Assembly (NCBI RefSeq): GCF_033880585.1
Contig: NZ_CP137624.1
Coordinates: 248,001-312,000, forward strand
Length of the DNA stretch: 64,000 bases
Source: Lysinibacillus louembei
Lineage (GTDB): Bacteria > Bacillota > Bacilli > Bacillales_A > Planococcaceae
Reading direction: 5' to 3'
The position numbers were made by a program, and so were the translations under genes. A model generated the notes under the pieces. That model saw nothing but the letters and a program-made list of their open reading frames with translations. It did not search any database and was not told the DNA's origin. Below are positions 1 to 64,000 of this stretch, in pieces (the first letter of the stretch is position 1; every line of letters starts with the position of its first letter).

Positions 1-1781
1 CCACTTAAATATTGCCCTGTTAAGGAAGCGTCATTGTCCATTACTTCTGCAGGTGTTCCTTGTGCAACAATTTGTCCACCATGCACACCTGCCCCTGGCC
101 CAACATCAATAATATAATCTGCTGCCAGCATCGTATCCTCATCATGCTCAACAACAATTAATGTATTCCCTAAATCACGCATGCTTTGTAATGTCGTAAT
201 TAAGCGGTCATTATCACGCTGATGTAAGCCAATGGAAGGCTCATCTAAAATATATAAAACGCCTGTTAAACGAGAGCCGATTTGTGTTGCTAAACGAATG
301 CGTTGTGCCTCTCCACCAGATAAAGTACCTGCTGCACGTGATAATGTTAAATAATCTAAGCCAACATTCACTAAAAAGCCTAATCGCTCATGAATTTCGC
401 GCAAAATTAAGCGCGCAATCTGCAAATCCTTCTCCGATAATTGCAAGCCATCAAAGAAAGTATTCGCCTCTAAAATAGAAAACTTCGTCACTTCGCCAAT
501 ATGCTTATCATTTACTTTGACAGCTAACGTCTCAGGCTTTAAACGATAGCCTTTACATGATGGACATGGCTGCTCCGCCATATATTTCTCCATTTGCTCA
601 CGTACATAATCAGAGGACGTTTCACGAAAACGGCGCTCTACATTGTTTAGCACACCTTCAAACTCCGTTAGTTGACTACGCTTATGTCCAAATTCATTTT
701 CATAGTTGAATTGGATTTTATCTTTCCCAGAGCCTTTTAATACTTTATCCATTTTTGCTTTCGGTATATCTTTAATTGGTACATCCATCGGAATATCATA
801 ATGATCACATACCGCCTTTAACAATTGCGGGTAATATTGTGAGCTTGTTGGCTCCCATGGTGCAATAGCATGCTCAAGCAATGTTTTATTCCAATCAGGC
901 ACAACTAAGTCGATATCTACTTCTCGCTTCATACCTAGCCCATCGCACGATGTACATGCACCAAACGGACTATTAAATGAAAACATACGTGGCTCTAGCT
1001 CGCCGATTGAAAAGCCACATTGCGGACATGCATGGTGCTCGCTAAATAATAGCTCCTCATGCTCCATGACATCGACAACAACACGCCCTTCTGCTAGGCG
1101 TAATGCAGCCTCCAATGAATCGCTTAAACGCGCAGCAATGCCCTCCTTCATCACAACGCGGTCTACTACTACCTCAATCGTATGCTTTTTATTTTTATCC
1201 AACTCAATATTGTCATCTAAATCACGCAGCTCACCATCAATGCGCACACGTACATAGCCTTGCTTTTTCAAATCCTCTAATAGCTTAACATGCGTTCCTT
1301 TACGTCCTTCAATCATCGGTGCAAGTAGCTGCATTTTCGTACGCTCAGGATATTCCATTAAACGGTCTACCATTTGCTCAACAGTTTGCGATGTAATTTC
1401 AATGCCGTGTGTTGGACAAATAGGCTTGCCGATACGCGCAAATAGCAAGCGCAAATAATCATAAATTTCCGTTACAGTTCCAACAGTGGAGCGCGGATTG
1501 CGGCTCGTCGTTTTTTGATCAATGGAAATGGCTGGTGATAAGCCTTCAATTGTATCAACATCTGGCTTATCCATCTGTCCTAAAAACTGACGAGCATAGG
1601 CAGACAACGATTCAACGTAGCGACGTTGTCCTTCCGCATAAATCGTATCGAATGCTAATGAAGATTTACCAGATCCCGATAGCCCCGTTAAAACAACGAG
1701 CTGATCACGTGGAATGGTCACATCTATATTTTTTAAGTTATGTGCACGCGCACCTTGTACAACGATTTCTGTATTTTTCAA
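1..1781 (-). CDS. uvrA: UvrABC excinuclease subunit A, N-terminal 593 residues (cut by window edge)
   Basis: UvrA is the damage-scanning ATPase of nucleotide excision repair; it loads UvrB onto damaged DNA. The start is TTG at 1779-1781, seven bases after an AAAGGTAG ribosome site that overlaps the uvrB stop. The protein then opens MKNTEIVVQGARAHNLKN, a typical UvrA start. Visible parts are Walker A GLSGSGKSS (about residues 33-41), the insertion domain, a zinc-binding CPQC...CTSC module, the CPSCKGYRL region, the ABC signature LSGGEAQR and Walker B ILDEPSIGL of the first nucleotide site. UvrA is usually about 950 residues, so roughly the last third lies left of base 1. The gap to uvrB is 7 bases, so the two are co-transcribed. 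Identification is certain. Confidence 0.97.
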   Translation of the reverse strand, partial: MKNTEIVVQGARAHNLKNIDVTIPRDQLVVLTGLSGSGKSSLAFDTIYAEGQRRYVESLSAYARQFLGQMDKPDVDTIEGLSPAISIDQKTTSRNPRSTVGTVTEIYDYLRLLFARIGKPICPTHGIEITSQTVEQMVDRLMEYPERTKMQLLAPMIEGRKGTHVKLLEDLKKQGYVRVRIDGELRDLDDNIELDKNKKHTIEVVVDRVVMKEGIAARLSDSLEAALRLAEGRVVVDVMEHEELLFSEHHACPQCGFSIGELEPRMFSFNSPFGACTSCDGLGMKREVDIDLVVPDWNKTLLEHAIAPWEPTSSQYYPQLLKAVCDHYDIPMDVPIKDIPKAKMDKVLKGSGKDKIQFNYENEFGHKRSQLTEFEGVLNNVERRFRETSSDYVREQMEKYMAEQPCPSCKGYRLKPETLAVKVNDKHIGEVTKFSILEANTFFDGLQLSEKDLQIARLILREIHERLGFLVNVGLDYLTLSRAAGTLSGGEAQRIRLATQIGSRLTGVLYILDEPSIGLHQRDNDRLITTLQSMRDLGNTLIVVEHDEDTMLAADYIIDVGPGAGVHGGQIVAQGTPAEVMDNDASLTGQYLS

Positions 1782-1788
1782 TTGGAAT

Positions 1789-3771
1789 CTACCTTTCTGC
1801 CTTTAATTCGAAGATCGTATCTCGAAGCTCAGCTGCACGTTCAAAATCAAGCGCCTTTGATGCTTCCTTCATCTCTACTTCCAATGAGGCAATCAATTTG
1901 TCAATTTCAGCTTTCGTTAATTTCTTACCTTTCGTCACCTTCGTTACATATGTTTCCTCTTCCTCCGCAACCTGTGTTGCACGAATAACATCTGGAATTT
2001 TCTTAATAATCGTTTGCGGTGTAATGCCATGCTCCTCGTTATAGGCCGTTTGAATTGTACGACGACGTTGTGTTTCATCAATTGCCTTTTGCATGGAATC
2101 TGTCATTTTGTCCGCGTACATAATAACGTGACCATTTGCATTACGTGCGGCACGTCCAATTGTTTGAATAAGTGAACGCTCTGAGCGCAAGAAGCCTTCC
2201 TTGTCAGCATCTAAAATAGCGACAAGCGACACTTCTGGAATATCAAGTCCTTCTCGCAGTAAATTGATACCAACTAATACATCATGCGTTCCTTTACGTA
2301 GCTCCCGAATAATTTCAATACGTTCTAATGTTTTAATTTCAGAATGCAAATACTCTACTTTCAAGCCAATTTCCTTCAAATAGGAAGTTAAGTCCTCAGA
2401 CATTTTTTTCGTTAGTGTTGTAACTAAGACGCGTTCATTGCGCTTAATCCGTTGTTGAATTTCATCAATTAAATCATCAATTTGTCCCTCAATTGGGCGC
2501 ACATCAATTAACGGGTCTAGTAAGCCTGTTGGACGAATAATTTGCTCAACCATTTCTGGCGTATGCTCAATTTCATATGGTCCAGGCGTTGCAGAAACAT
2601 AAATCGCCTGACTAATTTTTGAATCAAACTCTTCAAATTTTAACGGGCGATTATCTAAAGCAGATGGCAAGCGGAAGCCATGCTCCACTAGCACTGATTT
2701 CCTCGCTTGGTCACCGTTATACATCCCGCGTACTTGCGGTAATGTTACGTGGCTCTCGTCAACAACAAGTAAAAAATCATCTGGGAAATAATCAAGCAAT
2801 GTATAAGGCGTTGCACCAGATTCCCGCAATGTTAAATGGCGTGAATAGTTTTCAATACCTGAGCAAAAGCCCATTTCTTTCATCATTTCTAAATCATAGT
2901 TCGTGCGCTGTTCTAAGCGCTGTGCCTCTAGTAGCTTATCTTCCGCACGAAACTTTGTGAGCTGCCCTTCTAGCTCAACCTCAATATTTTCAATCGCTTT
3001 ACGCATTTTTTCCTCGCGTGTAACGAAGTGAGATGCTGGGAAAATCGCAACATGATCACGCTCTGACAAAATTTCACCTGTTAATGCATTGACTTCTCGA
3101 ATACGATCAATTTCATCTCCGAAAAATTCCACACGAATACAATGTTCGTCACGTGATGCTGGGAAAATTTCCACAACATCGCCGCGCACGCGAAACGTTC
3201 CACGAATAAAATTAATATCGTTGCGCTCATATTGTACATCGACAAGTCGGCGTAACAGCTCATTGCGCTCAATTTCCATTCCTGAGCGAATGGACACAAC
3301 CATCTCTCGATATTCCTCAGGCGAACCTAAACCATAAATACAAGAAACAGAGGCAATAACAATGACATCGCTGCGCTCGAATAAGGCGGATGTTGCTGAA
3401 TGTCGTAGCTTATCAATTTCATCGTTAATGCTCGAATCTTTTTCAATATACGTATCCGTTTGTGGTACGTACGCTTCTGGTTGATAGTAATCATAATAGC
3501 TAACGAAATATTCCACCGCATTATTCGGGAAAAATTCCTTGAATTCACTATATAATTGCCCCGCCAGTGTTTTATTATGTGCCATTACTAAAGTAGGCTT
3601 GTTCACTTGCTGAATGACATTGGAAATAGTAAATGTTTTCCCTGTACCCGTTGCCCCTAATAATGTTTGGTGACGTTTGCCATCCTGCACCCCTTTAACT
3701 AGCTCCTTGATAGCATTCGGTTGATCGCCATTTGGTTGATAAGCTGATTGTAAATCGAAAGTTTCCGTCAT
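1789..3771 (-). CDS. uvrB: UvrABC excinuclease subunit B
   Basis: This is the 660-residue helicase-like UvrB, which verifies damage and recruits UvrC. Walker A is GATGTGKT (residues 39-46). The strand-separating beta-hairpin motif [12 protein letters not shown] lies near residue 95, and the Walker B-like DESH box in the middle. Conserved helicase motifs VSATPGPYE and QTIGRAARN follow, and the C-terminal UVR coiled-coil domain (about 620-655) contacts UvrC. Length is normal for the family. It is the first gene of a uvrB-uvrA operon, and the upstream region has a LexA-like box, as expected for SOS control. Confidence 0.98.
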
Positions 3772-3807
3772 GCTTTTCCGTCCCTTCTTGCCAATCTTGT
3801 TAGTTGT

Positions 3808-3858
3808 ATTTTAGCATATTCATTTTCAAATATCGACAATTAAGCGAACATATATTCC
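3808..3858 (-). promoter_or_regulatory. uvrB promoter region with LexA/DinR-like SOS box
   Basis: At 3845-3858 the plus strand reads CGAACATATATTCC, matching the Bacillus LexA consensus CGAACATATGTTCG at 12 of 14 positions. Downstream toward uvrB lies an extended -10 (TGCTAAAAT on the minus strand, 3808-3816). A convincing -35 is not visible. The box sits about 75 bases before the uvrB start codon. Confidence 0.6.
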
Positions 3859-3888
3859 TCGGATATTTATATCGCTGTATTTTTGACC

Positions 3889-3931
3889 AAAACAAAAACA
3901 GCACGTTAGATTTCCTTTCTCTAACATGCTG
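3889..3931 (-). terminator. Rho-independent terminator after the IDEAL-domain gene
   Basis: A 12-bp stem pairs 3899-3910 with 3920-3931 around a 9-base loop. The one non-Watson-Crick position is a G-U pair only on the minus strand. TTTTTGTTTT follows on that strand. This fixes the orientation and ends transcription of the gene stopping at 3962. Confidence 0.8.
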
Positions 3932-3961
3932 CTCTATTTATGTTGCAACCCTTTAAGTGTT

Positions 3962-4222
3962 TCACATAAAGGCAATGCTTTCTTCATTTGGTTGTTCCTC
4001 CAACTCACGTAATTCATTTGTATAAGCGTAAAAATCTCGTTCATTTCTTTCATCTAGTGCCACATCGATTAATTCTTTTAAGTTTTCAATTCTTTGCAAT
4101 CTTTGAAGCCTACTTAAAAATAAGTCCAAATAAATATCGCTCAATAACTGCTCACATTGATTTTTGTTTCCTTGCTGACCTACTGCCCTTAAAAACTCAG
4201 TGTATGAATAGTATTTATCCAT
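3962..4222 (-). CDS. IDEAL-domain protein, 86 residues
   Basis: A short cytoplasmic protein whose C-terminal half, ELIDVALDERNERDFYAYTN..., fits the IDEAL domain (named after its I-D-E-A-L motif) found in small Bacillales proteins. In ComK-controlled systems this domain also occurs in adaptor-like proteins, but no role can be assigned here. The ATG at 4220-4222 is preferred because the GAGGTG ribosome site ends six bases before it. The in-frame GTG three codons earlier overlaps that site. It is transcribed alone: divergent from comK, with its own terminator downstream. Confidence 0.75.
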   Translation of the reverse strand: MDKYYSYTEFLRAVGQQGNKNQCEQLLSDIYLDLFLSRLQRLQRIENLKELIDVALDERNERDFYAYTNELRELEEQPNEESIAFM

Positions 4223-4308
4223 TTTAATCACCTCGATGCTCTTTTTTCTATTATATAGGAGGTAAATTTAATTTGCAATATTTTCTGATAATTTTATCTA
4301 TTCAAATT

Positions 4309-4355
4309 AAAATGCAATTTCATTATTGAGTTTATCACTAAATATGTATTATAAT
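4309..4355 (+). promoter_or_regulatory. Predicted comK promoter with an adjacent ComK-box-like half site
   Basis: TTGAGT (4326-4331), an 18-base spacer and TATAAT (4350-4355) form a sigma-A promoter 52 bases before the comK start. AAAA-N5-TTTC at 4309-4321 just upstream is one mismatch from a ComK AT-box (AAAA-N5-TTTT), which could allow autoactivation. The second half box of a full K-site is not clear. Confidence 0.5.
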
Positions 4356-4406
4356 GGATATTGTAGAGGATGTAGGCTATTCAATTTTATTGAAGGAGGT
4401 CTTCGT

Positions 4407-4901
4407 TTGAATCAAAATATGAAGCATGTAAAATCTTATCATATTACAAATGCAACTTATTTGCTTTTACCAATACCAAAAGGCAAGCGAGTAGTACATA
4501 CTCTCGTCTTTGATAAAACTGGTTGCCTCTATGTTTCACAAAGCCCTATGAAAATTATTAATGCCTCTTGTAGGCAAATGGGAAGCAGCTATCAATCTGC
4601 TAAAGAGCTTTCCAAACAATACTTCGGCGAAAATAAACATAAACTCCCCATTGTAGTCGCCATGACCTACGGAGACCCTTATGTTATGTTCCCTTTAATG
4701 TCTCCCAAATCTCCTTTAAACGGATGGGTATCATTCAACTCCTTAATTAATATCCGAGATCAAGAAGGTCAAATTAACGTCACATTCAAAAATTTTGTAG
4801 ATTCCAATTTAGATATTCAATATACATCTTTTTGTAAGCAATATGTCCATGCAGCAATGTTACATAAGCATTTAACAGCTAAATGGAAGCATTTTGTTTA
4901 A
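4407..4901 (+). CDS. comK: Competence transcription factor ComK (first copy)
   Basis: ComK is the master activator of DNA-uptake genes, binding paired AT-boxes in the minor groove. This 164-residue protein carries the family core: FDKTGCLYVSQSPMKIINASCR, then GSSY, then a basic/aromatic stretch, PLMSPKSP and GWVSF. B. subtilis ComK is 192 residues; this copy lacks most of the C-terminal tail. The start is TTG at 4407-4409, seven bases after GAAGGAGGT; the longer in-frame opening from 4326 has no ribosome site and overlaps the promoter. It is the only plus-strand gene in the left half of the window and is single-cistron. A second, longer ComK-like gene lies at 18681-19223. Confidence 0.85.
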   Translation: MNQNMKHVKSYHITNATYLLLPIPKGKRVVHTLVFDKTGCLYVSQSPMKIINASCRQMGSSYQSAKELSKQYFGENKHKLPIVVAMTYGDPYVMFPLMSPKSPLNGWVSFNSLINIRDQEGQINVTFKNFVDSNLDIQYTSFCKQYVHAAMLHKHLTAKWKHFV

Positions 4902-4928
4902 TTTCATCTCTATATCCTCTACATATTT

Positions 4929-4960
4929 AAAGCCTTCCTTTATTTAGCGGAAGGCTTTTT
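4929..4960. terminator. Convergent terminator shared by comK and the EamA gene
   Basis: A perfect 10-bp stem AAAGCCTTCC / GGAAGGCTTT (4929-4938 and 4949-4958) has a 10-base loop and TTTTTC following on the plus strand. It serves comK directly. It also covers the last codons and stop of the minus-strand EamA gene and ends that operon less strongly. Confidence 0.8.
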
Positions 4961-5824
4961 CTTAAGTGCTTGAATGTTCATAACAACTAGGCTCGCTATC
5001 ATTAAAGGTAAACCAATTGCAATACCTAAATGGAAAGGCTCCTGCAAAAAGAGGATACCTAAAGTTACCGTAATAAAAGGAACAATAAATGTTACCATTA
5101 AGGCGAGAATAGGACCACCTGTCGAAACAATTTGGTAGAAAATAACATAGCCTAAACCTGAGCTTAAACAGCCTAAAACAAGCAATGGTAAAAATACATT
5201 TAATTCCCCAAGATCCATAAATGCACGTGGCTCCATTATGATGCTGATTACACCGTTAAAAACGACAGAAATAAGTAATGTCCAAAATCCTAATAATATG
5301 GCTGAAATATTTGTATAATATTTTTTTACCCAAATAGAATTTAAAGCATAGGACATTGTAACAGCAAGCATTAATAATGCATGGTAAATAGAAAACTGAG
5401 TCCCTGCGGCTTGTCCTGAAAAAACAATTAAAATAGCAACAGCTATAAAGCCGATAAGTAAGCTTATTGTTTGATTCCATGATGGCTTCGCTTTCAAAAT
5501 CACAATTGAAAATATTAAAGCAAACAAAGGTGTTGTCGCATTTAATATACCGCTTAGTCCCGTATCAAGTCCTTGAAGAGAAAACGCCATAATATTCCAA
5601 GGTATGGCAGCTCCTAAAGCTAAAACAAATATAAATAGAGGGCTTATTTTCAGTTGGATTCGATTTTTTTTCAAAAGTACAAACGGCAATAATGCTAGTA
5701 ACCCAAATAAGCAACGGAAAAATACAATTGTCGATGGACCAAAATATGTTAAGAGCCCCTTCGTCCAAAAAAAAGCCGATCCCCATAATAAGCTAAGTAT
5801 AATTAAATAGATAAATGATTTCAT
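4940..5824 (-). CDS. EamA/DMT-superfamily permease
   Basis: A 294-residue membrane protein with about ten hydrophobic helices in two repeats, each like an EamA domain (opening LSLLWGSAFFWTKGLL, second repeat from about residue 150). Family members export or import small metabolites such as amino acids, purines or sugars. Its start overlaps the ribokinase stop by four bases (ATGA), so it is the last gene of the nucleoside/ribose operon. The linkage suggests a metabolite carrier tied to that pathway, but the substrate cannot be read from the sequence. Confidence 0.85.
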   Translation of the reverse strand: MKSFIYLIILSLLWGSAFFWTKGLLTYFGPSTIVFFRCLFGLLALLPFVLLKKNRIQLKISPLFIFVLALGAAIPWNIMAFSLQGLDTGLSGILNATTPLFALIFSIVILKAKPSWNQTISLLIGFIAVAILIVFSGQAAGTQFSIYHALLMLAVTMSYALNSIWVKKYYTNISAILLGFWTLLISVVFNGVISIIMEPRAFMDLGELNVFLPLLVLGCLSSGLGYVIFYQIVSTGGPILALMVTFIVPFITVTLGILFLQEPFHLGIAIGLPLMIASLVVMNIQALKKKPSAK

Positions 5825-6717
5825 CGCTCATTCACTTTCAAGGATACAGGAATCATCGGCTGTGCCCCCATTTGTGTAACAACATACTCAGAAACTTTTG
5901 ATGCATACACAATGCTTTCCTTTAATGTCATTCCATTGCATTGTGCTACAGCTAAAGCACCATTAAATGCATCTCCAGCACCTGTAGTATCCTTAACCTC
6001 TACCTTATTTACTCGTACATAGCCTCGTTCACTGGCATTCATATAAAAAGCCCCGTTCTCACCTAATGTGACAACAATAGCCTTTACACCTTTTTCTAAT
6101 AGAATTGTACAAGCTTGAATTAATTGCTCATCCGTATTTATTTTCATTCCACTCAGTATTTCTAATTCTGTTTCATTCGGTGTTAAAATGGAAACATTGG
6201 CCAATAAAGCATCACTTATTATTTGTGCTGGAGCGGGATTTAATATGATTGGTACACCTTTTTTTGCCGCAATATTCGCTGCTTGCTCTACCGCTTGTAT
6301 CGGAATCTCTAATTGCAAAAGAAGAACCTTACTTGTTTCAATCGTTTCCTTATGCACATCGATTTGTGCTGGTGTAACAAGAAAATTGGCACCTGGGAAT
6401 AAAACAATCGCATTTTCTCCAGAGTTTGCAAGCTGGATAATTGCTTGACCAGTTGCACCAACCTGCTGAACTGCCTCGATATTTACGCCTTTATTTTGCA
6501 GATTCTCTACAATCTGTTGCCCAAAATTATCCTCTCCGACATTTCCTATGAAGTGTACATCTGCACCTAATTGTCCTGCTGTAACAGCTTGATTCGCTCC
6601 TTTTCCTCCGAAAAACAGCTGATGCTTTGTACTGTGTAACGTTTCACCTGGCTTCACGATATGAGGAACGCGGTATACAAGATCCATGTTAGTGCTTCCT
6701 ACAACTGCTATTTTCAT
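5821..6717 (-). CDS. rbsK: Ribokinase, PfkB family
   Basis: Phosphorylates ribose (or a related sugar released from nucleosides) to ribose-5-phosphate. This 298-residue PfkB kinase opens MKIAVVGSTNMDL. It has the substrate-site motif GGKGANQA (37-44) and the C-terminal anion-hole/catalytic motif DTTGAGDAFNGAL (243-255), with Asp249 as the predicted base. The ATG at 6715-6717 is preferred; an in-frame GTG seven codons earlier lies inside the AAGGGAG ribosome site. Lying directly after an ECF importer and in the same operon as a nucleoside hydrolase, it most likely consumes the ribose produced. A nucleoside kinase of the same fold is the main alternative. Confidence 0.9.
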   Translation of the reverse strand: MKIAVVGSTNMDLVYRVPHIVKPGETLHSTKHQLFFGGKGANQAVTAGQLGADVHFIGNVGEDNFGQQIVENLQNKGVNIEAVQQVGATGQAIIQLANSGENAIVLFPGANFLVTPAQIDVHKETIETSKVLLLQLEIPIQAVEQAANIAAKKGVPIILNPAPAQIISDALLANVSILTPNETELEILSGMKINTDEQLIQACTILLEKGVKAIVVTLGENGAFYMNASERGYVRVNKVEVKDTTGAGDAFNGALAVAQCNGMTLKESIVYASKVSEYVVTQMGAQPMIPVSLKVNER

Positions 6718-6734
6718 GAATGATACCGCTCCCT

Positions 6735-7547
6735 TCACTTTTTTTGCTGTGCTAAAATTGATTCAAACAATTCATTTTTCGATAAAATCTTTGAAGAAAA
6801 CCCTAGCTGCATTGCCATTTGCGCAACTGCCGGTGGCTTCAGCATACTTTGCTCTAAAACATTTTCATTGTAAAAAATATGCTGTGCATCTCCATCAATG
6901 ACTAATTTGCGATTCGCCATCACAACAATGCGCTGAAAATGCTCTGTGACAAACTCCATATCGTGTGTAATTGTGACAACCGTTTTTTGTTTCTCTGTTA
7001 GTACATCAAGCAAGTTACTTAACACCTGTAAGCCCACTTTATCTTGTCCAGCAGTAGGCTCATCCAAAATAATAATATCCGAATCCATTGCAAGCACAGA
7101 TGCAATCGTCACAAATTTCCTTACAGAATACGGGAGATTATATGGATTTTCATCCGCAAATTCAGAAATGCCACATAGCTCCATTGCCCAATTTGTTAGT
7201 TCATCTACTCGCTCAGGCTCAAAGCCCATGTTTTTTGGACCAAAGCGCACCTCTGATTCTACATCATTGTGGAAAATTTGGTCATCTGGATTTTGGAAAA
7301 CATAGCCTACTTTCCTTGAGATTTTTGCGGTAGTATAATTCTGCGTATCCCAATCACCGACCAATACATTGCCCTCGCTCGGTTTCAGTAAGCCGTTCAT
7401 GAGCTTGACAGCCGTTGTTTTTCCAGCACCATTTTGCCCTATAATGGCAACACGTTCTCCAGATGTGAAAGATAAAGTAAGGTTTTCCAATGCTTTTGTG
7501 CCATCAGGATAAGAAAAGCTTACATTGTTCATATGAAGCTCAGTCAT
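6735..7547 (-). CDS. ECF importer ATPase with degenerate signature motif
   Basis: One of two ABC ATPases that power the ECF module. The 270-residue protein has Walker A GQNGAGKT (37-44), a Q-loop VFQNPDDQ, Walker B IIILDEPTAGQD and a switch His in TITHD. Where the ABC signature LSGGQ is expected it reads LPYSVRKFV, so the composite site using this motif is probably altered. Its partner has a normal LSGGQ, so the heterodimer is likely asymmetric. The start ATG (7545-7547) follows GGTGG and overlaps the upstream ATPase gene by 8 bases. Confidence 0.9.
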   Translation of the reverse strand: MTELHMNNVSFSYPDGTKALENLTLSFTSGERVAIIGQNGAGKTTAVKLMNGLLKPSEGNVLVGDWDTQNYTTAKISRKVGYVFQNPDDQIFHNDVESEVRFGPKNMGFEPERVDELTNWAMELCGISEFADENPYNLPYSVRKFVTIASVLAMDSDIIILDEPTAGQDKVGLQVLSNLLDVLTEKQKTVVTITHDMEFVTEHFQRIVVMANRKLVIDGDAQHIFYNENVLEQSMLKPPAVAQMAMQLGFSSKILSKNELFESILAQQKK

Positions 7548-8400
7548 GTTTAACCACCCCATCTATATTTAGTGCCTCCGCTAATTCATCCGCTCGAATT
7601 GGAATAAAGGAAAGAGGTACACCTGCCTTTTGTAACTGAAGCGCAACCTCCGTTACATGCGGATATTGGATTTGATATTGCTCAAATACTGGATTAGCTA
7701 GCACCTCACGTACCGGCCCTTGCAGTACGAGTTCACCTTCATGCATAACAAGTAAATCATCCGCATACTGTGCAATTAAATCCATTTTATGCTCCACTAA
7801 AATAATCGTTTTTCCACGTTCCTTCATTAAACGAATAATATCAAATATATGCTCTGTACCGATTGGGTCTAGCTGTGAAGTTGGCTCATCGATTACTAAA
7901 ATTTCTGGATCCATCACAATGATCGAAGCTAGTGCTACACGCTGCCTTTGTCCACCTGAAAGCCCCGTCGGATTTTTATCGCGTAAATGCTCAATTTTTA
8001 CAAGCTTCAATATTTCTTCAACACGAGCTTTAATTTCTTCAACTGGTACACCTAGATTTTCCAACCCATAAGCTACCTCTTCAAATACGTTATCCTTCAC
8101 ACCTGAAACTTGGATAAAGGGGTTTTGAAATACATAGCCTACCTTCTCACCAAGCTGACCTAATTGATAATCTTCCATTTTTATTTGATCTATTATGACC
8201 TCTCCCTCTAAATCCCCTTTATAAAAATGGGGGACGAAGCCACGTATTGTATTACATAACGTCGTTTTCCCAGAGCCGTTATTGCCAATAATTGCAGTAA
8301 ACTTCCCTTTTTCAATGGAAAATGATACATCCTTTAATACAGGATCATCACCTACAGGGTAGCGATAGGATACATTGTTCAACTTAATTACTGATGTCAT
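7540..8400 (-). CDS. ECF importer ATPase, canonical
   Basis: The second ABC ATPase of the ECF importer, 286 residues. It has Walker A GNNGSGKT (39-46), Q-loop VFQNPFIQ, signature LSGGQRQRVALA, Walker B LVIDEPTSQLD and switch His in LVEHKMD. The start at 8398-8400 has an excellent GGAGG site eight bases upstream and overlaps the EcfT stop as ATGA. With the neighbouring ATPase, EcfT and the S protein it makes a complete dedicated (group I) ECF importer. Confidence 0.93.
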   Translation of the reverse strand: MTSVIKLNNVSYRYPVGDDPVLKDVSFSIEKGKFTAIIGNNGSGKTTLCNTIRGFVPHFYKGDLEGEVIIDQIKMEDYQLGQLGEKVGYVFQNPFIQVSGVKDNVFEEVAYGLENLGVPVEEIKARVEEILKLVKIEHLRDKNPTGLSGGQRQRVALASIIVMDPEILVIDEPTSQLDPIGTEHIFDIIRLMKERGKTIILVEHKMDLIAQYADDLLVMHEGELVLQGPVREVLANPVFEQYQIQYPHVTEVALQLQKAGVPLSFIPIRADELAEALNIDGVVKHD

Positions 8401-9140
8401 AAAATAAACCTCCAAACGATTACAGCTACAAAAATAACAATATAGACAAACGGCAATAGACGATCTATTGTACTTTTCGTTAGCTTGTGTAAGCTCGTCT
8501 TTTTAACGGGTGCAGAAAATGCGCGAGATTCTAATGTTATCGCTCGTTCCTCTGTCCCAGCAATGGATGATAAAATAAGCGGGGTTAATGTTGGTATGAA
8601 AGCTTTCGCACGCACTAATAAAGAGCCTTCCGTTTCAACACCACGCGTTTTTTGCGCCTCCATAATCGTATTGGCTTGACGCTTCATCTCTGGAATAATT
8701 TGCAATGTAGATAAAACAACATAAGCCCCCATTGGTGGTAGCCCAATATCTTCAAGTGCTTTTACAAAATCTCGCACTTCTGTCATGCGGAAAAATAAAA
8801 TAAAGGCAGAGCCAATCGCTAAAATTCGAGATGTTAAAATCAGACCGTAGTTTAACCCCTCTTGCTTTATCGATAAAAACTTCCAGCTCCATAATACTTG
8901 CTCTCCAGGATAGAAAAACATTTGCATAATGAAAATAATAATAAGTATGCTTAAAAGTGCTTTTAAAACAACATTAAGAAACTCCTTTGCTACACCTGCT
9001 AATAACGCAATCAATACTAGAATTGGAAAGAGTGCAAATGCAAATAAATAGCCTGGAACGATTACTGCCATCCCTAATATGAAAAGTGCGAAATAAAATT
9101 TAGTCATCGGATGAAGCTGTAACAATGCATTTTGTTTCAT
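8397..9140 (-). CDS. ecfT: ECF importer transmembrane coupling protein EcfT
   Basis: EcfT (247 residues) couples ATP hydrolysis to toppling of the S component. It has about five or six hydrophobic helices. Two coupling motifs of the family are visible: AQKTRG near residue 160 and ESRAF near residue 205. These contact grooves in the two ATPases. The gene sits between the S component and the ATPases in the usual operon order. A 79-base gap upstream contains a small hairpin. Confidence 0.92.
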   Translation of the reverse strand: MKQNALLQLHPMTKFYFALFILGMAVIVPGYLFAFALFPILVLIALLAGVAKEFLNVVLKALLSILIIIFIMQMFFYPGEQVLWSWKFLSIKQEGLNYGLILTSRILAIGSAFILFFRMTEVRDFVKALEDIGLPPMGAYVVLSTLQIIPEMKRQANTIMEAQKTRGVETEGSLLVRAKAFIPTLTPLILSSIAGTEERAITLESRAFSAPVKKTSLHKLTKSTIDRLLPFVYIVIFVAVIVWRFIL

Positions 9141-9181
9141 TATAGATGGACCTCCTTATACCTATGTTACCTTAAGATAAA

Positions 9182-9213
9182 CTCTTCCCGCCTACTACAT
9201 TAGACGAGAAGAG
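9182..9213 (-). other. Intercistronic hairpin between S component and EcfT genes
   Basis: A 9-bp stem pairs 9182-9190 (CTCTTCCCG) with 9205-9213 (CGAGAAGAG), using one G-U pair on the minus strand. No U-tract follows, so it looks more like an mRNA-processing or stability element than a terminator. Confidence 0.4.
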
Positions 9214-9219
9214 AAAACA

Positions 9220-9822
9220 TTACTTTTTATTCGTTCGCTTCATATATAAGTGACCATAGTTCATCTTAGATAAATAGCGATCAGACATTTTTCTTACTAC
9301 AAAGTAGACGATTAATACAGAAACAACCTTATCCGCAATTTCTGTAATGAAGGTAGATGAGAATACCGCTGTCCATAATTGCTGACCAGAAGCTAAAAAT
9401 GTAGCTGTAATAAGTGATGAAGTATTTCCTGTTGCACCACCAAACACTAGAACAGTAATTGGTGCAGAAACAATTACAGCGATAAATGTAATGATAATAC
9501 CTGAAATAATTGCTTTAGGTACTGTTTTGAAGAAGCCACCTTTAGAAAGATAACCAGTTCCAACCCCAATTGCTATAGAAGTTAAAGCAAATGGTAAGTA
9601 CACAGGATTAAAAATCGCATTAATTAAGTTTGTAATAAGACCTGCTAAAAGTGCTACCCAAGGCCCTGCAACTACACCTACTAAAATTGTTCCAATTGTA
9701 TCTAAAAATATTGGTAAACGAAGCACGTTTGCTAACTGAAATCCTACTAAGTTCACAGCTACTGCGATAGGAATAAGCAGCATCGCCATCATATTAAAAT
9801 CATCTTTAAAACTACGTTTCAT
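9220..9822 (-). CDS. ECF importer substrate-binding S component, predicted nucleoside/ribose-type
   Basis: A 200-residue, six-helix integral membrane protein of the ECF S-component type. The first helix (about residues 12-35) has the small-residue face AVAVNLVGFQLA used by S components to dock on EcfT. LPIFLDTIGTILVGVVAGP and ALLAGLITNLINA are typical of this S-component group. The sequence itself does not show the ligand, and I do not recognise it as a named vitamin transporter such as RibU, ThiT or BioY. Operon context (nucleoside hydrolase, ribokinase, LacI regulator) argues for a nucleoside or ribose-like ligand. GGGGAGG lies before the ATG. Confidence 0.8.
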   Translation of the reverse strand: MKRSFKDDFNMMAMLLIPIAVAVNLVGFQLANVLRLPIFLDTIGTILVGVVAGPWVALLAGLITNLINAIFNPVYLPFALTSIAIGVGTGYLSKGGFFKTVPKAIISGIIITFIAVIVSAPITVLVFGGATGNTSSLITATFLASGQQLWTAVFSSTFITEIADKVVSVLIVYFVVRKMSDRYLSKMNYGHLYMKRTNKK

Positions 9823-9840
9823 GTTTTTTTCCTCCCCTTC

Positions 9841-9864
9841 AAGCTATTGAACTATCAATAGCTT
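9841..9864 (-). other. Perfect 10-bp hairpin in the leader of the S-component gene
   Basis: AAGCTATTGA (9841-9850), a 4-base loop, then its exact reverse complement (9855-9864). It ends 18 bases before the S-component start and lies next to the ribosome site, inside the nucleoside hydrolase to S-component gap. There is no U-tract. It could tune translation or mark an RNase processing point in the operon. Confidence 0.45.
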
Positions 9865-9894
9865 CACCCTTTTGAAATGACTATTTAAACATTT

Positions 9895-10851
9895 TTAGCT
9901 AATATGGTGGCTCATCGTTTGAATCGCCCCTAAAAATTGCTCAACAAATTTTTCCCTATTTACCGTATGCAGCACCTTTACATTTTTCGGAAGCCCTGTG
10001 CGCTGTCCATAATCAACAACGGTTGTGCCAGCAGTGTATTTCCCCTCTAATTCCACTGCCACATAACAATCATCTCCATCGAACAATTCAGGTGTTAAAA
10101 CGTAGGATACCGCACATAAATCATGTAAACGAATACGCTTATCATACTCTGTCCCATGGAAAACAGTTGGCTTAATCACATTGACATAAAATTTCAACAT
10201 CGTTACTACTTTTTGTGCGAAATCAGTGCCTATTGTTTCAATTTTATTGAGTTCATCCAATGTCACATATGCCTTATGTGTCACATCAAGCCCACTCATC
10301 ACAATTGGAATACCAGATTGAAACACTACTTCTGCTGCATGTGGGTCAACATAAACATTAAATTCCGCTGTCGGTGACATATTTCCACCAACTGCTGCAC
10401 CACCCATATATGAAATATATTTAATTTTCGATTTTACTTCAGGGTGAGCCAATAAAAGTGCACCAATATTTGTTAACGGACCTGTTGCAATTAATACAAT
10501 TTGCTCATCACTTGCCAATAACGTTTCCCTAATAGCCTCAATTGCAGATCTGTTACTAGCTTCGAGTGTTGGCTTCGGTAAGTAAACTCCACCTAAACCA
10601 TCCTCGCCATGCACTTCCTTAGCAACTTCAAGCTTACGGAAAAACGGCGCATCCAACCCTTTTGCAATTTCAATATTTTGCTTCATATAGCTTGTAAAGG
10701 CTAATGCATTATATATTGTTTTTTCTTGCGTTTGGTTGCCAGGCTCTGTTGTAATTAATTTGATATCTAACTGGGGATGTGCAAAGGCAAGCGTTAGCGC
10801 CATTACATCATCTATTCCTGGATCACAGTCAATTATTACAGGAATTGTCAT
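9895..10851 (-). CDS. Nucleoside hydrolase (IunH/RihB type)
   Basis: Cleaves the N-glycosidic bond of ribonucleosides to base plus ribose. The 318-residue protein opens with the calcium-binding signature DCDPGIDD (residues 8-15; Asp8, Asp10, Asp14, Asp15 all present). It retains the VATGPLTN-type loop (here LIATGPLTNIGALL), YMGGA, EFNVYVDPHAA and the late HDLCAVSY motif that supplies the last Ca ligand. The ATG at 10849-10851 follows AGGTG and leaves 11 bases to the regulator gene; an in-frame upstream TTG overlaps the ribosome site. The product ribose is presumably used by the downstream ribokinase. Purine versus pyrimidine preference cannot be told. Confidence 0.93.
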   Translation of the reverse strand: MTIPVIIDCDPGIDDVMALTLAFAHPQLDIKLITTEPGNQTQEKTIYNALAFTSYMKQNIEIAKGLDAPFFRKLEVAKEVHGEDGLGGVYLPKPTLEASNRSAIEAIRETLLASDEQIVLIATGPLTNIGALLLAHPEVKSKIKYISYMGGAAVGGNMSPTAEFNVYVDPHAAEVVFQSGIPIVMSGLDVTHKAYVTLDELNKIETIGTDFAQKVVTMLKFYVNVIKPTVFHGTEYDKRIRLHDLCAVSYVLTPELFDGDDCYVAVELEGKYTAGTTVVDYGQRTGLPKNVKVLHTVNREKFVEQFLGAIQTMSHHIS

Positions 10852-10862
10852 GTGTCTACACC

Positions 10863-11873
10863 TCAATCTCTGTTTATATATTTTGTGCTTTCTCGAACAA
10901 CTAAAGTAGGCTCAAAAACAACCCGTTCTGATGCTTCATGCTCAATTGTATCGATTAATAGTGCTATCGCTTTTCTACCCATTTCATAAGTATTTTGTCT
11001 AATTGTCGTCAGCTTAGGAATTAAAGCCGTTATTAAAGGGATATCATCAAAGCCAATAATGGACAATTGCTCTGGTATTTGGATACCTAGCTCATGAGCT
11101 GCCTGATAAACACCACATGCCATTAAATCATTACATGCAAATATCGCTGTTACATGATTACTTTCTAAAAATTGCTTTGCCAATCGGTATGCTGTATCCA
11201 TTTTAAAATCGCCTGTTAATATAAATTCCTCTGGCAACTCCAGCGAGGCCTTTCTTAAAGCATGTTGGAAGCCACTAAGCCTTTTTTGCGAGTTATGAAT
11301 ATTTTCTGGTCCTGTGATACAAGCAATTTGTCTATGACCTAATTCAATTAAATGCTGCCCTGCAAGATAGCCCCCTTTTTCATTATCTAAAAAAACACCT
11401 GAATGCTGATTCCCTTCTTCTCCTCTATCAAAAATAATAAAAGGAATCTTACTCTCTTGTAATTGCATCCTATTTGTTTCGGATAGCTGGTCTTTGCTAG
11501 AAAGCAAAATACCATCTACTTGTTGCTCCTTTAATAACCGCAAATAATTTTCCTCTTTATGAAGCTGATCATCAGAATTGCAAATGATTAAACTATAGTT
11601 ATGGTCATTCGCCTCATCTTCTGCCCCTCGACAAAGCTCTGGAAAAAAAGGGTTCGAAATATTCGGAACAATCAAGCCGAGCATTTTAGAGCGCTTTGTT
11701 ACTAAACTACGCGCTAATTGATTTGGTTGATAATTTACTTTTTCAATTACACGCAATACTTTTTCACGCGTTTCGTTCGACATGCCTTCCTCTTTATTAT
11801 TTAATACGCGTGAAACAGTAGTAATCGAAACACCTGCCTCTCTAGCGATATCTTTAATCGTTATTTTATCCAT
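10863..11873 (-). CDS. LacI-family regulator of the nucleoside/ribose operon (RbsR-like)
   Basis: A 336-residue repressor with an N-terminal LacI helix-turn-helix (TIKDIAREAGVSITTVSRVLN, about residues 5-25, first segment of the DNA-binding domain), a hinge helix PNQLARSLVTKRS and a periplasmic-binding-like sensor domain from about residue 62 (LGLIVPNISNPFF). The closest well-known relatives are ribose/purine-type regulators. It is the first gene of the operon, directly behind a promoter that carries a large palindrome with two AAAACGTTTT cores, so it probably represses itself and the whole operon until a sugar or nucleoside ligand binds. Confidence 0.9.
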   Translation of the reverse strand: MDKITIKDIAREAGVSITTVSRVLNNKEEGMSNETREKVLRVIEKVNYQPNQLARSLVTKRSKMLGLIVPNISNPFFPELCRGAEDEANDHNYSLIICNSDDQLHKEENYLRLLKEQQVDGILLSSKDQLSETNRMQLQESKIPFIIFDRGEEGNQHSGVFLDNEKGGYLAGQHLIELGHRQIACITGPENIHNSQKRLSGFQHALRKASLELPEEFILTGDFKMDTAYRLAKQFLESNHVTAIFACNDLMACGVYQAAHELGIQIPEQLSIIGFDDIPLITALIPKLTTIRQNTYEMGRKAIALLIDTIEHEASERVVFEPTLVVRESTKYINRD

Positions 11874-11892
11874 AAAATCACCTATTCTTTTG

Positions 11893-11927
11893 TTAGAGAA
11901 AACGTTTTACGAAAACGTTTTCTCTAA
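11893..11927 (-). promoter_or_regulatory. 35-bp perfect palindromic operator of the LacI-type regulator
   Basis: The left arm TTAGAGAAAACGTTTT (11893-11908) and its exact reverse complement (11912-11927) flank ACG. Each arm contains the self-complementary core AAAACGTTTT typical of LacI-family operators with a central CG, so two dimers could bind side by side. It lies just downstream of the -10, covering roughly +4 to +38, a position that blocks transcription. Confidence 0.8.
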
Positions 11928-11937
11928 TTACTTATTT

Positions 11938-11966
11938 AGAATATTGTAAATGCTTTCATTTGTCAA
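11938..11966 (-). promoter_or_regulatory. Promoter of the nucleoside/ribose operon, with a cre-like site in its spacer
   Basis: On the minus strand, TTGACA (11961-11966), 17 bases, TATTCT (11938-11943). Between the two hexamers, ATGAAAGCATTTACA (11945-11959) matches the CcpA cre consensus WTGNAANCGNWNNCW with one mismatch (A for the central G). This suggests carbon catabolite control in addition to the operator. Confidence 0.75.
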
Positions 11967-12035
11967 TTCATTTTTAACGCCTATTGTTTGTCAATCAACA
12001 AAAAAACTCGAATATGCACGTTTTTTCTAACTAAA

Positions 12036-12088
12036 ATATAAAACAGCTGATGGAAATATAGGCACTCACCTATTTTTCCATCAGCTGC
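12036..12088 (-). terminator. prfB terminator
   Basis: A 13-bp perfect stem (12044-12056 with 12075-12087) extended by an inner TAGG/CCTA pairing. It is followed on the minus strand by TTTTATATTTTAG. It ends the secA-prfB transcript. Confidence 0.8.
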
Positions 12089-12097
12089 TATTTTTCA

Positions 12098-13205
12098 TTA
12101 TTTCACAATACGTGAGCGTAAGTATGCATTAATAAATGCATCAATATCGCCATCCATAACCGCACCAACATTTCCCGTTTCTTCATTTGTACGGTGATCC
12201 TTCACCATCGAATATGGGTGGAATACATATGAACGGATTTGCGAGCCCCAGCCAATTTCCTTTTGCTCACCACGAATTTCATCTAGCTGTGCCTGCTGCT
12301 TTTCAATTTCTAATTGATAAAGCTTTGCCTTTAACATTTGCATTGCTTTTTCACGGTTTTTAATTTGCGAGCGTTCCGCCTGACATTGTACAACGGTCCC
12401 TGTCGGTGTATGTGTAATACGAACTGCCGAATCTGTCGTATTAATATGCTGACCACCTGCACCAGTTGCACGATATGTGTCAATTTTTAAATCCTCTGTA
12501 CGTACATCAATTTCAATCTCTTCATTGAATTCAGGCATTACCTCACACGATACGAAAGATGTATGACGACGACCTGAAGAATCAAACGGTGAAATACGTA
12601 CAAGGCGATGCACACCTTTTTCCGATTTTAAATAGCCATATGCATTATGCCCTGTAATCGATAATGTAACTGACTTAATACCGGCTTCCTCACCTGGTAA
12701 ATAATCCATCGTTGATACTTTAAAGCCTCGCTTCTCTGCCCAGCGTGTATACATACGCAGCAACATAGAGCCCCAATCCTGTGACTCGGTTCCACCCGCA
12801 CCTGGATGCAGCTCTAAAATAGCATTGTTTTTATCATATGGATCAGATAATAGCATTTGCAATTCAAAGTTTTCCATCTTCTCCTGCAACTGCCCAAGCT
12901 CAGTTTCTAACTCCATTTGTAAATCCTCATCAGGCTCTTCACGCAAAAGCTCCAATGTCATTTCTAAATTTTCATGTGTTGAAACGAGCTCATTATATTC
13001 GTTAACAATTGCTTTAATACCATTTGCTTCGTTAATAACACCCTGTGCTGCCTGCTGATCATTCCAAAAATCAGGCATTAGCATCATTTCATCTAGCTCT
13101 TGAATGCGCGCCTCTTTGTTTTCTAAGTCAAAGAGACCCCCTAAAATCAGCTAATTTTTCCGCTGTATTTTCCAATATGTTTCTTGCTTCTGCTAATTCA
13201 ATCAT
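12098..13205 (-). CDS. prfB: Peptide chain release factor 2, made by programmed +1 frameshift
   Basis: RF2 ends translation at UGA and UAA. The gene starts at ATG 13203-13205 with MIELAEARN. It runs 25 codons to an in-frame TGA (13128-13130) and continues in the +1 frame at GAC, giving 368 residues. The downstream part has the tRNA-mimic SPF motif ([11 protein letters not shown]) for stop-codon reading and the catalytic GGQ in [13 protein letters not shown]. The frameshift is the classical RF2 autoregulation, not a mutation, because the slippery site and the SD-like stimulator are intact. It lies about 70 bases after secA, as in other Bacillales, and has its own terminator. Confidence 0.97.
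13127..13142 (-). promoter_or_regulatory. prfB programmed +1 frameshift site
   Basis: On the minus strand, AGGGGG (SD-like stimulator, 13137-13142), three spacer bases, then CTT-TGA-C (13127-13133). Slow decoding of UGA when RF2 is scarce lets the ribosome slip from CUU to UUU and read GAC next. This arrangement matches the well-described RF2 signal. Confidence 0.95.
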
Positions 13206-13276
13206 TTTTATTCCTCCATTAAGAAGTAAGAAAGGAAATCGAAAGCAACTGCTCTCGACCTCCATTCCCTACTTGT

Positions 13277-15784
13277 TTAATTCGCTACACCATGGCAGTT
13301 TTTATATTTTTTACCGCTACCGCATGGACATGGATCGTTCCGTCCAATATTTTCAGCTTTACGCACAGGTGCCTTTTTCTTCGGTGCTGCTTCCTCTTTT
13401 GGATTGACAGCTTGCCCTTTTGCCACCTCTTCACGCTGTAAATTACTGCGGATTTCAGCCTTCATTGCGTATTTTGCAACATCCTCACGAACTGCTGCAA
13501 CCATATCCTCAAACATTGCGAAGCCTTCTTGCTGATATTCACGCAATGGATCTGTTTGACCATATGCACGTAAATGAATCCCTTGACGCAGTTGATCCAT
13601 CGCATCAATATGGTCAATCCACTTCGTATCAATAGAGCGTAGTAAAATAACCTTTTCAAATTCGCGCATACGCTCTGGCGTTAGCTGCTCTTCTTTTTCA
13701 TCATAACGCTCTTGTACAGCTGCATAAATTGTCTCAATCATCGCTTCAGGTGTTTTGCCCTGTAAATCACTAACTGTTATTTTGCCTTCTTCAAGTAAGT
13801 TGGCTGCAATATAGTCTTCAAGCGACGCTAAGTTCCAATCTGCCTCTTCACCTTGCGTATGAAGTGCTACTGCGTGTTCAATTGTTTCGCGAATCATTGT
13901 CTCTACAAGCTCACGCATATTTTCTGATTCAATCACATCTTGACGCTCTTTATAAATTACTTCACGTTGTTGACGTAGCACATCATCATATTGTAACAGG
14001 CGTTTACGTGCATCAAAGTTATTACCTTCCACACGTTTTTGTGCTGATTCAACCGCTCTTGAAACAATTTTTGATTGGATTGGCTGTGAATCATCCATCC
14101 CAAGCTTTGTCATCATTGATTTCATATTATCAGAGCCGAAGCGACGCATTAAATCATCTTCTAAAGATAGATAGAATTGCGTTACCCCTGGGTTCCCTTG
14201 ACGACCAGAACGTCCACGTAGCTGATTATCAATACGACGTGACTCATGACGCTCTGTACCGATTACTGCTAAACCACCAAGCTCTAGCACACCTTCACCA
14301 GGTTTAATATCCGTACCGCGTCCCGCCATATTTGTAGCAATTGTCACAGCGCCTTTTTTACCTGCATCTGCAATAATTTCTGCCTCACGCTCATGATTTT
14401 TCGCATTTAATACATTATGCGGAATTTTATGCTTTGTTAATAAAGTTGAGATGATTTCAGACGTCTCAATCGCAACAGTCCCGACTAATACAGGCTGCCC
14501 CGCTCTATGACGCTCTGCAATATCAGCTGCTACCGCCTCAAACTTCCCTTTCATTGAGGCATACACTAAATCCGGTCGGTCATCACGTGCGATTGGCTTG
14601 TTCGTTGGAATTGCCACAACATCCATATTATAAATATTGCGGAATTCCTCTTCCTCTGTTTTCGCTGTACCCGTCATACCAGACAGCTTTTGGTACATAC
14701 GGAAGTAGTTTTGGAACGTAATCGTCGCCATCGTCATTGATTCATTTTGAATTTCTAAGCCTTCCTTTGCCTCAATTGCTTGATGCAAGCCATCTGAATA
14801 GCGGCGGCCTTTCATTAAACGACCTGTAAAGCCGTCAACGATTACTACTTCACCCTCTTGTACAACATAGTCAACGTCTACATGCATTGATACATGTGCC
14901 TTTAACGATTGGTTAATGGCATGGTTTAAGCGAACATGCGTTAAATCAAATAGGTTATCGATGCCAAATGCACGCTCCGCCTTTTCAATCCCGCTCTCCG
15001 TCAATGTTACGCCTTTTGTTGATTCATCATAGTTATAATCTTCCTCAGCCTTTAACATGCGTACAAACGCATTGGACTGCACATAAAGCTGCGCTGTTTT
15101 ACCCGCTTGTCCAGAAATAATTAACGGTGTACGTGCCTCATCAATTAAAATCGAGTCAACCTCATCGATAACAGCAAAATGTAATGGACGCTGTACGCGT
15201 TCCTCTTTATACAGCACCATATTGTCACGTAAATAATCGAAGCCTAGTTCATTATTTGTAGAATACGTAATGTCTGCCGCATAAGCCTCACGCTTTTCAT
15301 CCTTCGATAAGCTATTTAAGTTTAAACCTACCGTTAAGCCTAGCCATGAGAAAAGCTCGCCCATCTCCGTCGCATCACGACTTGCTAAATATTCATTGAC
15401 CGTTACGACATGTACGCCTTTACCTGTCAGCGCATTTAAATAAACAGCTAATGTAGAAGTTAATGTTTTACCTTCACCTGTTTTCATCTCTGCGATATTA
15501 CCATCATTTAAGGCAGCAGCCCCCATAATTTGCACGCGGAATGGGTACATACCTAATACACGACGTGCCGCTTCACGCACAACGGCAAACGCCTCTGGCA
15601 ATAAGTCATCAACCGTGTCGCCATTTTGGAAACGTGTTTTGAATTCTTCTGTTTTTGCCTTTAAAGCATCATCTGATAATGCTTCCATTTGGCTAGCAAA
15701 TGCTTCAACAGCATCCGCCTTTTTCTCTAAACGTTTTAATTCTTTTTTATTAAAGTCAAACATCTTGTTCAATATATTTAACAT
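13277..15784 (-). CDS. secA: Preprotein translocase ATPase SecA
   Basis: SecA drives export of unfolded proteins through SecYEG. The 835-residue protein starts [16 protein letters not shown]. It has the Walker A region [17 protein letters not shown] (about 97-113), Walker B with the [19 protein letters not shown] stretch and the second helicase domain [20 protein letters not shown]-terminal zinc tail, [16 protein letters not shown], binds SecB or ribosomes in relatives. Length is normal. GGAAGTG lies seven bases before the ATG. Confidence 0.98.
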
Positions 15785-15885
15785 GTATTTTCACTTCCTG
15801 TATTTTCTCTACCCCTCATTTTAGCATTATCTGTATGAATGGTGCAAACATTCATGAATTATATAATTTCGAAGAGCTGCTGTGA

Positions 15886-15959
15886 TTTTATTGGCGGCTT
15901 TCGGGATTCTATTGGCGATTTTTGTGATTCTATTAGCGCTTTTCGAAGTTCTATTGGCG
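15886..15959. repeat. Array 1 of the 21-bp ATTGGCG repeat (four units)
   Basis: The core ATTGGCG (one copy ATTAGCG) begins at 15890, 15911, 15932 and 15953, a strict 21-base period. T-rich runs lie between cores. The last unit contains the stop codon of the NERD gene (CTA at 15951-15953). A matching four-unit array is at 58699-58772 and a related ATTTGCG array at 60571-60659. It is not a CRISPR: units are directly abutting and no spacers exist. Confidence 0.85.
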
Positions 15960-16856
15960 GTTCCACAAAATATGATACTTTCTAAACCTTTTCTCCCCTG
16001 TATAAGGTAATCCAAGCTTCTTTAATAAGCGCTTCGCAGCATGAATCGAATCGATGCCTAAAAATGTTCTAAACTGCCCGTTTGAAATCCATTCGTCTAC
16101 TAATAAGCAATAATCACTTAAAGCCCGTCGCAACAAAGTATCATCATCTTTCAACACACAAGCAGAACAAATAAAATCACCATGCTGATAGTGCATCTGT
16201 CTTGTACATCGATGACATAAAACGCCTCCTCGCATAAGAGAAACATCTATATTTAATTTTGGCTTCAGTGAAACTTGCATTTGAAGTAATTGCTGGAGAA
16301 GTTGATCAAGTTGCTCATTTGTTAAAAGAGGTGGGAAAGAAGAAAGTAGCTCACACACATAAAATTCTAGCCCGCTACTATGAATAATCGGTGCATTTTG
16401 TGGTATACGCTCAATAACTGTTTTAGGATGAGCTAAAACGACCACATACAAAATCGGAAGCATCGGTATACACTGCGCAAGCATACGTTGATGACGCTGC
16501 GCTTGATTAAGTGGATTGCGAAAGCCTTGTACAGTGCCATCTTTCAGCTTGCGCGTAAATTGATGTGTCGTGCTATCAATTTCAATATGCCCTACAATAT
16601 TTTTGATTTCTAAAATGAGAAGGAATTTATTACAGAGAAAAATTGTATCAATCTGATGCGAAGGAGTTTGAAAATCGTGGAGTAAAAAATAAGGTTCATG
16701 TAGCCTCATATCGTCCCATTGACGATCAACATAAAATTCACCTACTAGCCCTTGCTGCACGCGAATCAGTTCATCTTGAAATTCAAGAAAGCCTCGGCGA
16801 ACTGCCGCTGTCAGCATCGCTTCTCTCATGGATTCTTCACGTGGTAAAACAATCAC
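15951..16856 (-). CDS. NERD-domain protein with C-terminal zinc ribbon
   Basis: A 301-residue cytoplasmic protein. Residues about 38-150 fit the nuclease-related NERD domain (GLVGEFYVDRQWDD, HQIDTIFLCNKFLLILEIKN, with Asp and E-x-K of the PD-(D/E)XK-like core). A CHRC...CSAC ribbon (about 226-245) follows, then a small C-terminal domain that may bind DNA. The function of such proteins is not established; DNA processing is an inference from the fold. The start is GTG (16854-16856), six bases after AGGAGG. The last four codons and stop lie inside 21-bp repeat array 1, so the repeat has set this gene's C-terminus. Confidence 0.8.
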   Translation of the reverse strand: MIVLPREESMREAMLTAAVRRGFLEFQDELIRVQQGLVGEFYVDRQWDDMRLHEPYFLLHDFQTPSHQIDTIFLCNKFLLILEIKNIVGHIEIDSTTHQFTRKLKDGTVQGFRNPLNQAQRHQRMLAQCIPMLPILYVVVLAHPKTVIERIPQNAPIIHSSGLEFYVCELLSSFPPLLTNEQLDQLLQQLLQMQVSLKPKLNIDVSLMRGGVLCHRCTRQMHYQHGDFICSACVLKDDDTLLRRALSDYCLLVDEWISNGQFRTFLGIDSIHAAKRLLKKLGLPYTGEKRFRKYHILWNRQ

Positions 16857-16877
16857 ATAATTCCTCCTATCTAATAA

Positions 16878-16904
16878 GGCTACTAGGAAAAAACCCTAGC
16901 AGCC
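16878..16904 (-). terminator. Hairpin between hpf and the NERD gene
   Basis: A 10-bp stem (16878-16887 with 16895-16904) is complete on the minus strand through one G-U pair. It is followed by TTATTAG rather than a strong U-tract. It may be a leaky hpf terminator that reduces read-through to the NERD gene. Confidence 0.5.
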
Positions 16905-16915
16905 CTTTTTAAAAT

Positions 16916-17461
16916 TTAATTTGTTTCAATTAAGCCATATTTGCCATCTTTACGTTTGTAAACGATGTTTGTGCTGTCTGATTCTGCATCTGTGAAAATG
17001 TAGAAATCGTGACCAAGCATGTTCATTTGTAAAATAGCTTCCTCTTGATCCATCGGCTTTAAGTTAAACTGTTTTGTACGAACAATTGAATATTCCTCTT
17101 CCTCAGCAGGTTCGCTTTGTGTAACATTTGCAAAGTATATGCCTGCTCCCTCACGCTCACGGAACTTGCGATTTACCTTTGTTTTATGTTTGCGGATTTG
17201 GCGCTCTAACTTATCAACAATCAAATCAATAGCTGCATACATATCGCCGTTGCGTTCTTCTGCACGAAGCGTTAAATTTTTCATCGGAATTGTTACTTCT
17301 ACTTTTGTTTGTTTATCGTTATACACTTTTAAGTTAACGTTAGCGCTTGCGTTCATATCATCGTTGAAATAACGCTCAACCTTCTCGATTTTATTTTCAA
17401 CATACTCACGAATCGCTGGAGTTACCTCGATGTTCTCTCCACGAATATTAAAGTTTAGCAT
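16916..17461 (-). CDS. hpf: Ribosome hibernation promoting factor, long form
   Basis: Long HPF silences ribosomes in stationary phase by forming 100S dimers. The 181-residue protein has the N-terminal ribosome-binding domain (1 to about 105, opening MLNFNIRGENIEVTPAIREYVENKI). A charged linker follows, then the C-terminal dimerisation domain (about 125-181, RTKQFNLKPMDQEEAILQMNMLGHDFYIF). It is in the position expected beside secA and the flagellar cluster. Confidence 0.95.
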   Translation of the reverse strand: MLNFNIRGENIEVTPAIREYVENKIEKVERYFNDDMNASANVNLKVYNDKQTKVEVTIPMKNLTLRAEERNGDMYAAIDLIVDKLERQIRKHKTKVNRKFREREGAGIYFANVTQSEPAEEEEYSIVRTKQFNLKPMDQEEAILQMNMLGHDFYIFTDAESDSTNIVYKRKDGKYGLIETN

Positions 17462-17483
17462 ATGAACTCCTCCTTCATTTAAG

Positions 17484-17512
17484 GCTATATTAATTTATTT
17501 CGACATTGTAAA
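17484..17512 (-). promoter_or_regulatory. hpf promoter with a 0A-box-like motif
   Basis: Minus-strand TTTACA (17507-17512), 17 bases, TATAGC (17484-17489). The spacer includes TGTCGAA, the core of a Spo0A box, placed where a bound regulator would block RNA polymerase. Stationary-phase or sporulation control is plausible but is inferred from the motif only. Confidence 0.45.
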
Positions 17513-17568
17513 GAATTCTCCTTCTTTTTTTAAAATTCTTTTTTCAAATATCGACATTTTTTATGGTG

Positions 17569-17964
17569 CTAACTTTTTGTGAGCTTTGCCTCCTTCACCT
17601 CTCTTCGACGTCTTATTTTCAATTCGCTAATAATTAAATCCTCAAGGGAAGCTTGATCCTGAAAGACGATGCCATAATGTTTACCACTTCCAAAATCCTT
17701 TGTCCAAACAATTTCACCAATCCCAACAATCACACTGGAATCTAAAATAAACTGGACCTCAAGCAATGGAACTGGAGAATTCCCTTCATTAAAGTTTGTT
17801 TCTGCAAACATTTTTATACCATGTGGGCTAATATCTAATATACTTGCCTCAAAAATCTCCTTATCACCCTTGGTTATAGCTTGACCATTTATAAGCATTT
17901 TCACTTTGGCTTGAATAGGCTCATCGAATGAAAAACGAAAGCCTTCTGTTCTTTTAAAAAACAT
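17569..17964 (-). CDS. PilZ-domain protein, possible cyclic-di-GMP receptor
   Basis: A 131-residue soluble protein. It shows an N-terminal arginine cluster (RTEGFR, near residue 5) and the DxSxxG-type motif LDISPHGIKM (near residue 45), the two ligand-contact motifs of PilZ. A beta-barrel-like remainder ends in a basic helix. Its site between hpf and a fliS copy in a flagellar region suggests control of motility by c-di-GMP, as with YpfA/MotI-type proteins. The residues RxxxR plus DxSxxG favour true ligand binding. Confidence 0.75.
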   Translation of the reverse strand: MFFKRTEGFRFSFDEPIQAKVKMLINGQAITKGDKEIFEASILDISPHGIKMFAETNFNEGNSPVPLLEVQFILDSSVIVGIGEIVWTKDFGSGKHYGIVFQDQASLEDLIISELKIRRRREVKEAKLTKS

Positions 17965-18123
17965 TAAATCCCTCCTTATCTACATACGGACGTTTTATTG
18001 TTACTTTCATTATTCACCAAGTATCTATAATCGTCTATCATCTTTATTACTATTTTACTAACAGGACTTTATAACTAATTAAAAACAACTAAAATATAGC
18101 GAAATAATTACAAGGGATAATAT

Positions 18124-18159
18124 GTAAAAATCCACAAAGCTCCTCTTTGCTTTGTGGAT
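18124..18159 (-). terminator. Terminator after the extra fliS
   Basis: A stem of ATCCACAAAGC paired with its exact complement (18130-18140 and 18149-18159) is followed on the minus strand by a short T-run (TTTTTAC). Strong Rho-independent terminator. Confidence 0.85.
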
Positions 18160-18171
18160 ACGATTCGTCAT

Positions 18172-18576
18172 TTATACTTCATTTGTATTGCTATACTGCT
18201 GCTGACGTGTAATTTTCAATACTTCCTTCCACGTATCGCGGAATTCCGTTACGAGACCTTCCACTTCCACTACAATCGCTGTATCATTTTTCGTGTTCGC
18301 TTCAATAAGACGTCGGTTTATATATTCATACAATGGAAGCATCTGCTTGGAAATTTCAATATCCATATTTAATGTTGACATAAGTTCGGCAATAATAGCC
18401 TGTGCCTTTATTATATTCGTATTTTTCTCTTCGAAATTTTTCTCTTCAATCGCTCTTTTAGATTTCGTTAAAAATTTCAAACAACCATTATATAACATGA
18501 GCGTTAATTCACCTGGCGATGCTGTTGTAACGCTATTTTGCTTATACGCATTAAATGCAGATGTATGTGCTGACAA
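18172..18576 (-). CDS. fliS: Flagellin export chaperone FliS, second copy
   Basis: FliS binds the disordered C-terminus of flagellin and delivers it to the export gate. This 134-residue copy shares about 81% identity (109/134 by hand alignment) with the FliS at 22844-23248. The block AYKQNSVTTASPGELTLMLY is identical. Differences cluster at the first ten residues, positions 30-45 and the tail. It stands alone with its own terminator, next to the ComK-like gene rather than beside fliT/fliD. It may be specialised for one of the two flagellins. Confidence 0.9.
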   Translation of the reverse strand: MSAHTSAFNAYKQNSVTTASPGELTLMLYNGCLKFLTKSKRAIEEKNFEEKNTNIIKAQAIIAELMSTLNMDIEISKQMLPLYEYINRRLIEANTKNDTAIVVEVEGLVTEFRDTWKEVLKITRQQQYSNTNEV

Positions 18577-18680
18577 TGGTTGACATCCCCTTATCCAATC
18601 TATTCGTTACTATTTTACATGATATTTCATTAGATTAGCTAGTAAAAAAGCAACAGTTTTGTGAAAGGATAAGGATCGTT

Positions 18681-19223
18681 TTAATAGAGGGGTAAGGCAC
18701 CTGTTAAGTCAATCGTTTCATATTCTGATAAACGCTCTAAAACAGTCGATGACATATGCTGCGTACGCTGCTCCATTTTTGCCTTTAGTAAAAGAGCTTG
18801 GTCAACGCGTTTTCTAAAAGCTTTATAACGAACTGGAACAAAATAACTTCTACCATTTGTTAAAATAAACCTCGTGCATCCATTTTTTGCATCCTCATAG
18901 TGGGTTAAACAATGTAGTGCAATCCACACGCTTGATGGCGAAGTAATCGATTCAGTTGGAAACCAATAAATATTTTGTGCAGGATTGATGGCAATAGGAT
19001 ACACATGAACATTTCCTAAAATCGCACGCGATCCATCCCTTGCACCTCTATAGCTCGACCCAAAATGGTTCAAATTATACTCTAATAATTTCTGTTTCGA
19101 CATCGCGACATATAAAACCCGCTGCTTCTCAACAACAATCGAGTAAAACTCACCATATTCATTTGTTCCTTCAGCTAACATAACTGTTTCAATAGTAAAA
19201 ATATAATTTTCTAATAAATTCAT
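18681..19223 (-). CDS. ComK-family protein, second copy
   Basis: A 180-residue homologue of the competence activator. It has the hallmark pattern VVEKQRVLYVAMSKQKLL followed by HFGSSYRGARDG. VYPIAINPAQNIYWFPTESITSPSSVWIAL is the equivalent of the ComK PTLSS...CGWISH region. FILTNGRSYFVPVRYKAFRKRVDQA matches the ComK C-terminal DNA-binding half (FSNGKTMELPISYNSFENQV). It is closer in length and C-terminus to B. subtilis ComK than the copy at 4407. ATG 19221-19223 follows AAGGGGGAG. A TTGGTG-N16-TATATT promoter and an AAAA-N5-TCTT element lie upstream. It is isolated between two terminators. Confidence 0.85.
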   Translation of the reverse strand: MNLLENYIFTIETVMLAEGTNEYGEFYSIVVEKQRVLYVAMSKQKLLEYNLNHFGSSYRGARDGSRAILGNVHVYPIAINPAQNIYWFPTESITSPSSVWIALHCLTHYEDAKNGCTRFILTNGRSYFVPVRYKAFRKRVDQALLLKAKMEQRTQHMSSTVLERLSEYETIDLTGALPLY

Positions 19224-19511
19224 AATGCTCCCCCTTACCTTATACAAAAAATATAAAATGAGTATTCATTGCACCAAAAATACTGAAAGATATACTTTTG
19301 AACTATCAATTATGCTTTAATCGACAAAAAATACTTCCCCCCTCCTTTTATTGCCTTAATACAAAATAAATATAAACAAAATCACCTCAAAAAAGTAAAA
19401 TAATGTAATATTTTAGTGATTTTTATATATATTAAATCATCTATTTTTGCATGTCTATATATTTTGATAAAAAACCTATAAATCGACAAAGCTTTTCAAA
19501 ATAAGACAAAG

Positions 19512-19556
19512 AAAGACCGCATAAACGCAGAATAGTTTCTGGTTCATACAGTCTTT
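19512..19556 (-). terminator. pgcA terminator
   Basis: A long imperfect hairpin (19512-19532 with 19537-19556, loop TAGT) is followed on the minus strand by CTTTGTCTT. Its sequence closely resembles the fliS terminator at 22786-22836. The 330 bases from 19248 to 19577 otherwise hold only AT-rich promoter DNA for the ComK-like gene. Confidence 0.7.
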
Positions 19557-19577
19557 ATAATAACTTAATTTGTCTAC

Positions 19578-21284
19578 TTATTTAACGATTTCTAATACCG
19601 CTCGCTTTACAGCCTCCAACTTCTGCTGTGCCGCCTCCATCGTCTCATCCACAACCCCAATATAAAACTTACATTTCGGTTCTGTGCCTGATGGACGAAC
19701 GGCAATCCATGTGCCGTCTTCTAGCACAAATTTCAAGACATTTTCCTTTGGTAATGTAAGTGACTCTGTCTGACCATCTGCTAGCGTTGCTTGTCCTGCT
19801 AAATAATCTTCCACGCGTTGCACAGCTAAATCCGCGATTTCTGTTGGCAACTGGTCACGTAAACGCTGTAAAATGGCTTGCATTGCTGCTTGCCCATCTT
19901 TACCTTCGAATACTTGTGAGATAAGTGTTTCCTGGTAATAGCCAAATGTTTCATAAAGATGCTCTAACTGATCTAATAAGGTATGCCCTTGTAATGCATA
20001 GAACGCTGCCATTTCGGCTACTTTCAATGCCACTTGTACTGCGTCTTTATCACGCACAAAGGTTTCGATTAAATAACCGTAGCTTTCCTCACAACCGAAC
20101 AGATAGGTTTGCTCACCTGTTGCTTCATAGTGCGCAATCTTCTCTGCAATGTATTTAAAGCCTGTCAGTGTATTTTCTGTGACCACGCCAAAGCTCTCTG
20201 CAATCTTTGCCCCCAGCTCGGCTGTCACAATCGTTTTTACGATGACCCCGTTGTCAGGTAGTATGCCTTTTTGCTGTTTTGTTTCTAATAAATAATGCAA
20301 TAATAGAGCACCAAGTTGATTGCCTGTTAACAGCTCATAACGTACTCCATTCCATACCGCTACACCTAAGCGGTCTGCATCTGGATCTGTCGCTAACAAT
20401 AGCTCGGCACCCACTTGTTGCCCTTTGGCCATTGCCAGTGTAAAGGCTGCTGCCTCCTCTGGGTTTGGATAGGTCACAGTTGGGAACGAACCATCCTGCA
20501 CAGCTTGCTCCTCGACAATCGCTACATCTGTGAAGCCAAATGCCCGTAAACCCTCTCGTACAGGGACTAAACCAGCACCATGTAAAGGTGTATACACAAG
20601 CTTCATATCAAGTGCAACTTTACGTGTGTCCTTCAATGTCAGTAATTGTTGCAAATAAGCTGCGTCAAGCCCCTCTAATAACCATGTAAGAAGCCCTTGT
20701 GCTTCCAATGTTTCAAGCTCTGTTACATCAATGGAGAAAATATCCTCAATGTCCTGCATATGCTGGATAATCGCATTCGCCCCAGCTGGTACCAGCTGTG
20801 CTCCATCTTCCCCGTATACTTTAAAGCCATTATATTGTTTCGGATTATGGCTCGCTGTAATGACCACACCCGCATAGGCATTCAATTCTCGCACTGTAAA
20901 CGATAGCTGTGGCGTTGGGCGAGCCTCTTTGTAAACATAAGCACGAATGCCATGTGCTCCTAAAACACGTGCTGTTTCACAAGCAAACTCATACGAGAAA
21001 TGACGTGTATCATAAGCAAGTACAACACCACGTGCCTTTGCGCTTTCTCCATTCGCTTCTACATAACGTGCTAGTCCTTCTGCTACACGGCGAATCGTAT
21101 AGAGATTCATACGATTTGTGCCTACACCAAGTATTCCACGCATACCCCCTGTACCAAATGAGAGATCTTGATAAAATCGATCCTCTATTGCCTGTTCTTC
21201 TCCAGCAATCGCTGTTAACTCTTCCATTAAATCGTTCGGTAAGTTTTGCTGCTTCCATTGTTCATATCGCTCTTGTACACTCAC
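19578..21284 (-). CDS. pgcA: Alpha-phosphoglucomutase / phosphohexomutase
   Basis: Interconverts glucose-6-phosphate and glucose-1-phosphate. The 568-residue protein has the phosphoserine loop TASHNPKQYNGFKVY (about residues 140-154), the metal loop ATDPDADRLG, the sugar-binding GCEESYGYL loop and the C-terminal phosphate-binding RPSGTEPKCKFY. Its start overlaps the pgi stop by four bases. Glucose-1-phosphate is the precursor of the CDP-glucose and teichoic-acid pathways, so this gene may feed the neighbouring glycan island through the rfbF-type enzyme. Confidence 0.95.
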   Translation of the reverse strand: MSVQERYEQWKQQNLPNDLMEELTAIAGEEQAIEDRFYQDLSFGTGGMRGILGVGTNRMNLYTIRRVAEGLARYVEANGESAKARGVVLAYDTRHFSYEFACETARVLGAHGIRAYVYKEARPTPQLSFTVRELNAYAGVVITASHNPKQYNGFKVYGEDGAQLVPAGANAIIQHMQDIEDIFSIDVTELETLEAQGLLTWLLEGLDAAYLQQLLTLKDTRKVALDMKLVYTPLHGAGLVPVREGLRAFGFTDVAIVEEQAVQDGSFPTVTYPNPEEAAAFTLAMAKGQQVGAELLLATDPDADRLGVAVWNGVRYELLTGNQLGALLLHYLLETKQQKGILPDNGVIVKTIVTAELGAKIAESFGVVTENTLTGFKYIAEKIAHYEATGEQTYLFGCEESYGYLIETFVRDKDAVQVALKVAEMAAFYALQGHTLLDQLEHLYETFGYYQETLISQVFEGKDGQAAMQAILQRLRDQLPTEIADLAVQRVEDYLAGQATLADGQTESLTLPKENVLKFVLEDGTWIAVRPSGTEPKCKFYIGVVDETMEAAQQKLEAVKRAVLEIVK

Positions 21285-22555
21285 TCTGTTACCGCCTTTT
21301 CTTCTTTCAATAATTCAAGCATTTTACGTTTATATGCCTCTACCCCTGGTTGGTCAAATGGATTGACCTCTAATAAACAGGCACTCATCGCACAAGCCTT
21401 CATAAAGAAATAAATTAAATACCCAAGATGATAAGCATCCAGCTTCGGTAATTCAATTTGAATGACCGGTACATCCCCCTCCGCATGGGCTAAAGCCGTT
21501 CCCTGCTTCGAAATCGCATTAATTTCATTAAAGGTGCGATTCGTTAAATAGTTTAAGCCATCCTCGTCACGTGCATCGTAAGGCACTGCCATATCGCCTT
21601 CAATTTCATGGAAATGGAGCAATGTTTCAAATAAAATACGACGACCGTCTTGAATATATTGCCCAATTGCATGTAAATCGGTCGAGAATGTCACTGTTGA
21701 AGGATACAGCCCTTTATGGTCCTTCCCTTCACTCTCCCCAAATAGCTGCTTCCACCATTCATGGAATTTGCTTAAGCCTGGCTCAAACGAGGCAAGTAAC
21801 TCATTTGTATAGCCTTGCTCATACAGCATGTGACGCATCACAGCATATTTATAGGCATCATTAAAGGCCAATTCAGGCTGTGCCAGTTCAGTCGCTGCAT
21901 GACGTGCGCCATCCATTAGCTCCTGAATATCGACACCCGCAACTGCCACAGGTAATAGACCAACAGCCGTTAATACAGAATAACGCCCACCAACATCATC
22001 TGGAATCACAAACTGACGATAGCCCACCTTATCCGCCATATTCTTTAAAATGCCCTTCTCTTCATCTGTTGTGACAATAATACGCTCTACTGCCTTATCT
22101 CCATAACGCGCTTCCATATACAGGCGCAGTACTCGGAAAGCAAGTGCTGGCTCCATTGTGCCACCAGACTTTGAAATAACATTCACATAGACCTGTTTGC
22201 CATCTAAATAAGCAAGCAACTCTTTGATATAAGCACCACTCATATTTAATCCAGCATAAACAATTTCGATGCCGCCTTTTGGCAAACCAAAATAAGGCGC
22301 TAATGCCTCTTGAATAGCACGTGCACCTAAAAAGGAGCCGCCAACACCGATGACCACAAGAACATCTGCGCATGCTTTGATTTCATTGGCAACATAGTGG
22401 ATAGAGTCTAATAGTTTTTCTCGATTTTGAAGGGGAAAATCTATCCACTCAGTTGCCTTATACGTTAATAATGCATGATGAATTTTTTCAACTTTTTCTC
22501 TATAAATTAATATATCATTATTATTTATTGGAGAATAAAGGGATAATATTTTCAT
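21281..22555 (-). CDS. pgi: Glucose-6-phosphate isomerase
   Basis: Interconverts glucose-6-phosphate and fructose-6-phosphate. The 424-residue protein has VVIGVGGSFLGARA, the signature YVNVISKSGGTMEPALAFR, and KDHKGLYPSTVTFSTDLHAIGQ with the family's late active-site region. The ATG at 22553-22555 is chosen for its TGAGGAT ribosome site; an ATG 13 codons upstream has none. Paired with pgcA, it can draw fructose-6-phosphate toward glucose-1-phosphate, and also sits beside the amino-sugar branch used for legionaminic acid. Confidence 0.93.
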   Translation of the reverse strand: MKILSLYSPINNNDILIYREKVEKIHHALLTYKATEWIDFPLQNREKLLDSIHYVANEIKACADVLVVIGVGGSFLGARAIQEALAPYFGLPKGGIEIVYAGLNMSGAYIKELLAYLDGKQVYVNVISKSGGTMEPALAFRVLRLYMEARYGDKAVERIIVTTDEEKGILKNMADKVGYRQFVIPDDVGGRYSVLTAVGLLPVAVAGVDIQELMDGARHAATELAQPELAFNDAYKYAVMRHMLYEQGYTNELLASFEPGLSKFHEWWKQLFGESEGKDHKGLYPSTVTFSTDLHAIGQYIQDGRRILFETLLHFHEIEGDMAVPYDARDEDGLNYLTNRTFNEINAISKQGTALAHAEGDVPVIQIELPKLDAYHLGYLIYFFMKACAMSACLLEVNPFDQPGVEAYKRKMLELLKEEKAVTE

Positions 22556-22785
22556 AGCTTCATCCTCAGTTCTTAAATTGGCATAATGATACATACATGT
22601 TTGCTGATAGCTTAAAACATATACTTATCTTATAATTTCTTTATTGTTACAGCAATAAGCAATATATAAATCATTCTAACTCCAAATAAACTTCACATAT
22701 TAGAAATTTGTACAATAACTATTCGCTTTAATTATCGGTAATAATTTATAAAATTCAAAGGAAATTATCTCTAGTAGATTTACTA

Positions 22786-22836
22786 CAAAAATAAGACCGC
22801 ATAACACAGAATTATTTCTGCTTTATACGGTCTTAT
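22786..22836 (-). terminator. fliS terminator
   Basis: A 19-base arm pair (22793-22811 with 22816-22834, few mismatches) is followed on the minus strand by ATTTTTG. It ends the flaG-fliD-fliT-fliS operon. Confidence 0.8.
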
Positions 22837-22843
22837 TTATTAA

Positions 22844-23248
22844 TTAAACTTGCTTTGTACCACCAAACTGTTGTTGACGCGTGATTTTCAGTACTTCCTT
22901 CCATGTATCACGGAATTCCGTTACTAGTCCTTCTACTTCATCAACAATCTCTGTACTGTTTTGAATATTGGCTTCGACTAGACGATGATTCATATACTCA
23001 TACAATGGCAACATTTGTTTAGAAATTTCAATATCCATATTTAGTGTAGACATCAGCTCTGCAATAATCGCTTGTGCCTTTTGGATATTCGTATTTTTCT
23101 CTTGAATATTTTTCTCTTCAATAGCGACTTTTGCTTTGCCTAAAAACTTAATACACCCATTGTATAGCATTAACGTCAATTCCCCTGGTGAAGCAGTTGT
23201 TACACTATTTTGTTTGTATGCGTTGTAAGCATTCATTTGTGCTGTCAA
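22844..23248 (-). CDS. fliS: Flagellin export chaperone FliS, operon copy
   Basis: A 134-residue, helical flagellin chaperone with the AYKQNSVTTASPGELTLMLY signature at its N-terminus. This is the copy in the conserved flaG-fliD-fliT-fliS arrangement and is probably the ancestral one. It starts 15 bases after fliT. In B. subtilis FliS also modulates the FliW-CsrA-flagellin circuit, and all three partners are in this window. Confidence 0.95.
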   Translation of the reverse strand: MTAQMNAYNAYKQNSVTTASPGELTLMLYNGCIKFLGKAKVAIEEKNIQEKNTNIQKAQAIIAELMSTLNMDIEISKQMLPLYEYMNHRLVEANIQNSTEIVDEVEGLVTEFRDTWKEVLKITRQQQFGGTKQV

Positions 23249-23263
23249 TCACGACACTCCTTA

Positions 23264-23623
23264 TTATTGCTTATTATCGTAGTAACGTCCGTCCATTGTG
23301 CTAACGCTTGAGTAAGGATTGATATATTGTTTTTCATTCTTCTTTGCATTATTTAGCTCTTTCATATCCTCTTTCACAGCCTCCATCACTTTGTCGAGTC
23401 GTTCACGAATACCTTTGTCGAGCTCTGCTAGCATTTGATGTGAGCGGTTAGCTTGATCAAATTTAAAGCCATCAGCTAATAAATTTTGCATAAAACCGCC
23501 TCGCTCCTCAAGCAATATACTAATCTGCTCGATATAGCTATTACGGTCTTCACCTGAAGGAATTTCCGTCAAATGTTGATATAGTTTAGCTGAGATTTGT
23601 AATAAATGCTGAAGTTTATCCAT
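23264..23623 (-). CDS. fliT: FliT-like flagellar chaperone
   Basis: A 119-residue, highly charged, all-helical protein between fliD and fliS, the position of FliT, which guards the FliD cap protein before export. Sequence conservation in the family is low. Helical segments at about 1-35, 40-65 and 68-97 and the final tail YSSVSTMDGRYYDNKQ are visible. The call rests on size, helicity and context. Confidence 0.75.
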   Translation of the reverse strand: MDKLQHLLQISAKLYQHLTEIPSGEDRNSYIEQISILLEERGGFMQNLLADGFKFDQANRSHQMLAELDKGIRERLDKVMEAVKEDMKELNNAKKNEKQYINPYSSVSTMDGRYYDNKQ

Positions 23624-23635
23624 TAGTTAAACTCC

Positions 23636-26002
23636 TTACTGTTGTTGACCTGAAAATAACATTGCTGATTGTTGATTTGCTTTATTAATTGCAGCTTCCA
23701 TTGCACCGAATTGTTTCCAGTAACGTGCTTCTACATTTTTCAACTTATCTTGCCAGGTTTTAATTCGACTTTCTAAATCCTGCAAGTTCTTACCAATAGA
23801 GTATTGGGCATCTGTCATTGTTGAGCGTCCAGCTTTTTTCTCAATAGAAATTTCAAATGATTTCATTGAATCACGTAGTTTATCTAAATAGCCACGTGTA
23901 TCCACAGTTTTAGAAATAACATTCCCATTTTCATTTACTTGGATAACATCTTCTTTTTTACCATTTGAATTTTTAAATAGGCGTTCTACTGCATCTGGAT
24001 CTTCTTCTAATGCTTGACGTAATTTCGTTTCGTCAATTTCCAGAGTACCGCCCTCATTATAGTTTTTAGATGTTGTAATACCTACACTAAATAATGTATT
24101 AAATTTAGAATCCTCTAATCCTGGGTTAGATTCATAGATGAGAGAGCGCATTTGATTAAGCCCTTCACGAATCAACGCATCATTACGAAGTAAACCACTT
24201 TTCGCTTTTTCTTCCCATAGCTTAATTTCATTTTCTTTCATCGTCTCTTTTTGTTCAGATGTTAAAGGAGCATAATCACGATATTTTGATTCAGTAGTTT
24301 GGTCTTTTAAATCTTTAATTAAACCATTGTAAGTATTAACAAAATCTTTAATTTTCTGCATCATATCATCTACATTTGTAGTAGATGTTAATGTTACTGG
24401 TGTTGCTGAAGCTACCGGCATATCCACTTCGGCAATTTCTCCTGGATCACCAGTTGTATAATCAGTCCCCTTTTGTTGCTTATACGCCTCTTTAAAATTA
24501 GTGAGAGCAGTAGCCTGTCTATCTACTAATGATTGATATTCAGCATCTTTCACATTTTTATCTCCAAGCTTTGCGTTACGATTAAGTTGTGCAGTTCCTA
24601 AGTCCGTCATTTTATCTAAATCCTCATCCGATAATTGACGTAAAGTAGATTTTTGAGCACTATTTAAGCTTGCTAGCTTAGCAGCCAATGCTTTTTCATC
24701 ATCAGATCCATTTGACCAAGTAGCGATTTGAGAATTGAAATCTTCTTCTGTTGATGGATTTATTCCTTTTAGTAAATTCTTCTCATCAGCTGTCAGTCCA
24801 CCTAAAAACGATGCCCCTAATGAATCATACATAGATTGCGCAGATAGACTTTGCAATTTATCATGGTCAAGTGACTTCATTGCATTAAATTGGTCAAATG
24901 TCACATTCGCATCCTTTAATTTTTGCTTAAGTGCTTCATCTCCTGAAGAATCTAACCAATCTTGTAACTCTTGTTCACTTGTAACTACGCTACTACTAAT
25001 TGTGCTTACTTCACCTACACTTAAACTACGAGCTAACAATGGATTATTAATAGTAGCAAATGCCGTTCTATCTCCTTCTGAAATGGATACTGTACCTAGA
25101 AATGCTGTTTTAGCGCTGTTATAATCTGTTTCTGCATCATTATAAGCGTCAGTAGCTGTTTGCTTAGCATTTCCAGCATCTATCAATTGTTGGCTATATG
25201 CAGCTGAAGTTGTATTTTTCCATTCTCTATAGGCTGCATTATACTTTTCAGCATTAGCTCGTTCACCATTAAATGTTGAGTTCAAAGTAACACTATATCC
25301 ATTTACAGTAAATGTATTAGTAGAACGTTCTGTTGCAATACCGTTTATTTGAAAAATTGCATTTTTGCCTTCACGAATACTCGCTCCAGCTCCAGTTGTA
25401 AGATTCATACCACCTGTATTTCCTACAATTTCGATATTTCCCTTACCTGTATTCTTTGCTGTAAATGAAAAGCGCCCGTTTTCAAAAACTGCTGATACAC
25501 CTGCCCCACTTTCATTTACTTTTTTGACGAAGTCATTAACCGTCATATCATTCGTAATATCAATTTTTGTTGTCTCACTAGCCATTGTCCCATCAGCTTG
25601 AACTGCTCTAAATTCAATAGTACCAGAAGTTAGTGTATTCATTTTTGTAGCACCATTAGCATTCACTTGTCCACTTGTGATACGTGCAGCTTCAGCTAAT
25701 TGAGACACACCCTCTATTGACAATGTGCCTGTCGCTTTACCTGTTGCTATTGCTGAAACTAAATTTGAGTTTGAGCTTGAGGCTGTTTTAGAATTGAAAG
25801 TTTTTAATACTAGATTATCTGCAATATACGTATCAAATGTTTTTAATTTTTTGTTTACATCACGATATGCATCACGTTGCCATTCATAACGTTGTTTATT
25901 TTGGAAAAGTTTGTTTAATGGCGCTCTTTCTGCCGTCATTAATTTCTTTACTAACTCATCAATATCCATACCGGATGCTAATCCGCCAATTCTCGTTACC
26001 AT
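23636..26002 (-). CDS. fliD: Flagellar cap protein FliD with a large central insertion
   Basis: FliD caps the filament and folds incoming flagellin. This protein is 788 residues, against roughly 500 in B. subtilis. The N-terminal FliD_N domain (MVTRIGGLASGMDIDELVKKLM onward) and the C-terminal domain (from about 540, VDDMMQKIKDFVNTYNGLIKDL to the coiled end) are normal. Residues about 245-525 form an extra helical, Lys/Asp/Ala-rich block where the outer domains sit. ATG 26000-26002 follows CGGAGG. The insertion would project from the cap and could bind a surface. Confidence 0.93.
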   Translation of the reverse strand: MVTRIGGLASGMDIDELVKKLMTAERAPLNKLFQNKQRYEWQRDAYRDVNKKLKTFDTYIADNLVLKTFNSKTASSSNSNLVSAIATGKATGTLSIEGVSQLAEAARITSGQVNANGATKMNTLTSGTIEFRAVQADGTMASETTKIDITNDMTVNDFVKKVNESGAGVSAVFENGRFSFTAKNTGKGNIEIVGNTGGMNLTTGAGASIREGKNAIFQINGIATERSTNTFTVNGYSVTLNSTFNGERANAEKYNAAYREWKNTTSAAYSQQLIDAGNAKQTATDAYNDAETDYNSAKTAFLGTVSISEGDRTAFATINNPLLARSLSVGEVSTISSSVVTSEQELQDWLDSSGDEALKQKLKDANVTFDQFNAMKSLDHDKLQSLSAQSMYDSLGASFLGGLTADEKNLLKGINPSTEEDFNSQIATWSNGSDDEKALAAKLASLNSAQKSTLRQLSDEDLDKMTDLGTAQLNRNAKLGDKNVKDAEYQSLVDRQATALTNFKEAYKQQKGTDYTTGDPGEIAEVDMPVASATPVTLTSTTNVDDMMQKIKDFVNTYNGLIKDLKDQTTESKYRDYAPLTSEQKETMKENEIKLWEEKAKSGLLRNDALIREGLNQMRSLIYESNPGLEDSKFNTLFSVGITTSKNYNEGGTLEIDETKLRQALEEDPDAVERLFKNSNGKKEDVIQVNENGNVISKTVDTRGYLDKLRDSMKSFEISIEKKAGRSTMTDAQYSIGKNLQDLESRIKTWQDKLKNVEARYWKQFGAMEAAINKANQQSAMLFSGQQQ

Positions 26003-26030
26003 ATTTGTTCCTCCGTTTTTTAAATATATA

Positions 26031-26408
26031 TTATATTTTCTCATCTACAATCATGCCGAATAATTTTTGCATTTCATAGAAGGCATCAAGAAGTTTTTTA
26101 GGTGGAATTTCTTTTATCACTTCTTCTGTCTCCCGATTTACTACAGTTACATAATATCGCTCTAAGCCATCATGATACATAAATTTAGCAGCATTATTAT
26201 GAACTTCTAACATCTTGTTCATTGTTTCGACAACTTCTCGTAATTTGGCTTTTGCTTCACTGTCGTTGCTTGGTTGCTGCACTTGTTCATTAATAGGTGT
26301 CTCATTTTGAACTGTAGTTTCGCTTCCTTGCTGCACTACTTTCTCTACAACAGGCTTCCCTTGAGGAATAGCTACTGAACCTGTATCTGCACTCCCTGTA
26401 ATACGCAT
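26031..26408 (-). CDS. flaG: FlaG flagellar protein
   Basis: A 125-residue protein with a low-complexity Q/E/P-rich N-terminus (1-50) and the FlaG core (about 60-120): LREVVETMNKMLEVHNNAAKF, then VTVVNRETEEVIKEIPPKKLLD. Relatives affect filament length. It is first in the flaG-fliD-fliT-fliS operon, 28 bases before fliD. Confidence 0.93.
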   Translation of the reverse strand: MRITGSADTGSVAIPQGKPVVEKVVQQGSETTVQNETPINEQVQQPSNDSEAKAKLREVVETMNKMLEVHNNAAKFMYHDGLERYYVTVVNRETEEVIKEIPPKKLLDAFYEMQKLFGMIVDEKI

Positions 26409-26450
26409 ATTTTCATCCTCCTTGAATCTAATACAGATATCCTTGTTAAT

Positions 26451-26476
26451 AATATCGGTTCAAAAAAAAAGAATTA
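26451..26476 (-). promoter_or_regulatory. Candidate sigma-D promoter of flaG operon
   Basis: Minus strand shows TAAT (26473-26476), then a T-rich spacer of 13 bases and ACCGATAT, close to the sigma-D consensus TAAA-N15-GCCGATAT. The spacer is slightly short and -35 has one mismatch. It lies about 45 bases before flaG. Confidence 0.4.
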
Positions 26477-26689
26477 CAGTCTTTTATAGTACATTGTTAA
26501 AGTTAAGTTTCAACATGAATTCTAATATAGAAATAGCGATTGCATGACACCTACTAAATTCCTATTTCTATTATTATTTCATCAACGGCAATATGACTTT
26601 CTATACATGATTAAGTATTTTAGTGCTCTTCTTTTTGTTTTATCATCTTCCCAACAAATATAAATTTATTGGTGCTCGCTTCAATTATA

Positions 26690-26737
26690 TAAAAATAAGG
26701 CTCTGAAAATTTCACTATATGTAAAATCTTCAGAGCC
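26690..26737 (-). terminator. Terminator at the end of the glycan island
   Basis: A 14-bp stem GGCTCTGAA... (26699-26712 with 26724-26737) completed by a G-U pair only on the minus strand and followed by TTATTTTTATA. It ends the transcript of the GT2 gene. The remaining gap (26409-26822) holds the flaG promoter and otherwise AT-rich DNA in which I see nothing. Confidence 0.8.
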
Positions 26738-26822
26738 CTTTATTTTTCAGCTAGACTTTGTCCCGATATCATAATTAAGCTAAAAATGAATTAATTTTTC
26801 GTTTCAGAAAATATTGGATATT

Positions 26823-28688
26823 CTATTTTATAAAATTGGTTTTTAAATATAAACAGTATTCCTCTATCTTGCTGACATCATTTTCATAGTCATCAAAGAA
26901 TAAATTGGCGAAATCTGCACTTATACAATACTCGTATGTCTCATTAAGAATTTTAAATATATCCAAACTCGTCTTTTTGTAAAACACGTTAATAGATACA
27001 CCTACTAAATACAGTGTCTTACTACAAAGTTTCATATACATCATCTTACGGAAGGCAGCATCTTTCTCACCTAGCTCTAATAAGTCAATTATTTGTGCAA
27101 ATCCTTTATGTTGTTGTAATCTGCTTTCTATTTTAGCATAGTATGAAATATCAATATTACCATCCACATATTCTACATGTTCCTTTTCCATTTCCTCTGG
27201 AGACCCTTCAAAGACTAAAATAGATTCTGTACTTTGAACGTTTCCAGATTGACATAACATTAATTCCCATACCATATGAGGATATATTGAGCATGCAGCA
27301 TTATTTAAATTTTCTTTTATGTATTCGATCCCCTTATATTGTATTAACAATTCCCTGTTATATACAATTCCTGACATATAATTACTAGTCAACATAAATG
27401 CAAGAAGAGCATCTTTCCCTGTTTTAGCAAATTTAGTTGGCTGCCTATTCTGATAGTCTGAAGATGCTTTTAAAATAGATAATGCGCCTTGAGATTGAAT
27501 CAATGTCGCCATAACATTATCTAAAAAGGAAAAATTAACCACATCCTCATCACTTAATAATAAAATATATTTTCCTTCTGCTGATTCACACACTTTACAT
27601 AAATTAAGGGCAAATCCCATATTTTCTTCGAATTCAAAGTACTTTATTCGTGCATCGTTAAATATATTAATTTTTGAGTAATAGCTTTGAGTTTCATTAT
27701 TTGTCCCATTATTAGAAATAATAAATTCTACTTCTTCATCATATTTCATTTGTAAAAGATGAATTATATTTTCATATGCCCTATGTCCTCTATTATAAGT
27801 AGGTATACACACGCTAAGGAGTATATTATTATCCCCTTCAATTCTTTTTCTTTGCAATCTATGACTATGAATTGCATTAATGTAATTTTGTGCTGTATTA
27901 CTATGATCTACTAAATTTATTATATTTCTAGGCAAATAAACCTTATTGTTTTTAAAATAGTCATCCATACTACCAAAGCTATCAAATATTATAGCGTTAG
28001 AAATAATTTTTTCACTTAAAAGTGCCCCTTGTACACATGAGAGAAATTTATTGATATTTTTTAAAACAATATACATCTTTTTATTTATTTTTTTTGCTGG
28101 ATTATGGAATGTTAAGATATTTTTCCAACTATAACTTTCATATACTAAAATATCGGAAAACACGTCTTCACTTGATAGTTCCTCTATATTTTCTGAATCA
28201 TACAAATTTATTTCTTCTTCAATAATTTTCTTACGTTTATTATATATATAGAATTGATTCGTTACACCTGTCGGTAATAACCAGTAATCTAATTGTTCAA
28301 ATCTTATAAAGTTCCTAACATTGATAATATTACTGCTTATTAAATAATTCATGTTAGTTTCATATATTGATTTAAAGTCATCTATATTAGGTTCAACAAA
28401 AGCTTCCCATAGTACCTTTTCTATTTCTTCCCTTGAGTAACCCCATTGTGCTGCCTTTTGTAACATTTGAAAGCAGGATTTATATTCTTGGATACTAAAT
28501 AGAAAATATGCAAAATCAGCATATAACTTCCCTTTAATGTAAGTATCCAACTTAATCTCATTCTTTTCTATACTAATTATAGTATCTGTATACTTTTGTA
28601 TAACTCTATCAATCAGGTCTTGTTCTAATAAATTATCAATCTCAATTGTAAATAGGCTAAACTCAAAAGTATTTGACTTATGGTCCAT
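26823..28688 (-). CDS. Glycosyltransferase family 2 protein with extra N-terminal region
   Basis: A 621-residue protein. Residues about 1-110 look like a helical repeat (TPR-like) region. Residues about 275-480 form a GT-A glycosyltransferase: ILLSVCIPTYNRG, then EFIISNNGTN, then LLLSDEDVV, which supplies the metal-binding DxD-like acids. No membrane helix is visible, so it is probably cytoplasmic, as flagellin glycosyltransferases are. It is the last gene of the glycan island. Its DNA is very AT-rich compared with flanking flagellar genes. Donor and acceptor are unknown; extension of the flagellin glycan is an inference. ATG 28686-28688 follows GGGG; a TTG one codon before is possible. Confidence 0.85.
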   Translation of the reverse strand: MDHKSNTFEFSLFTIEIDNLLEQDLIDRVIQKYTDTIISIEKNEIKLDTYIKGKLYADFAYFLFSIQEYKSCFQMLQKAAQWGYSREEIEKVLWEAFVEPNIDDFKSIYETNMNYLISSNIINVRNFIRFEQLDYWLLPTGVTNQFYIYNKRKKIIEEEINLYDSENIEELSSEDVFSDILVYESYSWKNILTFHNPAKKINKKMYIVLKNINKFLSCVQGALLSEKIISNAIIFDSFGSMDDYFKNNKVYLPRNIINLVDHSNTAQNYINAIHSHRLQRKRIEGDNNILLSVCIPTYNRGHRAYENIIHLLQMKYDEEVEFIISNNGTNNETQSYYSKINIFNDARIKYFEFEENMGFALNLCKVCESAEGKYILLLSDEDVVNFSFLDNVMATLIQSQGALSILKASSDYQNRQPTKFAKTGKDALLAFMLTSNYMSGIVYNRELLIQYKGIEYIKENLNNAACSIYPHMVWELMLCQSGNVQSTESILVFEGSPEEMEKEHVEYVDGNIDISYYAKIESRLQQHKGFAQIIDLLELGEKDAAFRKMMYMKLCSKTLYLVGVSINVFYKKTSLDIFKILNETYEYCISADFANLFFDDYENDVSKIEEYCLYLKTNFIK

Positions 28689-28740
28689 CAACTTTATCCC
28701 CTTTTCAAAACAACTCTAAATTACAGCTTAAAATTTTTTA

Positions 28741-29646
28741 TTAATTCATTAAAGTTTTAATAGTTTTTTTTATTCCGTTAGAAAAATTTACAGTGGGAAA
28801 AAAGCCTACATCTAATTTTAAATCTTCTATATCTGCCCATAAATGCATTATTTGATTTTCATTATATGGAATCTCTCCTAAACCAATTGTTAAATTTGGA
28901 TTTACAGAATCACGGATTTTGTTAATATATTCATATAGAGGTCGTGCTTTGCCACTCCCAAGACAGTATACCTTCCCATTTTTCCCCCTAATACCTATTA
29001 AATATAATGCTTCAGCAGCATCTCCACTATACAAATAATCCCACATTTGTTCACCTTTTGTGAATACAGGTTTTAATCCATTTAACAAGTTATCTATTGT
29101 TGACATAATCATTGTATTCATATTGTCGTAAGGGCCATACACACTTAAGATTCTAACCCAGATATTTTTAATTCCTAATTGTTTACATAATACCTTACTC
29201 ATTTGTCCTGCACAAAGTTTAGCCATTCCATATCCATTTTCAGGAAATGTAGGTGTTGTCGATTCTAGTTTCCCCTCAAATCTACCATACTCAGCCTGCG
29301 AACCTGCTCCAATAAATGTGTGACACCCTAGCCTATTAGCTAAATGAACCGCATCTAAAGTATATTGAACATTCTTATTTTGTAGATAAACATCATTTCT
29401 TGCTTCACCAGTTGTGCCTTCCCAAGCTAAATGATAAAAAACTTCAAATCCACCCTCATATTTTAAATTTATTATTTCTGATAAATTGCATTCAATAACT
29501 TTTATATATTTAGATTTAGGTATATTCCCCATTCTAGTAGAGCCTCTTCGACAAATAGCTAGAACTTCTATCTTTTCTTTTATGCATTTTTCTATTAATG
29601 CCATACCAATAGCACCTGTTGGACCATTAATGACAATTCGTTTCAT
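28741..29646 (-). CDS. NAD(P)-dependent SDR, predicted nucleotide-sugar reductase/epimerase
   Basis: A 301-residue extended short-chain dehydrogenase. The NAD(P) loop is NGPTGAIGMALI (about 6-17, GxxGxxG). The catalytic pattern is a Ser-Gln region GAGSQAEYG, then YGMAK with the Tyr-Lys pair. It resembles RfbJ/abequose-synthase-like and RmlD-like enzymes that reduce C4 keto sugars. Beside rfbF/G/H and a split transketolase, the likely job is to reduce a branched or unbranched CDP-4-keto-3,6-dideoxyhexose. ATG 29644-29646 follows AGGTGAGG. Confidence 0.8.
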   Translation of the reverse strand: MKRIVINGPTGAIGMALIEKCIKEKIEVLAICRRGSTRMGNIPKSKYIKVIECNLSEIINLKYEGGFEVFYHLAWEGTTGEARNDVYLQNKNVQYTLDAVHLANRLGCHTFIGAGSQAEYGRFEGKLESTTPTFPENGYGMAKLCAGQMSKVLCKQLGIKNIWVRILSVYGPYDNMNTMIMSTIDNLLNGLKPVFTKGEQMWDYLYSGDAAEALYLIGIRGKNGKVYCLGSGKARPLYEYINKIRDSVNPNLTIGLGEIPYNENQIMHLWADIEDLKLDVGFFPTVNFSNGIKKTIKTLMN

Positions 29647-29825
29647 AACCGCCTCACCTACCATTTATCACCATCCCCCTCTTAAATTGGTATATTTACT
29701 ATGTAATTTATTAGATTACAATAACTTTTAATGTAGATTGTCTTGTAAAAATGGTATCAGGAGTTGTTAAAAATATTTGGGTTATTATCTAATTATTTAT
29801 TTACATATACTAAACTCAGATTTCA

Positions 29826-30587
29826 TCACAGTATAATATAAGAAATCCACGGATCAATTGGCAGTCTGTTTATTTGATAATTCGATATATCCAATTTCTC
29901 TAATAAAGCTAATGTTTCACCTGGATAGTTTTCACAATTTAATTCATCAAAACAAATGATTGATCCTTTCCCCATTCTAGGTAAAAAAATGTCTAATGCT
30001 CTCTTTGTTGGTTCATAAAGATCAAAATCTAAATATAATAAAGAAACTAATAAGTGTTTATTTTTTTGAAGATAGTCAGTTGACGTTGTTAAAAAATCTC
30101 CTTTTATAAGTTCTACATTTTCAATATGTGATAAATGTCTTTCACTATTATACTTTTCAATTGCTTTATTTAACTCTTTTAAACTATCTCCCCTTAAATC
30201 ACCTATTTGCGGCTTATGTATCTCACTATTATCTTGTTCATTTACATTAGGGAATCCTTCGAATGTATCAAATCCTATAATTTTTCTATTATAATTTGTT
30301 GGTTCAAAAATATTCGCAAGCTGAGCCCATGTGAACAAACCTGCTCCATTAAAAACACCACATTCAATAATTACTCCATTGACATTTAGTATTTGCTTAT
30401 ATATTTCATATTTAACAACAAACCTACTTAAACTTCTCTTTGTCACAAACCTTGGGAACGCCTCAAGTTTATCGAACGTTGCTAATGAACTTGATTCAAA
30501 GCACTCCTCTGCCATAAAATACGATAGTTTGTCCTTCTCTGAATGCCTTCTCTCAAAAGATCCATTTGGGGTTCTATTTATCATCAT
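29826..30587 (-). CDS. TylF/MycF-type sugar O-methyltransferase
   Basis: A 253-residue SAM-dependent methyltransferase of the macrocin O-methyltransferase family. Motif I is VIIECGVFNGAGLFTWA. IIGFDTFEGFP follows, and LLYLDFDLYEPTKRAL with conserved metal-binding acids, then IICFDELN. In TylF/MycF, two Asp residues in these last motifs hold Mg2+ next to the sugar hydroxyl. It probably methylates a deoxysugar of the flagellar glycan. Confidence 0.88.
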   Translation of the reverse strand: MMINRTPNGSFERRHSEKDKLSYFMAEECFESSSLATFDKLEAFPRFVTKRSLSRFVVKYEIYKQILNVNGVIIECGVFNGAGLFTWAQLANIFEPTNYNRKIIGFDTFEGFPNVNEQDNSEIHKPQIGDLRGDSLKELNKAIEKYNSERHLSHIENVELIKGDFLTTSTDYLQKNKHLLVSLLYLDFDLYEPTKRALDIFLPRMGKGSIICFDELNCENYPGETLALLEKLDISNYQINRLPIDPWISYIIL

Positions 30588-30637
30588 CTTTATCTCCTTT
30601 AATAATAAAATGAATTCCTCTTAATTATGCATAAGTT

Positions 30638-30667
30638 AATCAGCAGGCATTTGGACACCTGCTGATT
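30638..30667 (-). terminator. Hairpin downstream of the transketolase pair
   Basis: AATCAGCAGG (30638-30647) pairs perfectly with 30658-30667 across a 10-base loop. No U-tract follows on the minus strand, so it may be a partial terminator or a 3'-end protecting structure between the transketolase and methyltransferase genes. Confidence 0.45.
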
Positions 30668-30763
30668 TAAGTATAGAATTTGTCATCTAGATAGAAGTAA
30701 TAGGCTTCTATATCTGACACTCCACCTTCAATACAAAAAAGAAATTTGCTAAATGAAGATAAC

Positions 30764-31657
30764 CTACCGAATTTCTACATTGTCAAAAATCAATTTCTTT
30801 CTTAAGTAATTCTGGCTTCCTATCTTATGTGTAAATTCGTCATTAATCCCAATTCTTTTTAATTTTATACCTAAACCGTTCTCAGCAATAACTTCAGCAA
30901 CAGCACTCCCCAAACCACCAATCTTGCTATGCTCTTCTAATGTATAAATTACAGTATGATTTTTTAAAGATTCAATTACTATTTCACTATCGAACGGTTT
31001 GATAGTAGGCATACTAATTAAAGTCGCTCTTTTCCCTTCATTTAACAACTCTTTTACCAACAGTTGACCTTGTTCAAGCATATTACTTGTTGTAATTAAC
31101 ATAAGGTCGTCACCTTCTGTCATTTTGATACCTTTACCAATTTCAATTTTTTGGTTCTCTGGATGTATATTAGGCTCACCATTTTTTCCAAGTCTAATAT
31201 ACATTGGCCCATTATAAAGAACGCTTTGCTTAATAATCTCTTTTACTTCAACCGGATCTCCAGGGCAACATACTGTCATATTTGGTAAAGCTCTCATAAT
31301 AGCTATGTCCTCAATTGAATGATGTGTAGCACCTGCTGGACCATAAGATAACCCTGCACCAATCCCTATTAATCTAACATTTGTATTCATATAGGCTACA
31401 TCAACTCGAATTTGCTCGAAACAACGCATTGTAACAAAAGGAACGATGCTATACACATATACTATTTTCCCAGATAACGCTAATCCTGCAGCAACTCCAA
31501 CAGCATTTTGTTCTGCAATTCCCACATTAAAAAATCTATCTGGAAATAATGTTTGGAAATTTTCCACCACAGAATATCCCATATCAGGTGTAATCAAACA
31601 AATTCGATCATCTTTTTTGGCTTCCTCTATTAATACATTAATAAAAGTGTTCCTCAC
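30764..31657 (-). CDS. Split transketolase, C-terminal subunit
   Basis: A 297-residue protein equal to the PYR and C-terminal domains of transketolase. It opens RNTFINVLIEEAKKDD, with the pyrimidine-domain motif FFNVGIAEQNAVGVAAGLALSG that provides the catalytic Glu for thiamine diphosphate. It then has GPAGATHHSIEDIAIMR and a C-terminal domain from about residue 170. The start is GTG immediately after the N-subunit stop. It works only with the N-subunit encoded upstream. Its place amid CDP-dideoxyhexose genes argues for C-C bond formation on a sugar rather than pentose phosphate metabolism. Confidence 0.9.
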   Translation of the reverse strand: MRNTFINVLIEEAKKDDRICLITPDMGYSVVENFQTLFPDRFFNVGIAEQNAVGVAAGLALSGKIVYVYSIVPFVTMRCFEQIRVDVAYMNTNVRLIGIGAGLSYGPAGATHHSIEDIAIMRALPNMTVCCPGDPVEVKEIIKQSVLYNGPMYIRLGKNGEPNIHPENQKIEIGKGIKMTEGDDLMLITTSNMLEQGQLLVKELLNEGKRATLISMPTIKPFDSEIVIESLKNHTVIYTLEEHSKIGGLGSAVAEVIAENGLGIKLKRIGINDEFTHKIGSQNYLRKKLIFDNVEIR

Positions 31658-32440
31658 TTATTTCCCTCTCAATTCTTCTAAAGCGCTACTATATTGTTGA
31701 CTGTTAGGTGACTTGTAGTGCCATTCCAATTTATTTTCCATAAACGAAATTCCTTTGCCTTTAACTGTATGTGCAATAACAACCTTTGGACCATTGACTT
31801 TTGCTTTAAAGACAGATTCTAGCTCATCTAAATTATGCCCATCAACTTCACATACATCCCATCCAAATGCTTCCCAACGCTTGGCAATATTCTTTTGATC
31901 TATAATCTCATTAGTACGACCTAAACTTTGTAATTTATTATAGTCGATTATGGCAGTTAAGTTTGTTACAGTTAAAGTCGATGCTAACATTATAGCTTCC
32001 CAAACGGACCCTTCATTACATTCCCCATCACCTAAAAGTACATAAATATGCCCTTTATTATTATCCATTCTATTTGCTAAAGCCATCCCTAGTCCTATTG
32101 ATAACCCATGTCCTAGTGACCCAGCTGATGATTCAATTCCTGGAACAGCTTGCATATCTAAATGTCCTGGTAAGACTCCATCATCAATATAATATTTTTT
32201 TAAATATTCTTTTTCAAAAAAGCCTTTTTCAGCTAAAGTAGCATACAATGCTGCACTTCCATGCCCTTTGCTTAAAATAAATTTATCTCTATTTATTTTG
32301 TTTACATCTTTAGAATCGACATTCATTATTTTAAAATATAAAACATACAAGATATCTACAATTGATAAACAACTACCTATATGTGACGAATTAGAATAAT
32401 GCATCATTTCTAAAATCAATTCTCTAATTTTATTATTCAT
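31658..32440 (-). CDS. Split transketolase, N-terminal subunit
   Basis: A 260-residue thiamine-diphosphate-binding (PP) domain. It has HIGSCLSIVDILYVLYF, SKGHGSAALYATLAEKG, a core GSLGHGLSIGLGMALANR and the TPP signature GDGECNEGSVWEA...NLTAIIDYNKLQS (GDG through the conserved Asn of the ThDP fold). Pairs with the C-subunit encoded next, with no gap. In single-chain transketolases the two are fused, so splitting is a recognised variant often found in sugar clusters. Confidence 0.9.
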   Translation of the reverse strand: MNNKIRELILEMMHYSNSSHIGSCLSIVDILYVLYFKIMNVDSKDVNKINRDKFILSKGHGSAALYATLAEKGFFEKEYLKKYYIDDGVLPGHLDMQAVPGIESSAGSLGHGLSIGLGMALANRMDNNKGHIYVLLGDGECNEGSVWEAIMLASTLTVTNLTAIIDYNKLQSLGRTNEIIDQKNIAKRWEAFGWDVCEVDGHNLDELESVFKAKVNGPKVVIAHTVKGKGISFMENKLEWHYKSPNSQQYSSALEELRGK

Positions 32441-32597
32441 TATTTTTTTTCCTATTCAATAATAATCTTAGCTTACCTATACTCTTTCATTTTTAGTTAC
32501 AAGAAAGTAAGAAGTATTTTGGCTACAAAAGCTTATACTCTTATTCATGTAATAAAACTGTATTCTATTAGATTTTCAATACCTTACTATTCCTTAT

Positions 32598-33671
32598 TTA
32601 TTCATTCATATATAAAGTGATTTGTCTTAGGCATACACCTAGCATATCCCTTTCTATTTGGGCTTCCTTAAACCACTCGACAATCATCTCAATTGCCATT
32701 TCCAATTGCCATTTCTGCTGCCAACCTAAAATTGTTTTTGCCTTTGAACAATCCAATTTTAAACACCCTGCTTCATGAGGATGTTTATTATCATCAATTT
32801 TATATTGACTTTTTTCACCTCCCCATTTTTCAATTATTTTTTGCACAATCCACTCGACTGGCTTGGAGTCTTCATCCCTTGAAGCAAAATTCCATGCTCC
32901 TGAATAATTTACCCCTTCTTCATATAATTTTTCTGTTAATAATAAATAACCATTCAAAGGCTCTAGTACATGTTGCCATGGTCTTATAGCATGGGGATTT
33001 CTAACTGTAATTACTTCATTTTTTAATAATGAATGGATACAATCAGGTACTAGTCTATCCTTCGCCCAATCTCCTCCTCCAATTACATTACCAGCTCTAA
33101 CTGAAGCAATAGAAACCCCATGATTAGCATACTCTGCTGGATTGAAAAAAGAATACTTATAAGATGTCGTAACTAGTTCTGATCCTGCTTTACTACTGGA
33201 ATAGGGGTCGTATCCACCTAATGAATCTTGTTCACGATACCCCCATACCCATTCCTTATTTTCATATACCTTATCTGTTGTTACATTTATTACAACCTTA
33301 ACTGAGGAGCATTTCCGAATACTTTCAAATAAATTAACTGTCCCCATCACATTTGTCGAATATGTTTCAACAGGTTTAATATATGATTCTTTAACTAAAG
33401 GTTGAGCTGCCATATGAATAACAATATCTGGTTTTGTTTTAATCATTGCTCTTTCAAGCTCATCACTATCTCTAATATCTCCAATATTTGAAGATATTAG
33501 ATTTTCTACCCCTGCCAATTTAAATAAAGAAGGGCTTGTAGGTGGTTCTAACGCAAAACCTGTCACTTCTGCTCCCATTGAAGAAAGCCATATAGATAGC
33601 CATGAACCTTTAAAGCCTGTATGACCTGTTAAAAATACTGTTTTACCTTTCCAGAAAGCTGGATTCACCAA
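32598..33671 (-). CDS. rfbG: CDP-glucose 4,6-dehydratase
   Basis: Converts CDP-glucose to CDP-4-keto-6-deoxyglucose. A 357-residue SDR, opening NPAFWKGKTVFLTGHTGFKG (NAD loop TGHTGFKGSWL), with catalytic Tyr-Lys in DPYSSSKAGSE and GNVIGGGDWAKDRLVPD, a motif specific to the RfbG/DdhB group. The start is probably TTG at 33671 after GGTGAG, though the next GTG is possible. It acts after the cytidylyltransferase and before the dehydrase; these two genes are adjacent. Confidence 0.95.
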   Translation of the reverse strand: MVNPAFWKGKTVFLTGHTGFKGSWLSIWLSSMGAEVTGFALEPPTSPSLFKLAGVENLISSNIGDIRDSDELERAMIKTKPDIVIHMAAQPLVKESYIKPVETYSTNVMGTVNLFESIRKCSSVKVVINVTTDKVYENKEWVWGYREQDSLGGYDPYSSSKAGSELVTTSYKYSFFNPAEYANHGVSIASVRAGNVIGGGDWAKDRLVPDCIHSLLKNEVITVRNPHAIRPWQHVLEPLNGYLLLTEKLYEEGVNYSGAWNFASRDEDSKPVEWIVQKIIEKWGGEKSQYKIDDNKHPHEAGCLKLDCSKAKTILGWQQKWQLEMAIEMIVEWFKEAQIERDMLGVCLRQITLYMNE

Positions 33672-33698
33672 AGTTTACTCACCACATTCATGTTATAG

Positions 33699-34469
33699 TC
33701 ACCAAAGTTTCCATGGCGCTTCATCTTTTTTCCAAAGAGACTCTAAAAAATTTTTATCACGCAAAGTATCCATCGGTTGCCAAAACCCTCCATGACTAAA
33801 TGCCTGTAATTGACCTCTAGTTGCTAAGTTTTGCAAAGGTTCAGATTCAAATATTGTTTCATCACCATCGATATAGTCAATTATTTCAGGCTCAAGTACA
33901 AAGAATCCAGCATTAATCCATCCACCATCACCCTTAGGTTTTTCTTTGAATCCTAAAACCTCTCCATTCTCAGCCAAATCTAATGCTCCAAAACGTCCAC
34001 TGGGTTGTACCGTTGTTACTGTTGCTTGTTTTCCATGTGATTTATGGAATTTTACAAGCTCCTCAATATTAATATCAGACACACCGTCTCCATAGGTAAA
34101 CATAAAAGTTTTATCTCCTATGTATTCTTTGACACGCTTTAAACGCCCACCTGTCATAGTCTCTAACCCTGTGTTCACTAAAGTTACTTTCCATGGTTCA
34201 GCATGGGCTTGATGTATAATTTGCTCGTTAGTATTAAAATCAAATGTTACATCTGATTCGTGTAAGAAGTAATGAGCAAAATACTCTTTGATTGCATACC
34301 CTTTGTAACCTAAGCAAATGACAAAATCATTATAGCCATAATGAGCATACATCTTCATTATGTGCCATATAATAGGCTTATTTCCTATTTCTATCATAGG
34401 TTTTGGTTTTAAATGGGATTCTTCACTAATTCTAGTTCCAAATCCTCCAGCTAAGATTACTACTTTCAT
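33699..34469 (-). CDS. rfbF: Glucose-1-phosphate cytidylyltransferase
   Basis: Makes CDP-glucose from CTP and glucose-1-phosphate. The 256-residue protein has VVILAGGFGTRISEES (nucleotide loop GGFGTR), then LKPKPMIEIGNKPI with the catalytic Lys, TYGDGVSDINI (metal Asp) and GWINAGFFVLEPE. It commits carbon to the CDP-3,6-dideoxyhexose branch. Pgi and PgcA are encoded in the same window and supply its substrate. Confidence 0.96.
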   Translation of the reverse strand: MKVVILAGGFGTRISEESHLKPKPMIEIGNKPIIWHIMKMYAHYGYNDFVICLGYKGYAIKEYFAHYFLHESDVTFDFNTNEQIIHQAHAEPWKVTLVNTGLETMTGGRLKRVKEYIGDKTFMFTYGDGVSDINIEELVKFHKSHGKQATVTTVQPSGRFGALDLAENGEVLGFKEKPKGDGGWINAGFFVLEPEIIDYIDGDETIFESEPLQNLATRGQLQAFSHGGFWQPMDTLRDKNFLESLWKKDEAPWKLW

Positions 34470-34484
34470 ATACTCACCCCTGAT

Positions 34485-35987
34485 TTAAATTCCAGCAAAC
34501 TTGACTGCCTCAATAATTTTTTGACTCATATAATCTATCATTGCATCAGTTAATCCTGGATAAACTCCAACTAAGAATGTATCATACATAATTTTGTCCG
34601 TATTAATTAAATCACTAGCCACACGGTATTTGATATTTTGAAAAGCAGGTTGTTTAATTAGATTTCCTGCAAACAACATACGTGTTTGCACTTTATGTGT
34701 TTCTAAATATTGCGTCATTTTATTACGTGAAACCTTATTTCCATCTTTAATAGTTATGATAAATCCAAACCAACTTGGTTCACTATTTTCAGTAGCTATT
34801 GGTAAAATTAAATGCTCCTCCACTACTAATAAGTTCTCTTTTAAACGTTTAAAATTATGATTTCGCTTTTCTATAAAATTAGGCAATTTCCCCAATTGTT
34901 CTATACCTATAGCTGCCTGCATATCAGTTACTTTCAAATTATAGCCAATATGTGAGTATGTATATTTATGGTCATAGCCTAATGGAAGTTCACCTAGTTG
35001 CCAATCAAATCTCTTCTTACATGTATTATCGCACCCCGAAGGACACCAACAATCTCTTCCCCAGTCTCTAAATGATTCTAAAATCATTTTTAACTGCGGA
35101 TTGCTTGTATAAACAGCCCCGCCTTCTCCCATTGTCATATGGTGAGGTGGGTAAAAACTTGATGTACCAATATGTCCATGTGTACCTGTCAATTTGCCAC
35201 TATACTTTGCGCCAAGCGCGTCACAATTATCTTCGATTACCCACAAATCATATTTATTAGCTACTTTCATAACAATATCTAAATTAAATGGGTTCCCCAT
35301 TGTATGTGCGATAACTATTGCTTTCGTTTTCTTTGATATAGCTAGCTCAATTTGGTCAACAGAGATATTATATGTGCCTAAATCTACATCCACAAACACT
35401 GGAACTAATCCGTTTTGAATAATCGGAGCAACAGTTGTCGGAAAGCCAGCAGCTACAGTGATTACCTCATCCCCTGGCAGTAGACGTTTTTCTCCTAACT
35501 TAGGTGAAGTTAATGCCGACACCGCCAGTAAATTAGCTGAAGAACCAGAATTAGTCAACAATGCATATTTAACCCCTAGATATTTTGCAAACTCTTTTTC
35601 AAATTGCTTGGAAAATCTCCCTGATGTTAACCAAAAGTCTAAGGATGCATCAGTCAAAGCAATCATTTCATCTTTATTATAAACTTTCCCTGCATAACTC
35701 AATTGACTCTCTCCAGCAATAAACTCTTTCTGTTGATGAAATAAATCATAAAACTCTTCAACATTATTAAAAATTAGTTTACGTTTAACTTTTTCTAACA
35801 ATTCTTGTGTGATCACACCTATTTTTACAATTATTTTTTTCTCTAGCTCATCAAATGTATACTCTTCTGTTTTATCTAAGTGTACTTCATTTTTTTCATA
35901 AAGCATTGTTATGATTATTTTTTTAGTACATGCTACAACAGCTTGTACCTTTCCTTCAATAGATATTATTTCACCTATGTTATACAT
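34485..35987 (-). CDS. rfbH: CDP-6-deoxy-4-hexulose-3-dehydrase (RfbH/E1) with N-terminal extension
   Basis: An iron-sulfur, PMP-dependent C3 dehydrase. The PLP-lysine of ordinary aminotransferases is replaced by His in [16 protein letters not shown], and the [2Fe-2S] cysteines appear as [14 protein letters not shown], so it is a dehydrase and not an aminotransferase. It is 500 residues; usual members are about 437. The extra 60-70 residues at the N-terminus ([15 protein letters not shown]...) form a small beta-rich segment I do not recognise. Its NADH-reductase partner (E3, RfbI/AscD) is not present in this window. Confidence 0.95.
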
Positions 35988-36099
35988 TACATCCCTCTTT
36001 TACATATTATTACTTAACCGATTAAATACACACAAAACATTTCCCTAATCAGCAAAACCCACTTCAATTATTATTTTTCGATAATTAATAAATATAATT

Positions 36100-36789
36100 T
36101 TAACTATCTAAATTCTCTAGATGAAGATATTCACATACCTTAAAATCTCTTAAATTATCAATATCAAAGGATTTCTCTTCAGACATTACATATCCAAGCG
36201 TATTAGCGGTTAAAAATGATTTTTCCTGTAATAATTTGTCGACTTTAGCGACATAGATAGCACCGTTTAAAGCATATACCTTGCGCAAATCTTGTCTTCT
36301 TGAAGGGATACTTTCTAATTTAAACAAAGGTTTCATTATTTCATGCTCATTCATAGTATACATCCAATAAGGGGATTTTTCTGGTTCAGTTACAGAAACA
36401 CAAAAATCCGCTTGATGATATAAGATTTTCTCAATGCAACCATCAATATCTTCCACAGTTCGCAACGGGGAAGTTGGCTGTAATAAAACAACATAATCAA
36501 AACCTGGACACTGCTCAATTGCATGTAATACAGGCACAATTCCTGGTGTATCATCTTGTGCCAATATTAATGGCCGCACAAATGGAACTTCGCAATCATA
36601 TTGCTCCGCTACTGCTATTATTTCTTCATCTTCTGATGATAAAATCGTACGACTTAGATATTTAGATTTCTTTGCTTCTTCAATAGTCCAAGCAATTAAT
36701 GGTTTCCCCGCAAAATCTCGAATATTCTTACGAGGTACTCCCTTAGAGCCACCACGTGCTGGAATGATTGCTAAAATCTTAGGCTTCAT
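36100..36789 (-). CDS. neuA: CMP-legionaminic/sialic acid synthetase
   Basis: Activates a nonulosonic acid with CTP. The 229-residue protein opens with the CMP-sialate synthetase motif IIPARGGSKGVPRKNIRDFAGKP (catalytic Arg and Lys). QPTSPLR and ALNGAIYV are further family motifs. Within a cluster that has legB, legC, neuC and neuB it is most likely LegF (CMP-legionaminate synthetase). It starts two bases after the ptmE-like stop. Confidence 0.92.
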   Translation of the reverse strand: MKPKILAIIPARGGSKGVPRKNIRDFAGKPLIAWTIEEAKKSKYLSRTILSSEDEEIIAVAEQYDCEVPFVRPLILAQDDTPGIVPVLHAIEQCPGFDYVVLLQPTSPLRTVEDIDGCIEKILYHQADFCVSVTEPEKSPYWMYTMNEHEIMKPLFKLESIPSRRQDLRKVYALNGAIYVAKVDKLLQEKSFLTANTLGYVMSEEKSFDIDNLRDFKVCEYLHLENLDS

Positions 36790-36791
36790 AA

Positions 36792-37832
36792 TTAAGACCC
36801 CTTGAATTCATTATTAGCTCTATGGAAATCGTCCATTTTCCCTATGTCCAACCAATATTCCCTAATGGGAAAAACAGAAACTTTATGTTTTTCTTCAATT
36901 AATCGTTCAAATAGAGCTGGCATATCATAAAATTCATCTTCTGGAATATACTCTAATACTTTTGGATTCAACACGTATATCCCAGCATTTACAAAACTAC
37001 GATGAATTGGCTTTTCTTTAATTGATACTAACTCTGCATCCGCTGTTTCAATAACACCGTATGGAATTTGATATTCAAATTCTCTTACACACATTGTAGC
37101 AACTGATTGATTCTTTAAATGAAATTCCATTAGTTGTTCAAAGTTAATCTGTGTTAGAAGGTCACCATTCATTACAAAGAATGGCTCTGTCGGTTGTTTT
37201 TTAAATAGTGAAAGAGCTCCTGCAGTCCCCATACGTTTCGTTTCTTCCACATACTCAATTGTTACATCAAAAGTCTCGCCATTTTGAAAATAATCTTGAA
37301 TTACTTCCTTTTTATAGTTAACAGAAAAAACGAAATTCGTATAACCATATTGTTTAAATCCCTCAACAATAGTTTCAAGAATAGGTTTATTCCCTATTTT
37401 CAACATTGGTTTTGGTGTGTTATTTGTTAATGGGCGAAGTCTCGTCCCTAGTCCACCTAACATTAAAACAACCATATTTTTATGTGTGGATGCACCTAAT
37501 TTATCCATGAAAAGTATATCTATAACCCTATTATCTCTATCTACTATTGGTAATTGCTTCAGCATTTTAGATCGCATAATTTGTTTATATTTATATAAAC
37601 TTTGATTGCTTTTAGCAATCGTTGGATTTGAGTTCATAATTGATGTAATTAACATATCTAAACCCTCACCACGTAAAATTCCTCTACGAATATCTCCATC
37701 TGTAACGGTGCCAAGTATACGGTGCTCTTCATCTATTACAACTGCAAACTGGATAGGGGATTCATCAATAATTTTCATTGTTTCTAATAATGTAGCATTT
37801 TCTTTAACTAGACACTCTACCCAATTTTCCAT
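36792..37832 (-). CDS. CBS-domain nucleotidyltransferase (PtmE-like)
   Basis: A 346-residue fusion of two CBS domains (about 1-110, VTDGDIRRGILRGEG in the first) and a sugar-1-phosphate nucleotidyltransferase (about 118-346, LMLGGLGTRLRPLTNNTPKPMLKIGNKPI). In Campylobacter the same fusion, PtmE, makes GDP-glucosamine, the first step of legionaminic acid synthesis. The role is carried over from that precedent. ATG 37830-37832 follows GGAAGTGAG; 14 residues are left off the longest frame. An unusually long leader lies upstream. Confidence 0.88.
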   Translation of the reverse strand: MENWVECLVKENATLLETMKIIDESPIQFAVVIDEEHRILGTVTDGDIRRGILRGEGLDMLITSIMNSNPTIAKSNQSLYKYKQIMRSKMLKQLPIVDRDNRVIDILFMDKLGASTHKNMVVLMLGGLGTRLRPLTNNTPKPMLKIGNKPILETIVEGFKQYGYTNFVFSVNYKKEVIQDYFQNGETFDVTIEYVEETKRMGTAGALSLFKKQPTEPFFVMNGDLLTQINFEQLMEFHLKNQSVATMCVREFEYQIPYGVIETADAELVSIKEKPIHRSFVNAGIYVLNPKVLEYIPEDEFYDMPALFERLIEEKHKVSVFPIREYWLDIGKMDDFHRANNEFKGS

Positions 37833-38155
37833 GTATCTCACTTCCATCTTTAATAATATAAAGTGAACCTTCAATCAGTAGGAACCTCTTCTTCACTGAT
37901 TGTTACATTTCACTAGTCAGACGTTTAAAGGTAGTTTCGTCCTCGCTTAATTCAACTAAAGATTTGCAGTAGGTATTTTTATCTGTCATTTCATTTTCAC
38001 TACAAATAAATTACTACTTGCCAATGTAAACCTGACTTTTATGTATTTTAGAAACTTTAGTGTACTCATAAAAATTAATTAGTACATACCATGACTACAA
38101 TTATATTCCGGGTAGTGTTTGTTCGAATAGTGACATCTGTACTTTATCTAAATTT

Positions 38156-38183
38156 AGCGGGCAGCTTTTTCTCGTTGCCCGCT
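38156..38183. other. GC-rich hairpin in the long gap upstream of the ptmE-like gene
   Basis: AGCGGGCA (38156-38163) and its exact complement (38176-38183) are unusually G+C-rich for this region. T-rich sequence follows on the plus strand only. The whole gap 37833-38325 (493 bases) holds this hairpin, the inverted repeat at 38238-38296 and no gene. Confidence 0.5.
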
Positions 38184-38237
38184 TTATATAGTAGGAAAAT
38201 AAGTGAATTCTCACCATTTCTGAGAACAATACAATTC

Positions 38238-38296
38238 TTATCCTATTTCCGATGTGGAATTCTTCCCCAAAGTGTTACATTGTAGAAATAGGATAA
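38238..38296. repeat. 12-bp perfect inverted repeat, 35 bases apart
   Basis: TTATCCTATTTC (38238-38249) and its exact reverse complement (38285-38296) flank 35 bases. The far arm lies 30 bases after the amidotransferase stop. It could be a long-loop hairpin, a regulator site or the footprint of a small mobile element; no transposase remnant is nearby. Confidence 0.5.
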
Positions 38297-38325
38297 AACA
38301 TGAATATACATGTATAAATATTATT

Positions 38326-39480
38326 TTATTTATTAATATGTTTTTTCAATATCCATTTTCCATCAACTTTATCCCATATATGTTCAGATCTCCAGCTATC
38401 AATTGCCTCCCAAAACTGTTCTTCTGTAATATCACAATACTCTAAGAATTCTTTGTAATATTTTTCTGGGAACTCCCCATCATATTTTTTAACTAAATCA
38501 ATTCCTTCTTCTCTAGTTAATTTACCTTCTCGTATTTCATGAGCACTATCTGAAGTTGTTCTGCCAATTCCAAATTTAATATAAGATAGATAGTAATGGA
38601 ACCCATCAATCTTATCATCTAAACTTGCATATTTAGAATACGTTCCCTCTGACCTTTCCTCCGCAGAGGAAAATCCTGTATTCTCTTTACTATAGTGATA
38701 ATTTGCTTGTGGATCCCAAAACTTATAATAACCAAAGAAGTGTATCTCTGTTTTATTTTTTACGATATCTTCATATTTTGGTGCTTTATATGGGAAAATA
38801 TCTGCTTCTGAAACACCATGATTCATCCAAAACTCTGGTGGTAACCCTGAAAAATAATGTTCATCATGATCTGCAATTTCACGAGTTGGCTTGAAGGCAT
38901 TTTTCATACTTCCGCCATATTCAACTTCACCATTTTCACCATACATTATTAATGAGACATTATTTTGTACAGCCACTTTTAATGGAAAATTTGTTTGTCC
39001 ATAAATAAATGGCTGGAAAGGATCCCCTAAATGCAAAAATGCTAGCTTAGTCATTAATCTATGAACCTTTCCATTTGGTCTTCCTAACACATTATCAAAC
39101 CCGGAATCTACAAATTTATCCAAATTTATCCTACCTAGTTCTGTTGGAAGATGTGGTGCCCAGGTCACCGTTAATGGATTCATTCCATATTTATATTTCA
39201 ATTGGTGGGCTACAAAAGAGCCATCTTTTCCACCACTACAGGGAACTATTACATCATAAGAACCATCATTTTTTCGATGCTTATCTAGTAATTCAACTAA
39301 TTCCTTTTCTCTTAAATCCCAATCTATTTTACTTCTTTTATATTCAGTGAAATTACAGGCACTACATACTCCATTTTCATCAAATGTAATTCGAGGTCTT
39401 TGATTAGATATTGTACATTTCTTACAAAAAATCACTTCATCAGGTAAATTGTATAATTCAATTAAATTTTTCTTTTCCAT
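38326..39480 (-). CDS. N-acetyl sugar amidotransferase (PseA/WbpG-like)
   Basis: A 384-residue N-type ATP-pyrophosphatase. It has an N-terminal zinc ribbon CKKCTISN...CSACN (about 19-46), the PP-loop PCSGGKDGS (about residue 80) and NNVSLIMYGENGEVEYGG, a signature of the family. Related enzymes turn an acetamido group of a nonulosonic acid into an acetamidino group with glutamine as nitrogen donor; the HisH/HisF partners often found beside it are absent. The ATG at 39478-39480 is better spaced from GAGGTG than the ATG one codon earlier. Confidence 0.9.
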   Translation of the reverse strand: MEKKNLIELYNLPDEVIFCKKCTISNQRPRITFDENGVCSACNFTEYKRSKIDWDLREKELVELLDKHRKNDGSYDVIVPCSGGKDGSFVAHQLKYKYGMNPLTVTWAPHLPTELGRINLDKFVDSGFDNVLGRPNGKVHRLMTKLAFLHLGDPFQPFIYGQTNFPLKVAVQNNVSLIMYGENGEVEYGGSMKNAFKPTREIADHDEHYFSGLPPEFWMNHGVSEADIFPYKAPKYEDIVKNKTEIHFFGYYKFWDPQANYHYSKENTGFSSAEERSEGTYSKYASLDDKIDGFHYYLSYIKFGIGRTTSDSAHEIREGKLTREEGIDLVKKYDGEFPEKYYKEFLEYCDITEEQFWEAIDSWRSEHIWDKVDGKWILKKHINK

Positions 39481-39642
39481 CATTACACCTCGTAAAATTA
39501 ATATTTTTTACTAACACCTAATATTTTATCGATTTTTTTAACAAATAGATATTAGCATTGTGCGTTTATTACGTTTAAAATTAAAATATCTTTAATAACT
39601 GCAATTTTTGCATCTAATTTATATTAAAATCAATATATCAAA

Positions 39643-40266
39643 TTACACTTCCCTTGCAGGTACTCCCAATGCTGTCACCCCATCAGAAACGTTTTTCACC
39701 ACCACCGATCCCGCACCTATTAAACAATTTGCTCCAATTGTTATACTTTGTATAATGGTTACACCTACTCCTATGTGCGTTCCTTTTTTCACATGAACTG
39801 AGCCAGATAGCTTTGTTCCTGGTGCTATATGTACATGTTGCTCAATGTGACAGTCATGATCTATTAATGCACCAGTGTTTATAATAGTATTATCGGCAAT
39901 TTTTGTATTTGTTTGAATAATAGCTCCAGCCATTATTTGCATACCATATCCTAACTTTACGGAAGGTGCAATAATAGCTGTAGGATGTATTACAGATTTA
40001 AAAACATAGCCTTTCTCATGAAAATAATCGAATTTCTTTGCCCGCAATGGTGTTGGTTGTACCATTCCTATCCCTAAAACTAACTCAACATCTGTTATTG
40101 GGTAACTTAATATTATTTCATCATTCCCTAAGTAAGGAATTGTAAATTGATTTTCTTCTACTGTCGGTGCAGTAAATCCTATTATTTCCTCTTTTTGGGC
40201 TAATAAAATTTCTGTTAATACAGAAGCATGTCCACCGTTTCCAATGATTATGACTGCTTTACTCAT
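39643..40266 (-). CDS. neuD: NeuD-family sugar N/O-acetyltransferase
   Basis: A 207-residue left-handed beta-helix (hexapeptide) acetyltransferase. An N-terminal Rossmann-like half (1 to about 85, VIIGNGGHASVLTEIL) is followed by hexad repeats such as VKLGYGMQIMAGAIIQTNTK and GTHIGVGVTI. His in DHDCHIEQHVHIAPG is the usual catalytic residue. In this cluster it most likely acetylates the 4-amino sugar made by LegC. It overlaps neuB by 8 bases. Confidence 0.88.
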   Translation of the reverse strand: MSKAVIIIGNGGHASVLTEILLAQKEEIIGFTAPTVEENQFTIPYLGNDEIILSYPITDVELVLGIGMVQPTPLRAKKFDYFHEKGYVFKSVIHPTAIIAPSVKLGYGMQIMAGAIIQTNTKIADNTIINTGALIDHDCHIEQHVHIAPGTKLSGSVHVKKGTHIGVGVTIIQSITIGANCLIGAGSVVVKNVSDGVTALGVPAREV

Positions 40267-41335
40267 CTATTAATTCATCCTCATCATATGGTTTTGAAGC
40301 CATTTTCCCAATATAAGACCAGTATTTTGAGGGTGAAATACCACTACCAGGTCTCTTTACAGTCATATTGTTGACTGTAAAGACTTCACCTATGTTAATT
40401 GGCTTTTTTGCCACTAAGCTTTTTCTTACAGGAATAAGATTTTGAAGTTCCGTTGTAGTTGGCTGTTTTATACCATCACCTAATGCCTGCTCAACTTCTC
40501 GAATCCCCTCAATCATCTGCTTTAATTCCTCAGGATTTAATGAAGCTATATGATCTGGACCCTCTAATGTTTTATCCAAAGTGAAATGTTTTTCTATAAC
40601 CATTGCACCCATGCTAACAGCAGCAAGTGGTATATGGATGCCTTTAGAGTGATCTGATAAACCTACTGCTAATTGAAAGACACGCTTTATTTCATTCATT
40701 GCATTTAAATTAATTGAAGTAGGTGGTGTTGGGTATTGCGTTGTGCAATGAAGCAGTGTCACGTATTGTTGTAACACGTTTTTTGCTTGCTCTGTCTTAT
40801 AAAATTGCTGCACAAACTCTACTGTTACTACTTCAGAAGGCTTTGCTAAACCATAAGCGATAAATGCCAATGCATCATGAATTTCTTCAATTGTTGCCAT
40901 ACCAGTTGATAAAATAATAGGTTTGCGTCTTGTTGCCATATAGTGAATAAATGGTGCATTCGTTAATTCCCCAGAGGGGATTTTTACAATTTCTACTCCT
41001 AGCTTGTTTAGCAAAAAATCGACACTTTCGAAGTCAAAAGGTGTCGATAAAAATTCGATATTCTCTGCTTGGCAAAAAGCTTGTAGGTTTTCAAATTCCT
41101 CATAGCTTAGCTCTAATTTTTTTAGCATCTCAAATTGGGACGTAGCCTCACCTAAATTTTTCACTTGATAGTCTGCTTGCTTTGCTTGTTTGGTTACTAA
41201 ATTTTCTGCTTTAAATGTTTGAAACTTTACCGCGTCTGCTCCAGCCTCTTTCGCAACCTTTACAAGCTCTTTAGCCATTTCTAATGAACCATTATGGTTC
41301 ACTCCTGCTTCTGCAATGATATAAGTTTTATTCAT
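40259..41335 (-). CDS. neuB: N,N'-diacetyllegionaminate (sialic acid type) synthase
   Basis: Condenses phosphoenolpyruvate with the 6-carbon sugar to a nonulosonic acid. The 358-residue protein has a TIM-barrel NeuB domain (AEAGVNHNGS, KFQTFKAENLV, KIPSGELTN, LSTGMA, GLSDHSKG; about 1-260) and a C-terminal SAF/antifreeze-like domain (about 285-350, RKSLVAKKPINIGEVFT). Members of this pathway are called LegI. It starts inside the neuC stop (ATGA). Confidence 0.94.
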   Translation of the reverse strand: MNKTYIIAEAGVNHNGSLEMAKELVKVAKEAGADAVKFQTFKAENLVTKQAKQADYQVKNLGEATSQFEMLKKLELSYEEFENLQAFCQAENIEFLSTPFDFESVDFLLNKLGVEIVKIPSGELTNAPFIHYMATRRKPIILSTGMATIEEIHDALAFIAYGLAKPSEVVTVEFVQQFYKTEQAKNVLQQYVTLLHCTTQYPTPPTSINLNAMNEIKRVFQLAVGLSDHSKGIHIPLAAVSMGAMVIEKHFTLDKTLEGPDHIASLNPEELKQMIEGIREVEQALGDGIKQPTTTELQNLIPVRKSLVAKKPINIGEVFTVNNMTVKRPGSGISPSKYWSYIGKMASKPYDEDELIDE

Positions 41336-42459
41336 AAATCGTAAAACTCCTTTTTTATTGAGAATGATGGTAATTCCTTTAAAACAGCTATAATTTTTTC
41401 TGATACATGACCATCACCAAAAATTTGGTCATATTCGCTATTAAACTTTCGTGCTTTCTCAATAGTACAATAAATCTCTTCTGTTTGAAGCGGTGTAGTG
41501 AAAACTGAGTTGGGCTGTTCTCGTCCCTTCTGCCTATTACCACAATTGACTGTCGGTGTTGCTAAATAAGGTACTTCGATTAATCCACTTGATGAATTAC
41601 CTATCACTGCTTCAGCATACTTCACTGCACTTAAATACCTAAGTTGCCCTAATGAATCAAATAATTTGGCATTATGATGGGTTAGTGTGAACTCATGAAT
41701 CGCCTCATTAATCCTGCGCCCACCGTTGTCTGCATTAGATTTTGTAAAAAGCAAATTAACATTCAGATAATTCTCTAATGCTTTAAGTAATTTGAAAATA
41801 CCGTCTATTTCACCAGTTGTTTCAGGGTGATAAGTAATTAAAAACATCGGTAACCCTTTATCTAGTTGCAACTGCTCAAATAATTCACTCTTTTTCAGCA
41901 GTTGTAAATTTATAATATTCTCTATACCGATTGCTCCTACATTAAACACACGCTTTGGCGATTCTCCAAGCTGAATCACCCGTTTACGATGCGATTCTGT
42001 ACTCGTAAAATGCCAAGTAGCCATTTTGGTAACCGCATGTCGGATTGCATCATCATATGCACCAAAAGTACATTCACCACCATGAAGATGTGCAATTGGA
42101 ATTTGCAGAATTAAAGCAGATTGAGCAACAGCTAGCATTTCATAACGATCCCCTAAAATAATTATTAAATCAGGCTGCAAACGAGTAAGAGCATCTGCAA
42201 AGCCAATCGTAGCTAACCCCATTGACTTTACTACACCTGTATCCGTATCAGCTGATAGTAGCATTTCTACTCTCTCATTAATTGTGAATCCATCAAGCTC
42301 AATTTGTTTGTAAGTATCTCCAAATTCAGGTGATAAATGCGTTCCCGTCACAAGTAATTGTAAATGAAATGCAGAATCTTGTTGGAGCTTTTTTATTAAA
42401 GGAAATAGCAGACCATATTCTGCTCGAGTCCCAGTCACAACACAAATCTTTCTTTTCAT
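41332..42459 (-). CDS. neuC: Hydrolysing UDP/GDP-GlcNAc 2-epimerase (NeuC/LegG)
   Basis: Removes the nucleotide and inverts C2 of the 4-acetamido sugar. The 375-residue GT-B-fold enzyme opens ICVVTGTRAEYGLL, followed by LVTGTHLSPEFG, LHGGECTFG and IGNSSSGLIEVPYLATPTVNCG, motifs of hydrolysing epimerases. It is between neuB and legC in a chain of overlapping genes. A GlcNAc 2-epimerase for cell-wall use is unlikely in this context. Confidence 0.93.
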   Translation of the reverse strand: MKRKICVVTGTRAEYGLLFPLIKKLQQDSAFHLQLLVTGTHLSPEFGDTYKQIELDGFTINERVEMLLSADTDTGVVKSMGLATIGFADALTRLQPDLIIILGDRYEMLAVAQSALILQIPIAHLHGGECTFGAYDDAIRHAVTKMATWHFTSTESHRKRVIQLGESPKRVFNVGAIGIENIINLQLLKKSELFEQLQLDKGLPMFLITYHPETTGEIDGIFKLLKALENYLNVNLLFTKSNADNGGRRINEAIHEFTLTHHNAKLFDSLGQLRYLSAVKYAEAVIGNSSSGLIEVPYLATPTVNCGNRQKGREQPNSVFTTPLQTEEIYCTIEKARKFNSEYDQIFGDGHVSEKIIAVLKELPSFSIKKEFYDL

Positions 42460-42462
42460 TTT

Positions 42463-43617
42463 CTATACCTCATTCGTAGGTGTACTTGGAATATTAATCA
42501 CGTTTTGTTTTAATTGCTCTGTTATTGACAGATCCATCTTTGGACATTGCTTAAACATTTCAAGTTCATGTAAAGGCATCCAAATAGGTCTACTCATTAC
42601 ACCTTGCTCATTCAAAAAACTCAGTATTTTATCACGATTATATTGCTCATCTAACAAAATTACTTGGAGCCAATAATTACTTTTTGTATCAATAGGCTCT
42701 TTAAATAATCGTATCCCTTCAATATCTGTTACTAAATTTTCGTAGAATCGCGTTAAGTCTCGCTTATGCTCAATAAATTGCTCCAGTTTTTCGAGCTGAG
42801 CACACCCTAAAGCAGCATTAATGTTTGGCATGCGATAATTATAACCGATTTCATCATGTACAAACTCCCAGCGATGAGAAACCTTCGCAGTTGTCGTTAA
42901 ATGCTTAGCATAATTAGCAAGCTCCTCGTCATCTGTTAAAATTGCACCACCACCACCTGTAGTAATAATTTTATTGCCATTAAAGCTCATGGCACTCACT
43001 TTACCAAATGTTCCAGTATGCTTTCCTTTATAATAACTACCTAAAGACTCTGCTGCATCTTCCACAAGAACAAGCTTATATTTCTCACATAAAGCAACAA
43101 GCTCATCTAACATACATGGATGACCAAATGTATGCATTGGTACAAGTGCTTTAATTCGACGATTTGTTTGCTTATTATATAATTCTCCTTGTCGCAATTC
43201 TGCAATTCCATTAAGATACTGTTCTAGCTTAAATGGGTCCACCCCCAATGTATCTTCATTTATATCAATAAAATGAGGGACAGCCTGTAAATAGGATACT
43301 GCATTAGCTGTTGCTATAAATGTCAAAGAGGGTATTAATACTTCATCATTGTTCTCTACACCAACAATTTTCAAAGCAATATGCAGAGCAGCAGTGCCGT
43401 TCACTACTGCTATGGCACGCTTCACACCAACGAATTTCGCCAAATCCTCCTCAAATCGTGTAACATAGGAACCAACTGAAGATACCCAGCCTGTTTCCAC
43501 GCAATCCGTTACATATTCCACTTCTTTTTCATTAAATGTCGGTTCATGTAGTGCTATGAAAGCTTTTTTATATAATTGTTTAATGCTTAACGTAAATTCC
43601 ATCCATTGTTTATTCAT
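42463..43617 (-). CDS. legC: LegC-type PLP aminotransferase
   Basis: A 384-residue fold-type I aminotransferase that aminates the C4 ketone made by LegB. It has GTAALHIALKI, VEDAAESLGSYYKGKHTGTFG and SFNGNKIITTGGGG, whose Lys forms the PLP aldimine. NIPSTPTNEV is the C-terminus. It starts in the legB stop (ATGA), supporting translational coupling. Close relatives act in legionaminic acid clusters, but the alternative PseC role cannot be fully excluded from motifs alone. Confidence 0.92.
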   Translation of the reverse strand: MNKQWMEFTLSIKQLYKKAFIALHEPTFNEKEVEYVTDCVETGWVSSVGSYVTRFEEDLAKFVGVKRAIAVVNGTAALHIALKIVGVENNDEVLIPSLTFIATANAVSYLQAVPHFIDINEDTLGVDPFKLEQYLNGIAELRQGELYNKQTNRRIKALVPMHTFGHPCMLDELVALCEKYKLVLVEDAAESLGSYYKGKHTGTFGKVSAMSFNGNKIITTGGGGAILTDDEELANYAKHLTTTAKVSHRWEFVHDEIGYNYRMPNINAALGCAQLEKLEQFIEHKRDLTRFYENLVTDIEGIRLFKEPIDTKSNYWLQVILLDEQYNRDKILSFLNEQGVMSRPIWMPLHELEMFKQCPKMDLSITEQLKQNVINIPSTPTNEV

Positions 43618-44615
43618 ATATTATAAACATCCACCTTATATTGGGATAGATTTTTATCATTTGTAAACCATTCAATCGTCTCTTCTAAACCTTTACGGAA
43701 ACCTTCTTTTCCTCCGTACTGTGGCTCCCAACCAAGAAGTTCCTTTGCTTTTTTATTTTCTGCCCAGAGACGTTCAACTTCACTTTTTTCAGGTCGTAAA
43801 CGTTGTTCTTCTGTTTCAATTGTTAAATGAACACCCATAATATCCGCAATCATTTCTGCTGTTTCACCAATTGATACTTCATAGTTAGAGCCAATATTGA
43901 TGACTTCACCAATAGATTTCTCTGAATTCATTACAGAAATAAAGCCTTGTACAGTATCTTTCACATAATTAAAATCACGTGTTGGGCTAATAGCACCTAG
44001 CTTAATCGTTGTTTGCCCGCTTGCTAACTGACTAATAATCGTTGGAATAACTGCACGCGCTGACTGACGTGGACCATAGGTGTTGAATGGGCGTATAATG
44101 GATACTGGTGTATCGAAAGAACGATAAAATGATAAAGCCATTTGGTCAGCACCAATTTTGGATGCTGAATACGGTGATTGCCCTTGTAATGGATGTTCTT
44201 CATCAATCGGTACATATAATGCTGTACCATATACCTCACTTGTTGATGTGTGTACTACTTTTTCTATATCCAACTCTTTCGCGGCTTGTACAATATTTAA
44301 TGTACCTGTCAGATTCGTATCAACATAAGTAGCAGGTGAATGATATGAGTAAGGTATTGCAATAAGTGCGGCTAAATTTAATACATATGTGCAGCCTTTC
44401 ATCGCTTCCTTTACACCATATGGGTCACGAATATCACCAGCGAATACGTCTAACTGTGATTTAATTTCTGACGTAGATTGGTCAAGCCAGCCCCATGAAT
44501 TAAATGAATTATAATAAACAAAAGCCCGTACATCATAACCTTGATGTACTAATTGTTCTGTTAAATGAGAGCCGATGAAACCATCAGCCCCTGTAACTAA
44601 CACTTTTCCTTTCAA
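43614..44615 (-). CDS. legB: NAD-dependent 4,6-dehydratase LegB
   Basis: A 333-residue SDR that makes the 4-keto-6-deoxy GlcNAc nucleotide starting the legionaminic acid branch. NAD loop VTGADGFIGSHL, catalytic Thr-Glu region TSTSEVYG, YSASKIGADQ with Tyr-Lys, and RPFNTYGPRQSAR. The start is TTG at 44613-44615, after AGGTG. It is read in the same operon as the Maf genes upstream (three bases after the Maf stop), tying sugar synthesis to flagellin transfer. Confidence 0.93.
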   Translation of the reverse strand: MKGKVLVTGADGFIGSHLTEQLVHQGYDVRAFVYYNSFNSWGWLDQSTSEIKSQLDVFAGDIRDPYGVKEAMKGCTYVLNLAALIAIPYSYHSPATYVDTNLTGTLNIVQAAKELDIEKVVHTSTSEVYGTALYVPIDEEHPLQGQSPYSASKIGADQMALSFYRSFDTPVSIIRPFNTYGPRQSARAVIPTIISQLASGQTTIKLGAISPTRDFNYVKDTVQGFISVMNSEKSIGEVINIGSNYEVSIGETAEMIADIMGVHLTIETEEQRLRPEKSEVERLWAENKKAKELLGWEPQYGGKEGFRKGLEETIEWFTNDKNLSQYKVDVYNI

Positions 44616-44618
44616 AAG

Positions 44619-45875
44619 CTATTTCACCTCTTTTAATGCACTTTTAAAATCATTTTCCAGTGCTATTGAATCATACATTGCATATATTTCATCATTGCTA
44701 ATATACGGTATATTAGCAATTTTGGTCCCATGCCATGCTGTGTTATAGATATTCACATTAGACTGCATTGCCTCTCTCTCAAACCATCTTCTAAAAATAT
44801 TCCAATCAGCTCTTGTGTTTATTAGTTCTCCGCTATTTGCTAATATTTTATTATATTTATTTTGAATAGTAATAGCAGTATTTGAAGGGGAAAATTTAGA
44901 ATGAGTGTCATTATCTTTAAATCCTAAATCTTGGCCAAATAATAATATCGTTGAGAATTTCATATACTTAAGCAATGATAGCCCTACTGTCGATACAGAA
45001 CCACCTACTTCAAATAAATCTAAGTCATTTTGCTTTGCATATGTTTCTGACAATGTATAACCCCTTTGTAACAAGATGCACTTTTTGCCTTTATAACTTT
45101 CTATCAAATCACTATTGGTAGTTGAAAGATAAAACAACAAGCCATCATACTCAGTATCCTCTATTTGCTCTATAATAAGCTGTGTTGCATCCGAAAGTAC
45201 AATAGCATCTGGCTTAATTTGTCTTGCCAACAATGGTTTCAACGCTGCACCTACACAAAGAATAAAAAACTTATCTTTAATTTTTTCTAAAGTTGCAATA
45301 GTTTCATCAAGCGACGGCCCTGCTGAGATTAAACATGCGAATTTACTTTGAAATCTGCTTTTAAAATAGGTAGATTGGATGTTATCACGTACTATATTTT
45401 GTCTAAAATTTTTCTCCATTAGAAATGAAGAAAACTGATAGCTCATTTGCCTTTCCTTTATATCTTCCAAAAAATCATATAATGGATGTGAAACACCTAT
45501 AGCTTTCATCCAAGATAAAGGAATAATAACTTGATAATTGCTCAATATCTTATTATTAATCATATTCGTTCTAACAATTTCAACATTTGGCAAATTAATT
45601 ATCTTATTGTCTATAGCATATTTTCCAAATATAGTTAACTCTTGCTCAGCTAGCGGTAAAACAATAATTTTTTTGTTTCCTGCAAGCTTTAATAATTCTG
45701 CTAAATGATAACCTAATCCTAATCCTACTAATAAGAATCCGCTTGCATCCTTATCAAATTCATTTTGTATGAACATTTCCGCATCACTCATAGGTCTATA
45801 TTTACTATAAACATTAATACTGTTTAATATAAGTGTATATTCTCCATTTTTAGCCAAATCCACCTTGTAGTTCAC
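44619..45875 (-). CDS. Maf-type motility-associated glycosyltransferase, short form (DUF115)
   Basis: A 418-residue protein of the motility accessory factor family, which attaches nonulosonic acids to flagellin Ser/Thr. The N-terminal half (VYSKYRPMSDAEMFIQNEF, LVGLGLGYHLAELL) is the Maf_N-like region. The core is ACLISAGPSLDETIATL, then DAIVLSDATQ, then LFGQDLGFKDN, matching DUF115. It is about 155 residues shorter than the Maf encoded two genes upstream, missing the C-terminal helical part. Together they could use different donors or sites. Confidence 0.88.
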   Translation of the reverse strand: MNYKVDLAKNGEYTLILNSINVYSKYRPMSDAEMFIQNEFDKDASGFLLVGLGLGYHLAELLKLAGNKKIIVLPLAEQELTIFGKYAIDNKIINLPNVEIVRTNMINNKILSNYQVIIPLSWMKAIGVSHPLYDFLEDIKERQMSYQFSSFLMEKNFRQNIVRDNIQSTYFKSRFQSKFACLISAGPSLDETIATLEKIKDKFFILCVGAALKPLLARQIKPDAIVLSDATQLIIEQIEDTEYDGLLFYLSTTNSDLIESYKGKKCILLQRGYTLSETYAKQNDLDLFEVGGSVSTVGLSLLKYMKFSTILLFGQDLGFKDNDTHSKFSPSNTAITIQNKYNKILANSGELINTRADWNIFRRWFEREAMQSNVNIYNTAWHGTKIANIPYISNDEIYAMYDSIALENDFKSALKEVK

Positions 45876-46222
45876 TGTATATTACTTACCTTATTCAACA
45901 TACACTCTTCAAAAAAAGGCGCAATTTCATATTCAAACATATCTGCAACTAGTATATAGTCCTGCATTTCAAGCCCTGTATTTATCTCTATTAAAAACTC
46001 CTGTATCTTTTCTATAGATAACTCTACATTCACTTGATTTTTTTTAAGTAAGCCCTTAACATCTATTAACCATATAACTCCTTCTGAAAATGCTTTAATA
46101 CCAGAAAGTGCTTCTGTGATATTATCAGTTCGTAAACAATTTGCAATATAGAATGCACCTGAAGGGATTTTTTCCACGTATTGATTATAACTTTCTATCG
46201 TTTCACTTAATAAATTATTCAT
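45872..46222 (-). CDS. Small helical protein between two Maf genes, unknown function
   Basis: A 116-residue, acidic, likely all-helical protein that I do not recognise. It overlaps both neighbouring Maf genes by four bases at each end, so it is translationally coupled to both. Size, helicity and position recall FliS/FliT-type chaperones or a Maf partner, but no motif proves it. No membrane helix or signal peptide is seen. Confidence 0.7.
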   Translation of the reverse strand: MNNLLSETIESYNQYVEKIPSGAFYIANCLRTDNITEALSGIKAFSEGVIWLIDVKGLLKKNQVNVELSIEKIQEFLIEINTGLEMQDYILVADMFEYEIAPFFEECMLNKVSNIQ

Positions 46223-47940
46223 ATATTTTCTTTCCTTTCCATTTGCGCTTTAGCCATCTCTAATATTTCTTCAATATAAGCCTCAGTTTGGTGTATAACA
46301 TATAGTAACCCTGTATAAATTGCTAAATTTTGTTTATATACTCTCTCATATGCTTCTAGCTTTGTTTCATTTTCACTAGGCATAAAATTCCTCATTACAT
46401 CTATAATAAGTGGATCGGCAATTCTTTCTAAAATAACCTTTTCAAAATTCCTTTTAAGTTTTTTATCAACTTTTTCCAAAGTATTTAAGTTTTTAGGAGA
46501 AAATGCAGCAGTCTTTTTGGTAGATTCTACTTCTTTTATTGCAATTTTAATGTCTGCCTTCATTTCTTTATACATTCGTAATTCTTTTCCCATAACGTTA
46601 ATAAGCATTGATAAACCTATCAGATTGTTTTTATTGATTATGATATTTTTTTCGCTTTTATCTAAGGTGCGACTATTATTTAAGCAAAATTCATCAAACG
46701 GGATTTGATTCATCCCACTAATTTTCACTCCACCCTCAGTACAATTATAAATTTCATTGTTAGAGATTCGTGCTCTTATAAAAGCTTCGAAGCTTTCCTT
46801 CATAGGTAGATACTCGTACGTTGTGAATACTTTTTCTCCATAATAACCTTCTGTTTCTATAAACTCACGTTTATTCAGTACATCTTCTTTTATAATTTGA
46901 AGATTTTTGTTGTTTTTAGCATAAAACTCATTATTTGTATAAGCCAAATCTTGCCCTATAAAAGCAATTGGTCCGCTGGTTATCAGAGTAGCAATATGTA
47001 AAGCGAAATTGGCAACAGAACCTCCACCAAAAATAATTGGAATTTCTGTTGAAAACTTATTTTTAATATATTTTTGTAGCCTTTCTTCTTTCATAGGAAC
47101 AAATGCTACCCGTTCTCCCTTAAAATTTTCTTGAATTTTATAATAACTACCAACAGAATAAATTAATTTAGCCGATTTTATGTGTAAATCTTTAAAGTGT
47201 ACATAATTTTCATCAGAACCATCAATTGTCACTATAAAATCTGGTTCTATATCTGCGGCTAGTAATGAATTGATAGTGGAGCCTGCTGCAATAATGATAC
47301 ATTTAGATGAGAATGCTTTTAATTTCGGCAATTGTTTCGTTAAAGAGGGACCACCAGAAGCTATAACAATTGGTAATGTATATGCATTCTGTAATGCTTT
47401 TAAGGAAGCATCTTCACTCATAAACAATAAATTTTTGATATAATTTTCTTGCCAAAAGTTACTAAATAGCCTGATTGTATTTTCATTAACAATATTTGTA
47501 TTTTGGATATCTTTAATAATTTTCAATAATACCAAATATTCACTTTGTAATATTTTATCATAGTTTGGAGAGCAGATTACTTTAATTTTTCGCTCATAAT
47601 TCTCCAATGTAGCTAATAAATATTTTTTTATTTCCAATTCATCTATCGAATTTATAACAATAAATTCTGCTGAATCGACAGTAGGATTATCTAAAATATC
47701 AAATAATGGGTCAATAATTATCAATTTTTCTTTTCCATCAAGCAATTTAATCAGCTCATTCGCTATATAGCCTAATCCATATCCAAAGAGAATATGCACA
47801 TATCCTTGATTTATTTCTCGTTCAGCAAACATTTTTGCTTCTTGTAATGGATTATACTTACTATGTAGTAAATATCCATCTACCATAACCGTATCAATAT
47901 TTGCTTTAGCTTGTATATATTCTATTTTATATTCTGACAA
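46219..47940 (-). CDS. Maf-type motility-associated glycosyltransferase, long form (DUF115)
   Basis: A 573-residue Maf. The Maf_N-like region holds SKYNPLQEAKMFAEREI and LFGYGLGYIANELI. The DUF115 core runs VIASGGPSLTKQLPKLK, then DFIVTIDGSDENY, then FGGGSVANFALHIA and FIGQDLAYTNNEF. A long C-terminal helical part follows. Relatives transfer legionaminic or pseudaminic acid to flagellin in the cytoplasm. The start is TTG at 47938-47940, seven bases after GGAGGTG; earlier in-frame starts lie inside the hag terminator. It is the first gene of the operon that also makes the sugar, directly after the flagellins. Confidence 0.9.
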   Translation of the reverse strand: MSEYKIEYIQAKANIDTVMVDGYLLHSKYNPLQEAKMFAEREINQGYVHILFGYGLGYIANELIKLLDGKEKLIIIDPLFDILDNPTVDSAEFIVINSIDELEIKKYLLATLENYERKIKVICSPNYDKILQSEYLVLLKIIKDIQNTNIVNENTIRLFSNFWQENYIKNLLFMSEDASLKALQNAYTLPIVIASGGPSLTKQLPKLKAFSSKCIIIAAGSTINSLLAADIEPDFIVTIDGSDENYVHFKDLHIKSAKLIYSVGSYYKIQENFKGERVAFVPMKEERLQKYIKNKFSTEIPIIFGGGSVANFALHIATLITSGPIAFIGQDLAYTNNEFYAKNNKNLQIIKEDVLNKREFIETEGYYGEKVFTTYEYLPMKESFEAFIRARISNNEIYNCTEGGVKISGMNQIPFDEFCLNNSRTLDKSEKNIIINKNNLIGLSMLINVMGKELRMYKEMKADIKIAIKEVESTKKTAAFSPKNLNTLEKVDKKLKRNFEKVILERIADPLIIDVMRNFMPSENETKLEAYERVYKQNLAIYTGLLYVIHQTEAYIEEILEMAKAQMERKENI

Positions 47941-47983
47941 GTATCTCACCTCCATTTCTATATCGGTAAATAATAAAGAAAAT

Positions 47984-48016
47984 AAAGAATCCATTCAAAT
48001 ATTGAATGGATTCTTT
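47984..48016 (-). terminator. Terminator of the flagellin operon
   Basis: A perfect 15-bp stem (47984-47998 with 48002-48016), 3-base loop, followed on the minus strand by TATTTTCTTT. It separates hag transcription from the Maf operon. An ACCGATAT sigma-D-like -10 occurs just after it without a clear -35. Confidence 0.85.
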
Positions 48017-48040
48017 TTAAAAATTTTATTGTGCAAATTA

Positions 48041-48853
48041 TTATTGTAATAATTGAAGTACGCCTTGTGGCTGTTGGTTAGCTTGCGCAAGCATTGATTG
48101 TGCAGCTTGCATTAGGATGTTGTTCTTCGTGAAGCCCATCATCTCTTTTGCCATGTCTGTATCACGAATACGTGATTCTGCTGCTGTTAAGTTTTCTGAT
48201 GTTGCACCTAAGTTGTTGATTGTGTGCTCTAATCGGTTTTGTACAGCACCTAATTTTGAACGCGCATCTGATACTTTTGTAATTGCATTATTGATTGTTG
48301 TAATTGCACTATTTGCAGAACCTTGTGTTGTAATTGCAACAGTATCAACACTTAGTGCAGTTGCTCCCATATCAGCAATTGATAAGGTAATAGATTGACT
48401 TGCATTCGCACCAATGTGGAATACTTTACTATCAAAAGAACCATTCAATAATTTTTGAGTATTGAACTCTGTGTCTGTTGAAATACGTGTAATTTCTGAA
48501 ACTAATGCATCAACCTCTTTTTGTAAATCACCACGGTCCGATGATACGTTTGTATCGTTCGCAGATTGCACTGCTAACTCACGCATACGTTGTAAAATCG
48601 CATGTGTTTCGTTTAATGCACCCTCAGCTGTTTGGATTAAAGAAATTGAATCTTGCGCATTTTTCGTTGCCATATCAAGACCACGAATTTGTCCACGCAT
48701 TTTTTCAGAAATTGCTAAACCTGCTGCGTCATCGCCTGCTCGGTTAATTTTGTAACCTGAAGATAATTTCTCAAGGTTTTTAGAAGCTTGAGTATTGTTA
48801 AATGTCAAGTTACGGTGTGTGTTTAATGCTGAAATGTTGTGTTGAATTCTCAT
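48041..48853 (-). CDS. hag: Flagellin, distal copy
   Basis: A 270-residue filament subunit opening [20 protein letters not shown] and ending with the polymerisation helix ...[18 protein letters not shown]. It has only D0/D1 domains with a short variable middle. 252 of 270 residues match the proximal flagellin; all 18 differences lie between about residues 133 and 210. ATG 48851-48853 follows AAGGAGG. It begins 75 bases after the proximal stop with no terminator between, so both can be on one transcript. Confidence 0.97.
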   Translation of the reverse strand: MRIQHNISALNTHRNLTFNNTQASKNLEKLSSGYKINRAGDDAAGLAISEKMRGQIRGLDMATKNAQDSISLIQTAEGALNETHAILQRMRELAVQSANDTNVSSDRGDLQKEVDALVSEITRISTDTEFNTQKLLNGSFDSKVFHIGANASQSITLSIADMGATALSVDTVAITTQGSANSAITTINNAITKVSDARSKLGAVQNRLEHTINNLGATSENLTAAESRIRDTDMAKEMMGFTKNNILMQAAQSMLAQANQQPQGVLQLLQ

Positions 48854-48887
48854 GATAGAATTCCTCCTTGAATTTTTATGATTTGTA

Positions 48888-48909
48888 TAATCCACTTCCA
48901 TGTGGATTA
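48888..48909 (-). promoter_or_regulatory. Predicted CsrA-binding hairpin in the leader of the distal flagellin
   Basis: On the minus strand TAATCCAC and its complement GTGGATTA (48902-48909 and 48888-48895) close a 6-base loop ATGGAA that presents GGA. GGA in a hairpin loop is the defining CsrA target. An AAGGAGG site before the ATG is a probable second target. The stem differs from the proximal leader's stem but the loop GGA is kept. Confidence 0.7.
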
Positions 48910-48928
48910 GTTTGGATTCACTACTCTA

Positions 48929-49741
48929 TTATTGTAATAATTGAAGTACGCCTTGTGGCTGTTGGTTAGCTTGCGCAAGCATTGATTGTGCAGCTTGCAT
49001 TAGGATGTTGTTCTTCGTGAAGCCCATCATCTCTTTTGCCATGTCTGTATCACGAATACGTGATTCTGCTGCTGTTAAGTTTTCTGATGTTGCACCTAAG
49101 TTGTTGATTGTGTGCTCTAATCGGTTTTGTACAGCACCTAATTTTGAACGCGCATCTGATACTGTAGTAATTGCAGTATTAATAGTTGTAATTGCTGTGT
49201 TTGCATTAGTTTGTGTTGAGATTGAAACACCAGATACACTTAATGCACCTGCTGACATACTTGCAATAGAAAGAGAAATTGATTGGCTAGCGTTAGCGCC
49301 GATATGGAATACTTTACCATTGAAAGAACCGTCTAATAATTTTTGAGTATTGAACTCTGTATCTGATGCAATACGCGTGATTTCTGAAACTAATGCATCA
49401 ACCTCTTTTTGTAAATCACCACGGTCCGATGATACGTTTGTATCGTTCGCAGATTGCACTGCTAACTCACGCATACGTTGTAAAATCGCATGTGTTTCGT
49501 TTAATGCACCCTCAGCTGTTTGGATTAAAGAAATTGAATCTTGCGCATTTTTCGTTGCCATATCAAGACCACGAATTTGTCCACGCATTTTTTCAGAAAT
49601 TGCTAAACCTGCTGCGTCATCACCTGCTCGGTTAATTTTGTAACCTGAAGATAATTTCTCAAGGTTTTTAGAAGCTTGAGTATTGTTAAATGTCAAGTTA
49701 CGGTGTGTGTTTAATGCTGAAATGTTGTGTTGAATTCTCAT
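48929..49741 (-). CDS. hag: Flagellin, proximal copy
   Basis: A 270-residue flagellin, promoter-proximal in a tandem pair. N- and C-terminal regions are identical to the distal copy; the middle region differs (for example [14 protein letters not shown] against SIADMGATALSVDT). ATG 49739-49741 follows AAGGAGG. It is controlled by a sigma-D-like promoter at 49841-49866 and a GGA-loop hairpin in the leader; CsrA and its antagonist FliW are encoded just upstream. The variable, Ser/Thr-rich middle is the probable site of Maf-mediated glycosylation. Confidence 0.97.
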
Positions 49742-49778
49742 GATAGAATTCCTCCTTGAATTTTTATGATTTGTATAA

Positions 49779-49794
49779 CCCACATCCGTGTGGG
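49779..49794 (-). promoter_or_regulatory. Predicted CsrA-binding hairpin in the leader of the proximal flagellin
   Basis: On the minus strand CCCACA and TGTGGG close the tetraloop CGGA. The string ACACGGATGT matches the CsrA consensus RUACARGGAUGU at nine of twelve positions including GGAUGU. It lies 37 bases before the ATG, like the upstream CsrA site of B. subtilis hag. Confidence 0.75.
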
Positions 49795-49840
49795 AGAGTT
49801 TGGTTTAAGTAGTTTGTACTACCTCTGCCATACAATATAT

Positions 49841-49866
49841 ATATCGTAAAAGATTTTAAATGTTTA
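49841..49866 (-). promoter_or_regulatory. Sigma-D-like promoter of the flagellin genes
   Basis: Minus-strand TAAA (49863-49866), 14 bases, TACGATAT (49841-49848), close to TAAA-N14/16-GCCGATAT. It gives a leader of about 100 bases containing the GGA hairpin. The end of the decayed IS lies 31 bases upstream of the -35. Confidence 0.75.
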
Positions 49867-49897
49867 ATAGTTTTTCAGAAATTTTATTATTTTTTTT

Positions 49898-51248
49898 GGC
49901 TCAACGCCAAAATATGTTCTTGCTTAAAAATAAATACAAAAAACACCTGTATCCGCTAAAGTTGAGCGTACCACCAAACAACACAGCGAGGTATACAGAT
50001 GTACCCTCATTCTTTCAAGGATTTATGGGATTTACCACAATTAAAAATTACTGCAACCGAAAAAATAGACCAACAGATTTTCATCAACATGATGCCAATC
50101 GAATTGAAACAAGCATGTCTCGTTTGCAAGTCCAATCAAACGATTCATCGAGGGATTAAGTTATAGACGTACAGTCCGTCACTTTGATACTTTTGGGTGT
50201 CGAGTTTATTTAAAGTTGCCTACTATTCGTCTATCTTGTAAAGCGTGCACAGCTTCTTTCGTCTGGCATTGCGCATTTGTAGCACCTAAAAAGCGCTATA
50301 CAAAGGCATTTGAAGCGACTTGACCAAAACAAGCAATTGGTGCAACCATCACACATACAGCGCGTGTAACAGGAACCCTGCAACAACGGTAGCTCATATC
50401 ATGAAAACTTGGAAAAAGAAAGAAGCATCACGTGTTCAACAAGCCTGTCAGCACAAGGCCTCTTATTGTCAAAATCTCGTGCTTGTACTTGATGATTTCG
50501 CCATTTGCAAGGGGCATACCCACAATACTGGTTTGCACGAAAAAATGGATCATTTTATATATCACTCCATAATTAACCACATTTGAATTAGAGGCATATT
50601 TCAGTTAACAGGTGACCCTTTGCGCATTAAAACCGATTACCATCGTAATGGATTTAGCAAAGGCTTATCATACATTCGCTAAAAAGAGGTTTCCAGTAGC
50701 AATCCGTATTGCCGATCGGTATCATGTGAATCGATACGTGACAGAAGCACTCCAAGCTGTCCGAAAGTCTGTTCAAAAGAGGCTGAATGCCCTTGCGAAA
50801 AAGGCTTTAAAACAATATTTTTGTATTTTAGGAAAACGAAATGACCAGCTATCAATAGAAGAACGGATGATTTTAAAACGACTTTTACAATACGACAAGT
50901 TTACAGTTGGAAAGAGGCTTTTATCGACGGGTATGATTGTAGTTCATCGTATAAACAAGCAAAAAAGGCTTTCAACACTGGCTTTCGCAAGGTCGGAGAA
51001 ATTCTGCACCCTAAAGAGCAAGACTGTTTACAAACCATGCGTAATTGGCAAGATGAAATCTGTAATTACCATCAATTACGTTTCAACAATGCGGCAGTGG
51101 AAGGGAAAAATAACCTCATTAAAGCCCTACAACGTCGTCACTTTTTCACGCGTCACCTACAACACTAGAAAGAAACGATTTTACTAGAGTGCAATGTAGA
51201 ATGGATTGAATACGGCTCTTAGTCAAGCACATGTTTTGGTGAAGAGCC
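49898..51248. mobile_element. Decayed ISL3-family insertion sequence
   Basis: About 1.35 kb bounded by imperfect terminal inverted repeats. Reading inward, the left end starts GGCTCAACGCCAAAATATGT (49898 on) and the right end, read on the minus strand, starts GGCTCTTCACCAAAACATGT (from 51248), matching at 15 of 20 positions and continuing with CTTG. Flanks are T-rich (eight Ts on the left, GAATTTTT on the right), so a target duplication is not clear. It sits between the csrA terminator and the hag promoter, without breaking either. Confidence 0.85.
49999..51222 (+). pseudogene. ISL3-family transposase, broken by several frameshifts
   Basis: Three-frame reading gives consecutive pieces of one ISL3-type transposase. 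MYPHSFKDLWDLPQLKIT... with CLVCKSN is followed by a shift near 50150 to RTVRHFDTFGCRVYLKLP with a zinc pattern CKAC. A stop and shift near 50325-50380 leads to ATTVAHIMKTWKKKEASRVQ and DDFAICKGHTHNTGLH (first DDE acid). A deletion near 50550 is followed by VMDLAKAYHTFAKKRFPVAIRIADRYHVNRYV (second acid), and more shifts before LLECNVEWIEYGS at the end. It is not functional. Confidence 0.85.
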
Positions 51249-51307
51249 GAATTTTTAAATTTTAATTTCATAAAGCTTACCAGTTATATATTTTCATTAA
51301 TGAATAG

Positions 51308-51346
51308 ATAGAAGCACACTCGAAAATATTTCAAGTGTGCTTCTAT
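51308..51346 (-). terminator. Terminator after csrA
   Basis: A perfect 11-13-bp stem AGAAGCACACT (51310-51320 with 51334-51344) with an inner GAAA/TTTC pairing. It isolates the flgM-csrA transcript from hag and from the IS. A strong U-tract is lacking. Confidence 0.65.
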
Positions 51347-51567
51347 TATTTATTCCGTTTAAGTTTATTCAACAGTTCATTTGAGAATGTTAATGCCTCT
51401 CTATTTTGTTCCTGTATTGCTTCAAATACTTCAGCACGGTGAACTTTTACTGCTTTTGGAGCCACAATGCCTATCTTTACTTGATCTCCTTCAACAGCTA
51501 GAACCTTCACTTCGATTTGATCACCAATCATAATCGATTCACCTGTTTTTCTCGATAGTACAAGCAT
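51346..51567 (-). CDS. csrA: Carbon storage regulator / translational repressor CsrA
   Basis: A 73-residue RNA-binding dimer ([16 protein letters not shown]..., [29 protein letters not shown]) that binds GGA motifs in mRNA leaders. In B. subtilis it represses hag translation and FliW relieves it when flagellin is secreted. It directly abuts fliW (start base follows its stop). Both flagellin leaders in this window carry GGA-loop hairpins. Confidence 0.97.
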
Positions 51568-52011
51568 TTATTTAGCACTTCCTTCCATCGATCCAATGGG
51601 ATAACGCAAAGGATAACGCTTACTATCCTGCAAAACAATTTGTTTTCCTAATTTTTTCTTTGTATTAATGATGATTGGGGCTAATAAATTCATTGTTGAT
51701 TCTGAGAATGTTTCTTTTAATGTAACGATTGTATAAGCAATAACATCCTCTTCTTCTTCAACTTGCAAATCTATTTTTTCTTCTTCGCTAATTTCAAATA
51801 TATAGTCCTTTTTAAAAGCGAATGGGTACGCAAGCACAAAGCCCAATTGTTGCTGTTCCACTGATTGTAGTACAACTAATGGTAAATCTGCATCTAACGG
51901 TAGGAGAACAAATTTATGCACATCTAAAAAACCTGGTAATCCTGTTTCAAATGTTAAAATATTTTGTTCATCAATTTCCACTTGCCCTAAAAATTTTGTT
52001 TCAATATTCAT
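51568..52011 (-). CDS. fliW: Flagellar assembly factor FliW
   Basis: A 147-residue beta-barrel protein opening [21 protein letters not shown] and containing [16 protein letters not shown]. It binds flagellin and CsrA in turn, linking flagellin translation to secretion. The gene order yviE-fliW-csrA-hag is conserved in Bacillales; here an IS remnant lies between csrA and hag. Confidence 0.96.
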
Positions 52012-52028
52012 TTTGATGCCCTCTCCTT

Positions 52029-52595
52029 TTAACCAATAACGTCAATATCTACACGTGGTCTTTGTATCATTGTACCCGTTACTTTACCAGGTGTATAGTC
52101 GTGAATTGGCTTGTTCACCTTTACGTCAATGTTTGGTTGATTGCGTTGGATATTTACATCTACTGTCGCAGGTTTATATTTTATTTTTACTGAGCCAATT
52201 GAAGGTACAAATTTAATATTGTACGGCCCTGGGCGCTTTGGACCTGTATTTTGTACTGCAATTTGTTGAATAACAGCCCCCTCTTGCCCTTTACCTGCAC
52301 TCAGCATCATCTGTCGTCCTTCACGTACACGCCTTGAAATTCCTTTCATCATTTCTTGATGACCTTCCTGTGCATAACGCTTAATCATCTCACCTGTTGG
52401 ATAATAGCCTAAATCTCTTCGGGCATCTGATGAATCGATTGATAGCTCACCTTTTCTCGTATGAATTTCTAACGTTGCCGCAGGTTGTGCAATAGATTGC
52501 TGTGCTCTAGGTTGCTCAATATGCTGTACAGGCTTATGAATTTGTAAATCTATTTGAATATCTGTTGTTTGAATTTGAATTTGTGGTAATCGCAT
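52029..52595 (-). CDS. DUF6470 family protein (YviE-like)
   Basis: A 188-residue soluble protein with alternating beta/charged segments ([19 protein letters not shown]...) and a helical middle ([23 protein letters not shown]). It is found in flagellar operons between flgL and fliW as here. Its function is not known to me. It is located 17 bases before fliW. Confidence 0.85.
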
Positions 52596-52615
52596 TTATT
52601 TCCCACCTTTCAACA

Positions 52616-52646
52616 AAAGCGTTTGAACAAATTGTTCAAACGCTTT
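52616..52646 (-). terminator. Intra-operon hairpin between flgL and the YviE-like gene
   Basis: A perfect 13-bp stem AAAGCGTTTGAAC (52616-52628 with 52634-52646), 5-base loop, followed on the minus strand by TTTTG. It is probably a leaky terminator or 3'-end stabiliser. Confidence 0.55.
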
Positions 52647-52652
52647 GTATTT

Positions 52653-53573
52653 TTATCGCATGAAATCTACTAATGTTTGCTGGATAATTCTTGCACCAAC
52701 TGACAATGCTGCTTGATGAATTGATTCTTGTGTAACAAGCTCTGTAATTGTTCCAGCATATTCTGTGTCTTCATTCATAGACATTTGCTTTGTTGTTGAG
52801 ATTTCATGCATATCTAAACGCTGTTCCATTAATTCTACTCGATTTTGGCGCGCACCTACATCTGCACGTTTTTCAAGGACTACATTTTGCGCATTTGCTA
52901 AAGTTCCATTGGAGCCCGAAGCTAAATCTCCAAGTAAACCACCTATATACGTACCATTATTATTAACAGAGCCTGTTTCAAGAGCATCTGCTATATCCCC
53001 CATTAAATCATCTATATCTCGAAATAACTGTTGACCTGGTGTATTAACATTAATTCGTACTGCTTCGAAAACATCAATTTCAATATCTTCATCAAGCCCT
53101 GTTGCACCTATCAATGCCGGATTTTCGACACCATTTTCATACAATGGCATATCTGTGTGTGTACCAGAAAAAACGTATTTATTACCAATTTGTGTATTTG
53201 CTATATCCTTTAAGTGATTACGAATTTGTTCAATTTCCTGTTTCATTTTATTGCGATCATCTTCTGTATTCGTGTCATTAGCCGCTTGTACAACAAGCTC
53301 TTTCACACGATTCAAAGCTTCTCCAACTTGTCCAAGTGCATCATCTGTCGCATCCAGCCAGCTATTTGCCTCACCAATATTTCTCTTATACTGATCTGTT
53401 CGATCAAGTTCTGTACGGTAAGCCATTCCCTTGATTGCAACAACCGGGTCATCAGATGGGCGGTTTACTTTTTTACCAGTGTATAGCTGTTCTTGTAGCT
53501 TGCCCATTTTGCCATAGCTTGTATTTAAATTGCGAAGCATATTGCTTGAAAGCATTGATTGTGTAACGCGCAT
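52653..53573 (-). CDS. flgL: Hook-filament junction protein FlgL
   Basis: A 306-residue hook-associated protein 3. It opens MRVTQSMLSSNMLRNLNTSYGKM with GKKVNRPSDDPVVAIKGMAYR, and ends SVGARIIQQTLVDFMR, with flagellin-like D0 ends. It joins hook to filament with FlgK. It is downstream of flgK and upstream of a hairpin. Confidence 0.96.
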   Translation of the reverse strand: MRVTQSMLSSNMLRNLNTSYGKMGKLQEQLYTGKKVNRPSDDPVVAIKGMAYRTELDRTDQYKRNIGEANSWLDATDDALGQVGEALNRVKELVVQAANDTNTEDDRNKMKQEIEQIRNHLKDIANTQIGNKYVFSGTHTDMPLYENGVENPALIGATGLDEDIEIDVFEAVRINVNTPGQQLFRDIDDLMGDIADALETGSVNNNGTYIGGLLGDLASGSNGTLANAQNVVLEKRADVGARQNRVELMEQRLDMHEISTTKQMSMNEDTEYAGTITELVTQESIHQAALSVGARIIQQTLVDFMR

Positions 53574-53612
53574 TTTGTTGCTCCTCTCCTTCAGTTACTT
53601 ATTTGTATTGTT

Positions 53613-55193
53613 CTATAGACCTACTCGTCCCATACCGTTGATAATTTTGTCTAATGTTTCATCAACGACTGTAATCATACGTGCGTTTGCGTTGTAGGCT
53701 TGTTGGAATGTAATCATATTTGTCATTTCTTCATCAAGCGATACAGAGCTTTCAGAAGCACGTTTATTTTCAATTGTTAAACGTAGTGTAGCTGAGTTGA
53801 ATTCTTGACGAGTTGCCTCTTGTCCAATAACACCTAAATCACCGATTAAGGATTTGAAGAAGCCTTGGAATGTTGCGCCACCTAAGTTATAGCTTGCTGG
53901 GTCTGTTTGCATTTTCGCGATAGCTAAAATGTTTTTGTTATTCCCTAATTCTCCTGCTATGTCAGCTGCTGCAACTTCTTCTGGCAGGATACCATCTCGT
54001 ACACGGATAGTTTCTGCTGTTGTGCCATCGAAGAAATCGAGACCAGCGTTTCCATTCATATCAAAGCCTGCTCGATGTGCTGTATTAAAAGCAGTTACAA
54101 ATTCTGCTACCAATTGATCAAGCTTCGCTAAATTTTCTGGATATAGCCCCTTTACTTGATTTGTCACAGGGTCTGTATAACCATATGAGTTAATTAAGGA
54201 TAGTAGCTTCCCTTTTCCCTTTTCAAAAGTGTCATAGCCATATGATGCCCCTGTTGGCAACGTAGCACCCGATAAAAGCTTGTCTGGATCACTTTGTGTA
54301 ACTGCATCTGCTGGCCAGTCAATACGCATCGCTTCAAATGGGTCAAGTGGCGTATCTCCATTTAGTGGAACTCCACCATTTTTGACTACACTAATTTCTG
54401 CTGCATCTCGACCATGTACTAAAATAATTGGTGTAGAACTACCAACTGGTGTGTATGTAACTGTTAAGCTACCTTCTGCTACCGCGCTTGCATTGCCTCC
54501 AGAATGAACACGCTCAACTGATACTGGGATATATTCATTTAATTTATCTAATAACACATCACGTGCATCATATAAATCGTTCGTTACATAGCCGCTTGGT
54601 TCCACTTCCATGATTTGCTTGTTAATTGCTGCAATTTGTCTTAATAGTGAATTGACTGTACTAACAGATGAATTAATTTCAGAGCCAATATTGCTTTGAA
54701 CTGTTTTTAATTGTTTATCCGAGTAGTTAAATGCCTCTGCAAGTGCACGGCCTTTAGCAATCATTACTTGACGCGCGGCAGAATCTTTTGGATCTGTTAC
54801 GACATCCTCCATCGACTTCCAGAAGCTATCGAAGGCTTTATTAATTCCGAACTCTGATGGCTCAGCTAAAATATCTTCCATTTGAGAAATTGCTTTTGTT
54901 TGCTCTTCCCAATAGCCAAGCTTATTTGTTTCTTGACGGTATTTAATGTTTGTGAATTCGTCACGTATACGTTGAATTGAGTGTGCTTCAGCTCCCGTAC
55001 CTAAGTGCCCTGGATATTTAGGTGAGTTTAAACCGGGATGTGGATATCCTGGCATTGCCTGCATGTTGACACGTTGACGTGAGTAACCAAGTGTATTTGC
55101 GTTGGAAATATTGTGTCCCGTTGTGTAAAGCGCTGTTTGCTGTAGGAATAGTCCTGATTTACTTGCTTCTAGCCCCATGAATGTTGAACGCAT
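53613..55193 (-). CDS. flgK: Hook-filament junction protein FlgK
   Basis: A 526-residue hook-associated protein 1. N-terminus MRSTFMGLEASKSGLFLQQTALYTTGHNISNANTLGYSRQRV carries the hallmark rod/hook motif NxxTxGYSRQ. The C-terminus is SLDEEMTNMITFQQAYNANARMI...INGMGRVGL. The length is normal. A perfect hairpin separates it from flgN. Confidence 0.97.
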   Translation of the reverse strand: MRSTFMGLEASKSGLFLQQTALYTTGHNISNANTLGYSRQRVNMQAMPGYPHPGLNSPKYPGHLGTGAEAHSIQRIRDEFTNIKYRQETNKLGYWEEQTKAISQMEDILAEPSEFGINKAFDSFWKSMEDVVTDPKDSAARQVMIAKGRALAEAFNYSDKQLKTVQSNIGSEINSSVSTVNSLLRQIAAINKQIMEVEPSGYVTNDLYDARDVLLDKLNEYIPVSVERVHSGGNASAVAEGSLTVTYTPVGSSTPIILVHGRDAAEISVVKNGGVPLNGDTPLDPFEAMRIDWPADAVTQSDPDKLLSGATLPTGASYGYDTFEKGKGKLLSLINSYGYTDPVTNQVKGLYPENLAKLDQLVAEFVTAFNTAHRAGFDMNGNAGLDFFDGTTAETIRVRDGILPEEVAAADIAGELGNNKNILAIAKMQTDPASYNLGGATFQGFFKSLIGDLGVIGQEATRQEFNSATLRLTIENKRASESSVSLDEEMTNMITFQQAYNANARMITVVDETLDKIINGMGRVGL

Positions 55194-55218
55194 AGTGTTC
55201 CTCCTATCAATTCAAGCA

Positions 55219-55251
55219 AAAACGCTTGTAATAAAATATTACAAGCGTTTT
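55219..55251 (-). terminator. Intra-operon hairpin between flgN and flgK
   Basis: A perfect 14-bp stem (55219-55232 with 55238-55251), 5-base loop, with TTTTTG on the minus strand. The stem motif AACGCTTGTAAT is like the AAGCGTTTGAAC stem after flgL. It overlaps the flgN stop. Probably attenuating rather than absolute, since flgK needs this operon. Confidence 0.6.
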
Positions 55252-55744
55252 ATGCTTGCGAGTCGTAGTATGTTACTTTTCTTTGATTTGCTTGGCCGCG
55301 CACTTCGTCACCTGAGTAGTTGAATGAATCGGAGCGCTGTGGTCGGAATGGTTCTAATTGGATATTAATAATTTGTAGCGATTGATAGACCAGTTTTTGG
55401 TTTAAATCGTTTCGTGCTTTTAGCTCTGTTAATAATGTTAGCAGACGGTCTCTTGTGGCGATTAGCTGCTGTTTTTCCTCGTCGCTATCGATAGCATCAA
55501 TTAGCTCTGCTACAGTTGGTGTGTCAGTGTAAGCAATTCCTTTTGCTCGTAGGTAATCCGTTACCATCAACTGACGCTGTTGTTCAAGCGTGTTAATTGC
55601 TGCTACATGTGCCTGCTCTGTTTTAATGAGTTCGTCTAGCGCTGCTATATCATTTATTTTTATAATGTCTGTTTTTTTTAGCGCAAGCTCCAATAAGCTT
55701 TTGTGCATACGCTCTAGTTTTTCCAGTATTGTTAGCACTGACAT
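55250..55744 (-). CDS. flgN: Export chaperone FlgN
   Basis: A 164-residue helical chaperone for the junction proteins FlgK and FlgL, which follow in the operon. A coiled-coil-like N-terminus (MSVLTILEKLERMHKSLLELALKKTDIIK) and a middle DRLLTLLTELKARNDLNQKL are visible. Family similarity is modest, so the call relies on context. Confidence 0.85.
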   Translation of the reverse strand: MSVLTILEKLERMHKSLLELALKKTDIIKINDIAALDELIKTEQAHVAAINTLEQQRQLMVTDYLRAKGIAYTDTPTVAELIDAIDSDEEKQQLIATRDRLLTLLTELKARNDLNQKLVYQSLQIINIQLEPFRPQRSDSFNYSGDEVRGQANQRKVTYYDSQA

Positions 55745-55771
55745 ATGTTATATGCTCCTTTAGTGCAAATT

Positions 55772-56032
55772 TTAGAAACGGTAATATTTCAGCATATCCT
55801 CGGCCACTTGTCGGGCATTCACTTTATATTCACCAGACTGAATATCGGCTTTTAGCTGCTGTACACGTACTGCGCGTTCTGTATTGTAATCAGCTGTGAC
55901 TTGCATTTCTTTTGCGGCTGAAGAAATTTCAATTTTGTCTGCAAAAGATGCGCCTTGTTCTGTTTGTTTGACAGGTCGTAGCTGTGGTTTATATGAATTG
56001 ATTGCTTTTAAATTAATTGGATTGATTTTCAT
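55772..56032 (-). CDS. flgM: Anti-sigma-D factor FlgM
   Basis: An 86-residue protein MKINPINLKAINSYKP... with the sigma-binding C-terminal helices (about 30-86: DKIEISSAAKEMQ, ERAVRVQQLKADIQSGEYKVNARQVAEDMLKYYRF). It holds sigma-D inactive until the hook is complete. A sigma-D-like promoter lies upstream, giving the usual autoregulated loop. Confidence 0.96.
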   Translation of the reverse strand: MKINPINLKAINSYKPQLRPVKQTEQGASFADKIEISSAAKEMQVTADYNTERAVRVQQLKADIQSGEYKVNARQVAEDMLKYYRF

Positions 56033-56066
56033 ACATCATCCTCCTCTCAAAGTTCTTCTACATTAT

Positions 56067-56093
56067 ATTTCGGTAATGTTTAAATATTGTTTA
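56067..56093 (-). promoter_or_regulatory. Sigma-D-like promoter of flgM
   Basis: Minus strand TAAA (56090-56093), exactly 15 bases, ACCGAAAT (56067-56074), 6/8 with GCCGATAT. It is 35 bases before the flgM start. B. subtilis flgM has a sigma-D promoter in the same place. Confidence 0.65.
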
Positions 56094-56174
56094 GCCTATA
56101 ATTGTAATAAAGTGAAAGCTAACAATCGAGTTTTTACGGACAGTTACCACCCGCCTTTTTCCAAGGCTTAACGT

Positions 56175-56220
56175 GGGATAAAAATAACACAGGCAAAATC
56201 GCAGTTGATTTCGCCTGTGT
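56175..56220 (-). terminator. Terminator after the YvyF-like gene
   Basis: A 14-bp stem (56187-56200 with 56207-56220) completed by a G-U pair on the minus strand, followed by TTATTTTTATCC. It separates the comF transcript from flgM. Confidence 0.8.
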
Positions 56221-56225
56221 CGTTT

Positions 56226-56639
56226 TTATTTCTTTTTGTCAGCTAAATATGTGCCTCGCTCAGCTTGGGCAATATTATCTCGGAATTCCTTTGCAGCATC
56301 GAATGTACGTAAATCAGATTTTAAGTCATTTTGGCAATTATCACAAAGCTTGCCTGTTGTCGTAAGACGTCCACAATTGTCACACGGATAGCCTAAATTC
56401 GGGAATGTTGCTGGATGTAACCGCCCTTTACGCACCCATTTGTATAGTAAATCTTTGCTTACACCTGTTGCTTCCTCAATGCGCTCCACATTGGCTGCGC
56501 GGTTTTCACGTTTACGTAAAAAGCGATAGACGATTTGATATAAATCCTCTTCTTTTTGTGCACATTTATGGCACACGTCACGCAAGCCTGTATAATTGAA
56601 AAACTCATTGCATTCTGGACAGTTTCTAATCTCCGCCAT
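56226..56639 (-). CDS. YvyF-like flagellar-operon zinc protein (TIGR03826 type)
   Basis: A 137-residue protein with two zinc ribbons: CPEC...CHKC (about 7-30) and CDNC...CDNC near residues 88-105. Between them is a helix-turn-helix-like segment (EEATGVSKDLLYKWVRKGRL). It sits between comFC and flgM as in B. subtilis yvyF. A DNA-binding regulator is a fair guess from the HTH-like middle, but no role is proved. Confidence 0.85.
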   Translation of the reverse strand: MAEIRNCPECNEFFNYTGLRDVCHKCAQKEEDLYQIVYRFLRKRENRAANVERIEEATGVSKDLLYKWVRKGRLHPATFPNLGYPCDNCGRLTTTGKLCDNCQNDLKSDLRTFDAAKEFRDNIAQAERGTYLADKKK

Positions 56640-56703
56640 AATATTTCCCTCCTAAATGCCTCGCTTCATTTCTTTCATTATACAATAAATAATTAATATT
56701 TTG

Positions 56704-57300
56704 TCATCCTTTTATTAAGACAATAGCACTTACACTTTGTGCTCCTGCATCAAGCAGTGCTTTTTTAGCATGCGCAATCGTTGTTCCTGTCGTCAAAATG
56801 TCATCTATTAATATATAGTGATTCATCTCTAGCTCCTTATTACAAGTAAAAAGTGGTGCTACTTGCTGGCGTTGTTGTTTGCTTTTTCCTACCTGTGTTT
56901 CTATCGTTGTTTTTTCTAATAAATGTTGAAAAGGGATTTCCGCTGCGTGCAGTAATTCATCAATATGTGCAAATGTGCGCTCTTTCTTTTTTAATGGATG
57001 CATCGGAATTGGCACAATTGTTTCTTGACGATGGCTTAAACATTCATACAGCTTCTGACGAAAAACCTTCGCTAAAACAATATCTTGTGAAAATTTATAC
57101 TGGTGGAGAAATTGTTTCATCATATCATTGTACTGATAGAGTGCTATGATGCCATCTTTTTCATAATGAGCTCTTTCAAATTTCTCCTCACATCTTTCGC
57201 AAATGACAGGTGGCCAGCTACGTTCAAATAGTGTTTTCCATGTTATCACATGCTGTAGCTCTCGTTCACATAGTAAGCAATTGTGTACTTCCTTGTCCAT
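56704..57300 (-). CDS. comFC: Competence protein ComFC, phosphoribosyltransferase-like
   Basis: A 198-residue DNA-uptake protein. N-terminal zinc cluster CLLCERE...CERC, then a phosphoribosyltransferase fold with the motif ILIDDILTTGTTIAHA (about 165-180) and IVPIPMHPLKKKERTFAHI. It overlaps the ComFA gene by 35 bases. ATG 57298-57300 follows GAGGTGG closely; an ATG four codons earlier has no site. comFB, between the two in B. subtilis, is absent. Confidence 0.9.
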   Translation of the reverse strand: MDKEVHNCLLCERELQHVITWKTLFERSWPPVICERCEEKFERAHYEKDGIIALYQYNDMMKQFLHQYKFSQDIVLAKVFRQKLYECLSHRQETIVPIPMHPLKKKERTFAHIDELLHAAEIPFQHLLEKTTIETQVGKSKQQRQQVAPLFTCNKELEMNHYILIDDILTTGTTIAHAKKALLDAGAQSVSAIVLIKG

Positions 57301-58597
57301 ATGCCACCTCATTTAGTCGTTCAATTTCTGATTTAGCTTCATCCATTTCTAACGAGATTCCGTGATGAAAAAAGACGATATCACTAGTCGGATATTCACG
57401 GCTACGCCCAACACGCCCCGCAATTTGAATCAGTGCACTTGCAGTAAAAATGGCACTTTCTGCCCCAACAACTGCTACTTGCAAATTTGCAATTGTAATG
57501 CCTCTTTCTAAAATAGTCGTCGTAAGTAAGCCATGGATTTCTCCATTGCGTAGCTGCAACACTTTTTCTTTACGCAGTGGATCCTCTGCATGGACGCCTA
57601 AAATATTTTCACAAAACAATGGCAATGCTTGCTCTATCATGTTAATAGTCGGGAAAAAGATAAGAAAGGGCTGTTTTCTAGTGATACATCGCTCTACCCA
57701 TTGCTGTAGTTTTTTAGGGAGCTTGCCCTTTTGAATTTGCTGTCTGTAGCGAAATAATGTTTGCAAGCGTGGGACAGGTAATGGATGGTTATGATAGCGC
57801 TTTGGGATAAAGGAGTACCCTTGTCGCTGTTTTAAAAGCTGCGGTGAAGGTGTTGCTGTCACATAAACAATTGGAGCGTCTGCTTTTTTTGCCTTTAAGA
57901 CAGCTTTTTGCAATGACTGATCAAATGTATATGGAAAGGCATCTGCCTCATCTACTAGCATGACATCAAAGGCTTCGTGAAAACGGTAGAGCTGATGTGT
58001 TGTTGCAATAATGAGCTGTGCATAGCCTTGTTGTGCTGGGGCATCTCCATATAGTTCATGGATTGTTGTCGATGGTAGTACTTTTCGTAGTCTTGGAGCT
58101 AATTCTAATACTACGTCTGTGCGTGGTGTGGCGATACAGACACGTAAATTTTGTTGTAGCGCCTCGTATATAGGAAGAAAAAGAATTTCTGTTTTTCCAG
58201 ATCCGCAAACTGCATGCAGGAGATGCGAACGTTTTTGTGCAACGCTTTCGATAAGCTGCTCGGATGCCTTTGCCTGCAATTCTGTCAGTGTGCTTGTCCA
58301 ATGAAGTTGATGCTTTTTGATATTGCGTTTGTGAGATCCATTCCATGTGAAGAGCTGTGTACAACTCGCTACACGCCCCATTGTGATACAGTGGCGACAG
58401 TATGTGCAAATTCGCTCACATTTAGCACAATGATAATGAATAAATTTTGCTTGTTCTGTGTTGAGACAACGATTGCAGCGATAATGATTTTTCAGTAGTT
58501 TTTTTGTCATTGAAATGGCTTCATGCTTGATAAATAAGCCTCTTTTTATATAGTTATCAATTAAGTCTGGGGAGTAAGGTAAGTCTTCATGACGCAT
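57266..58597 (-). CDS. comFA: Competence helicase ComFA
   Basis: An SF2 DNA translocase that helps pull transforming DNA into the cell. A four-cysteine zinc finger (YRCNRC...CRHC, about 40-70), Walker A AVCGSGKTEI, Walker B DEADAFP, VYVTATPSPQ and QIAGRVGRSREYP are all present. The start is uncertain. ATG 58595-58597 follows GGAAGGA and gives 443 residues; TTG about 26 codons earlier gives 469. The much longer frame upstream is translation of 21-bp repeats and is rejected. Confidence 0.92.
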   Translation of the reverse strand: MRHEDLPYSPDLIDNYIKRGLFIKHEAISMTKKLLKNHYRCNRCLNTEQAKFIHYHCAKCERICTYCRHCITMGRVASCTQLFTWNGSHKRNIKKHQLHWTSTLTELQAKASEQLIESVAQKRSHLLHAVCGSGKTEILFLPIYEALQQNLRVCIATPRTDVVLELAPRLRKVLPSTTIHELYGDAPAQQGYAQLIIATTHQLYRFHEAFDVMLVDEADAFPYTFDQSLQKAVLKAKKADAPIVYVTATPSPQLLKQRQGYSFIPKRYHNHPLPVPRLQTLFRYRQQIQKGKLPKKLQQWVERCITRKQPFLIFFPTINMIEQALPLFCENILGVHAEDPLRKEKVLQLRNGEIHGLLTTTILERGITIANLQVAVVGAESAIFTASALIQIAGRVGRSREYPTSDIVFFHHGISLEMDEAKSEIERLNEVAYGQGSTQLLTM

Positions 58598-58698
58598 GAT
58601 ACGTCCTTCCATAAAGTTAGCAATTTGAAAATTGAGAAGAAAGCCTTTGTAATGCGCTTTTTTTGTTCTTTTCAATAGATGGATCATCTCCTTTATGG

Positions 58699-58772
58699 GT
58701 TTATTGGCGCTTTTGTAAGTTTTATTGGCGGATTTGTGGATTCTATTGGCGCTTTTACACGTTTTATTGGCG
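58699..58772. repeat. Array 2 of the 21-bp ATTGGCG repeat (four units)
   Basis: The core begins at 58703, 58724, 58745 and 58766, exactly 21 bases apart. T-runs recur about every 10 bases. It lies between the comFA leader and the degV terminator. In the minus-strand frame it reads as KSANK repeats, but no ribosome site or independent gene is present. Confidence 0.85.
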
Positions 58773-58777
58773 AATGC

Positions 58778-58810
58778 TAAAAAATGCCCGGAAAAATAGC
58801 TTCCAGGCAC
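58778..58810 (-). terminator. degV-end hairpin
   Basis: A 9-bp stem (58785-58793 with 58801-58809) with one U-G pair on the minus strand, followed there by TTTTTTAG. It terminates degV and directly abuts repeat array 2. Confidence 0.8.
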
Positions 58811-58821
58811 TCAATTCATCA

Positions 58822-59664
58822 TTATTTTTTCAGCCAGCCTACCGCTAATGCACCTTCACCTAAGTGTGTGCCGATTACTGGACCGAAGTAGCTTAGTTTA
58901 AAGCTAACGTTTGGATGCGTTGCCTGTAATTGTTTCATCCATTCAGCTGCTTCTTCCTCACAGTTGCTATGGATAACAGTTGCTTGCAAATCACCATGCT
59001 GCTCTATCGCTTGAGCTAATAGCTCTTCAACACGACGTAGCGCTTTTTTGCGCGTGCGAATTTTTTCAAATGGCACGATAACTTTATCAACGAAGTGGAG
59101 CACAGGCTTCACTTGAAGCAAGCCACCAATTAATGCTGCAGCAGCTGATAAACGACCACCGCGCTGTAAATGTGCTAAATCATCAACAACAAAATAAGCT
59201 CCTAATGTCGGTCTTATGCTTTCTAAATGTGCGATAATTTCTTCTACAGTGGCACCTTGTTCCACCATTTTCGCTGCCTCTAATACGTACATTCCTTGTG
59301 GTGAACAAGCAATTTCACTGTCAAAAGCTGTGACATTAATGCCCTCAACCATATTACCAGCCTGTACTGCACCGCTGAATGTGCCACTAATACCGCTTGA
59401 TAAATGAATGGAAATGACTTCATCATAGTCTTTAGCAAGCTGTTCAAATAGCTCGACAAATTTGCCAACTGGGGGCTGTGTTGTTTTTGGAAAAACTTTA
59501 GAGTTTCGCACTTTATCATAAAATTCAGAGGCTGTAATTTCGACCTCTTCCTCATAGACTCCATCTTCTAAATTAACGCTTAGAGGAATCATATGAATAT
59601 TATAGCGACTGCGTTCCTCTTCTGTTAAATAGGCTGTACTATCCGTTACAATTGCAATTTTCAT
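58822..59664 (-). CDS. degV: DegV family fatty-acid-binding protein
   Basis: A 280-residue cytoplasmic protein opening MKIAIVTDSTAYLTEEERSRY, with HLSSGISGTFSGAVQAG (lipid headgroup loop) and the GRLSAAAALIGGLLQVKPVL helix. Family members carry bound fatty acids and can serve as FakB-type subunits of fatty acid kinase. Named for its place near degSU. ATG 59662-59664 follows GGAAG; an in-frame GTG four codons earlier is possible. Confidence 0.94.
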   Translation of the reverse strand: MKIAIVTDSTAYLTEEERSRYNIHMIPLSVNLEDGVYEEEVEITASEFYDKVRNSKVFPKTTQPPVGKFVELFEQLAKDYDEVISIHLSSGISGTFSGAVQAGNMVEGINVTAFDSEIACSPQGMYVLEAAKMVEQGATVEEIIAHLESIRPTLGAYFVVDDLAHLQRGGRLSAAAALIGGLLQVKPVLHFVDKVIVPFEKIRTRKKALRRVEELLAQAIEQHGDLQATVIHSNCEEEAAEWMKQLQATHPNVSFKLSYFGPVIGTHLGEGALAVGWLKK

Positions 59665-59703
59665 TAATACTTCCACTCCTCTACTATCATCAATTACGCC
59701 TTA

Positions 59704-59811
59704 GCGCAATTGCGCCCAGATTTTTTCAAGCATGCTTGAAATCTGTGACATCCGCCAGAGGCTTATGTTGATTCAATAAATATGGGGACATTTTACACTG
59801 AATCAACATAA
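59704..59811. repeat. Structured intergenic element of nested palindromes
   Basis: Three palindromes in order: GCGCAATTGCGC (59704-59715), TTCAAGCATGCTTGAA (59725-59740) flanked by CAGATT/AATCTG, and a 13-bp inverted repeat TTATGTTGATTCA (59763-59775 with 59799-59811). The whole is only 108 bases and lies between degV and the lipoprotein gene. It has the look of a dispersed intergenic repeat (MITE- or REP-like). Confidence 0.6.
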
Positions 59812-59858
59812 TTCTACCTTATGTAGCTAAAAAGTGGAACATAAAATTAAACTTTCGC

Positions 59859-60380
59859 TTATTCATTACCAATATAAAACACGCTTGTTACTTTCCATGC
59901 TCCATCTTCATTTACTAGGACGGTAACTTGGCGACCTTTGCTTGAAAGCTCTGTATCCGTTTCATCCTCTATCATATTGATGTCTAAGTTCGCATACACT
60001 TGCGCTTCATGATCATCATATTTCACAATCGTAATATCGCTTGCCTGACGATTGATTGTATATGCATCAAAGGCTTTTTGCGCCTCAACTAAATCCTTTT
60101 CATAATCAAAGCCTGTGGCATTTTGAGAAAGTGTCGCACTATAGCGCTCCATATCCTCATCATTAAATGATGCAATATATTCATTGAAAACAGCGATAAT
60201 TTTATCGCGCTCTTCTGCCGGTACATTCGCAGCTTCTTCAATTTTGTCACCCATCATTTCAAAGCCAACCGTACCCTCTTCAATTATTTCAGCCGTTTGT
60301 TCTGCGCTTAACGGTTCTTCTTTGTTTCCGCATGCTGCTAATGTTAATACAGCCATTAGCATAATCAACCATTTTTTCAT
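59859..60380 (-). CDS. Predicted lipoprotein with NTF2-like domain
   Basis: A 173-residue exported protein. Signal peptide MKKWLIMLMAVLTLAACGN with a lipobox LAAC (Cys18). The rest is acidic, with a C-terminal NTF2/DUF4878-like half (DEDMERYSATLSQN..., VTVLVNEDGAWKVTSVFYIGNE). Function unknown. ATG 60378-60380 follows GGAGG. It is monocistronic between degV and degU. Confidence 0.8.
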   Translation of the reverse strand: MKKWLIMLMAVLTLAACGNKEEPLSAEQTAEIIEEGTVGFEMMGDKIEEAANVPAEERDKIIAVFNEYIASFNDEDMERYSATLSQNATGFDYEKDLVEAQKAFDAYTINRQASDITIVKYDDHEAQVYANLDINMIEDETDTELSSKGRQVTVLVNEDGAWKVTSVFYIGNE

Positions 60381-60570
60381 TTCTTCAAAACCTCCTGCGC
60401 ACATATTGTAGCATATCTTATGCATATCTGCTTATTTGATATTTCGTCTCATATAGACGTACTAGTTCATTGGAGGTTTCATCTTGATTTCAAAATAATT
60501 ATGGCTTAACATAGTGGCATTCAGTTTTTTGAACTGACAAGGGTGATTTCTATAAAATCTTTGTCGTTTT

Positions 60571-60659
60571 ATTTATAGGATTCTCTGATTTATTTGCGAC
60601 TTCTCGAATTTATTTGCGCTTTTTCCGATTTATTTGCGGCTTCTCAAATTTTATTTGCA
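60571..60659. repeat. Array 3, ATTTGCG variant of the intergenic repeat
   Basis: ATTTGCG or near variants begin at 60571 (degenerate), 60592, 60612, 60632 and 60653, spacing 20-21 bases. T-rich runs lie between cores. It is clearly related to arrays 1 and 2 (ATTGGCG) and lies between the lipoprotein leader and the degU terminator. The rest of 60381-60738 is leader and AT-rich DNA. Confidence 0.75.
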
Positions 60660-60687
60660 TTTTCCCTAATTCAGTCACAAATCTTCC

Positions 60688-60730
60688 TAAAAAAAATACT
60701 AGTTGCTTCATTCAAAACGAAGCAACTAGT
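60688..60730 (-). terminator. degU terminator
   Basis: A perfect 12-bp stem ACTAGTTGCTTC (60698-60709 with 60719-60730), followed on the minus strand by ATTTTTTTTAGG. Strong terminator ending degS-degU. Confidence 0.9.
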
Positions 60731-60738
60731 TAAAATTT

Positions 60739-61413
60739 TTAACGTACCTCTACCCAGCCGCTTTTAATGGCTGTCACAACTGCTTGTGTACGGTCGTTTA
60801 CATTCATTTTTTGCAGAATGCTTGATACGTGGTTTTTTACTGTTTTCTCAGAAATATAAAGCGTTTCGCCGATTGTGCGGTTGCTTTGCCCGTCCGTTAA
60901 AAGCTGTAATACTTCACATTCACGTTTTGTTAGTAAATGGAATGGACGGCGAATTTCTGTTTGGTGGAAGTTACCGTTGTTTTCATGCTCAGATAAACGG
61001 CGGAATTCTGCAACTAAATTTTTCGTTACCTTCGGGTGTAAGTATGAACCACCGTTTGCTACTACCTTAATTGCCTCCACAATTTCATCTGCATCCATTT
61101 CTTTCAGCATATAGCCTAGCGCACCTGATTTTAAAGCATGCGTTACATATGATTCATCATCATGAATCGATAACATAATCACTTTTGCCTCTGGGAATTC
61201 CTCAAGTAGCTCGCTTGTCGCCTCTACGCCATTTTTTCCCGGCATATTAATATCCATTAATACAACATCTGGTGCACTTGTGCGGTATAAGTTTACTGCA
61301 TCTGCGCCATCGTCACCTTCAGCAATTACATCAAAGGTATCCTCAAAATCTAAAATTCGCTTTACACCTTCACGGAAAAGTTGATGGTCATCTATAATTA
61401 CAATCTTCGTCAT
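60739..61413 (-). CDS. degU: Response regulator DegU
   Basis: A 224-residue NarL-type regulator with receiver phospho-Asp54 in [12 protein letters not shown] and the C-terminal Lux[29 protein letters not shown]...KTVKNHV. In B. subtilis DegU controls motility, competence (it aids ComK binding) and exoenzymes. It follows degS at 31 bases. Both flagellar and competence genes it governs in relatives share this window. Confidence 0.97.
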
Positions 61414-61444
61414 AAATATGTCCCCCTAATTCATCGCCTATATA

Positions 61445-62599
61445 CTATATTTCATTAGTCGGAAAAGGTATCTTAAATGTTACAAGTGTGCCTTTTCCCA
61501 TTTCACTGCGAATATTCATTTCTCCATTTAAAATATCAATACGTTCCTTCATTCCGATAATACCGAATGATTGCTCCTTTATCAGCTCTTGGTCAAAACC
61601 TACACCATTATCTTTGACGCTAACGTTGATAGAACGTTTCAGCCATTCTAGCTTTACAGATATTTCCGTACAGCGTCCATGCTTAACTGCATTCGTCGTA
61701 CATTCTTGTATTAAACGGAATATTGCTACTTCATAATTTGAATCCAATCTTTTTTCTTGATTAAAATTTTGAAAATGAATATAAACACCTTCATTATACT
61801 CCATAACCGTTGATAAATACTTTTTCAACGTTGGCACAATACCTAAATCATCCAATGCCATTGGACGTAAATCGTAAATAATACGACGTACCTCTGATAA
61901 TGCCTCACGCACATTTAATTTTAAATGTGCTATTTCTTGTATAGCAGCGTCCATACCTTTTTCTCGATAAATTCGCTCGATTAAATCGGAGCGCATTAAT
62001 ACATTTGCCATCATTTGTGCAGGACCGTCATGGATTTCACGCGATAAACGCTTGCGCTCCTCTTCCTGTGCCGCTATGATTTTAATGCCAAAATCCTGCT
62101 TAATTTTGGCTTGTTCTAGCGCCTGCCCCACATCCTTTAAATCGGATGTCAAATAATTAACTACAACATTTACTTGATTGACAATTTGATCAGCTCGTTT
62201 TATCGTATCATAGAGTATTTTCATTCGTCGTTCCAAATCATCACGGCGTTCACGTAATTGTTTTTCTTTTTCTTGAACGAGCAAATATTTAATTTGGAAG
62301 CTGTTCGCTGTTTCGTATGCTTCACGCACTTGCTCTTCGGTAAACGTATTGAATGATTTACTCACTACGACAAGACGCTGTTTTGCTTGTTGCGTAGCTT
62401 TTTCCAAATAATCTGCTTCATCGATTATAATTGCTATTTCTTCTCGAATAGCAGCTAACTCTTTTTGCATTTCTTCGAAGTTACGTTGACTTTGTTCACT
62501 TATAATAAATATATCGTTTTTAGAGCTCATAATTGTTTCAAGCATGCGATTAAAAATAACATCGAGTGAGGCGATATCAAATTTCTCATTTAAAAACAC
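61445..62599 (-). CDS. degS: Sensor histidine kinase DegS
   Basis: A 384-residue cytoplasmic kinase. An N-terminal sensor/coiled-coil region (about 1-175, DYLEKATQQAKQRL) is followed by the HisKA_3 box with phospho-His in RLSREIHDGPAQMMANV, then an HATPase domain with NAVKHG and DNGVGF. The start is GTG at 62597-62599 after GGGGAG. It has no membrane helix, as expected for DegS. It phosphorylates DegU. Confidence 0.96.
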   Translation of the reverse strand: MFLNEKFDIASLDVIFNRMLETIMSSKNDIFIISEQSQRNFEEMQKELAAIREEIAIIIDEADYLEKATQQAKQRLVVVSKSFNTFTEEQVREAYETANSFQIKYLLVQEKEKQLRERRDDLERRMKILYDTIKRADQIVNQVNVVVNYLTSDLKDVGQALEQAKIKQDFGIKIIAAQEEERKRLSREIHDGPAQMMANVLMRSDLIERIYREKGMDAAIQEIAHLKLNVREALSEVRRIIYDLRPMALDDLGIVPTLKKYLSTVMEYNEGVYIHFQNFNQEKRLDSNYEVAIFRLIQECTTNAVKHGRCTEISVKLEWLKRSINVSVKDNGVGFDQELIKEQSFGIIGMKERIDILNGEMNIRSEMGKGTLVTFKIPFPTNEI

Positions 62600-62904
62600 A
62601 AAATCTCCCCATTCTCACTAGACATCTATATGTACTGACTCAAACTTTACATATAGTCAATGAACATTGTCAAACAATAACGCTTTACTCGGTTAAATTA
62701 GAAATTTCCGCCTTTACATGTAAATAATACTTACATAGTAGCTTTCCGCACTAACTACTATGAAAATTATTTTATACTTAAAGGCATTTTATAGGAAGAG
62801 TTAAAAAAATAAATCTTACTTTTTATTTATCGTACTGTTTTATATTTTATTTAAATGCTTACTCAGAAATTTATTATTTTCTAGCACTACAAGGAGGAAA
62901 AGGA
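62600..62904. promoter_or_regulatory. Divergent promoter region of degS and the YigZ-family gene
   Basis: 305 bases without a gene. A stem CATAGTAG (62734-62741 with 62755-62762) lies midway. Toward degS a TTGACA hexamer reads on the minus strand (62668-62673), without a good -10 at the proper distance. The rest is AT-rich; I see no clear promoter toward the plus-strand gene. Confidence 0.4.
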
Positions 62905-63540
62905 ATGCGCAAAGATTATACAACTGTAAAAGGCTATGGAGAAAGAGAAATGGTCATTTCAAAGTCGCGCTTTATCGCTTATGTTGAGCGCGCTGAAACT
63001 GAGCAAGAGGCAATCGATTTTATTGATAAAATAAAAAAAATGCACCCTTCTGCTACGCATAATTGCTCTTGTTATTTAATCGGGGAGCACGATAATATTC
63101 AAAAAGCGAATGATGATGGGGAACCAAGTGGTACAGCAGGCGTTCCTATGTTAGAAGTATTAAAAAAACAAGGCTTAAAAGATACGGTTGTTGTTGTCAC
63201 ACGTTATTTCGGTGGAATTAAGCTTGGCGGTGGCGGATTAATTCGCGCCTACGGAAAAGCTACAACAGAAGGCATTGATGCTGCACAAGTTGTAGAGCGC
63301 AAATTACACCATTTAATGCGAGTGTCAATTGACTATACATGGCTAGGTAAAGTAGAGAATGAAGTACGCAATTCACATTATACGTTAAAGGAAATCCAAT
63401 ATGCAGATGCCGTTGAAGTATTTGTCCATGTTTTAAAGGATGAGGAAGCTACGTTTATCGAGTGGATAACTGAATTAACAAATGGACAAGCAACGATCGA
63501 TTGTACTGATAAGGAATTTGTCGAATTTATCCAAGCTTAA
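62905..63540 (+). CDS. yvyE: YigZ/IMPACT family protein (YvyE)
   Basis: A 211-residue protein. The UPF0029 N-terminal part holds SKSRFIAYVERAETEQEAIDFI, NCSCYLIG, NDDGEPSGTAGVPML and TRYFGGIKLGGGGLIRAYG. A C-terminal DUF1949-like domain follows (about 140-211). IMPACT relatives influence translation control, but the bacterial role is open. GGAGGAAAAGGA precedes ATG. The degSU-yvyE-tagU neighbourhood matches B. subtilis. Confidence 0.93.
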   Translation: MRKDYTTVKGYGEREMVISKSRFIAYVERAETEQEAIDFIDKIKKMHPSATHNCSCYLIGEHDNIQKANDDGEPSGTAGVPMLEVLKKQGLKDTVVVVTRYFGGIKLGGGGLIRAYGKATTEGIDAAQVVERKLHHLMRVSIDYTWLGKVENEVRNSHYTLKEIQYADAVEVFVHVLKDEEATFIEWITELTNGQATIDCTDKEFVEFIQA

Positions 63541-63549
63541 ACTTTTCCG

Positions 63550-63578
63550 TTTACTGTTATCTCGTAACATAGTATAAT
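63550..63578 (+). promoter_or_regulatory. Promoter of the LCP-family gene
   Basis: TTTACT (63550-63555), 17 bases, TATAAT (63573-63578), right after the yvyE stop. About 160 bases of leader follow, with a small hairpin CAATTAC...GTAATTG near 63602-63623. Confidence 0.7.
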
Positions 63579-63742
63579 TAATAGTATTGTAAATTCACAT
63601 ATCAATTACGCTTTACTGTAATTGTATCTAGATTTCGCTTCACCGATACTCGTTGAACAAAGTATTTATCTACTAAAAGATAAGCATTTTCTACTGTATC
63701 AAAATAGGCAAATGATATATTCCTAATTAGAGGAGAATGATG

Positions 63743-64000
63743 ATGAAACGCTCAAATAAAAAAGAGAAAAAGTCTTCCAAGCTTTCTCTCGCACTTAAAA
63801 TAACTTTAATTTTAGCCGCCTCTCTCTTAATCTGTGTAACAACATATGGTATGTACTTAACAAAAAAAGTAGAGCATGCAGCTGACCAAGCATACGAGCC
63901 AATTGAAAAACGTGGCGAAACTTCGACAAAGCGACCTACAGAAGTGAAGGTTGAGCCGATACAAGATAATGTATCCGTCTTATTTATCGGAATTGACGAT
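63743..64000 (+). CDS. LytR-CpsA-Psr family protein, N-terminal part (cut by window edge)
   Basis: The first 86 residues of an LCP enzyme, which ligates teichoic acids or other glycans to peptidoglycan. It has a basic cytoplasmic start (MKRSNKKEKKSSK), one transmembrane helix (about 14-40) and the opening of the catalytic domain VSVLFIGIDD at the end. Three ATGs in frame (63737, 63740, 63743); the last has the best spacing from AGGAG. In B. subtilis tagU (lytR) follows yvyE as here. Confidence 0.85.
   Translation, partial: MKRSNKKEKKSSKLSLALKITLILAASLLICVTTYGMYLTKKVEHAADQAYEPIEKRGETSTKRPTEVKVEPIQDNVSVLFIGIDD

Follow-up and report, generated by a model that had tools for sequence, protein, structure and literature searches.

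Tandem 20-21-bp repeats with helical phasing and replication-linked orientation between genes of Lysinibacillus louembei

Repeat arrays in the window

The window, which here means the whole 64,000-nt stretch analysed, occupies positions 248001-312000 of the 3.96 Mb, single-contig genome of Lysinibacillus louembei (G000) and contains three related arrays of short repeats. The arrays and their neighbouring features are as follows:

13277..15784, minus strand: secA, downstream neighbour of array 1
15818..15847, minus strand: probable secA promoter (TTGCAC, 18 bp, TAAAAT), proposed from the sequence and similar in relatives
15884..15962 (cores 15890-15959), plus strand: array 1, type A, four ATTGGCG/ATTAGCG cores at an exact 21-bp period, with ATTKGCG on the lagging strand
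15951..16856, minus strand: NERD-domain gene, stop codon inside the last core of array 1
58700..58774 (cores 58703-58772), plus strand: array 2, type A, four ATTGGCG cores at a 21-bp period, flanked by the degV terminator and the downstream helicase (comFA-like) gene
58775..58809, minus strand: terminator-like hairpin that follows degV and immediately precedes array 2; read directly from the sequence and missed by the pattern scan
58822..59676, minus strand: DegV-family gene, upstream neighbour of array 2
60588..60671 (cores 60592-60671), plus strand: array 3, type B, ATTTGCG cores at a period of 20/20/21, just downstream of a terminator
60698..60730, minus strand: intrinsic terminator that ends the response-regulator gene and immediately precedes array 3
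60739..61413, minus strand: LuxR-type response-regulator gene, upstream neighbour of array 3

The cores of array 1 start at 15890 (ATTGGCG), 15911 (ATTGGCG), 15932 (ATTAGCG), and 15953 (ATTGGCG), with a spacing of 21/21/21, the exact period given in an earlier note on this DNA. Tandem Repeats Finder delimited array 1 at 15884-15962 with a period of 21 and returned two relatives, at 58700-58772 (period 21) and 60588-60671 (period 20/21); the recurrence of the core and period in array 2, and of a variant core in array 3, was thereby confirmed. Three chains of at least three cores at 20-21 bp were observed in the window, compared with none in 200 first-order shuffles. Arrays 2 and 3 lie immediately past terminators, and the probable secA promoter lies approximately 37 bp downstream of array 1. 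The note had also placed the arrays only between genes. Intergenic placement was found, but the core of array 1 nearest 15959 overlaps the NERD stop codon, so that the claim is true to within about 9 bp. The NERD-domain gene ending in array 1 has a paralogous flank, approximately 67% identical, which adjoins another array in all three species (window 15951-16856; L043:5590-6528; L064; L203).

Two main sub-families of unit occur together, type A in arrays 1 and 2 and type B in array 3. The type A unit is ATTGGCG-N-TTTT-NNNN-RTTCT, 21 bp long and mostly present in 3-5 copies, and the type B unit is ATTTGCG-R-N-TT-..-RATWT, 20 or 21 bp long and present in up to 53 copies; the units are two helix turns long. 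The T-blocks of type A, at unit positions 9-12 and 18-21, are strongly conserved and have centres about 10.5 bp apart. In the unit logo, the core carried 1.6-2.0 bits and the T-blocks 0.9-2.0 bits, compared with only 0.05-0.16 bits at positions 13-16. The conservation of the core is partly ascertained, as the core belonged to the search motif; the T-blocks and the random positions lay outside that motif, indicating that the contrast between them is not a search artefact. Within single type A arrays, identity between units was 0.8-1.0 at the core and most T positions and 0.17-0.31 at positions 8 and 13-16. Because the N positions are random even inside one array while the core and T-blocks are fixed, the core and the phase appear to be selected.

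The power of AT dinucleotides peaked at 10-10.5 bp, approximately 9.7 times noise, and together with the positions of the T-blocks this bears out T-runs recurring about every 10.5 bases. The intrinsic curvature that had been predicted from these runs was not supported for array 1, where a wedge model gave a z of -0.86 and no excess static bend. Static curvature was weak in general and was rejected as a feature of the arrays (mean z 0.56 over 47 arrays). The description of the repeats as direct rather than inverted, spacer-free, dispersed, and helically phased was right, and no inverted core was found within 60 bp of the arrays except at one site. At that site, beside a SpoU-family methylase gene (L052:9540-9640, L205:9870-10030), the array ends in an inverted core that forms a terminator-like hairpin, AAAAAGCGCCAATA...TATTGGCGCTTTTT.

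Spread, placement, and turnover of the arrays

Genome-wide counts were obtained by pattern searches, and orientation was read from stretches fetched around the loci. The pattern ATTNGCG-N13/14-ATTNGCG matched 272 times in G000, compared with 3 matches for the reversed control, and pairs of the more general core CGCNRATA matched 352 times (1 control match). Stray ATTNGCG pairs at 1095781, 1703123, and 3163842 lay inside ORFs, occurred at the control rate, and were set aside. There are 20 intergenic ATTKGCG regions in G000, whose genome holds dozens of arrays. Beside ATTKGCG, G000 contains further families with the cores CGCAGATA, CGCTGATA, and TATTTGATCA, which repeat at the same period and are oriented in the same way. 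Among the other genomes of the host genus that were searched, arrays were present in every species, including G001, which had at first appeared array-less and whose cores are mostly CGCAGATA; arrays matching those of the window were also found in the relative Metasolibacillus sp. BHI2-bin.1. The absence of further copies, or an unconserved period, would have spoken against a repeat family, whereas both copies and period are kept across the genus. Copy number varies within a species, array 3 having four copies in G000 and about eight in G061. Long type-B arrays are homogenised, contain 40/41-bp dimer units, and have very different copy numbers between species. The position of arrays along the arms from origin to terminus showed no significant non-uniformity (KS p 0.075). 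The ATTKGCG searches of the G000 chromosome returned no array in the roughly 0.27 Mb to either side of dnaA.

The arrays are not placed evenly among genes. Convergent gene pairs were enriched (13 of 40 array regions against 31 of 281; OR 3.9, p=8e-4) and divergent pairs depleted (2 of 40 against 60 of 281; OR 0.19, p=0.01). Between tandem genes, the arrays keep closer to the upstream gene: the median distance to its 3' end was 70 bp, compared with 151 bp to the start of the following gene (p=0.009). A ribosome-binding site closely follows some arrays. No functional theme was detected among the neighbouring genes, which are mixed (secA, enolase, RNase J, degV).

At the secA site, four cores stand in register in three species, while the linkers and flanks have diverged past alignment. 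Four cores are found there in G002, G003, and G061 and two cores, 21 bp apart, in G001; in 25 genomes of other genera, no 20-21-bp array was detected within about 1.5 kb of this site. The degV-comFA site is occupied by four CGCCAATA units in G000, by mixed CGCAGATA/CGCAAATA units in G002, and by CGCTAATA followed by CGCAGATA in G001, and it is empty in G003, where the terminator is followed directly by the ribosome-binding site. Core families thus turn over at one site, with period and polarity held constant. At the SpoU site, one species has exactly one 21-bp unit more than another.

Orientation relative to replication

To assign the leading strand, the GC skew was taken at each fetched locus (mostly 10-20 kb); in G000, the outcome was consistent with the position of dnaA at 1.01 Mb. 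ATTKGCG lay on the lagging strand in all 48 arrays of G000, G002, and G003, distributed over 46 intergenic regions that correspond to about 30 independent sites by our count of orthologous groups. Nine further arrays of the CGCAGATA, CGCTGATA, and TATTTGATCA sub-families had the identical polarity, short arrays of 3-4 units were as polar as long ones, and in G000 the first of the plus-strand CGCNRATA pairs among the matches listed lay at 1.32 Mb, in the expected arm. The same polarity was seen in 13 convergent regions and in three regions with a head-on gene on either side (L059, L208, L213), two of the latter with modest local skew (-0.035 and -0.060). Polarity kept between convergent and between head-on genes indicates that orientation is set by replication rather than by transcription; gene direction as its cause is ruled out by these regions. 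Isolated cores outside arrays were unpolar, with leading:lagging counts of 60:43 for CGCAAAT and 26:39 for CGCCAAT.

General strand composition was weighed as a source of the polarity. Purine-rich 70-bp intergenic windows were skewed 181:51 (78%), and under this background the chance of uniform orientation is about 1e-5 for 46 regions and about 6e-4 for 30 independent sites. Plain purine skew is therefore unlikely to be the sole source of the polarity in the host genus. It could explain the weaker bias outside the genus, where 35 of 47 loci from other Bacillales with |skew| >= 0.05 were polar in the same way, a tendency only. Of the six arrays called in the complete genome G013, four were concordant and two discordant. 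In G005, a different core, CGCTCWAT, occupied the leading strand at each of the five loci with |skew| > 0.06. Other Planococcaceae genera (L218-L237 in G005, G028, and G015; L192-L202 in G013) carry many 20-21-bp arrays with cores of their own, namely CGCTCWAT, TAATCGCCC, TTCCGCGTTCA, ATTCGCGTAA, and TTGGCGATTA, and their polarity seems to depend on the motif and, in G013, has exceptions.

Relation to known repeats and possible function

Repeats of this general kind have been described, contrary to the earlier note, which knew of no description. The main text of Subirana and Messeguer (2021; PMC8161180), covering 176 Bacillus genomes, reports non-coding tandem repeats of constant size, 20-21 nt with some 40-41-nt forms. 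Several families of equal length occur per genome, with one short conserved core per species and variable copy number; the repeats are rare or absent in many related genomes, and a nucleoid protein was suggested, with no function assigned. The Planococcaceae names looked for do not occur in that text. Set against its defining features, the present arrays are tandem and constant in length (that class having at least four repeats; here units of 20/21, 4-53 copies in most arrays and 3 in some), non-coding, and dispersed in several equal-length families, and they carry a short characteristic signal, ATTKGCG or CGCNRATA. Families are species-specific, with partly conserved sites and variable length, the core itself being common to the genus. 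By every feature of the main text that was compared, the arrays belong to this class. That main text, supplements apart, does not mention replication polarity, placement at gene ends, a phased T-block logo, or core turnover at single sites, and full-text literature searches returned no description of replication polarity of such arrays. The polarity, the gene-end enrichment, and the phased logo are likely to be new; the turnover of core families at one orthologous site is new as far as we have checked.

This class, constant in length and changing in sequence, has so far been described without a function or mechanism. Starting from the phasing, the conservation of core and T-blocks over random linkers, the placement, and the polarity, all read directly from the DNA, we infer protein binding, polymerisation, and a role. 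Our preferred reading, to which we give a probability of about 0.45, is that the arrays are tandem, helically phased sites for a putative sequence-specific chromosomal (nucleoid) DNA-binding protein and may act as oriented patches that organise the nucleoid or bound transcription; nucleoid-protein binding, one of the roles raised in the earlier note, appears the best supported. The putative protein would read the ATTKGCG core together with the T-block that lies one turn from it on the same face of the helix, and would assemble side by side every two turns (20-21 bp). Side-by-side binding is suggested by the core and T-blocks on one face, the four free positions, the two-turn period, and the conserved sites, and the uniform polarity in three species suggests that a protein reads the arrays. 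The resulting patches would occupy the 3' ends of genes, in most cases immediately after a terminator and between convergent genes, and would probably organise the nucleoid or bound transcription. An orientation locked to replication implies that such a complex would be asymmetric, the wrong orientation being selected against or never made. Strict polarity and a contact-like pattern of core, phased T-blocks, and random remainder would make this repeat class a testable protein-binding problem. A bolder version seems unlikely to us: that the arrays are a new class of replication-polar element, on which the putative protein would form oriented filaments of two-turn period at gene ends and use the direction of fork or arm (in segregation, fork protection, or limiting head-on transcription), its core co-evolving genus by genus.

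Several observations go against the protein-site reading. Long type-B arrays behave like ordinary satellites, homogenised and variable in copy number, the degV-comFA site is empty in G003, and beyond the genus the polarity weakens to a tendency of about the same size as the general purine skew. The arrays may instead be neutral or weakly selected satellites that arose by slippage or by copying specific to the lagging strand, so that polarity would record their birth and not a role. The dimer units and divergent copy numbers of type B, the exact gain or loss of one unit at the SpoU site, and the absence of arrays at some sites fit this explanation, and satellites of strand-limited birth are possible, above all for the long type-B arrays. 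Drift would not leave linkers random between adjacent type A units with core and T-blocks fixed, nor do the secA cores in register in three species or the polarity of 3-4-unit arrays fit well, and for the arrays as a whole we consider it doubtful.

Binding sites for gyrase, or for wrapping of the HU type, would account for the phased 10-bp AT/GC signal, which eases wrapping, and for the enrichment at 3' ends and between convergent genes, where positive supercoils gather. In E. coli, the gyrase motif shows G/C variation phased at 10 bp, and the enzyme accumulates downstream of transcribed operons and cuts BIME-2 (PMC6379681). The arrays resemble BIME/REP elements in being intergenic and multi-copy, as gyrase-bound BIMEs are (PMC6379681), but BIMEs consist of palindromic REPs, whereas the arrays are direct, non-palindromic, and replication-polar and have another unit length. 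The phased variation of the arrays spans 84 bp, and strong gyrase sites span about 130 bp. The gyrase motif is degenerate, while the core here is strict and the T-blocks are strictly T rather than A or T, a preference that speaks against bendability alone as the signal, as gyrase by itself would require. A wrapping signal also offers no obvious cause of strict polarity, and we consider this account improbable.

We think it quite improbable that the arrays act in RNA, as rut-like Rho sites, leader or 3' elements, or small RNAs. The leading-strand RNA of type A is unstructured and richer in C than in G (0.27 vs 0.16 and 0.13), some arrays immediately precede a ribosome-binding site, and 52-nt repeats of another kind are reported to be transcribed in B. 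coagulans (PMC8625621), which we count in favour. Over all arrays, however, C does not exceed G (0.18 vs 0.20), the arrays have no match in Rfam, and their transcripts fold no better than shuffles; the independence of orientation from transcription in head-on and convergent regions argues against an RNA element. Least probable, and very unlikely, is a role in guiding an FtsK/SpoIIIE-type translocase, with the arrays as polar sites at which it would load or be steered: the arrays share absolute polarity and short motifs with SRS/KOPS, and the type B leading strand often contains GAGAAG, near the SRS GAGAAGGG, but type A arrays lack such octamers, and guides are scattered single copies, non-tandem, unphased, and of other sequence, whereas the arrays are clustered and few and their isolated cores do not form a polar single-copy octamer chromosome-wide.

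The arrays share with CRISPR only repeats with variable stretches between them. They consist of contiguous 20-21-bp units with a 7-bp core and a 4-nt variable stretch at dozens of loci, lack a repeat-spacer architecture, and have no cas genes beside them by Pfam annotation of the flanking genes, in agreement with the note's exclusion of CRISPR. Plasmid iterons are direct repeats of about 19-22 bp in helical phase that are bound by one protein. The arrays resemble them in phase, direction, and unit length but are dispersed along the chromosome, and the neighbours examined include neither a Rep gene nor an origin. In two Bacillus genomes (L108:5891-5939, L117:3519-3785), an ATTTGCG array lies between genes of 838 and 328 aa, sizes that match secA and prfB, so that this array is possibly on the other side of secA. 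In Ureibacillus acetophenoni (L079, L135, L146), higher-order units of about 102 bp comprise five repeats of about 21 bp with ATTTGCG/ACTTGCG cores.
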